NCBI GenBank assembly: GCA_903915125.1
Contig: CAIWRR010000229.1
Span: 1-36,028 of the forward strand
Direction of reading: 5' to 3'
Source of the DNA: Candidatus Firestoneibacteriota bacterium
GTDB lineage: Bacteria; Oederibacteriota; D2-FULL-39-29; CAIOVX01
DNA: 36,028 bases
Of the stretch, positions 1 to 36,028 are shown in pieces (position 1 is the stretch's first letter; the number at the start of each line of letters is the position of its first letter). A program made the translations under genes and the position numbers. The notes beneath the pieces are model-generated. The model saw nothing but the letters and a program-made list of their open reading frames with translations. It searched no databases and had not been told where the DNA came from.

Positions 1-1
1 C

Positions 2-1126
2 TATGTCCGCAAAAAGATGTACAACCAGGTCATCTTTGACGAACATGAGCTAACCCTGCCGGCGCATATCTTCGAAACCTCGGCTATCTGGTTTGAGATA
101 CCCAACACGTTAAAAGAAATGATCCGCGACTGCGATATCGGCGATTTCAAGGGCGGGATTCACGCGGCGGAACACGCCCTTATTTCGATGTTCCCGCTCT
201 TCGCGCTTTGCGACCGGCTTGATCTTGGAGGAGTTTCCTATGACTTCTATTCACAGTTCAATTCTCCGGGAATCTTCATCTACGACGCCCATTCCGGCGG
301 AGTTGGCCTCTCGGAAAAAGCCTACGAAATAATCCATGAACTTGTGCCTGCGACCCTCAAAATGATACTATCCTGTCCCTGCGAGTCCGGCTGTCCTTCA
401 TGTATACAGTCAAGCAAATGCGGCAATGGCAACAAACCCCTGGATAAGACCGCGGCGGAGCATATCTTAAAGGCTTTCCTGACTGAAGAAGGCATTGGCA
501 AAGAAGTAATACCGGCCGCCTGCCCGCCAAAAATAATAACTGCGCCGGAAACCGGGAAGAATACAGCGGATTTCGCCGGTAAGAACATTGTATTCCTGGA
601 TATAGAGACACAGCTTTCAGCGCAGGAAGTCGGCGGTTGGAATAAAAAACACCTTATGAAGATTGCCTGCCTGGTGCTATATTCAACAAGACAGGAGAAA
701 TACCTCGCTTACACCGAGGAAAACATAGGCGAAGCCGTGGAAGAGATAAAGAAAGCCGATCTGGTCGTAGGCTTCAATATAAAGAGTTTTGACTGGGCTG
801 TCCTCGCGCCGTACACTCAAACCGACCTGTCTAAAATTCCGACTCTCGACCTGCTCGAGGAAGTAAAAAATCAAATAAACTTCAGGCTCAGCCTTGACCA
901 TCTTTCAATGGCGAACCTGAACAAAGGCAAATCAGCTGACGGGCTCCAATCGCTTCAATGGTTCCGCGAAGGAAAGATACAGCAGGTTATTGAATATTGC
1001 CAGTTTGATGTCCAGCTGACTAAAGAATTGTTTGAACTCGCGCTTGAAAAAGGTCACCTGCTCTATGTAACCAAAGAAGGCAGGCAGCTTCAGATTCCGC
1101 TTAACCTGACTAAGAGCGCTTTCTAG
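2..1126 (+). CDS. C-terminal part of a DEAD/DEAH-box helicase (DUF1998 zinc-binding region) fused to a DnaQ/RNase H-like 3'-5' exonuclease domain; 5' end outside window
   Basis: Reading frame is open to the left window edge (YVRKKMYNQVIF...). Cys cluster CPCESGCPSCIQSSKCGNGNKPLDK is typical of the DUF1998/YprA C-terminus. It is followed by exonuclease motifs FLDIET (Exo I), VVGFNIKSFDW (Exo II) and YCQFDV (Exo III). Confidence 0.88.
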   Translation, partial: YVRKKMYNQVIFDEHELTLPAHIFETSAIWFEIPNTLKEMIRDCDIGDFKGGIHAAEHALISMFPLFALCDRLDLGGVSYDFYSQFNSPGIFIYDAHSGGVGLSEKAYEIIHELVPATLKMILSCPCESGCPSCIQSSKCGNGNKPLDKTAAEHILKAFLTEEGIGKEVIPAACPPKIITAPETGKNTADFAGKNIVFLDIETQLSAQEVGGWNKKHLMKIACLVLYSTRQEKYLAYTEENIGEAVEEIKKADLVVGFNIKSFDWAVLAPYTQTDLSKIPTLDLLEEVKNQINFRLSLDHLSMANLNKGKSADGLQSLQWFREGKIQQVIEYCQFDVQLTKELFELALEKGHLLYVTKEGRQLQIPLNLTKSAF

Positions 1127-1142
1127 CGTCAAAAGGCAAATT

Positions 1143-2603
1143 ATGCTCAATTTCAAATACTTTTTTCCCGGTTCACAACATAAATATTTTACCTGTGGAA
1201 CGCTTAAATACACGCTCGGCGGAATGGTTATTCTTTTCATCTGGCTGTTATGGGGAGATTTCATATTTAATATATTCGATATTGCTCTGCTCCAGCAGGT
1301 AATGCCTCTAAAGCTCAAAGCTCTCGGAGCTTCTGATACCTTGAACGCCGTAGTAAATAAGTCGCTTGCCGCGTTCATAGCATTTTTCATGACTCCATTT
1401 ATAAGTTTCCGCTCTGACCGCCACCGAGGGAAGAAAGGCCGCAGGATACCGTTTCTCCGTTGGTCAACGCCTTTTGTCGGGCTTTTTATGGTGCTGATGG
1501 GGTTTTCTGACTCTTTTGCGGCGCTGCTATCAGGAACTTCGCAGGTATTTCAGGTCGCCGGACTGACAATTACAAAACCGGCGTTGACCCTGATTATTAT
1601 CTCAATTTTCCTGGTCGGCTTTGACTTCACTGCTTCTTTCGTCAATACGCTCTTCTGGTATCTGATAAATGATGTGGTGCCGCAAAAGGTTATGTCACGG
1701 TTCATAGCAATGTTCAAGATAACCGGGTTCCTGGCAGTTATGCTTTTCAATAAATATATTTTTCCTTCATCGCTGGATCATTTCAGGATAATTTTTGCCG
1801 TCTCGGGAGCAGCCTATGTGATCGGCTTCATGATTATGTGCTTTGCTGTTAAAGAGGGGGAATATCCCGGTCCTCATGCAGAGGAACAACCGGGATTTAT
1901 TCCGGCAATCAAGACCTACTGGCGGGAATGCTTCAGTCACAGAATATATATTCTAGTCTTCTTTACGAGCGTGTTCTACCTGCTTTCGTCTGCTTCTTCG
2001 AATTTCGCTATACTCAGGAATACGGCATCTCTCAGATTGTCTATGAAAGATGTAGGCAATATGAATTTTTACACCGGGATAGTCAACATGGCTCTTCTTT
2101 TCCCTGCTGCGTGGCTGGCAGACAGGTTTCATCCGCTGAGAACATTTCTTTGGGGTCTTGTCGCCTATTTCATCCTCCATATTCTGCAGTGCGTCTGGAT
2201 ATTCAAGGATTTCGGAGAAATAAATTTGCCATTGTTGTACGTCTTCACAATAGCGCAAAACTGTATCACGGCTGTACTTGTGACTTCCGAAATACCTGTG
2301 TACATGAGGATTTTCCCCCGGGAAAAGTACGGCCAGTTCTGCGGGGCGAACGCGATGATTCGCACTCTTTTCTTCATACCGGGCAGCGTGCTGGCGGGAT
2401 ATTTTTTTGACCTTATTAGTAAAGTTACCGGCCCGGGTGACCAGCAATACAGGTATTATCCTCTCTGGACCGCCGCAGTGATCCTGCCCGGTATTTTCTT
2501 TGCGTACTTATTATTGAAAGAATGGAAGACCCTCGGAGGAGACAACGGATTTTCCGCCCCCGCTGTTCTTCCGCCGCCAACTCCAATTGATGATTGTGTT
2601 TAG
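1143..2603 (+). CDS. MFS transporter (12-TM-like)
   Basis: Highly hydrophobic 486 aa ORF; SDRHRGKKGRRIPFL resembles the MFS/GPH loop 2-3 motif; overall multi-TM pattern. Confidence 0.8.
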   Translation: MLNFKYFFPGSQHKYFTCGTLKYTLGGMVILFIWLLWGDFIFNIFDIALLQQVMPLKLKALGASDTLNAVVNKSLAAFIAFFMTPFISFRSDRHRGKKGRRIPFLRWSTPFVGLFMVLMGFSDSFAALLSGTSQVFQVAGLTITKPALTLIIISIFLVGFDFTASFVNTLFWYLINDVVPQKVMSRFIAMFKITGFLAVMLFNKYIFPSSLDHFRIIFAVSGAAYVIGFMIMCFAVKEGEYPGPHAEEQPGFIPAIKTYWRECFSHRIYILVFFTSVFYLLSSASSNFAILRNTASLRLSMKDVGNMNFYTGIVNMALLFPAAWLADRFHPLRTFLWGLVAYFILHILQCVWIFKDFGEINLPLLYVFTIAQNCITAVLVTSEIPVYMRIFPREKYGQFCGANAMIRTLFFIPGSVLAGYFFDLISKVTGPGDQQYRYYPLWTAAVILPGIFFAYLLLKEWKTLGGDNGFSAPAVLPPPTPIDDCV

Positions 2604-2622
2604 GGATGTGATTTGCTAAAAT
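2594..2622 (+). promoter_or_regulatory. Putative sigma70 extended -10 promoter for cinA (TTGTGT-N17-TAAAAT with TGC upstream)
   Basis: TGCTAAAAT at 2614-2622, 5 nt before ATG at 2628; weak -35 TTGTGT at 2594-2599. Confidence 0.5.
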
Positions 2623-2627
2623 CAAAC

Positions 2628-3893
2628 ATGCCGCAAAACCCCAAACAAATATCGGCGGAGATAGTAACGGTCGGAACAGAACTCCTGCTCGGCCACCTCA
2701 TTGACACAAATTCCGCCTATCTCGGAGAAAAACTCGCAGAAATAGGAATAAATGTCTATTACAAAACCTCGGTAGGAGATAACGAAGAACGGCTCATTAA
2801 TATCTTGAAACAGGCTGGGGCAAGAGCCGATGTTGTCATAGTAACCGGCGGACTCGGTCCGACAGTTGACGATATTACAAAAAATGCGGTAGTGAAACTG
2901 CTGAACCGCAAACTCCTGCTTAACGAGAAAGTACTTGAACAGATTCAGGATAGGTTCTCGAACATCAAAATGAAGATGGCCCAAAACAATCTCTCGCAGG
3001 CGCTGGTTCCCTCCGGCGCAGTGGTTATTGAGAACGGCAATGGGACCGCGCCGGGACTCAGGCTCCAGAACGAGGAAGGCAAGTATTTCATTCTGATGCC
3101 CGGCGTTCCGAGGGAAATGAAGTTGATGACGGAAATGAGCGTTCTGCCGTTCCTGAAAGAGACATTCAAACTCGAAGAAACAATCAGATCCAGGACGCTT
3201 AAATGTTTTGGCCTGGGAGAATCAACAGTTGATGAAAAGATAAATGATATTTTCACCGCTTCAACTAACCCTACGATAGCCTTGCTGGCTTCTCACACTG
3301 AAGTTAAGATCAGGCTCACCTCTAAAGCAAAATCGACCGAAGCCGCCAAGGAAGCAATATCCCGGGTTGAGAAGGAGATCCTGCGCAGGCTTGGAGAGAA
3401 TATATTTGCGATTGACGAAGGAAGCATGGAGAGCAAAACAGCGGAACTTTTATCAACCGGTAAACTCACGCTTGCTATCGCAGAATCCTGCACCGGAGGG
3501 CTTATCTCTGATAAGTTAACCAATGTCCCGGGAGCGTCCGAGTTCCTAAAGCTCGGGGTCGTTTGTTACAGCAATCAGGCTAAGGAAAGACTTCTAAACG
3601 TTCCTTCAAACGCCATCAATGTGTTTGGAGCTGTCAGCAAACAGGTGGCGGAACAAATGGCTCTCGGAGTCAAGAAGATTTCAAACGCCGATATTGGACT
3701 GGCTGTTACCGGTATCGCTGGTCCAAGCGGAGGTTCAGAGGAAAAACCCGTAGGGCTTGTTTATATCGCGCTTTCCACGGTTTCAGGCATGCAGGTGAAG
3801 GAATGCCGGTTTAAAGGTGAAAGAATTAAGATCAAGGAACAATCTGCTCAAACCGCCCTGGACATGCTGCGAAGGTCCCTTCTTAACAGCTAA
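2628..3893 (+). CDS. cinA: CinA-family protein (competence/damage-inducible; MoCF domain plus C-terminal nicotinamide-nucleotide amidase domain)
   Basis: N-term AEIVTVGTELLLGHLIDTNSAYLGEKLAEIG; GGLGPTVDD; C-term AIAESCTGGLISDKLTNVPGASEF, VTGIAGPSGGSEEKPVGLVYIA. The ORF track's TTG start at 2613 is probably too early. Confidence 0.95.
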   Translation: MPQNPKQISAEIVTVGTELLLGHLIDTNSAYLGEKLAEIGINVYYKTSVGDNEERLINILKQAGARADVVIVTGGLGPTVDDITKNAVVKLLNRKLLLNEKVLEQIQDRFSNIKMKMAQNNLSQALVPSGAVVIENGNGTAPGLRLQNEEGKYFILMPGVPREMKLMTEMSVLPFLKETFKLEETIRSRTLKCFGLGESTVDEKINDIFTASTNPTIALLASHTEVKIRLTSKAKSTEAAKEAISRVEKEILRRLGENIFAIDEGSMESKTAELLSTGKLTLAIAESCTGGLISDKLTNVPGASEFLKLGVVCYSNQAKERLLNVPSNAINVFGAVSKQVAEQMALGVKKISNADIGLAVTGIAGPSGGSEEKPVGLVYIALSTVSGMQVKECRFKGERIKIKEQSAQTALDMLRRSLLNS

Positions 3894-3929
3894 GACTTTC
3901 TATTTCGTCATGCCGACAGCAATCCGCAG

Positions 3930-5687
3930 CTATTGACTAAGTGCTTCTGCTATTATCTTTTTTGCGACAGGCGCGGCCACTTCCATGCCTTTCCCGCTGG
4001 CGTCACAAAGTATTGCCATGGCAATCTTGGGATTATCCGCCGGAGCAAAACATATAAACCAGCCGTCAAGCCCTTTGCCGGACGTCCTCGCGGTTCCTGT
4101 TTTTCCTGCCACCTTTATTCCGGGAACGCGCGCTTTCTGACCCAGCCCGCGCTCGACTGCGTCAACCATGTAGAGGTTTAACTGGGCGGCGGTTTCTTTC
4201 TTAAGCACGTTCTTCATAACCATGGGTTCTTCCTTATATACCGAGTCGCCGACTATATTTTTTACTTCCTTGATTATGTAAGGCTTCATGAGTGTTCCGC
4301 CGTTAGCAACCGTTGAGGCCATGCAGGCTGCTATGAGAGGGGTTATACGGAAATCCTTACCTAGCCCGGTGGACTTGTTTGCGAGATCATATTTGCTTTC
4401 GGATTCAATGGGGACGCTGCTCGTCGCAACCGGAAGTTGCATGTCTATCGGAGTATTAAAGCCGTACTTGTTGGCGTATTCGTAGATTTTGCTGTAGCCG
4501 AGCACGGAGCCTATCTTTTGGAACGCAATGTTGCAAGACTGGTCAATGGCCTCTTCAACGCTTTTTACGTTTCCGTGTTTTTCCCAACAGAAAAACACTT
4601 TTCCTTCTATCACCTTCGAACCATTGCAGATTAACGGGAAGATATCTTTCTCTGAAAGACCGCTTTCTATCATGGCCGAAGTAGTTATTATTTTACAGAT
4701 TGAACCGGGTTCGTAAAGGCCTTCGAACGCCCGGTTAAGGAAAACATTGTTCTTCATTGCCCTATATCTCGAATATTCTTTCTCTATTTTATCGGGATTG
4801 AATTTAGGATTAGAAACCGCGGCTAGTATCGCTCCTGTCTTTGGGTCTAGAATAACCACCGCGCCGGATGTGTTTAAGGCGGATGAGGCTATGCGCTGAA
4901 GCCTGGAGTCTATGCATAAAGTTATTGTGTTACCAGGAAAGTTATTGCCCATCTTGTCAAGCAGGCCGAGTTTTAGTTTTTCACTGCTGTAGCCTATGAT
5001 CTTATCCAGGTTACTCTCAGCTGAGAATATTAGCTTTCCCTTGGCCACACTTCTTCGAAGGACCGGGACTCCGTTCCTGTCAACAATCAGATCAATGGCA
5101 TCGCTATCTTTCTGTCTCTGAGCCAGTTCTAAATATTTTGTAAGTTCCTTATTCCCGGGAGAAACCGAAAGACCTCTTTTGTAAATCTCAATTGCATCTT
5201 GTATTCTTTCCAGTGAATGAAGACAGATTCCCTGCCAGAGAATTCCTTTCTTGTCTCCCGGTACAATCCTGTTATGATGCTCAAACTCTATTAAAGCCTG
5301 AGAATATTTCCCCTTTTTGAAATAATCCCGCCCGTTTTCATCGTGAGCGAATTCTCTTCTGTATTTCACGCCTTTCTCTAAAGCTTGTGAATAACACTCT
5401 TTTGCCTTGGCACTGTCTTCTTTTGCATTGTACATGTAACCAAAAGCGTCATAGATAAGAGGGTTTACACGGTCAAGCTGGAGCGCTTTATTTAAGTCAT
5501 CCGTTGCGGCGTCATATTGACCGGCAAGCACAAGATTCCTGGAATGCCGCAATATTCCGATAATTTTTGCGTTTTTTCCGAAAAAACCTTGATAGACATA
5601 ATATGTCAGGACACAGAGCGCGACAAACGCGAGAAATTTGACAAACACCGAAAAGTCCTTATTTTTCCTACCTAAATTGCTCCTCAC
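3930..5687 (-). CDS. Penicillin-binding transpeptidase with N-terminal TM anchor and TPR region (GTG start)
   Basis: Transpeptidase motifs YEPGSICKI (SxxK), QSCN (SxN), AGKTGTART (KTG). N-term TM FVKFLAFVALCVLTYYVY, then TPR-like helices (LVLAGQYDAATDDLNKALQLDRVNPLIYDAFGYMYNAKEDSAKAKECYSQALEKG). GGAGG SD upstream. Confidence 0.88.
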   Translation of the reverse strand: MRSNLGRKNKDFSVFVKFLAFVALCVLTYYVYQGFFGKNAKIIGILRHSRNLVLAGQYDAATDDLNKALQLDRVNPLIYDAFGYMYNAKEDSAKAKECYSQALEKGVKYRREFAHDENGRDYFKKGKYSQALIEFEHHNRIVPGDKKGILWQGICLHSLERIQDAIEIYKRGLSVSPGNKELTKYLELAQRQKDSDAIDLIVDRNGVPVLRRSVAKGKLIFSAESNLDKIIGYSSEKLKLGLLDKMGNNFPGNTITLCIDSRLQRIASSALNTSGAVVILDPKTGAILAAVSNPKFNPDKIEKEYSRYRAMKNNVFLNRAFEGLYEPGSICKIITTSAMIESGLSEKDIFPLICNGSKVIEGKVFFCWEKHGNVKSVEEAIDQSCNIAFQKIGSVLGYSKIYEYANKYGFNTPIDMQLPVATSSVPIESESKYDLANKSTGLGKDFRITPLIAACMASTVANGGTLMKPYIIKEVKNIVGDSVYKEEPMVMKNVLKKETAAQLNLYMVDAVERGLGQKARVPGIKVAGKTGTARTSGKGLDGWFICFAPADNPKIAMAILCDASGKGMEVAAPVAKKIIAEALSQ

Positions 5688-5722
5688 AGTCAGGCCTCCG
5701 AAGGCTTATAACTTGCCGCTAA

Positions 5723-5752
5723 ATGATACTTGATTGTGTGTCAGTGTGTCAA
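5723..5752 (-). promoter_or_regulatory. Putative sigma70 promoter of the PBP gene (TTGACA-N18-TATCAT)
   Basis: Reverse strand TTGACA (5752-5747) and TATCAT (5728-5723), spacer 18. Confidence 0.6.
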
Positions 5753-5764
5753 CACTTAAAAGGC

Positions 5765-5793
5765 TTGACATAATAAGGATTTCGGTATATACT
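5765..5793 (+). promoter_or_regulatory. Sigma70 promoter of the HU gene (TTGACA-N17-TATACT)
   Basis: Consensus -35 TTGACA at 5765-5770, TATACT at 5788-5793, spacer exactly 17; upstream of a gene with an SD. Confidence 0.75.
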
Positions 5794-5848
5794 TAAAAAA
5801 AGATACCCCACCATTAAAGACCGGGGTACAAATCGGGAGGTGTCGAAA

Positions 5849-6121
5849 ATGGCAAAGACGGATATAGTAGAAAAGATTGCTGACATCGCGAAAATCAACA
5901 AAGCTGAAGCGGGAAGGGCTCTTGACGGGCTCGTTGCGTACATCACGGCAGAGCTCAAAGCTGGACAGAAAGTGAAAATTGCGGGAATGGGCACATTTGT
6001 AGTGAAAGACAGGGCTGCAAGGAAAGCAAGGAACCCGAAAACCGGTGAAATGGTTGATGTTCCGGCGAAGAAAGCAGTAAGGTTTAGATCCAGCAAGTCT
6101 TTGAAGCTTGCGGTTCTGTAA
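5849..6121 (+). CDS. HU/IHF-family DNA-binding protein
   Basis: MAKTDIVEKIADIAKINKAEAGRALDGLVAYITAELKAGQKVKIAGMGTFVVKDRAARKARNPKTGEMVDVPAKKAVRFRSSKSLK; SD GGGAGG before ATG. Confidence 0.96.
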   Translation: MAKTDIVEKIADIAKINKAEAGRALDGLVAYITAELKAGQKVKIAGMGTFVVKDRAARKARNPKTGEMVDVPAKKAVRFRSSKSLKLAVL

Positions 6122-6139
6122 GCTGATTTAGATACAATT

Positions 6140-6177
6140 GAAGCCCTGCTTGTAAATCAAGCAGGGCTTCTTTTTTT
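6140..6177 (+). terminator. Rho-independent terminator after the HU gene
   Basis: Perfect 13-bp stem GAAGCCCTGCTTG / CAAGCAGGGCTTC, loop TAAAT, followed by seven Ts. Confidence 0.95.
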
Positions 6178-6301
6178 ATGAGGATTTTCTCATTCAACGC
6201 AAAACAGTTGTGTTGCCCCGCCGCACATCGCACTATATATAGTGTAGAATTTCTTCTGCTTCTGTATGTTCTTTTTGATGAAGCTGATAATATTCTTTGT
6301 A

Positions 6302-6330
6302 TTGCATAGCTGGCATAAAAGTATTATAAT
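6302..6330 (+). promoter_or_regulatory. Putative sigma70 promoter (TTGCAT-N17-TATAAT) for the TPR-lipoprotein-ispE cluster
   Basis: Perfect TATAAT at 6325-6330 with a 17-bp spacer to TTGCAT; upstream of the SD GGAGG and ATG at 6371. Confidence 0.55.
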
Positions 6331-6370
6331 TTTCATTGTTTTCTGTTCAGTTTCCCCGTGCCGGAGGCAA

Positions 6371-8062
6371 ATGAAATATTTCTCTAACTTATCGTTACTG
6401 ATTCTCCTGTTTCCCGTGTTCGCTACGGGAGAACGGCCGGCCATTCAGGAATTCACTTATCCTCCGGAGCGCGCCTACACACATGTCTCGCTGGGATCTT
6501 CTTACAGCAGAAATATGGAGACTGAGGCCGCCATAGAAGAATTCAAACTCGCTTTGAAGGCCGACCCTGATTCAACATTCCTTAACCTGACGCTCGCCGA
6601 TGAATATATTAAAGGAAACAAGGCTGGCGAAGCAATACTGGTTCTGCAAAACCTGTATGCAAAAAATAAAAGCCCGGAAGCCGGAGTATCGCTGGCGAAA
6701 ATCTATCTTGAAGACGAAAAACCTGCCCGGGCACTTGAGATTCTGGAAAGCATAACGAAATCTTCTCCAAAAAACAGTTCCGCGTATTTTTACCTGGGGA
6801 ACACCTATTTTAGGCTTGACCGCCTGGATGAAGCTGTTATTGCGTTCATGAAAAGCGCGGAAAATGACCAGGGAAACGAGGCTACCTATTACAACCTGGG
6901 ACTTGTACTGTCAAAAAAAGCTGATCTTGTCGGCGCTGAGAAGGCGTATCTAAAAGCAGTTGAACTTGACCCTGTATATGCCTCCCCGCAGTATGCGCTG
7001 GGACTGCTCTATCAGTATCTTTCAAGGTATAAAGAAGCCCTTGAGCGCTTCAGAACCGTGGAGAGCCTGACGCCTTACGACGCAAGAGTATACGTAAGGA
7101 TAGGAACGACACTCTCGCAATTAAACAGGAATGACGAAGCCGTACAGTATTTTAAAAAAGCCTCAGTGCTCTCGCCGGAGGACGCGGCCCCTTACTACAA
7201 ACTCAGCCTTGTTTACAGGCAGCAAAAGAACGGACAAGAAGCGCTATTGATGATCAACAAAGCACTTGAACTTGACGGCGGTAACGCCGAAATCCTGCAA
7301 GTAAAAGGGCTCATACAGTTAGAAAGCGGGGATACTGAAGGAGCAATATTGACCTTTACCGAATTAACCGTAAAAGCCCCGGAAGAAGCTGCAGGTTACA
7401 TGTATCTCTCCTATCTTTATAATAAGAAAAATGCCGCAAAAGCTGCCGTTTCAGTCCTGGAGCAGGGAGTTGCAAGACTGCCGATTAATACCGACCTAAA
7501 ATTATATCTGGGAGGAGCCTACCTGGACTCCAAGGATTACGACCGGGCCGAACTCCAGTACCGGGCGCTCCTTGCGCTGCAGCCTGCGGATTCGAGAGGC
7601 AATTATTATCTCGGCGTCTGCTGCGAAAGGAAAAAAGACTATGATGAGGCTTTAATGAGGTTTAGAAATGCGATAAAGGCCGACCCGCAGAATGCTGACG
7701 CGTTGAATTACCTTGGTTTCATTTATGCGGACAGAGGGGAGAACCTCGAAGAAGCGTATGCTTTTCTGAAAAAAGCATGCGAAATTGAGCCGGGGAACGG
7801 CGCTTTTGTGGACAGCCTGGCTTGGGCTCTTTATAAACTTGGAAGAAACGATGAAGCAATGGCAAAAATAGAAGAAGCCGTGAAGCTGCTAAAAGACAAA
7901 GGGCAGGAAGATTCTCTGGTATTTGAGCACCTCGGCGATATATACTTGAAAGGATCCGCAAAAGAGAAAGCAAAAGAGTCGTACGGACTGTCCGTAAAGA
8001 GCGATCCCGGGAATGAAAATGCAAAGAAAAAACTCAAAGAGCTTCAAAATCCCACTCGTTAG
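6371..8062 (+). CDS. Secreted/periplasmic TPR-repeat protein
   Basis: Signal peptide MKYFSNLSLLILLFPVFATG, then many TPR units (AIEEFKLALKADPDSTFLNLTLADEYIKG, AEKAYLKAVELDPVYASPQYALGLLYQYL, ...). SD GGAGG at 6363-6367. The longer ORF from 6266 is probably spurious at its 5' end. Confidence 0.9.
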   Translation: MKYFSNLSLLILLFPVFATGERPAIQEFTYPPERAYTHVSLGSSYSRNMETEAAIEEFKLALKADPDSTFLNLTLADEYIKGNKAGEAILVLQNLYAKNKSPEAGVSLAKIYLEDEKPARALEILESITKSSPKNSSAYFYLGNTYFRLDRLDEAVIAFMKSAENDQGNEATYYNLGLVLSKKADLVGAEKAYLKAVELDPVYASPQYALGLLYQYLSRYKEALERFRTVESLTPYDARVYVRIGTTLSQLNRNDEAVQYFKKASVLSPEDAAPYYKLSLVYRQQKNGQEALLMINKALELDGGNAEILQVKGLIQLESGDTEGAILTFTELTVKAPEEAAGYMYLSYLYNKKNAAKAAVSVLEQGVARLPINTDLKLYLGGAYLDSKDYDRAELQYRALLALQPADSRGNYYLGVCCERKKDYDEALMRFRNAIKADPQNADALNYLGFIYADRGENLEEAYAFLKKACEIEPGNGAFVDSLAWALYKLGRNDEAMAKIEEAVKLLKDKGQEDSLVFEHLGDIYLKGSAKEKAKESYGLSVKSDPGNENAKKKLKELQNPTR

Positions 8063-8642
8063 ACTCATTGCGGCGGCCTGCATCTCCGTCTTTTTGGCAG
8101 GCTGCGCGGGTGTCGCGCCTTCCATGAAAAAAGAGTTCGTGGCTGTAAAAACACAGGTAATGGTAACCCTAACTTCACCCAAAGGAAAACTCAAGAAGAA
8201 GTGCACGCTTGCCTGGGCCGCGCCATATTTTAGGATGGAAGTGCGCGGGTTTCTGAACGAACCTATAGCCGAACTCGCGGCTGATGCCGGGCGGCTTAAA
8301 ATCTACCTCTACCAGTCTAACCTGTATTACGATGAGAAGGTGACGGACGCAGGTCCAATATTATGCAGCCTTTTCTCCGGGCGCGCCGCCAGTCCGTTTC
8401 TGCTGAAACTCACTAATAACACCCTAAACTTTAAGCTCAAATATGAAGCGCCGCTCGACGGCTCAGAAATACCCTATAGCGTTGAACTTTACGGAAGAGA
8501 GGGCGGAGTAAAAATAAACTTCATAAAACCGGACACGTCTTTTGTTTACGCGCCGGAGTATTTCCGTTTTAAAACACCGGAAAATGCGGTTAAGATCAAT
8601 GAGGACGCTATAGTGGGAACGCTAAAATCATGGATAAACTGA
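8013..8642 (+). CDS. Outer-membrane-type lipoprotein, LolB-like/DUF4292-like candidate
   Basis: Lipobox ISVFLAGC after a basic N-terminus; beta-rich protein; overlaps the TPR gene and ispE. The TPR-lolB-ispE order is known in proteobacteria. Confidence 0.65.
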   Translation: MKMQRKNSKSFKIPLVRLIAAACISVFLAGCAGVAPSMKKEFVAVKTQVMVTLTSPKGKLKKKCTLAWAAPYFRMEVRGFLNEPIAELAADAGRLKIYLYQSNLYYDEKVTDAGPILCSLFSGRAASPFLLKLTNNTLNFKLKYEAPLDGSEIPYSVELYGREGGVKINFIKPDTSFVYAPEYFRFKTPENAVKINEDAIVGTLKSWIN

Positions 8643-9484
8643 CGCTCTCATCGCCGGCAAAAATTAACCTGTACCTTAAAATCACAGCTAAGAGAGCCGA
8701 CGGTTATCACGAACTAAGGACGCTCTTTCAGGCTGTTGATATTTTCGACGAACTCACCATTGAAAAAGCTGTTTCCGGAATTGAGGTTCTTTGCGATGAT
8801 CCGGCTGTCCCGGGCGGAGTAAAGAATATCGCGTATAAAGCAGCCTCCCTGCTTTTCGCCGGACGGACAGACTTTGGGGTCAGAATAACAATCAAGAAAC
8901 GCATACTCTCACTCGCGGGGCTTGGCGGAGGTTCCGGCAACGCGGCGTTCACTCTGACCGGCATTGACCGGCTTTTCAACCTCAAAACGCCAAGACAGGA
9001 GCTTTCACGCCTGGCACTGCTCTGTGGAGCCGATGTTCCATTCTTCCTTAACCCGGGAAGGGCTCTTGCCGAAGGGATTGGAGAGCGCTTAACAATATTA
9101 AAACAACCGGAAGAAATGTATTTTGTACTGGTGAACCCTGGCATAAAGAAACCTTCTACAAAAGCTATTTACGGGAATTTCAAATTTGGATTGAAAAAAT
9201 ACAGCGGCCTCGGCGACAATACTCTGTCGGATTTTTCAAGTTCCGGCATTTGTCGTATGCTCTATAACGACCTTGAGCCTGTAGTGGCAGAACTCTATCC
9301 GGTTATTCTTCAGATAAAAGCGGATTTATTGGCGGCGGGAGCGAAAGGCGCTCTGATGAGCGGAAGCGGTCTCACTGTTTTCGGAACTGCCCGGTCTGTC
9401 AATCAAGCTCAAGAGATAGCGTCGAGACTGTCAGGAAAGTACCCCTGGGTTAAGACCGCAACATCCTTCGATGGACAGGTATAA
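8630..9484 (+). CDS. ispE: 4-diphosphocytidyl-2-C-methyl-D-erythritol kinase
   Basis: LSSPAKINLYLKITAKRADGYHELRTLFQAVD; GHMP motif LAGLGGGSGNAA; ALMSGSGLTVFG. Confidence 0.95.
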   Translation: MDKLTLSSPAKINLYLKITAKRADGYHELRTLFQAVDIFDELTIEKAVSGIEVLCDDPAVPGGVKNIAYKAASLLFAGRTDFGVRITIKKRILSLAGLGGGSGNAAFTLTGIDRLFNLKTPRQELSRLALLCGADVPFFLNPGRALAEGIGERLTILKQPEEMYFVLVNPGIKKPSTKAIYGNFKFGLKKYSGLGDNTLSDFSSSGICRMLYNDLEPVVAELYPVILQIKADLLAAGAKGALMSGSGLTVFGTARSVNQAQEIASRLSGKYPWVKTATSFDGQV

Positions 9485-9507
9485 GCCCTAGATTACGCGG
9501 TTCCCTT

Positions 9508-10767
9508 TTAACTTGCCACTGGAAAGTATTTCATATCTATTTTTTCCCTTATGTAGACAATCGTCAGGCATATAAAGAGAATAAAATGACCTATAAACAT
9601 TCCGGAAAAACTCTGTAAAAATGTGCTCGCGCCCGTGCAGGTTAATATAACTGCCGAGAAAAGGCCCACTAGAATCGTTTTCCTGTTTGCTTCGCTGATC
9701 CATGAACTTAGCCAAGAAACGGCCGCGTAATAAGCAAAAAGCGCGGTAGTATAGTGAGAAAGCCACGAAGAAGGCGAAATATAGAAAACCAATAGAAAAA
9801 CTATTGAGTATTCCAGCGGGCGCAGTTTTCTGGGAGATCCGCGGAAAAGAAAAGCGTAAAAAGCCAGGAGAAAGACTTTAAAGAAAGCCGAGAAAGCTTT
9901 GACCTGTGCAATAGTAAAAAATGCCGGGTCTAGAAATTTGTGAATCCCCGCCTCCGAATATGATGCGGCTCCCATCGGCGTGAAGTGCCTGACCAGGAAA
10001 GCGTCAAGCGATTGATTGGTGTGGGTGTAATAAACCGTCTCCCTTATAATCGCGTCGTTCTTTGCGAAGGGAAGGATAACCTGAAAGATAAAATCCCGGA
10101 AAAATCCATTGTTTCTTGCAACGCCGTAAAACATTGACGGAATGATAAAAAAGAAGGCCGCAAAGCCGGCAAGAGCTCCTGCGAAGACTTTTCTGCCCCC
10201 TTTGGATATAAAGTATATTAGGAAAAGGGCTGGTGTTACTTTTATTGCTATTGCTGCAGCAATGGCTACGCCGCTCAAATATTCACGGCCGTCTTCAAAA
10301 AGATAGATAGAAAACACAGTCAGAAAAAAAACAAGAATATTGCTCTGCCCGAGATTAAGATTATCAAAAACAATAAAAATAGCCAATAAAAGTCCCAGGT
10401 ATGCCTTATTCCAACTCTTTGTCAAGAACCCAGGGCTGCCGGCCGGAACAGACTGCAGCATTCTTAAAATTAGAAAGATAGCGGCAAAAAGGAGCGAGAC
10501 GGAGAAAGCAATCCAGAGCCCGAAAGCAACCTTCTCCTGAAAGACGGCAAAAGGAGCTACCACGCAATAAAAGAACGGCGGATAAGAGAAAGCAGGGTGG
10601 GCTCCGTACAAATCGGCGTTCTTGTAAAGAAGTTCTCTTGTTATCCAATAAAATGGATAGAAATCCACTGTACTCCTTGTAAGCGCGTAAGTCAGCACTG
10701 CAAGAAAAATGCAAAGGAAGGCTATGCTTGTTTTCGTTTTGAGGAACGCCGGAAATCCTTTAAACAT
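9508..10767 (-). CDS. Multi-TM GT87/DUF2029-like glycosyltransferase membrane protein
   Basis: Hydrophobic multi-TM; FYPFYWITRELLYKNADLYGAHPAFSYPPFFYCVVAPFA resembles the DUF2029/GT87 N-terminus. Start chosen at MFKGFPAFLK from promoter placement. Confidence 0.7.
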   Translation of the reverse strand: MFKGFPAFLKTKTSIAFLCIFLAVLTYALTRSTVDFYPFYWITRELLYKNADLYGAHPAFSYPPFFYCVVAPFAVFQEKVAFGLWIAFSVSLLFAAIFLILRMLQSVPAGSPGFLTKSWNKAYLGLLLAIFIVFDNLNLGQSNILVFFLTVFSIYLFEDGREYLSGVAIAAAIAIKVTPALFLIYFISKGGRKVFAGALAGFAAFFFIIPSMFYGVARNNGFFRDFIFQVILPFAKNDAIIRETVYYTHTNQSLDAFLVRHFTPMGAASYSEAGIHKFLDPAFFTIAQVKAFSAFFKVFLLAFYAFLFRGSPRKLRPLEYSIVFLLVFYISPSSWLSHYTTALFAYYAAVSWLSSWISEANRKTILVGLFSAVILTCTGASTFLQSFSGMFIGHFILFICLTIVYIREKIDMKYFPVAS

Positions 10768-10774
10768 GAAAAGT

Positions 10775-10803
10775 ATTGTACTACAAATAAAAGCGCTTGA
10801 CAA
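10775..10803 (-). promoter_or_regulatory. Putative sigma70 promoter (TTGTCA-N17-TACAAT), 7 nt from the ATG of the GT87-like gene
   Basis: Reverse strand TTGTCA (10803-10798), 17-nt spacer, TACAAT (10780-10775), ATG A at 10767. Confidence 0.6.
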
Positions 10804-10984
10804 GAACTGATAAAACGGATAAAATCTATTAAGTTTCCCGGAGATTACCTGTTTCCCGATAAAATATTCATGCTGTACTAAAATCCGGATCAACAATCGC
10901 TATTACATTTTACAGGCGTTTTTCCGCAAGTTACCCGCGTTAACAGCCTCAGTACAATCGAAAGATCCCACACGGAGGGTTTAG

Positions 10985-12238
10985 ATGGACATAGTTGAAC
11001 TGAAGAAAAAAAAGATAGCCGAGCTCGTCAAGATGGCTCAGGATATGCGCCTTGAAGAGATCAGCGGTTTGAAGAAACAGGACTTGATCTTCAAGCTCCT
11101 TCAGGGACAGAGCGCAAAAGACGGACTTGAGTTTAAGGACGGGGTTCTCGAAGTCCTCCCCGACGGTTTCGGCTTTTTGAGGTCGCCTAACTACAACTAT
11201 CTCCCGTCCCCGGACGATATTTACGTGTCACCGTCTCAGATCAGGAAATTCGACCTGAAGAAGGGAGATACGGTCTCCGGCCAGGCACGACCGCCAAAAG
11301 AGGGGGAAAGGTATTTCGCGCTCTTGAAGATAGAAGCAGTAAATTCCGAACCGCCCGAAAGCGCAAAAACAAGAATACTTTTCGATAACCTTACTCCGCT
11401 TTATCCCACAAAGAAGATAATACTCGAACGCGAACCCTCTGAAGTTTCAATGAGAATAATGGACCTTATCTGCCCAATCGGCAAAGGACAGAGAGGCCTC
11501 ATTACTTCGCCGCCGAAAGCCGGTAAAACCATACTTCTGCAAAAAATTGCAAACAGCATAACCTTGAATCATCCGGAGATTTACCTTATAATCCTTCTCA
11601 TAGATGAGCGCCCGGAAGAAGTCACCGATATGCAGCGCTCAGTAAAAGCAGAAGTGGTCAGTTCTACCTTCGACGAAGTGCCGGAAAGGCACGTGCAGGT
11701 CGCCGAGATGGTTATTGAAAAAGCTAAGAGGCTCGTCGAATACAAGAAAGACGTTGTTATACTCCTCGACAGCATTACGAGGCTGGGCCGGGCTTACAAC
11801 ACCGTAGTGCCTTCCTCGGGGAAAGTACTCTCAGGCGGCGTTGATTCTAACGCCCTGCAGAAACCGAAACGTTTCTTCGGAGCTGCCAGAGACATAGAAG
11901 AAGGCGGGAGCTTGACCATTATAGCCACGGCTCTTGTAGATACCGGCTCGCGCATGGATGAAGTAATCTTCGAGGAATTCAAAGGCACCGGCAATATGGA
12001 AGTCGTGCTTGACAGGAAACTGGTGGATAAGAGGGTCTTTCCGGCAATCGATGTGAACAGGTCCAGCACCAGAAGGGAAGAACTCTTGATGTCGCCGGCG
12101 GATCTTTCCAAGGTTTGGATGCTTCGGAAACTCTGGGACGCGAAACCCTCTGACGAAGCAATGGCGCTTTTCATTGAGAAGCTTAAAAGGACAAAGAGCA
12201 ACAAAGAATTTCTTTCCAACATGAGAGCGATAGACTAA
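10985..12238 (+). CDS. rho: Transcription termination factor Rho
   Basis: [19 protein letters not shown] (Walker A), [78 protein letters not shown]. Confidence 0.98.
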
Positions 12239-12286
12239 ACCGGCCTCGAGCCGTAATCAAATGTCATTTAAACAGGAGATAAAACC

Positions 12287-12547
12287 ATGAAAGCCAAGAT
12301 ACACCCGCAATACAAAGAGACAGACATAGCTTGCGCCTGCGGAAACGTGATTAAGACCAGGTCAACAAAACCCGGCATCAAGATCGAAGTCTGTTCGGCA
12401 TGCCATCCTTTTTACACCGGACAGCAGAAGCTTGTTGATACGGCGGGAAGGGTTGACAAGTTCAAAAAGAGAGTCGCGGCAACGAAAGAGAAAGCTGACA
12501 AGAAAGCTGCGGCAAAACCCGCGGTAAAAACAGAAACCAAAGCATAA
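12287..12547 (+). CDS. rpmE: 50S ribosomal protein L31 (zinc-binding type) with Lys/Ala-rich C-terminal tail
   Basis: [27 protein letters not shown]...[29 protein letters not shown]. Confidence 0.97.
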
Positions 12548-12552
12548 GGAGT

Positions 12553-13626
12553 ATGTTAGACAAGCTGAAAGCTATAGAGAAGGAGTACGAAGAACTTACA
12601 AAAGTCCTTTCCGATCCTGCTACTGCAAACGACAAGCAGAAGTATCAGGCTTCAATGAAGCGGCTGTCTTCGCTTTCAATCCTGGTCGAAAAGGCTTCCG
12701 TTTACCGTAAATTGGTTTGCGACCTTCAAGGCGGCGTGGAAATGTCAAAAGGCGCCGACGCGGAACTCGCGGAAATGGCGAGAACCGAAGTTAAAGAACT
12801 TGAGCTAAAAAGAATAGAGATGGAGAAGGAGATCAAATACCTTCTCATCCCGAAAGACCCGAACGACGAGAAGAACACCATCGTCGAAATACGGGCGGGC
12901 ACAGGCGGCGACGAGGCAGCTCTCTTTGCCGCCGAACTTTTTAGGATGTATTCGCGCTACGCCGAAAAGAAGAACTGGAAAATTGAAATACTGAGCTCCA
13001 GCCCCACGGGACTTGGCGGATTTAAAGAAATAGTCTTCTCCATGGAAGGCGGGGATGTCTACGGCAAAATGAGATACGAAAGCGGAGTGCACCGCGTCCA
13101 GAGAGTTCCCGCTACAGAAGCCTCGGGCCGCATACACACCTCGACAGTCACCGTGGCTGTCATGCCTGAAGCGGAAGAAGTTGACCTGGATGTCAAGCAG
13201 AGCGATATCAGAATAGACCTTTACTGCTCTTCGGGTGCCGGCGGACAGAGCGTCAACACGACTTATTCGGCAGTCAGACTGACACATGAACCTACCGGCA
13301 TAGTAGTTGCCTGCCAGGATGAAAGATCCCAGTTAAAGAACAGAGCCAAAGCCATGAAAGTTCTCATGGCAAAACTGCTTGATTTAAAGATCGCGGAACA
13401 GCAGGCGGCTATCTCGAAAGACAGGAAATCCCAGATCGGCACAGGCGAAAGAAGCGAAAAAATCCGCACTTATAACTATCCTCAAAACCGCATGACTGAT
13501 CACCGCATTGGACTCACCATCTACAACCTTCCAAGCGTGCTGGAAGGCGAACTTGACCAGGTCTTTAATCCGATAATCGAGGCCTATCACGAAGAGCAGC
13601 TGAAAGCTCTCGAAAAAGCCTTATGA
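12553..13626 (+). CDS. prfA: Peptide chain release factor 1
   Basis: EIRAGTGGDEAALFAAELFRMYSRYAE; GAGGQSVNTTYSAVRLTHEPTGIVVACQDERSQLKNRAKAM; between rpmE and prmC. Confidence 0.97.
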   Translation: MLDKLKAIEKEYEELTKVLSDPATANDKQKYQASMKRLSSLSILVEKASVYRKLVCDLQGGVEMSKGADAELAEMARTEVKELELKRIEMEKEIKYLLIPKDPNDEKNTIVEIRAGTGGDEAALFAAELFRMYSRYAEKKNWKIEILSSSPTGLGGFKEIVFSMEGGDVYGKMRYESGVHRVQRVPATEASGRIHTSTVTVAVMPEAEEVDLDVKQSDIRIDLYCSSGAGGQSVNTTYSAVRLTHEPTGIVVACQDERSQLKNRAKAMKVLMAKLLDLKIAEQQAAISKDRKSQIGTGERSEKIRTYNYPQNRMTDHRIGLTIYNLPSVLEGELDQVFNPIIEAYHEEQLKALEKAL

Positions 13627-14474
13627 GTTCAATCCGGGAACTTCTTTCGGAAGGAACAGAACTCTTAAGAAAAACAGGTTTGAACAACCCCGCCAGAGAC
13701 TCCGAACTTCTCCTTTGTTTTGCCATTGAGTCCGGCAAACTGGGCCTATACACGAACCCTGACAGAACCGTCACGCCCGATAAAAAAAACCTTTTCTTGG
13801 ATTACCTTACAAGAAGGGCTGCCTTTGAGCCGATATCCTATATAACAGGAAAAAAAGAGTTTATGGATTCAGTTTTTTTGGTTAACCGCAGCGTGCTGAT
13901 ACCCCGTCCGGAAACAGAACATCTCGTAGAACAGGCAGCGGCTCTGGCAAAACAAATTATTGCTCCAAAGCTTCTTGATCTCGGCACCGGTTCCGGCTGT
14001 ATAGCCGTCTGCCTCAAGAAATCTGTGCCTGATGCAGAAATTACGGCAGTTGACATTTCAGAAGCGGCTCTTATTACTGCCAGAAAAAACACGAAAGCGA
14101 ATGGAACCGCCGGGATTAGATTCTTAAGGAGCGACCTTTTTGACGCGCTTGGCCCGGATGAGTCCTTTGACCTCATTATCAGCAATCCTCCTTATGTTAC
14201 AAACGAGGAATACGCGTCCCTGCTTCCGGAAACCAGGCTCTTTGAGCCGGAAAACGCTCTGCGCGGGGGAAGCGATGGCCTGGATTTTTACCGTAAAATA
14301 CTCTTCGAGGCGCCCTCAAGACTGCTCCCCGGTGGCAAAATACTTTTCGAAGTAGGTTACAGGCAGGCCGGACAGGTTTCAGACATGATAGAATCTACAG
14401 GCAAGTTCGGCGGCATCAAAGTTGTCAGAGACCTCGCCTATATTGAACGCGTGGTAATTGCGCGCAAGATATAG
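13623..14474 (+). CDS. prmC: Release factor glutamine methyltransferase
   Basis: LDLGTGSGCIAVCLKK; DLIISNPPYVTNEEY; 4-bp overlap with prfA. Confidence 0.96.
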   Translation: MSSIRELLSEGTELLRKTGLNNPARDSELLLCFAIESGKLGLYTNPDRTVTPDKKNLFLDYLTRRAAFEPISYITGKKEFMDSVFLVNRSVLIPRPETEHLVEQAAALAKQIIAPKLLDLGTGSGCIAVCLKKSVPDAEITAVDISEAALITARKNTKANGTAGIRFLRSDLFDALGPDESFDLIISNPPYVTNEEYASLLPETRLFEPENALRGGSDGLDFYRKILFEAPSRLLPGGKILFEVGYRQAGQVSDMIESTGKFGGIKVVRDLAYIERVVIARKI

Positions 14475-14559
14475 TAAAATAAAACCGGCGGCCTGAACCT
14501 GTTTGTCAATATAAACGAAATAAACGTGCTCAGCTGGAAATTCAAACACCGGAGATACA

Positions 14560-15810
14560 ATGGATAAGATAATAATTGAAGGGAGGAATAAACTCTCCGG
14601 CAGCGTCCGCATATCAGGGTCAAAAAACGCCGCCCTGCCAATAATCGCCTCTACCATATTGACCGCGAAGGAGTGCGTGCTCACCAACGTCCCCAGGCTC
14701 AATGATGTGCTTGTCATGAATAAACTTATAAAGACCGTCGGCGGTGATACTGATTTCACGGGTAATACTCTATACATCCGGAATAAAAATATAACTAACT
14801 TTAAAGCTCCCTACGACCTGGTCAAGACAATGAGGGCTTCGGTATATGTGATGGGCGCCCTGCTCGGCAGGTACAAGCAGGCTGAAGTCGCGCTGCCGGG
14901 CGGCTGCGTTATCGGAGAAAGGCCGATAAATCTGCACCTTCAAGGTTTTGAAAAACTCGGCGCCAAAATCAAGATAGAGCACGGTTATATTAAGGCAAAA
15001 GCAAAAACACTCAAAGGAGCCGAGATCAATTTTGACGTGGTGAGCGTGGGCGCAACCGCGAATATAATCATGGCCGCAACGCTGGCGGAAGGAAGGACGG
15101 TAATACGCAACGCCGCTTCGGAACCTCACATTGCAGACCTGGCCGTCTTCCTGAATAAACTCGGCGCGAAGATAAACGGGCACGGCACTAACACAATAGA
15201 AATCAGAGGGGTTCCTGAACTAAAAGGCGGGAAGTACTCTATAACGCCGGACTACATTGAGACAGGCACTTTCCTTGTCGCTGCGGGAATAACCGGGAGT
15301 AAAATAACCGTGGACAACACCCCCGTAAAAGACATTGAAATAGTATTGAACAAATTGCAGGAGGCCGGATGCAGGTTCAAAATAAACGGTTCAAAGATTA
15401 CAATACAAGGCATAGACAGGCCCAACCCTGCTAATATAGAAACTCAGCCCTACCCGGGATTCCCCACTGACATGCAGGCGCAGTGGTCCGCGTTCATGTC
15501 GCTTTCTTCCGGGGCTAGCATAATAAACGAGACTATTTGGGAAAAGCGTTTCATGCACATACCTGAATTGAACCGTATGGGCGCCAATATCTCGGTAAAA
15601 GGCAATACAGCCGTTGTAGAGGGCGTGGCCGGCCTCTCAGGGGCTCCTGTAATGGTCTCCGACCTTCGCGCCGGCGCGTCGCTGGTGCTTGCGGGACTTC
15701 GCGCTAAGGGCACAACGGAAATCTCAAGAATCTATCACCTGGACCGCGGGTACGAAAGGATAGAAAAGAAGTTTGAGATGTTGGGGGCAAAGATAAAACG
15801 GGTTAAATAA
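14560..15810 (+). CDS. murA: UDP-N-acetylglucosamine 1-carboxyvinyltransferase
   Basis: MDKIIIEGRNKLSGSVRISGSKNAALPIIAS; catalytic Cys loop LPGGCVIGERPINLHLQGFEKLGA. Confidence 0.98.
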   Translation: MDKIIIEGRNKLSGSVRISGSKNAALPIIASTILTAKECVLTNVPRLNDVLVMNKLIKTVGGDTDFTGNTLYIRNKNITNFKAPYDLVKTMRASVYVMGALLGRYKQAEVALPGGCVIGERPINLHLQGFEKLGAKIKIEHGYIKAKAKTLKGAEINFDVVSVGATANIIMAATLAEGRTVIRNAASEPHIADLAVFLNKLGAKINGHGTNTIEIRGVPELKGGKYSITPDYIETGTFLVAAGITGSKITVDNTPVKDIEIVLNKLQEAGCRFKINGSKITIQGIDRPNPANIETQPYPGFPTDMQAQWSAFMSLSSGASIINETIWEKRFMHIPELNRMGANISVKGNTAVVEGVAGLSGAPVMVSDLRAGASLVLAGLRAKGTTEISRIYHLDRGYERIEKKFEMLGAKIKRVK

Positions 15811-15877
15811 AACGCAGTCAACAAGCTTCGAACACTTTGGCAAAAGAAAATTACGGAAAGCCGGCGGTATATTGCCC

Positions 15878-15906
15878 TTTAATTAAGGCGTCAGTTCTGA
15901 TAAAAT
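15878..15906 (+). promoter_or_regulatory. Putative extended -10 promoter for hisD (TTTAAT-N17-TAAAAT, TGA upstream)
   Basis: TGATAAAAT at 15898-15906, 5 nt before ATG 15912; no SD present. Confidence 0.5.
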
Positions 15907-15911
15907 CGAAC

Positions 15912-17186
15912 ATGAAGATAATTCGTTCTACCGACACAAAACAGATTGGAACCTATTTCAAGCGGCTTATTAACACTGACAACCGCGCGGCTTCAATTGT
16001 CAAAGGCATCCTTGCCGCCGTTTCGAAAAATGGCGATAAGGCCCTTGTTACTCTCACGGCGCGCCTGGATGGATTTAAAACCTCACCAAAAGGCCTCATC
16101 GTTACAAAAAAAGAATTCACCGAGGCGCGGCGCACCGTAAGGCCGGAAATAATCTCAGCCCTTAATACCGCAAAAATGAATATTACTTCTTACTGCAAAA
16201 AGCAAAAGACGGCAGGTTTCACAATTTCTTCCGGGAAAGGCGCCAAAACAGGGATGTTGATTGTACCAGTGGACGGCGCCGGCATTTATGTGCCCGGCGG
16301 CAAGGCAGTTTACCCCAGCACTGTATTGATGAACGCAATCCCCGCGATAATTGCAGGCGTGCGAAGAATAATTATGTGCACTCCCGCGGATGAGGAAGGT
16401 AAAGTAAATCCTGTCATACTTGCCGCCGCGGACTTATGCGGAATTACTGATGTATATAAACTTGGCGGCGCGCAGGCTATAGCCGCCATGGCTTACGGGA
16501 CAAAAACGGTCAGGCGCGTTGATAAAATAGTCGGGCCCGGAAATATCTATGTGGCGATCGCAAAAAGGATGATCTTCGGGCTGGCCGGAATAGAAAGCAT
16601 TGCCGGGCCTTCTGAGGTTCTATTGATAGCGGACAGTTCCGCAAATCCCGAATACGCGGCTGCCGACCTTCTGGCCCAGGCGGAACACGATGAAGACGCG
16701 ACCTGCATAATGATCACGGATTCCGCCGAATTCGCGAAGAAAACCCTTGATGCTCTTAAAAGGCAGAAAACCTGTCTTCCGAAATCTGCCATCATTAAAT
16801 CGGCTCTTGAGAGAGGCTGTATAGTTATCGCAAAGAATCTGGAAGAAGCGGCAGCCCTCTCAAATGTATTCGCCCCGGAACACCTGCAGTTGATGACCGG
16901 GAAGAACGCGAAACTGCTGAAGCTCATCAGGAACGCGGGCGCTATTTTCATAGGGAATTACTCTCCCGTCGCGCTCGGAGACTACATTGCAGGAACGAAT
17001 CATGTTCTGCCGACTTCAGGATCTTCAAGATTCTCTTCCGGACTGGGAGTTTCTGATTTTGTCAAAAAAATCGGTTATGTCAAATATTCAAAACAGGCCC
17101 TTAAAGGCGTAAGGTCAAAAATTGAACGGCTCGCAGAATGCGAAGGCCTTCGCGCGCACGGGAAGAGCGTAGGGTGCAGGCTATAA
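15912..17186 (+). CDS. hisD: Histidinol dehydrogenase
   Basis: VDGAGIYVPGGKAVYPSTVLMNAIPAIIAGV; VDKIVGPGNIYVAIAKRMIFG; GPSEVLLIAD; GDYIAGTNHVLPTSGSSRFSSGLGV. The ORF start at 15837 is probably too early. Confidence 0.97.
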   Translation: MKIIRSTDTKQIGTYFKRLINTDNRAASIVKGILAAVSKNGDKALVTLTARLDGFKTSPKGLIVTKKEFTEARRTVRPEIISALNTAKMNITSYCKKQKTAGFTISSGKGAKTGMLIVPVDGAGIYVPGGKAVYPSTVLMNAIPAIIAGVRRIIMCTPADEEGKVNPVILAAADLCGITDVYKLGGAQAIAAMAYGTKTVRRVDKIVGPGNIYVAIAKRMIFGLAGIESIAGPSEVLLIADSSANPEYAAADLLAQAEHDEDATCIMITDSAEFAKKTLDALKRQKTCLPKSAIIKSALERGCIVIAKNLEEAAALSNVFAPEHLQLMTGKNAKLLKLIRNAGAIFIGNYSPVALGDYIAGTNHVLPTSGSSRFSSGLGVSDFVKKIGYVKYSKQALKGVRSKIERLAECEGLRAHGKSVGCRL

Positions 17187-17257
17187 CATATGCGACTCTC
17201 CCGTTTACGCCCGGGATTTGTCACTTGCTTGCGTCACAAAACAATCAGGGAGATAAA

Positions 17258-17842
17258 ATGAAAAAGAGAAAAGCTTCCATAAAAAGAAAAACCTCCGAGA
17301 CCAGCATAACGCTAGGGCTGGATTTAAACGGAAACGGAAACTTCAGCATTAAGACCGGCGACGATTTCTTTGACCATATGCTTTCACAACTGGCAAAACA
17401 CGGCGGTCTGAACATTGAGCTTAAAGCAAAAGGAGACGCTGTGCCTGACTTTCACCACATGGTGGAAGACGTAGGGCTGGTGCTCGGAGACGCCTTCAAA
17501 AAAGCGCTTGACGACAAGAAAGGCATCAACAGATACGGCTTCGGCTCCGCGCCAATGGACGATTCGCTTGTAGCGGTCTCGGTGGACTTCTGCGGAAGGC
17601 CCTATCTTGTATTTGACCTGGCGCTCGACAAAAAGAAAGTCGGTATTTTTGATGAAGACCTTACTGAAGAATTCTTCAAAGCTTTCACAATGACGTCAGG
17701 CGCGGCATTGCACCTGCACAAGACGTGCGGCAAGAACCCGCACCACACAATAGAATCCGCTTTCAAGTCTTTCGGACGAGCCGTAAAAGACGCTGTTAAA
17801 ATCACTGGGAGGGACATCCCTTCCACAAAAGGAAGTCTGTGA
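17258..17842 (+). CDS. hisB: Imidazoleglycerol-phosphate dehydratase (monofunctional)
   Basis: FDHMLSQLAKHGGLNIELKAKGD; FHHMVEDVGLVLGDAFKKAL; LHLHKTCGKNPHHTIESAFKSFGRA. SD AGGGAG before ATG 17258. Confidence 0.97.
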   Translation: MKKRKASIKRKTSETSITLGLDLNGNGNFSIKTGDDFFDHMLSQLAKHGGLNIELKAKGDAVPDFHHMVEDVGLVLGDAFKKALDDKKGINRYGFGSAPMDDSLVAVSVDFCGRPYLVFDLALDKKKVGIFDEDLTEEFFKAFTMTSGAALHLHKTCGKNPHHTIESAFKSFGRAVKDAVKITGRDIPSTKGSL

Positions 17843-18462
17843 AGAAATACATCGCGGTAGTTGATTTCGGCATGGGTAACCTCCTTAGCGCCTCAAAAGC
17901 GCTTGATTCAGTCGGAGGAAACGCGGTCGTAACAGAAAGCAGGAGACTCATTGAAGACGCCTCTGCGGTTGTTCTTCCTGGCGTGGGAGCCTTCAGCGAT
18001 GCCATGAAGAATCTTAAGAAGCTCAGGCTCGTGGACACTCTCAGGGCCGCGGCCGCGTCCGGAAAGCCTTTCCTCGGCATCTGCATAGGCCTGCAGCTTC
18101 TTTATTCGAAAAGCGAAGAGAACGGAAGCTGGGAAGGCCTCGACATTATTCCCGGCAGGGTAGTGCGCTTCCCTGAAGAAAAGGGCCTGAAAGTTCCGCA
18201 AATAGGCTGGAATAATGTTTACAAGACAAAACCCTGCCCTTTGTTTAATGGTGTTAAAGACGGTTCCTTTTTCTACTTCGTGCATTCCTACTACGGAATT
18301 CCTGATAAAAGAGGCGACATCGCAGCTACAACTGAATATGGGGTAAAATTCGCTTCTGCCATCGGGAGAGATAATGTTTCTGCAGTGCAGTTTCACCCGG
18401 AAAAAAGTCAAAAAGCCGGATTGACAATATTGTCAAATTTTGTAAAAATGGTTAAACAATAA
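17839..18462 (+). CDS. hisH: Imidazole glycerol phosphate synthase subunit HisH
   Basis: VVDFGMGNLLSASKAL; LPGVGAFSDAM; PFLGICIGLQLL; AVQFHPEKSQKAG. GTG start overlapping hisB. Confidence 0.97.
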   Translation: MKKYIAVVDFGMGNLLSASKALDSVGGNAVVTESRRLIEDASAVVLPGVGAFSDAMKNLKKLRLVDTLRAAAASGKPFLGICIGLQLLYSKSEENGSWEGLDIIPGRVVRFPEEKGLKVPQIGWNNVYKTKPCPLFNGVKDGSFFYFVHSYYGIPDKRGDIAATTEYGVKFASAIGRDNVSAVQFHPEKSQKAGLTILSNFVKMVKQ

Positions 18463-19259
18463 TGCTGATAATCCCCGCAATTGACATAAGGAAAGGCAGA
18501 TGTATCCGGCTGGCGCAGGGAAACCTTAGAGATGAGACTGTTTTTTCCGAGGAACCTGAGGGCGTCGCGAAACTCTGGCAGCTTAAGGGCGCGAAAATGC
18601 TGCACGTTGTTGATATTGACGGAGCGGTGACCGGAATTCCAAAGAATCTTGACATTGTCCTGAAGATTGTAAAGACATTGAGGATACCCGTGGAATTCGG
18701 AGGCGGCATCAGAAATATAGAAACGCTGGACAAAATAATGAACGGCGGAGTAGAAAGGGCGATTCTCGGAACCTCGGTAATCAGCAACACCGATTTTCTC
18801 AAAGCAGCCGTGGACAAATACAAGCACAGGATCATGGTGGGCATTGACGCCAAGAAAGGGCTGGTTGCCGTTAAAGGCTGGAAAGAAGTCACAAATAAGA
18901 GGGCGGTCACAATTGCAAAAGAAGTCGAGGCTGCGGGCGTCAAGACAATACTCTTCACGGACATCGAAAAAGACGGAATGCTTTCAGGTCCGAATTTCAA
19001 AAACACCAAAGAGCTCGCCCAGGCCGTGAATATGGAAGTAATCGCCTCCGGCGGGGTGACCAGCATTGATGATGTAGAGAATCTCTGCGCGCTGGAAAAG
19101 TACGGAGTTTCCGGAATGGTCATCGGCAAATCTCTTTATACCGGCAATCTTGACCTGAAAAAGGCAATCAGGTTGGCCAAAGAATACCAGCCTTCCGACC
19201 TTCGGACCAGAAAAAAGAAAAATAAAATAAAAGCCCGAAAGAGCGGAAGGAGGATCTAG
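18462..19259 (+). CDS. hisA: HisA isomerase (ProFAR isomerase) with basic C-terminal tail
   Basis: [62 protein letters not shown]. Confidence 0.97.
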
Positions 19260-20017
19260 TGCTCGCTAAAAGGATTATCCCCTGCCTGGATGTCAAAGAC
19301 GGACAGGTGGTGAAAGGCGTTAAATTCCTCGAACTGCAAAAGGCCGGCGATCCGGTAGAAAGCGCCTCCGAGTATGACAGACAGGGCGGAGATGAGCTGG
19401 TCTTTCTTGATATTACCGCTTCCCACGAAAAAAGAAAGATAATGATAGATGTCGTCCGCAGGACCGCCTCCACCATTTTCATCCCTTTAACTGTCGGAGG
19501 AGGCATAAAGACTGTCGGAGATATCCGGGCGCTTCTAAACGCCGGAGCAGACAAAGTTTCGATAAACACCGCCGCAATAGAAAACCCCGATATCATCAGC
19601 GAATCCTCGAAACTCTTCGGCAGCCAGTGCATTGTGACTGCTATCGACGCAAAAAAGGTATCGAACGAGAAATGGGAAATATTCACGCATGGCGGCAGGA
19701 ACCGCACAGGGATTGACGCGGTTAAATGGGCAAAAAAAGCTGTTAAACTGGGTTCAGGGGAAATATTGCTTACAAGCATGGATGCCGACGGCACCAAGAA
19801 AGGCTATGACATAGCGCTGACTAAAGCTATCAGCGAATCTGTAAATGTCCCTGTAATAGCTTCCGGCGGAGCCGGCAACGTTGAGCATATGTATGAGGTG
19901 CTGACAAAAGGCAAGGCGGACGCCGTGCTGGCGGCTTCCATATTTCACTACAAGGAATACACGGTAAAGAAGGTTAAACAGGAACTAAGAAAACTTGGTG
20001 TAAACGTTAGAATCTGA
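19259..20017 (+). CDS. hisF: Imidazole glycerol phosphate synthase subunit HisF (GTG start)
   Basis: [89 protein letters not shown]. Confidence 0.98.
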
Positions 20018-20033
20018 AAAAGGAGATTAACAA

Positions 20034-20420
20034 TTGAAAGCAATCTTAAAGCAGTGCAAATATTCCGCGGACGGGCTGATACCGGCGATAGTTCAGGACT
20101 ACAAGACCGGAGACGTGCTGATGCTTGCCTATATGAATAAACTGGCGCTTCAAAAAACGCTGAAGACAAAAAAAGTCCACTTCTGGTCGAGGAGCAGGAA
20201 CAAGCTGTGGCTGAAAGGAGAAACTTCCGGCAATATTCAGGTTCTGAAGAGCCTGGCTTTTGACTGTGATTCTGACGCCATCCTCGTTAAAGTCAACCAG
20301 CTTGGAGGCGCGGCTTGCCACACCGGCCGCAGGAGTTGTTTTTTCAAGCAGGTAAGAGGCTCCAATATTGCGCAAACAGGGAAAATACTGTTTGATCCGA
20401 AAAAAGTGTACGGAAAGTGA
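20034..20420 (+). CDS. hisI: Phosphoribosyl-AMP cyclohydrolase (TTG start; no HisE domain)
   Basis: [78 protein letters not shown]. Confidence 0.96.
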
Positions 20421-20427
20421 GCTGTGC

Positions 20428-21906
20428 ATGAGAATACATCCCTGTTTAAGTGATTTCAAAAAACTGGCAAAGAGCGGCAATCTGATACCCATCTACGCCG
20501 AGATTTTCGCGGACATGGAAACCCCGGTTTCCGCATTCAAAAAGATAGAAAGCAAATACTCTTTCCTTCTCGAATCCGTTGTAGGAGGGGAACGGCTCGC
20601 AAGGTATTCCTTTCTGGGTTCAGATCCGTCGGTGCTTTTTATCTCTAAAGACAACAACATTGAGATTGTCCGGCAGGGCAAAAATACCGCCTTTACCGCG
20701 AAGAAAGACTGTCTTGAGGCTCTCAAAGAATTAATGGCGGAATACAAACCTGTCAGAGTTCCCGGACTGCCGCTCTTTTCCGGCGGCGCCGTCGGCTACC
20801 TCAGCTACGACATGGTAAGATACTTCGAAGAGCTCCCGGAAAAGAACGAGGATGACCGCAGTCTCCCTGACGCGGCTTTCATGATAACCGATACCCTTCT
20901 GGTATTTGACCACATTAAACATACAATAAAAGTCGTTGCTAACGTGCTGGTCAAAGGCTCCCCGGAAAAAGCCTACGAAAAGGGAGTTGAGTCTATAGAA
21001 AAACTTGTAGGCAAACTCAAGAAACCTGCAAAGGGCTCCATCCTTTCCGGACGTGACGGCAAGAAAACACACGCGGCCATGGTTTCAAATACTTCAAAAA
21101 ACAAATATGTTGAAATGGTTGAGAAAGCCAAGGAATATATTAAGACCGGTGATATTTTCCAGGTCGTCCTTTCCCAGCGGCTGTCGGCCGTATCTTCAAC
21201 AGACTCTTTTGATATCTACAGAGCGCTTCGGGTAATAAATCCGTCGCCCTACATGTTCTACTTGAAATATGGAGACCTCAGGGTCGCCGGAGCTTCTCCT
21301 GAAATAATGGTCAAAGTAGAGAACGGCATAGTTACCGAGAGGCCAATCGCCGGCACCAGGCCGCGCGGTAAAGACGAGGCCGAAGACGAAAAACTGACAA
21401 AAGAGCTCCTTAAAGACCCTAAAGAATTGGCGGAGCATGTAATGCTGGTAGACCTCGCAAGGAACGATATCGGAAGGGTCTGCGATTACAGCTCCATAAA
21501 GGTGGACGAGATGCTGTCAGTCGAGAAATACGCTTTTGTCATGCACATAGTCTCCAATGTAACCGGCAGGTTAAAAATGGACAGAGACGCCTATGATGTC
21601 ATACGCTCCTGTTTCCCGGCCGGCACCGTAAGCGGAGCCCCGAAGATCCGCGCGATGGAGATAATAGAAGAACTTGAGCCGGTTCAAAGAGGCCCCTACG
21701 CCGGCATGATAGGCTACTTTGGTTTTAACGGCAACCTTGACTCTTGCATAACTCTTCGCACGATGGTCATAAACAAGAACAGGGTTTATGTCCAGGCAGG
21801 GGCGGGAATAGTAGCAGATTCAGACCCAAAAACGGAATACCAGGAAACTCTGAACAAGGCAAAAGCTTTAATGTCAGCGGTAGAACTCGCGGGGAAAGGA
21901 CTTTAA
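20428..21906 (+). CDS. trpE: Anthranilate synthase component I
   Basis: TPVSAFKKIESKYSFLLESVVGGERLARYSFLGSDPS; FQVVLSQRLS; RPIAGTRPRGKDEAEDEKLTKELLKDPKELAEHVMLVDLARNDIGRV; FPAGTVSGAPKIRAMEIIEELEP. Confidence 0.97.
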   Translation: MRIHPCLSDFKKLAKSGNLIPIYAEIFADMETPVSAFKKIESKYSFLLESVVGGERLARYSFLGSDPSVLFISKDNNIEIVRQGKNTAFTAKKDCLEALKELMAEYKPVRVPGLPLFSGGAVGYLSYDMVRYFEELPEKNEDDRSLPDAAFMITDTLLVFDHIKHTIKVVANVLVKGSPEKAYEKGVESIEKLVGKLKKPAKGSILSGRDGKKTHAAMVSNTSKNKYVEMVEKAKEYIKTGDIFQVVLSQRLSAVSSTDSFDIYRALRVINPSPYMFYLKYGDLRVAGASPEIMVKVENGIVTERPIAGTRPRGKDEAEDEKLTKELLKDPKELAEHVMLVDLARNDIGRVCDYSSIKVDEMLSVEKYAFVMHIVSNVTGRLKMDRDAYDVIRSCFPAGTVSGAPKIRAMEIIEELEPVQRGPYAGMIGYFGFNGNLDSCITLRTMVINKNRVYVQAGAGIVADSDPKTEYQETLNKAKALMSAVELAGKGL

Positions 21907-21909
21907 CCT

Positions 21910-21941
21910 GATGCGCAGATGCTCAGAGGCTCGGATGCTCG
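21910..21941 (+). repeat. Four degenerate 8-bp tandem units (GATGCGCA/GATGCTCA/GAGGCTCG/GATGCTCG) in the trpE-trpG spacer
   Basis: Read directly at 21910-21941. Confidence 0.75.
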
Positions 21942-21981
21942 GCAAATTCAGAGCTGCATTAACTTTCTGTTAAGAGGAAAC

Positions 21982-22566
21982 ATGATACTGATAATAGATA
22001 ATTACGATTCATTCACTTATAACCTGGTCCAATATTTCGGCGAGCTGGGGACAAACCCGGAGGTCGTCCGGAACGACAAAACATCCACCGCAAGAATTAG
22101 GGCGATGAAACCGCGCGCTATAGTAATTTCCCCGGGGCCAAAATCCCCCAAGGAAGCGGGAATGTCAAACGAAATTATTCTTGCTTTCAAAGATAAACTG
22201 CCAATCTTTGGGGTTTGTCTCGGACACCAGTGCATCGGACATGTCTTCGGAGGTAAAGTCATAAGAGCAAAAAATCTTATGCACGGAAAGACCAGTTTAA
22301 TTCACCACAACGCCAAAGGTGTTTTTAAAGGTCTTGAAAATCCTTTTGAAGCAACCAGGTATCACTCCTTAATAGTCAGCGATAAAAAGATACCCAAGCA
22401 ACTCGAAGTGACTGCATGGACGAAAGAAGGGGAGATAATGGGGTTAAGACACAGAGACTATCCGGTTTATGGCGTTCAATTTCATCCTGAATCCATACTG
22501 ACAAAATCAGGAATGAAAATCATAAAGAATTTCGTTGATATCGCTTACGGGAAACAGAAAGCCTGA
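21982..22566 (+). CDS. trpG: Anthranilate synthase component II (glutamine amidotransferase)
   Basis: [63 protein letters not shown]; the longer ORF from 21919 is likely wrong at its 5' end. Confidence 0.97.
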
Positions 22567-22572
22567 GGAATT

Positions 22573-23586
22573 ATGATAAAAGAAGCTCTTCTAAAAGTTA
22601 TTGACAATAAAGAGGACCTGACCAGGGACGAAATGTCCACTGTTATGGATGAAATTATGAGCGGCATCTGCCCGCCTGCGCTAATAGGAGCATTTTTGGT
22701 AAGCCTGCGCATGAAAGGCGAAACCATTGAAGAGATTTCCGGCGCGGCCGAATCAATGAGAAATAACGCAATCCATATAAAGACAAAACACAGGAATGTA
22801 ATAGATACCTGCGGAACCGGCGGAGATAAAAGCGACACCTTCAACGTTTCAACAACGGCTGCTTTTATCGTCGCGGGCGCCGGAGTGCCTGTAGCAAAAC
22901 ACGGAAACCGCGCTGTATCATCAAAATGCGGAAGCGCCGATCTGGTTGAAGCGCTCGGCATAAAACTTGAGATTCCGCCAGAACAAATAGGGCGTTGCCT
23001 TGATGAAGCAGGAATCGCTTATTTGTTCGCGCCGCTGCTGCACACCTCAATGAAATTTGTAGCCCCTGTGCGCAAGGAACTCGGCATAAGGACCATTTTC
23101 AACATAATAGGCCCCCTTGCAAACCCTGCGAGAGTAAAGCATCAGGTGATAGGCGTATTCTCGGAAAAACTCATGAATGACTATATTCATGTTCTGAAAA
23201 ACATAGGACACACCCGGGCGCTCGTCGTCCACGGCCACGGCGGGCTTGATGAAATATCACTGGCCGGCCCGACAAAGATATTGGAGCTCAATAACGGAAA
23301 GATAGAATCCTATACAGTGAAACCCGAGGATTTCGGAGTAAAACATTCAAAACTCTCTTTACTTAAGGGAGGGGATATATCGCAGAACAAAGCCATAACG
23401 CTCGATATTCTTAAAGGCGTGGGCGGTGTGTTCGCAGACATGGCGGTAATTAACGCCGCCGCCGGCATCGTCGCAGGAGGCAAAGCTCATAATCTTAAAG
23501 AAGGCGCAGACCTCGCAAGGCAATCTATTGCCTCGGGAGCAGCCTTAAAAACCCTTGAAGCGTTAAAAGAACTCACTAATTCCTGA
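22573..23586 (+). CDS. trpD: Anthranilate phosphoribosyltransferase
   Basis: DTCGTGGDKSDTFNVSTTAAFIVAGAGVPVAKHGNRAVSSKCGSADLVEALG; RTIFNIIGPLANPA. Confidence 0.98.
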   Translation: MIKEALLKVIDNKEDLTRDEMSTVMDEIMSGICPPALIGAFLVSLRMKGETIEEISGAAESMRNNAIHIKTKHRNVIDTCGTGGDKSDTFNVSTTAAFIVAGAGVPVAKHGNRAVSSKCGSADLVEALGIKLEIPPEQIGRCLDEAGIAYLFAPLLHTSMKFVAPVRKELGIRTIFNIIGPLANPARVKHQVIGVFSEKLMNDYIHVLKNIGHTRALVVHGHGGLDEISLAGPTKILELNNGKIESYTVKPEDFGVKHSKLSLLKGGDISQNKAITLDILKGVGGVFADMAVINAAAGIVAGGKAHNLKEGADLARQSIASGAALKTLEALKELTNS

Positions 23587-24359
23587 TGAATGATATCCTT
23601 GCAAAAATAACCGCCTTAAAACGGAAAGACCTTTCGGCGCTGAAAAAGCGCTTGCCTCTTCGCGTGCTGCTGAAAGCCATCGAAACCGCTCCGGGAACTA
23701 TCAGTCTGTCCAAAGCGCTGAGAACCTGCCGCGTTTCAATAATCGCCGAAGTTAAGAAAGCTTCCCCCTCAAAAGGGCTGATTTCATCAAATTTCGCGCC
23801 TGTCAAGACAGCTCTTGAATTTGAAAAGAACGGCGCGGCGGCCATTTCCGTTTTGACAGAAGAGAATTTTTTTCTTGGAAACTTGGGCTATCTTGCCGCG
23901 ATAAAGGGATGTGTCGGGGTACCGGTCCTGCGCAAGGATTTTATTATAGACGAATATCAAATCTATGAATCCCGCGCGGCAGGCGCTGACGCGATCCTTC
24001 TGATAACTGCCTGTCTGAGCAAAAAAGAATTAAGACATTTCATAAAACTCTCCCTCCTGCTTAACATGGACGCGCTTGTTGAAACACACGATACGAAAGA
24101 AGTTTTAACCGCCTTGGATTGCGGCGCGAAGATTATAGGGATAAACAACAGGAATCTCAGGAATTTCAAGGTTGATATTCGCACTACCGAAATAGTAAGA
24201 CAGAGCATCCCGCCGGGAATAATCATTGTCTCCGAGAGCGGAATAGCTACGAAAGCTGATATACGTTACCTGTCAGCGTTAGGAATCAACGGCGCCCTGA
24301 TAGGAGAAGCTTTAATGCGGTCAGCGGTTCCGGGGAAAGCGCTCAGGAGGCTAAAATGA
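23586..24359 (+). CDS. trpC: Indole-3-glycerol phosphate synthase
   Basis: IIAEVKKASPSKGLISSNF; VPVLRKDFIIDEYQIYESRAAGADAILLI; IIGINNRNLRNFKVDI; VSESGIATKADI. Confidence 0.97.
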   Translation: MNDILAKITALKRKDLSALKKRLPLRVLLKAIETAPGTISLSKALRTCRVSIIAEVKKASPSKGLISSNFAPVKTALEFEKNGAAAISVLTEENFFLGNLGYLAAIKGCVGVPVLRKDFIIDEYQIYESRAAGADAILLITACLSKKELRHFIKLSLLLNMDALVETHDTKEVLTALDCGAKIIGINNRNLRNFKVDIRTTEIVRQSIPPGIIIVSESGIATKADIRYLSALGINGALIGEALMRSAVPGKALRRLK

Positions 24360-25180
24360 AACTGGGAATCTGCAGCGAAGTCTTTAACGGCTGGGACTGG
24401 GAAGAAACCTGCGAATTTGTAAAAAGAACGGGGTATGATGGCATCGAAATCGCGCCATTCACCCTTGCCAAATCAGTTGGCCTGATCGGCGACGCAAGAA
24501 GAAGCGAGTTAAAGGCAGTCGCAAAAAAGCATGACCTTGAAATAATAGGCCTCCACTGGTTGCTTGTCAGTCCTGAAGGGCTCGCCATAACAACTACTGA
24601 TGCGCTCCTCCGCGAGAAAACAAAAGCGTATTTCTTCGAACTTATAAGATTCTGCTCGGACCTCGGCGGAAAAGTTATGATTGTAGGATCTCCAAAACAG
24701 AGAAACGTGCCGGAAGGCATGACCTATGCGGCGGCAATTAATTCTGCCAAGGAATTCTTTATGGACTGCGCTAAGGAAGCCGGACGGTCCGGCGTTACCC
24801 TATGCCTTGAACCTCTCTCCACGGCTGAAACTAACATTTTCAGCACGGCTAAAGAGACGCTTGACTTCGTGAAGGAGCTTGACCATCCCAATTTTCAAAT
24901 GATGCTGGATGTTAAAGCAATGTCTTCGGAAAGCAAATCAATACCTGCCATTATTTCGGACTGCAACGGTTACTTCAAACACTTTCACGCCAACGATGAG
25001 AATAAAAATGGACCGGGTTTTGGAAACACTGATTTTGTGCCTATAGCCGCGGCGCTTAATTCGTCCGGTTATGATAAATATGTGTCTGTCGAGGTCTTTA
25101 ATTTCACACCGGGTCCGGAAGTTATCGCTAAAAAAAGCTGCGAATATCTTAAACGGATTTTCAAAACAGAACCGCATTGA
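24356..25180 (+). CDS. Sugar phosphate isomerase/epimerase-like TIM barrel (AP_endonuc_2 family)
   Basis: GYDGIEIAPFTLA; LEIIGLHWLL; LCLEPLSTAETNIFSTAKETLDFV; FQMMLDVKAM; HFHANDENKNGPGFGNTDFVPIAAAL; YVSVEVFNFTPGPE. Confidence 0.85.
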   Translation: MKLGICSEVFNGWDWEETCEFVKRTGYDGIEIAPFTLAKSVGLIGDARRSELKAVAKKHDLEIIGLHWLLVSPEGLAITTTDALLREKTKAYFFELIRFCSDLGGKVMIVGSPKQRNVPEGMTYAAAINSAKEFFMDCAKEAGRSGVTLCLEPLSTAETNIFSTAKETLDFVKELDHPNFQMMLDVKAMSSESKSIPAIISDCNGYFKHFHANDENKNGPGFGNTDFVPIAAALNSSGYDKYVSVEVFNFTPGPEVIAKKSCEYLKRIFKTEPH

Positions 25181-25205
25181 CATTGCATTCTGGAAAAGGT
25201 AATAT
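25177..25205 (+). promoter_or_regulatory. Putative sigma70 promoter TTGACA-N17-TAATAT overlapping the stop codon of the isomerase gene
   Basis: TTGACA at 25177-25182 and TAATAT at 25200-25205, spacer 17. Confidence 0.6.
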
Positions 25206-25212
25206 CGCATAA

Positions 25213-25965
25213 ATGAGCGCAGTGAAGAAGCGCATAGCAAGAGAAGCAGGTGCAAAAGCCTCCGGAAAAACTCCGGAGGCTTTTTTCATATATGACGCCA
25301 GCGGACGAATCCGCTTTTCTTATCTTGGATCAATCCTCGCGGCAACAACAATGCTTATTTTTGCAATGCTCGTCTTTAACATACTAAAAAAGAATGAACC
25401 GGCGGTAAAAGAACCGGCGGCGGAACTGACAAAACAGCCCTGCGGTTTAAAACAATTCGGGCCATATATAATAACCTGCGTTATTGACGGAGACACGGTT
25501 GTGCTAAATACAGGAGACCGGGTGCGCATGAAAGGCATTGACGCGCCTGAACTGCATCACCCGGTGATACCCGCTCAAAGATTCGGGGAGGAAGCGCGCG
25601 ACTTTCTTAAAAACCTTGCGGAAGGTAAAAGGTGCTTTCTGGAATATGACGATTACGATTCAAAGGATATGTACGGCCGCGCACTGGCTTATGTATATGT
25701 TGACAATACCGACCTTAACGCCGAGATGCTTCTTCGCGGTTTTGCATATCTTTACACCTTTAAACCCTTCAGAAAGAAGGCCGCCTATACTGCCTGCGAG
25801 AGGGAAGCGCGTGAGAAACACCGCGGAGTGTGGAATTTTGACCTAAAAGACGGAAGGATTTCGCACCTGGTTAACAGCTATCAGTTATTAAACGATGCGG
25901 GTAAATCAAAACTGGACGACAATTTCAAGGAACTTCTGAGTATTTATCCGGCAAAAGGAGATTAA
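25213..25965 (+). CDS. Membrane-anchored thermonuclease (SNase-like); true start uncertain (25213, or a later start such as 25351)
   Basis: CVIDGDTVVLNTGDRVRMKGIDAPELHH; YDSKDMYGRALAYVYVDNTDLNAEMLLRGFAYLY; CEREAREKHRGVWN. TM segment LGSILAATTMLIFAMLVFNIL. Confidence 0.85.
   Translation: MSAVKKRIAREAGAKASGKTPEAFFIYDASGRIRFSYLGSILAATTMLIFAMLVFNILKKNEPAVKEPAAELTKQPCGLKQFGPYIITCVIDGDTVVLNTGDRVRMKGIDAPELHHPVIPAQRFGEEARDFLKNLAEGKRCFLEYDDYDSKDMYGRALAYVYVDNTDLNAEMLLRGFAYLYTFKPFRKKAAYTACEREAREKHRGVWNFDLKDGRISHLVNSYQLLNDAGKSKLDDNFKELLSIYPAKGD
25254..25286 (+). terminator. Intrinsic-terminator-like hairpin inside the 5' part of the thermonuclease ORF
   Basis: AAAAGCCTCCGGA-AAAAC-TCCGGAGGCTTTT: 13-bp stem (9-bp GC-rich core), 5-nt loop, run of six Ts from 25281. 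Confidence 0.88.
25300..25320 (+). terminator. Second, weaker hairpin plus T-rich stretch just downstream
   Basis: AGCGGA-CGAA-TCCGCT followed by TTTCT. Confidence 0.45.
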
Positions 25966-25966
25966 A

Positions 25967-26422
25967 ATGGACAGAGCAAAACTATTGAATTTCGCAATTA
26001 AAGCTGGAATTACTGCCGCAGCGGCAATTGCCGTGCTATTGTGCTTTAAACTCCTAATAATTGATTCCCGCGGCCAAAAAACTGCTCCGCAAGCCGGCAA
26101 TGTTGCGGGAGAGTTTGTTCCGCCGGTAAATGTTACCGTCTCAGATGCGGCCAACAATATTGGCAAGAATATCATTATTGAGGGCACGATTACCAAAAGC
26201 CATAATTCAGGAAAAGTTGTTTTGCTAAATTTCAAAAACGGCCTGAACCTCTATCTTACCTGTGTTATCTTCGCCTCGGATTTTAAAAATTTTCCTGAAA
26301 AACCGGAAAAATACTATCTCGGCAAAAAAGTGAGAGTTTCAGGAAGGGTGAAAGAGTATAAAGGAGCCCCGGAGATTATACTGGGTTCCCAGAATCAAAT
26401 ATCGCTAATCAAGGAGCCTTGA
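25967..26422 (+). CDS. Membrane-anchored OB-fold (nucleic-acid-binding-like) protein
   Basis: N-term TM (AGITAAAAIAVLLCFKLLII). OB-like segment VSDAANNIGKNIIIEGTITKSHNSGKVVLLNFKNGLNLYLTCVIFASDFKNFPEKPEKYYLGKKVRVSGRVKEYKGAPEIILGSQNQISLI. Confidence 0.7.
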   Translation: MDRAKLLNFAIKAGITAAAAIAVLLCFKLLIIDSRGQKTAPQAGNVAGEFVPPVNVTVSDAANNIGKNIIIEGTITKSHNSGKVVLLNFKNGLNLYLTCVIFASDFKNFPEKPEKYYLGKKVRVSGRVKEYKGAPEIILGSQNQISLIKEP

Positions 26423-26470
26423 ACCGCCTTTCAGGCCGGGATTTTATAGCTTTAGGAAATGCCGTCCATT

Positions 26471-26479
26471 TGCTATAAT
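26471..26479 (+). promoter_or_regulatory. Perfect extended -10 element (TGCTATAAT) for trpF
   Basis: TGCTATAAT, 5 nt before ATG 26485; no SD. Confidence 0.6.
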
Positions 26480-26484
26480 ATTCT

Positions 26485-27108
26485 ATGACGTTAGTTAAAG
26501 TATGCGGAATAACAAACTTGGACGATGCCCGGGCCGCCGTTGAGTACGGCGCGGACATACTTGGCTTTATTTTTGCAAAGAGTCCGCGGCATGTTACCCC
26601 GGCGCAGGCAGGCAAGATCACAGAAAAACTTCATCCTTTCACTCTTAAGGTCGGAGTTTTTGTTAACGAAAACCCCAGGGCAGTGCTAAAGCTGGCTTCC
26701 GCTATAGGACTTTCTGCCGCGCAGCTCCACGGAGACGAACGCCCTGAAATCCTTCCCCTTTTTCATCCGTTACCGGTAATCAAGGCCTTTCGCATCAAGG
26801 ATAAATCTGACCTTGCTCTATTACCATCATACATTACCGCATCAGCTTTCCTGCTGGACGCTTTTGTCGCTGGTAAAAGAGGAGGCACAGGCAGGACTTT
26901 CGACTGGAAACTGGCAGTCTCAGCCAAGCAAATTGGAAATCCCGTCATACTTTCAGGAGGACTTACTCCGGAAAATGTCTCGGATGCGATAAGAAAGGTG
27001 AATCCCTATTGCGTCGATGTGAACAGCGGCGTGGAATCAAGGCCTGGCAAAAAGGACCTGAGAAAATTGAAAAAGTTTATTTCTAACTGCAAAAGAGCTT
27101 CAGGCTGA
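26485..27108 (+). CDS. trpF: Phosphoribosylanthranilate isomerase
   Basis: [89 protein letters not shown]. Confidence 0.97.
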
Positions 27109-27116
27109 GGAGTATT

Positions 27117-28286
27117 ATGCTTTTACCTGACAAGAGAGGATATTTCGGAGATTTCGGCGGCAGGTTTCTGCCTGAAACTCTCGTGCCTGCTTTAAGAGAA
27201 CTGGAGGCAGAGTATTCAAGGGCTAAAAAGGACCCTAAGTTCATCCGCGAGCTCGAGTTTTACCGCAAGAACTACATCGGCAGGGAAACTCCGCTCTATT
27301 TCGCAAAACGGCTGACCGAGTACCTCGGCGGCCCGAAGATATACTTAAAGAGAGAAGACCTTGCGCACACCGGCTCACACAAGATAAACAACGCCGTAGG
27401 GCAGGCCCTGTTGGCTCTTCGCATGGGGAAGAGACGCGTCATAGCAGAAACAGGGGCCGGTCAGCACGGAGTCGCAACCGCTACCGTCGCGGCTAAATTC
27501 GGACTTGAATGCGACGTTTTCATGGGAGAGGAAGACTGCGAGAGACAAGCGCTTAATGTTCACCGCATGAAACTGCTCGGCACCAGGGTAATTCCGGTTA
27601 GTTCCGGTTCCAGGACTCTGAAAGACGCGCTAAACGAGGCTTTCCGCGACTGGGTTGCCACTGTTTCGCATACATACTACATTTTTGGCACTGTCGCCGG
27701 TCCTCATCCTTACCCTATGATGGTTAGAGACTTCCAAAGCGTTATAGGGAATGAGGCCAGAAAACAGATGCTCTCAATGGAAGGCAGGCTTCCCAATTAC
27801 CTGATTGCCTGTGTCGGCGGCGGGAGCAATTCAATTGGGCTCTTCCACCGATTTTACAACGACAAGGAAGTCAGGATGATAGGCGTTGAGGCCGGCGGCA
27901 AAGGCATTAACTCAAAGTTACACTCTGCAACCCTAAGTTGCGGCAGGCCAGGCGTTTTGCATGGAGCTTATTCTTATATGCTCCAGGATAAAAACGGACA
28001 GGTTGTTCCAACGCATTCAATAGCTGCAGGACTGGACTATCCCGGTGTTGGACCAGAGCACAGCTTCTACAAAGCAACAGGGAGAGCTGAATACCATGCT
28101 GTAAACGATGCAGAAGCGCTAAGCGCGTATCACCTGCTTACACATATTGAGGGCATCATTCCTGCGCTTGAATCTTCGCACGCAATCGGATATGTGATAA
28201 AGCACCGGAAGCGCTTCAGGAAAGGCGAGATTTTGGTTCTGAACCTATCCGGAAGGGGGGATAAAGATGTCGGCAGGAACATCTAG
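27117..28286 (+). CDS. trpB: Tryptophan synthase beta chain
   Basis: [74 protein letters not shown]. Confidence 0.98.
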
Positions 28287-29127
28287 AAAGACCAACAAGA
28301 TAGACGAAGTTTTCTCTGTTATCAAAGGAAAACGCAAAAAAAACCTGATAGTCTATATAACTGCGGGGTATCCGGATATCCGTTCGACAGAGAAGCTTGT
28401 TCTGGAGATTGACAGGGCCGGGGCGGATATTATTGAGCTAGGAGTGCCATTTTCAGACCCGGTAGCCGATGGTCCGACAATTCAGGAATCCAGCCAGCAT
28501 GCGCTTGCGGCACATGTCACTCTTGCCGGAGTTTTTAAGCTCGCCTCTAGAGTGAGGACAAAGATTTCTGCGGCTCTAGTCCTTATGGGTTACTATAACA
28601 CAATTCTGCAGTACGGCTTGAATAAATTCGCCGAGGATTGCGCAAAAAACGGCATTGACGGCGTAATAGTTCCCGACCTGATTCCTGAAGAAGGAGGGAA
28701 ACTCCTTAAAGCGTCCGGAGCGCAGGGTATAAAAGTAATCTTCTTTCTTGCCCCGACAAGCGACGACTCCAGAATTAGGCTTGTCTCAAAGTTGAGTCAA
28801 GGCTTTATTTACTGTGTCACGGTCGCCGGAATAACCGGGGCAAGGTCCGCCCTGCCGGATCTAAATAAATATGTGAACCGGATACGCCGATTTACGGATA
28901 AGCCGCTCGCGCTCGGTTTCGGAATTTCTACTCCCGGCATGCTTGCAAAAGTACTAAAGCATGCAGACGCTGCTATAGTGGGAAGCGCGGTTATCAAAGT
29001 AATCAAGGCAAACATCAAAAAACAGAACCTGCCCGGGATTGTGGGGGCTTTCATTTCGCGGCTAAGAAGAGGAGTCCCCGGGGAAAGGAAAACAGAGAAA
29101 AATGGATACCATGCTCAAAAGAATTGA
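28267..29127 (+). CDS. trpA: Tryptophan synthase alpha chain
   Basis: [82 protein letters not shown]. Confidence 0.97.
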
Positions 29128-30541
29128 AAATAGCTTCTTCGGAGAACCCGGGAAATATCTTGCAGCAATTTTCCTTGCGGTTCTTTTTCTTTTGGGGCTT
29201 TCCCACTGGATTTCATCTTTCCGTATGGGCAACATACCGATGTCGATAGCAGACTGGCCGAAAGAAAAGCAGTACTGCATGGTTCTTAAAGAAGCTATTA
29301 CAGAGAAGAAAATACCGTATTTTATTTCGGAACCTGTCCAGCAGACTGACATGTTCCTCGGCTTGCCGGAAACAATGGTTTCGCCGCAGATCGTTCTTCT
29401 TAAGTGGTTAACGCCCGGAGAGTTCGAGTGTTTTAACATGGCTCTCTTCTACACGCTCGGGTTTGCCGGCTGCCTGTTAATCCGCAGGAGGTTTCGCCTG
29501 AACCTGCTGGCATTTACCGCGCTTTTTTTGCTCTTCAACTTCAACGGCTACACAGTTTCCCGTATGGGCGTAGGACACACGCAATGGTTCTCCGTATTTC
29601 TCCTGCCCTGCTTTGTCCTGCTGGTATTTGACCTTGAAACAGGAAAAAATGGACTAAAGACAGCGTTACAACTTTCCCTGCTCTTTTTCTTCATGCTTCT
29701 TCAGGGAGGATTCCATGTTTACGTCTGGTGCGTATTCTTCCTGCTGGTTTACATGTTAACAGATTTCAAGAAGTGGAAGAATATTTTGCTGGCTCTCGGG
29801 ATTTCCGCGGCACTCTCGGCCTTCAGGTTACTGCCGGCTATCGTTGCCTTTGCCGGAAAGAACAACGCCGGCTCCAAGGGTTATCCGTCATTAATTACAC
29901 TGCTGTCAGCCATGATGATTCCCAGGGACGTCAACTTTCAACTTTATCAGGGGGCGTTCGGCTGGTTTGAATACAACCTTTTTACGGATATCACGGGATT
30001 TGCTTTTATCGCCTTGTTCTGCATCCTCCCGGGGATTCTTTGGGCGCGCGCAAAGAATACTGAAAGCGGACCGGCGCTTTCAAAAATAGCCCCAAAAGGC
30101 CTCTATCTAACTATGCTTGTTCTTCTTTTCTTCACCTTTGACAGATTTTACGGCGTTTTTTCCTTTGTGCCATTCTTTAATTCTCAATCTGCGGCGCTCC
30201 GAATGGTAATAATTCCGTTCGTCTTTGCGGTTGTGCTTGCAGCTTCACGGTTTAGCGACTTCACAAAAAGCGTAAAAAACGGGGCGGCAAAGGCGCTGTT
30301 TTCCGCCGGCGTCCTGCTCATGGCCGGCTCGCTAATTGAACACGCGGAACTTTGGAAGATAAAACGGCTGGAAACACTGATGCCTCCGAGCGCCCTGCTG
30401 AACCTTTCGCTATCAATCGTTGAGAGAGATGCCCCTGTTTACAAGACAGCCGTGCTGTCGGGATATTTAATATCCTTAGTTGCTTTACTTATCGTTGTTA
30501 TTCTGCTAATAATTCAAGGTACGAAAAAAACAAGAATATAA
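29102..30541 (+). CDS. Multi-TM membrane protein (GT-C/YfhO-like topology, function unknown)
   Basis: 479 aa, about a dozen hydrophobic segments, overlaps the trpA 3' end. Confidence 0.65.
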   Translation: MDTMLKRIENSFFGEPGKYLAAIFLAVLFLLGLSHWISSFRMGNIPMSIADWPKEKQYCMVLKEAITEKKIPYFISEPVQQTDMFLGLPETMVSPQIVLLKWLTPGEFECFNMALFYTLGFAGCLLIRRRFRLNLLAFTALFLLFNFNGYTVSRMGVGHTQWFSVFLLPCFVLLVFDLETGKNGLKTALQLSLLFFFMLLQGGFHVYVWCVFFLLVYMLTDFKKWKNILLALGISAALSAFRLLPAIVAFAGKNNAGSKGYPSLITLLSAMMIPRDVNFQLYQGAFGWFEYNLFTDITGFAFIALFCILPGILWARAKNTESGPALSKIAPKGLYLTMLVLLFFTFDRFYGVFSFVPFFNSQSAALRMVIIPFVFAVVLAASRFSDFTKSVKNGAAKALFSAGVLLMAGSLIEHAELWKIKRLETLMPPSALLNLSLSIVERDAPVYKTAVLSGYLISLVALLIVVILLIIQGTKKTRI

Positions 30542-30551
30542 CAGGGGAATA

Positions 30552-33500
30552 ATGCCGCACAGCCAGTTTGTCCACTTACATAACCATACCCAGTACAGCC
30601 TGCTTGACGGCGCATCTATACTGAAACCCATGCTCAAGTACACGGCCTCGCTCCGGCAGCCGGCAATGGCCATAACCGATCATGGCAATATGTTTGGAGC
30701 CGTGGAATTCTACGGGGCGGCAATGAAGGCGGGTATTAAGCCTATCATAGGTTGTGAAGTCTATGTGGCTCCCGGTTCCAGGTTCGACAAAGTTGCAAAC
30801 CCAAACACCGAGACCTCTTATCATCTCATTCTGCTCTGCAAGGATGAGACCGGCTACAAGAACCTCATAAAACTCGTAAGCGCGGGTTATCTAGAAGGGT
30901 TCTACTACAAACCCCGTATAGACAAGGAACTGCTTTTTAAACATTCACAGGGGCTGATATGCCTTTCCGCCTGCCTGAAAGGCGAGATTCCGATGGCAAT
31001 ACAAAAGGGCAAGATAGAAGAAGCTCGGCAGTTAATCGGGCAATACAGCGAAGTATTTGGCCCCGGGAATTTCTACCTTGAACTTCAGGACCACGACATT
31101 GAAGAACAGTTCCGGGTTAACGAAGAACTTGTAAAGGCCTCAAAGGATTTTCAACTGCCGGTTGTTGCCACGAACGACTGCCATTACATCAAGCGCGAGC
31201 ACGCGCAGCTGCAGGATATCCTGCTTTGCATCCAAACAGGCAAGACCGTGCAGGATGAAAACAGGATGAAATTCGCGAACGATCAGTTCTACATTAAATC
31301 TGAAGAGGATATGCTGGCGAAATTTTCCTATGTCCCGGAAGCGCTCAAGAATACGCTTGAGGTCGCGGAAAAATGCAATTTCGCTTTCCAGAAAGTGAAG
31401 GAACTTATCCTTCCCGATTTCACGATACCGAAAGAATACAAGAATCGCGAGGACTACTTCGCGCATCTAACCCTCGAAGGTTTGAAAACCCGCTTTGGAA
31501 ACAACCCCCCGAAAGGCCTGAAAGACAGGGTGGATTTTGAGATTTCCGTAATCAACAAAGAACGGTTCGCCGGTTACTTTCTGATAGTCTGGGATTATAT
31601 AAAATGGGCGAAAGGGCACGGAATCCGTGTCGGTCCGGGAAGGGGTTCCGTTTGCGGGTCGCTCGCCGCGTTTTGTCTCGGTATTACGGAAATAAATCCG
31701 ATGAAATACAACCTCTTCTTTGAGCGGTTTTTAAACAATGAACGCATAAGCCCGCCTGATATCGATGTGGATTTCCAGGACCGGGACCGCATGGTTCAGT
31801 ATGTGAAGGATAAATACGGCACAGAAAACGTGGGGCAAATCATTACATTCGGCACTCTTGTTTGCAAAAGCGCGATCCAAAACGTCGGCATGGCACTCGG
31901 AATGCCTTTTAGCGAGAGAAACAACATTGCTAAACTTGTTCCCGCGAAACTTCCCAACATTGAAGGGAGCGAGGAACAGGCGACCCTGATTGACACGGCA
32001 AAAGGAATCCGCGAGCTTAATGAAATGATGAAAGGAAACGAACTTGTGCGGCGGGTCGTAACCGTTGCTTCAGACATGGTCAATATGACCAAAAACACCT
32101 CCACGCACGCGGCCGGCGTAGTCATTGCGAAAGAGCCTTTGACCAATTATGTCCCGCTTTTTAAAGACCAGAAGAAAGGGACTATCTCAATCCAGTACGA
32201 AATGCATTCCATAGAACAGGTCGGCCTCGTAAAAATGGACTTCCTCGGGCTTGAGACGCTTAATGTTATCGACGATGCTGTAAAAAACATTAAACAGAAT
32301 TACGGAGTAGAGATAGATGTGGATTCAATACCGCTGGAGGATGGAAAGACCTTTGACCTGCTTGGCGAGGGTAAGACAGCCGGAGTTTTCCAGTTTGAAA
32401 GCAAAGGCATGCGCGACCTTATGCGTAAGGTAAAACCGAGAGATATAAGGGATATGATTGCATTAAACGCGCTCTACCGTCCAGGAGCCATGGATTTCAT
32501 TGATGACTTTATAAAACGGAAACACGGCATGATACCCGTTAAATATGATCATCCCGACTTTGAGCCCATCCTCAAAGAAACCTACGGCATAATTGTTTAT
32601 CAGGAACAGGTAATGCAGATTGCCCAGGTATTTGCCGGGTTCTCGCTGGGACAAGCCGACTATCTTAGAAAAGCGATGGGAAAAAAGAATCTTGATGTAA
32701 TGGAAGAGCAGCGCGCCAAATTCCTTGAGGGAGCCAAGAAGAAAAACATCAAACAAGACCTTGCGAACAAAGTATTTGACCTGATCGCGAAATTCGCGGG
32801 TTACGGATTCAATAAAGCGCACGCCGCAGCCTATTCGGTGCTCGCATTCCACACTGCCTACCTTAAGGCGCACTACCCGCTTGAATTCTACGCAGCCTTG
32901 CTGTCATCGGAGATAGGACACACCGACAAGAACGACAACAAAATACCTGGATATGTAGACGAGTGCCGGAAAGCCGGCATAGTACTTGCCGCCCCGGACA
33001 TTAACCGCTGCCATGAAAAATTTACAACTTCTGGCAAGAACGAAATTTGCTTCGCGCTATCGGCCGTCAAGAATGTGGGTTCTCTCGCTGCGGACAATAT
33101 CGTAAAGGAAAGAGAAAAGAACGGCGAGTATAAATCGCTCGCGGATTTCTGCGCCAGAGTCGATCTGCGCCTCATTAACAAAAGAGTTATAGAAAGCCTC
33201 ATAAAATGCGGGGGGTTCGACAATTTCAAAGAGAAACGGCTTCAATTAATGACGCTGCTCGAATCCACCTTAACCCAGGCGGTAAAACTGCAGGAGGACA
33301 AATCCAGCGGGCAGGACATGCTTTTCGGTTCCGAAGTCATGGCGGAGGCTGCGAGGCCTGTTTCAAAGGAAGAATACCCCGAGGACAAGCTGCTCTCATT
33401 TGAAAAAGACCTTCTAGGAATGTATCTTTCCGGGCACCCGCTCGTCAAATTTGAGGATTCATTAAAACATTTCTCCAACGCTTCCACAAACACGCTGAAG

Positions 33501-34082
33501 AACTTTGAGGACGCAGCGACAGTGACTATCGGCGGGATTATCCAGAAAGTTGATAAAAAAATTACCAAGACCAAGAACCAGGAGATGGCAATACTTACGC
33601 TTGAAGACCTTTTCGGCACTGTTGAAATAGTAGTCTGGCCAAGGCTTTACGAGAAGATCAGGGAAAAACTCGTTGAAGAAAATATGGTCCTAATCAAAGG
33701 CAAGGTTGATTTTGAGGAAAGGATGGGAGGAAAGCAGGAAGAAACCGATCAGCCCGCGGAAGACGACAAGAGTTCTCTCAACGCCAAAGTTCTTGCTGAC
33801 GATATTATGCTGCTTGAAGAAGCTGAACAGCGTTTGAGCAAAAAAATGCATATTAAACTTATGCAAATAGGACTTGAAGAGCAGCTGCTGGAACAACTGA
33901 AATATCTTCTGACTAAGCACAACGGCAACGGCGGCTCGTGCCTGGTCTTTCTGCATTTCGTCGATCAGTACGAAAAAGAACTTTCCATCGTGGAAACTCC
34001 GATGAGAGTCAGGCCGACAAGACAGCTAATGGCCGAAATAGAGAAATTGGTCGGGGAAGAGACGGTGTGGCTATCAGCTTAA
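30552..34082 (+). CDS. dnaE: DNA polymerase III subunit alpha
   Basis: PHP FVHLHNHTQYSLLDGASI; GPGRGSVCGSLAAFCLGITEINPMKYNLFFERFLNNERISPPDIDVDF; YGFNKAHAAAYSVLAFHTAYLKAHYPLEFYAALLSSE; C-terminal OB segment. Confidence 0.98.
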   Translation: MPHSQFVHLHNHTQYSLLDGASILKPMLKYTASLRQPAMAITDHGNMFGAVEFYGAAMKAGIKPIIGCEVYVAPGSRFDKVANPNTETSYHLILLCKDETGYKNLIKLVSAGYLEGFYYKPRIDKELLFKHSQGLICLSACLKGEIPMAIQKGKIEEARQLIGQYSEVFGPGNFYLELQDHDIEEQFRVNEELVKASKDFQLPVVATNDCHYIKREHAQLQDILLCIQTGKTVQDENRMKFANDQFYIKSEEDMLAKFSYVPEALKNTLEVAEKCNFAFQKVKELILPDFTIPKEYKNREDYFAHLTLEGLKTRFGNNPPKGLKDRVDFEISVINKERFAGYFLIVWDYIKWAKGHGIRVGPGRGSVCGSLAAFCLGITEINPMKYNLFFERFLNNERISPPDIDVDFQDRDRMVQYVKDKYGTENVGQIITFGTLVCKSAIQNVGMALGMPFSERNNIAKLVPAKLPNIEGSEEQATLIDTAKGIRELNEMMKGNELVRRVVTVASDMVNMTKNTSTHAAGVVIAKEPLTNYVPLFKDQKKGTISIQYEMHSIEQVGLVKMDFLGLETLNVIDDAVKNIKQNYGVEIDVDSIPLEDGKTFDLLGEGKTAGVFQFESKGMRDLMRKVKPRDIRDMIALNALYRPGAMDFIDDFIKRKHGMIPVKYDHPDFEPILKETYGIIVYQEQVMQIAQVFAGFSLGQADYLRKAMGKKNLDVMEEQRAKFLEGAKKKNIKQDLANKVFDLIAKFAGYGFNKAHAAAYSVLAFHTAYLKAHYPLEFYAALLSSEIGHTDKNDNKIPGYVDECRKAGIVLAAPDINRCHEKFTTSGKNEICFALSAVKNVGSLAADNIVKEREKNGEYKSLADFCARVDLRLINKRVIESLIKCGGFDNFKEKRLQLMTLLESTLTQAVKLQEDKSSGQDMLFGSEVMAEAARPVSKEEYPEDKLLSFEKDLLGMYLSGHPLVKFEDSLKHFSNASTNTLKNFEDAATVTIGGIIQKVDKKITKTKNQEMAILTLEDLFGTVEIVVWPRLYEKIREKLVEENMVLIKGKVDFEERMGGKQEETDQPAEDDKSSLNAKVLADDIMLLEEAEQRLSKKMHIKLMQIGLEEQLLEQLKYLLTKHNGNGGSCLVFLHFVDQYEKELSIVETPMRVRPTRQLMAEIEKLVGEETVWLSA

Positions 34083-34086
34083 ATGC

Positions 34087-34120
34087 GATTGAAAATTGCT
34101 AATTACTGATTGCTAATTTC
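34087..34120 (+). repeat. Short AT-rich direct repeat (ATTGCTAATT x2, 14-bp offset) in the dnaE-GNAT spacer
   Basis: ATTGCTAATT at 34095-34104 and 34109-34118. Confidence 0.7.
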
Positions 34121-34134
34121 AAAAGGAGCCTTAA

Positions 34135-34587
34135 ATGATAACAAAAGCGAGGCTGGCGGACGCGAAGGAGATTCAGAAGCTAATCAACGCTTACGCGAAG
34201 AAGGACCTGATGCTGCCAAAGTCAATCGTGGACATTTATGAAAGACTCCGCGACTTCTACGTTTACAGGCACAAGGACAAAATCATCGGCGTGTGCGCTT
34301 TGAGTATCTCCTGGGGAGACTTGGCTGAAATTCGCTCACTTGCCGTGGAAAAGCGGCATTCAGGGAGGGGCATCGGCAAAGAACTTGTTGAGGCGTGCCT
34401 TGCCGAAGCAAACGAACTTGGCGTAAAAAAAGTCTTCACGCTAACCTACATTCCTAAATTCTTCCGCAAGTTCGGATTCAAAATAGTCAAGCGCGACTCA
34501 CTTCCCCACAAAGTCTGGACTGAATGTGTTAATTGCCCCAAATTCCCTGACTGCGGCGAAGTTCCGCTTGCAAAAGTCATTAGTTAA
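34135..34587 (+). CDS. GNAT N-acetyltransferase, short NAGS (ArgA)-like
   Basis: ITKARLADAKEIQKLINAYA; EIRSLAVEKRHSGRGIGKELVEACLAEANELGVKKVFTLTYIPKFFRKFGF; C-terminal VWTECVNCPKFPDCGEVPLAKVI. Confidence 0.85.
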   Translation: MITKARLADAKEIQKLINAYAKKDLMLPKSIVDIYERLRDFYVYRHKDKIIGVCALSISWGDLAEIRSLAVEKRHSGRGIGKELVEACLAEANELGVKKVFTLTYIPKFFRKFGFKIVKRDSLPHKVWTECVNCPKFPDCGEVPLAKVIS

Positions 34588-34589
34588 TT

Positions 34590-34630
34590 TTTTTTCGAAT
34601 TTCAGATTTCTAATTTCGAATTTGATTTTT
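34590..34630 (+). repeat. AT-rich degenerate repeat tract around TTTCGAATTT in the GNAT-purD spacer
   Basis: TTTTTCGAATTTCAGATTTCTAATTTCGAATTTGATTTTT; TTTCGAATT occurs twice, with related ATTTC words between. Confidence 0.65.
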
Positions 34631-34645
34631 AATACCGGAGGCCCA

Positions 34646-35917
34646 ATGAACGTTCTTGTAGTAGGCAGCGGAGGCCGCGAGCATGCACTCTGCTGGAAAC
34701 TGGCGCAAAGCAAGAAACTGCAGAATTTGTACTGCGCTCCCGGAAATCCCGGAATAGGTTCTCTTGCTAAATGCGTAGACATCCGCATTGATAACATTCC
34801 CGGGCTGATTGATTTTGCCTTGAACAATGATATCGGCCTTACGGTTATAGGGCCGGAGATTCCGCTTTCCATGGGAATTGTAGACGAGTTCGAAAAAGCG
34901 GGACTGAAAGTATTCGGACCTTCACGCGAGGCCGCGCTCCTTGAATCAAGCAAAGCCTTTGCCAAAGAATTTATGAGAAGATACGGCATACCTACTGCCG
35001 CTTACGAAATATTTTATGATAAAAATGAAGCGCTTTCGTACCTTATGGACAAAAAATTCCCCGTGGTCATCAAGGCCGACGGCCTTGCCGCCGGAAAGGG
35101 AGTAATTATCCCGAAAAATTATGATGAAGCTAAAGCATGCCTTGAAGAGATCATGGTAAGCAAGGTGTTCGGCAATGCCGGCAATAAAGTGGTCATCGAG
35201 GAATTTCTGGAGGGGGAAGAAGCTTCTTACCTGGTATTCGTTGACGGCGCGAACATAATCCCTATGGCATCAGCTCAGGACCATAAGCGCGTATTTGATA
35301 ATGATCTGGGGCCGAATACAGGCGGGATGGGAGCATACTCCCCTGCCCCCGTGTTGAATAAAGCGCTCGAAAATGATACAATTAATAACATAATTCTGCC
35401 TGTTGTTGCCGGAATGGCCCAACTAGGCAAGAAATTTAAGGGCGTTTTGTATGCCGGTCTTATGATTTCTTCAGACGGCCCTAAAGTTGTCGAATTTAAC
35501 TGCAGGTTCGGAGATCCTGAGACTCAGGTCATTCTTCCAAGACTTAAGTCAGACCTGCTTGATATACTTATTGCCTGCGCAGACGGTAAAGTTGATACCA
35601 TCACGGCTGTTTGGGATGCCAGGCCTGCTGCTTGTGTTGTAATGGCCTCCGGCGGATACCCCGGGAAATACGCAAACGGTAAAGAAATAAAAGGTCTCGA
35701 GGAAGCCGTTTCCCAAAAAGAAACCATGGTGTTCCACGCGGGAACAGCTGAAAAGAACGGAGCAGTCGTTACAAACGGGGGCAGAGTGCTTGGCGTAACA
35801 GCCCTGGGAGACAATATGCGTTCGGCTGTTGACAATGCGTACGGCGCGGTCTCAAAGATATCTTTTGATGGGGCGCATTACAGGAAGGATATAGCTAAAA
35901 GGGCGTTTAACAGATAA
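34646..35917 (+). CDS. purD: Phosphoribosylamine-glycine ligase
   Basis: MNVLVVGSGGREHALCWKLAQSKK; YCAPGNPGIGSLA; VIKADGLAAGKGVII; EEFLEGEEASYLVFVDG; AQDHKRVFDNDLGPNTGGMGAYSPAP; FNCRFGDPETQVILPRLKSDL. SD CGGAGG; the ORF start at 34526 lies in the repeat spacer. Confidence 0.98.
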   Translation: MNVLVVGSGGREHALCWKLAQSKKLQNLYCAPGNPGIGSLAKCVDIRIDNIPGLIDFALNNDIGLTVIGPEIPLSMGIVDEFEKAGLKVFGPSREAALLESSKAFAKEFMRRYGIPTAAYEIFYDKNEALSYLMDKKFPVVIKADGLAAGKGVIIPKNYDEAKACLEEIMVSKVFGNAGNKVVIEEFLEGEEASYLVFVDGANIIPMASAQDHKRVFDNDLGPNTGGMGAYSPAPVLNKALENDTINNIILPVVAGMAQLGKKFKGVLYAGLMISSDGPKVVEFNCRFGDPETQVILPRLKSDLLDILIACADGKVDTITAVWDARPAACVVMASGGYPGKYANGKEIKGLEEAVSQKETMVFHAGTAEKNGAVVTNGGRVLGVTALGDNMRSAVDNAYGAVSKISFDGAHYRKDIAKRAFNR

Positions 35918-35922
35918 ATATC

Positions 35923-36028
35923 CGTTTATAACGTGCGAACGTTCATAACGTTTGTAACGTAAGGAATCAGCTCCTAAAATATTTTCGTTATAAACCTTAT
36001 AAACGTTAAGAACATTAAGAACGAAAAA
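35923..36028 (+). repeat. Degenerate ~9-bp periodic tract built on CGTTNATAA/AACGTT words; runs to the window edge
   Basis: CGTTTATAA CGTGCGAA CGTTCATAA CGTTTGTAA CGTAAGG ... CGTTATAAAC CTTATAAA CGTTAAGAA CATTAAGAA CG. Confidence 0.75.

Follow-up and report, generated by a model that had tools for sequence, protein, structure and literature searches.

A putative pyrBI-type transcription attenuator within a leader reading frame fused to a nuclease gene in Candidatus Firestonebacteria

The locus and its genomic context

The stretch of DNA analyzed here (hereafter the window, 36,028 nucleotides) belongs to a member of Ca. Firestonebacteria, and the sister loci also come from Ca. Firestonebacteria genomes. 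In the window, his genes are followed by trpE-trpG-trpD-trpC, a TIM-barrel gene, a gene for a staphylococcal-nuclease-like protein (SNase), an OB-fold gene, and trpF-trpB-trpA. The comparison set consisted of the window and three species of the same genus (G001, G002, and G003), uncultured lake bacteria. The features discussed below are the following:

25177–25205, plus strand: promoter TTGACA-N17-TAATAT, read directly; spacing identical in G001, G002, and G003 without indels
25212–25213, plus strand: probable transcription start, placed from the 7-nt gap found in four species and from the leaderless gene class of the genus
25213–25296, plus strand: leader ORF, codons 1–28 of the SNase ORF; 84 nt free of indels in four species
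25213–25965, plus strand: membrane-anchored SNase; PF00565, E = 7e-24; predicted helix at residues 38–60
25254–25286, plus strand: intrinsic terminator with a 13-bp stem, a 5-nt loop, and six T's, assigned from folding and conservation; overlaps codons 14–25
25967–26422, plus strand: OB-fold protein with an N-terminal hydrophobic segment; PF01336, E = 1.5e-5, slightly short of the curated cut-off
26471–26485, plus strand: leaderless promoter of trpF, TGCTATAAT; extended −10, 5 nt before the ATG; invariant in four species

The OB-fold gene follows the SNase gene in all phylum relatives checked whose contig is long enough. The pair formed by the membrane-anchored SNase and the OB-fold protein (25213–26422; L005–L014, L016) occurs phylum-wide and, in this order, within the trp cluster; we take it to recall a split YhcR-like nuclease. 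The gene upstream of the pair (24356–25180), which encodes a sugar-isomerase/epimerase-like TIM-barrel protein, is part of the trp operon in this genus. In the sister family of the order, the SNase-OB pair directly follows trpC without the TIM-barrel gene; the SNase start overlaps the end of trpC and lies just before the hydrophobic segment, and there is no leader. More generally, the leader is absent from the order-level relatives.

A conserved promoter and a probable leaderless start

The sequence-only reading of the window had pointed to a promoter with an ATG 7 nt further on. This description is exact: TTGACA occupies 25177–25182 and TAATAT 25200–25205, separated by a 17-nt spacer, and a 7-nt gap leads to the ATG at 25213. 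The layout is kept in the three sister species, each having TTGACA or TTGACT, 17 nt, a −10 box, 7 nt, and a start codon, then a hairpin with its U-tract at the identical place. Over the 120 nt from the −35 box to codon 28, there are no insertions or deletions across the four species. The −35 box is TTGACA in three of them and TTGACT in G003, the −10 box is TAATAT or TATAAA, and the gap between the −10 box and the start codon is 7 nt in all four. The −35 box overlaps the stop codon (25178–25180) of the TIM-barrel gene; in G003 this stop codon has moved and no longer overlaps, and TTGACT is kept.

Between positions 23000 and 28000, nine promoter-like matches were found, a count above that of shuffled sequences (4.9, sd 2.5). 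Among these nine, the SNase promoter is joint-best with two others (score 10/12) and the only one having a perfect −35 box. Its −10 box is weak (4/6), and its 7-nt gap falls at the margin of the 5–6 nt peak seen for leaderless genes of the genus.

This peak was obtained from 715 genes on contigs of G000 and G003, with −10 boxes required to match at least 5/6. Such boxes lie 5, 6, and 7 nt before the start codon in 13, 11, and 6 of the 357 genes without a Shine-Dalgarno (SD) sequence, and in 0, 0, and 0 of the 358 genes with one. Since a −10 box at 5–7 nt and an SD sequence are mutually exclusive, a class of leaderless genes is real in this genus; it amounts to roughly 4% of genes. The SNase start has no SD sequence at the usual distance of 3–8 nt. 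We infer from the constant gap and from this gene class that the 5′ end of the mRNA lies at the ATG or 1 nt before it, which would make the mRNA leaderless. An AAAAGG motif in the promoter spacer (25194–25199) is invariant in the four species, the remainder of the spacer diverging; at 13 nt before the ATG, it may be a weak SD sequence or a promoter element.

A terminator-like hairpin inside the nuclease reading frame

The 13-bp hairpin with a T-run that had been noticed in the sequence is present. Its arms are AAAAGCCTCCGGA (25254–25266) and TCCGGAGGCTTTT (25272–25284), closed by the loop AAAAC (25267–25271), and the run of six T's occupies 25281–25286. The GC-rich stem is thus followed directly by a U-run, as in an intrinsic terminator. 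The 41-nt hairpin has a folding energy of −22.9 kcal/mol, compared with −7.3 (sd 2.3) for shuffled sequences (z = −6.7), and none of 200 shuffles was as stable. It is conserved in the three sister species, with energies of −23.3, −26.3, −24.7, and −14.5 kcal/mol in the four. Two of the 13 stem pairs have changed on both sides, each time from A-U to G-C, and one further pair has become G-U. The covariation score was reached in 9 of 500 shuffles and is lower at every slid register; for an alignment of four sequences, the stem is thus well, though not overwhelmingly, supported.

A terminator inside the start of an ORF had been called unusual. Indeed, among 716 gene starts of the genus (roughly 1 Mb of contigs from two species, G000 and G003), this is the sole strong hairpin with a U-run inside a bona fide coding sequence. 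Other very stable hairpins at gene starts either have no U-run or are usual gene-end terminators that an over-extended ORF has taken in. Two apparent in-ORF terminators of G003 (L040 and L045) also sit in over-extended ORFs, one of them at the end of a gene and the other after a tRNA-like sequence. A covariance model of the leader (R1) gives strong matches in this genus only, always at this locus and one per genome (E = 1e-18 to 1e-22 over the four); the six weaker matches checked elsewhere (E about 1e-4 to 1e-2) all resemble ordinary end-of-gene terminators. No Rfam match in the window exceeds its gathering score.

Near-identical hairpins close ordinary genes in the same genus; the hairpin is therefore of a kind used here to stop transcription. 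Loci L122 (G000:C65, about 1840–1920) and L124 (G001:C98), for example, carry an end-of-gene terminator almost identical to the leader hairpin, of the GGCCTCCGG..CCGGAGGCC type, and a terminator of this type sits after an unrelated gene of the genus. This resemblance also speaks for the main rival to regulation at this site, namely that the hairpin simply terminates the upstream unit (trpEGDC and the TIM-barrel gene) and by chance overlaps the beginning of the following gene. It would block upstream read-through, and the nuclease promoter would bear a fixed loss. No second terminator separates the TIM-barrel gene from the SNase gene, and the stem begins 73 nt past the stop codon, within the range of other genes. 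The main counter-argument is that the downstream promoter precedes the terminator and that this order is kept in four species. A fixed loss, moreover, leaves the rigid register of promoter, start codon, and hairpin unexplained, and in the sister family trpC runs directly into the SNase gene with no terminator between them. On balance, we consider a plain terminator of the upstream unit rather unlikely.

A second hairpin, which the sequence-only reading had placed, together with a T-rich stretch, at 25300–25320, did not hold up. Its energy of −8.5 over 25300–25315 corresponds to z = −0.97, with 31 of 200 shuffles as good, and it is absent from all three sister species; we attribute it to chance. 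A bidirectional terminator was also considered and rejected, the T-run of the minus strand not being conserved. Directly after the U-tract, CATATGTGA (25287–25296; CATATATGA in the window) is nearly invariant in the four species, a conservation that exceeds the needs of the hairpin alone.

Coding constraint on the leader and the start of the nuclease

As had been stated, the SNase ORF stays open through both hairpin positions. The leader starts with ATG or GTG at the same place in the four species. Within codons 1–28, substitutions at the first, second, and third codon positions are in the ratio 1:3:9 between the window and G002, and 3:7:14 between G002 and G003. Their concentration at third positions in frame 0 indicates that the leader is not only folded but also translated. 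The comparison of hairpin and codons among relatives that the sequence-only reading had proposed finds both kept in the genus, two double-sided stem changes coexisting with the third-position bias.

Leader and nuclease form one continuous frame in the window, G001, and G002. G003 instead has the leader as an ORF of its own, 33 codons long (MNAVQRRKDIDSASKASVKTPGAFFICDYTEPK), whose stop codon overlaps the nuclease start by ATGA; in these draft genomes, a one-base assembly error in an AAA run could mimic such a split. The AlphaFold model, built from only 8 aligned sequences and having a mean pLDDT of 66, gives values below 50 for residues 1–24, except residue 4, and a helix at residues 38–60, over the hydrophobic segment. 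Given pLDDT values below 50 for nearly all of residues 1–24, the part encoded by the leader is probably not a folded domain.

These data bear on a plain coding explanation, in which the N-terminal tail KASGKTPEAFFICD is conserved as protein and the hairpin is a by-product. Such an explanation accommodates the third-position bias in frame and the good conservation of the amino acids of the hairpin segment among the three fused species. However, the tail is missing from relatives outside the genus, it is a separate ORF in G003, and its residues 1–24 are predicted to be disordered. Furthermore, of the two double-sided stem changes, the one at K15/A23 is synonymous on both sides. Among conserved residues, identical codons are found at 30 of 36 positions in the hairpin vs. 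282 of 440 in the nuclease domain, counts that are pooled over non-independent species pairs. A purely coding origin of the hairpin thus appears very improbable.

The first of the two models offered by the sequence-only reading, a discrete small RNA followed by a nuclease starting later, for example at ATG 25351, is unlikely as it stands. In three of the four species, there is no in-frame ATG, GTG, or TTG between the hairpin and the membrane helix, and ATG 25351 lies inside this helix, which led us to reject a start there. A nuclease with its own later start does exist in G003. A terminated RNA of ~75 nt would be made under both models alike. One may then suppose that this RNA acts in trans, possibly as a small leaderless mRNA too, the nuclease being secondary. 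Indeed, a promoter 8 nt before the start and a terminator 72 nt after it amount to a complete small transcription unit, and the rnTrpL RNA of Sinorhizobium meliloti, which carries a leaderless ORF, offers a known case of an attenuator RNA acting in trans (PMC7298713). However, apart from keeping the reading frame, the 42 nt ahead of the hairpin have diverged freely, the element is found in this position only, and three species have no other nuclease start before the membrane helix. We judge a trans-acting RNA to be quite improbable.

A possible attenuation mechanism

The second model, a leaderless mRNA on which a ribosome counteracts the terminator, best fits the comparative data, because the spacing is conserved, no SD sequence is present at a normal distance, leaderless genes form a class in the genus, and both frame and hairpin are conserved. 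We propose that the element is a transcription attenuator of the pyrBI type, with its terminator inside a leaderless leader ORF, serving the SNase-OB gene pair; we put the probability of this reading at a little under 60%. The exact 5′ end, actual termination, and ribosome-dependent read-through are inferred from sequence and conservation.

According to the proposed mechanism, transcription would begin at or next to ATG 25213, leaving the start codon at the very 5′ end of the transcript. Within ~72 nt, this transcript could fold into the strong intrinsic terminator, and transcription would stop, giving an RNA of ~75 nt. If a ribosome loaded on the 5′-terminal AUG reached about codon 10–15 before RNA polymerase cleared the U-tract, it would cover the 5′ arm, the hairpin would not form, and transcription would run on into the SNase and OB genes. 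Synthesis of the nuclease would need this same ribosome as well, since leader ORF and nuclease make up one fused frame in three species and are linked by the ATGA overlap in G003. Read-through would thereby report the speed of translation start relative to transcription. Faster initiation relative to transcription, for example with low NTPs as in pyrBI or with more free 70S ribosomes, would switch the pair on, and a leaderless start would spare the ribosome the wait for a 5′-UTR.

The sequence argues against several specific signals. The 42 nt before the stem are poor in T (10–12% in each of the four species, a content under the 2nd percentile for gene starts), which argues against a UTP sensor, and the U-rich pause tract that precedes the terminator in pyrBI-type elements is not found here. 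No TGG occurs in codons 1–28 of any of the four species, which argues against a tryptophan sensor, and no run of one regulatory codon was seen in the leader. Folding of 25213–25330 gives the terminator preceded by only weak local helices, and no clear competing antiterminator was seen; by eye, a short GGCC/GGCC pairing appears in G001 only. GAG/UAG repeats of the TRAP type, also searched by eye, are few in the leader and not conserved, and were discarded. As guides to transcription-translation coupling, the purine content of the sense strand is 52% and a minority of stop-to-stem distances are below 12 nt.

In Escherichia coli, a terminator lying within 100 bp of the start of a coding region keeps most of its efficiency, as the ribosome arrives too late, and 75 nt is too early for leadered genes (PMC4824070). 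By analogy, read-through might be low here unless the polymerase pauses. The locus would allow one to test directly if leaderless initiation lets the ribosome catch the polymerase within 75 nt. If the proposal is right, the element would be a very small translation sensor, made up of a promoter, a 5′-terminal AUG, and, within the first 25 codons, a terminator, without aptamer, antiterminator, or regulatory codons. Its leader peptide would be free or fused to the regulated protein depending on the sister species. It would also be a case, from an uncultured phylum, of attenuation that relies on leaderless initiation.

An unlikely further possibility is that this one terminator sorts transcripts by their 5′ end. 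In read-through transcripts from trpEGDC, the AUG would be internal and devoid of a good SD sequence; these RNAs would be untranslated and would stop. RNA started at 25212 would have its AUG at the tip, would be translated immediately as a leaderless mRNA, and would pass. A single sequence would then insulate the upstream operon yet let through the transcripts of its own promoter, the leader peptide being joined in some cases to the first protein.

Relationship with known attenuators

The pyrL ORF of E. coli has an ordinary leader, is distinct from pyrB, and senses UTP through U-rich pause sites. The present element has in common with pyrBI an intrinsic terminator within a translated leader ORF. 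In contrast, its ORF is probably leaderless, is shorter before the stem, is T-poor, and is fused to the first gene in three species; the element would control a nuclease pair rather than a pyrimidine operon. In pyrBI, the terminator lies in a 135-bp leader gene and is suppressed by a ribosome close behind RNA polymerase, pausing letting the ribosome catch up; terminators overlapped by ribosomes are suppressed (PMC4824070, PMC5021804).

Leaderless leader peptides are known from S. meliloti trpL (PMC7298713) and Corynebacterium glutamicum ilvBNC (PMC11857589). As proposed here, transcription of these leaders begins at their start codon or 1 nt away. However, trpL and ilvBNC rely on regulatory codons and competing hairpins and have the terminator after the leader ORF, whereas the present element has no Trp codons, no clear antiterminator, and a terminator inside the ORF. 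Another system of S. meliloti, at a DUF1127 gene, uses attenuation by a uORF responding to ribosome availability, and in it, too, expression depends on ribosomes initiating at a short ORF (PMC12218461). That system showed no intrinsic terminator, and its expression falls with translation, whereas here translation should raise it. The element would thus combine two known designs, a terminator in a leader ORF and a leaderless leader ORF.

The trpF promoter

The terminator had also been expected to split the trp cluster transcriptionally. This is only partly right, trpF having its own conserved leaderless promoter. Thanks to this promoter, trpFBA can be transcribed independently and is not gated by the attenuator alone.
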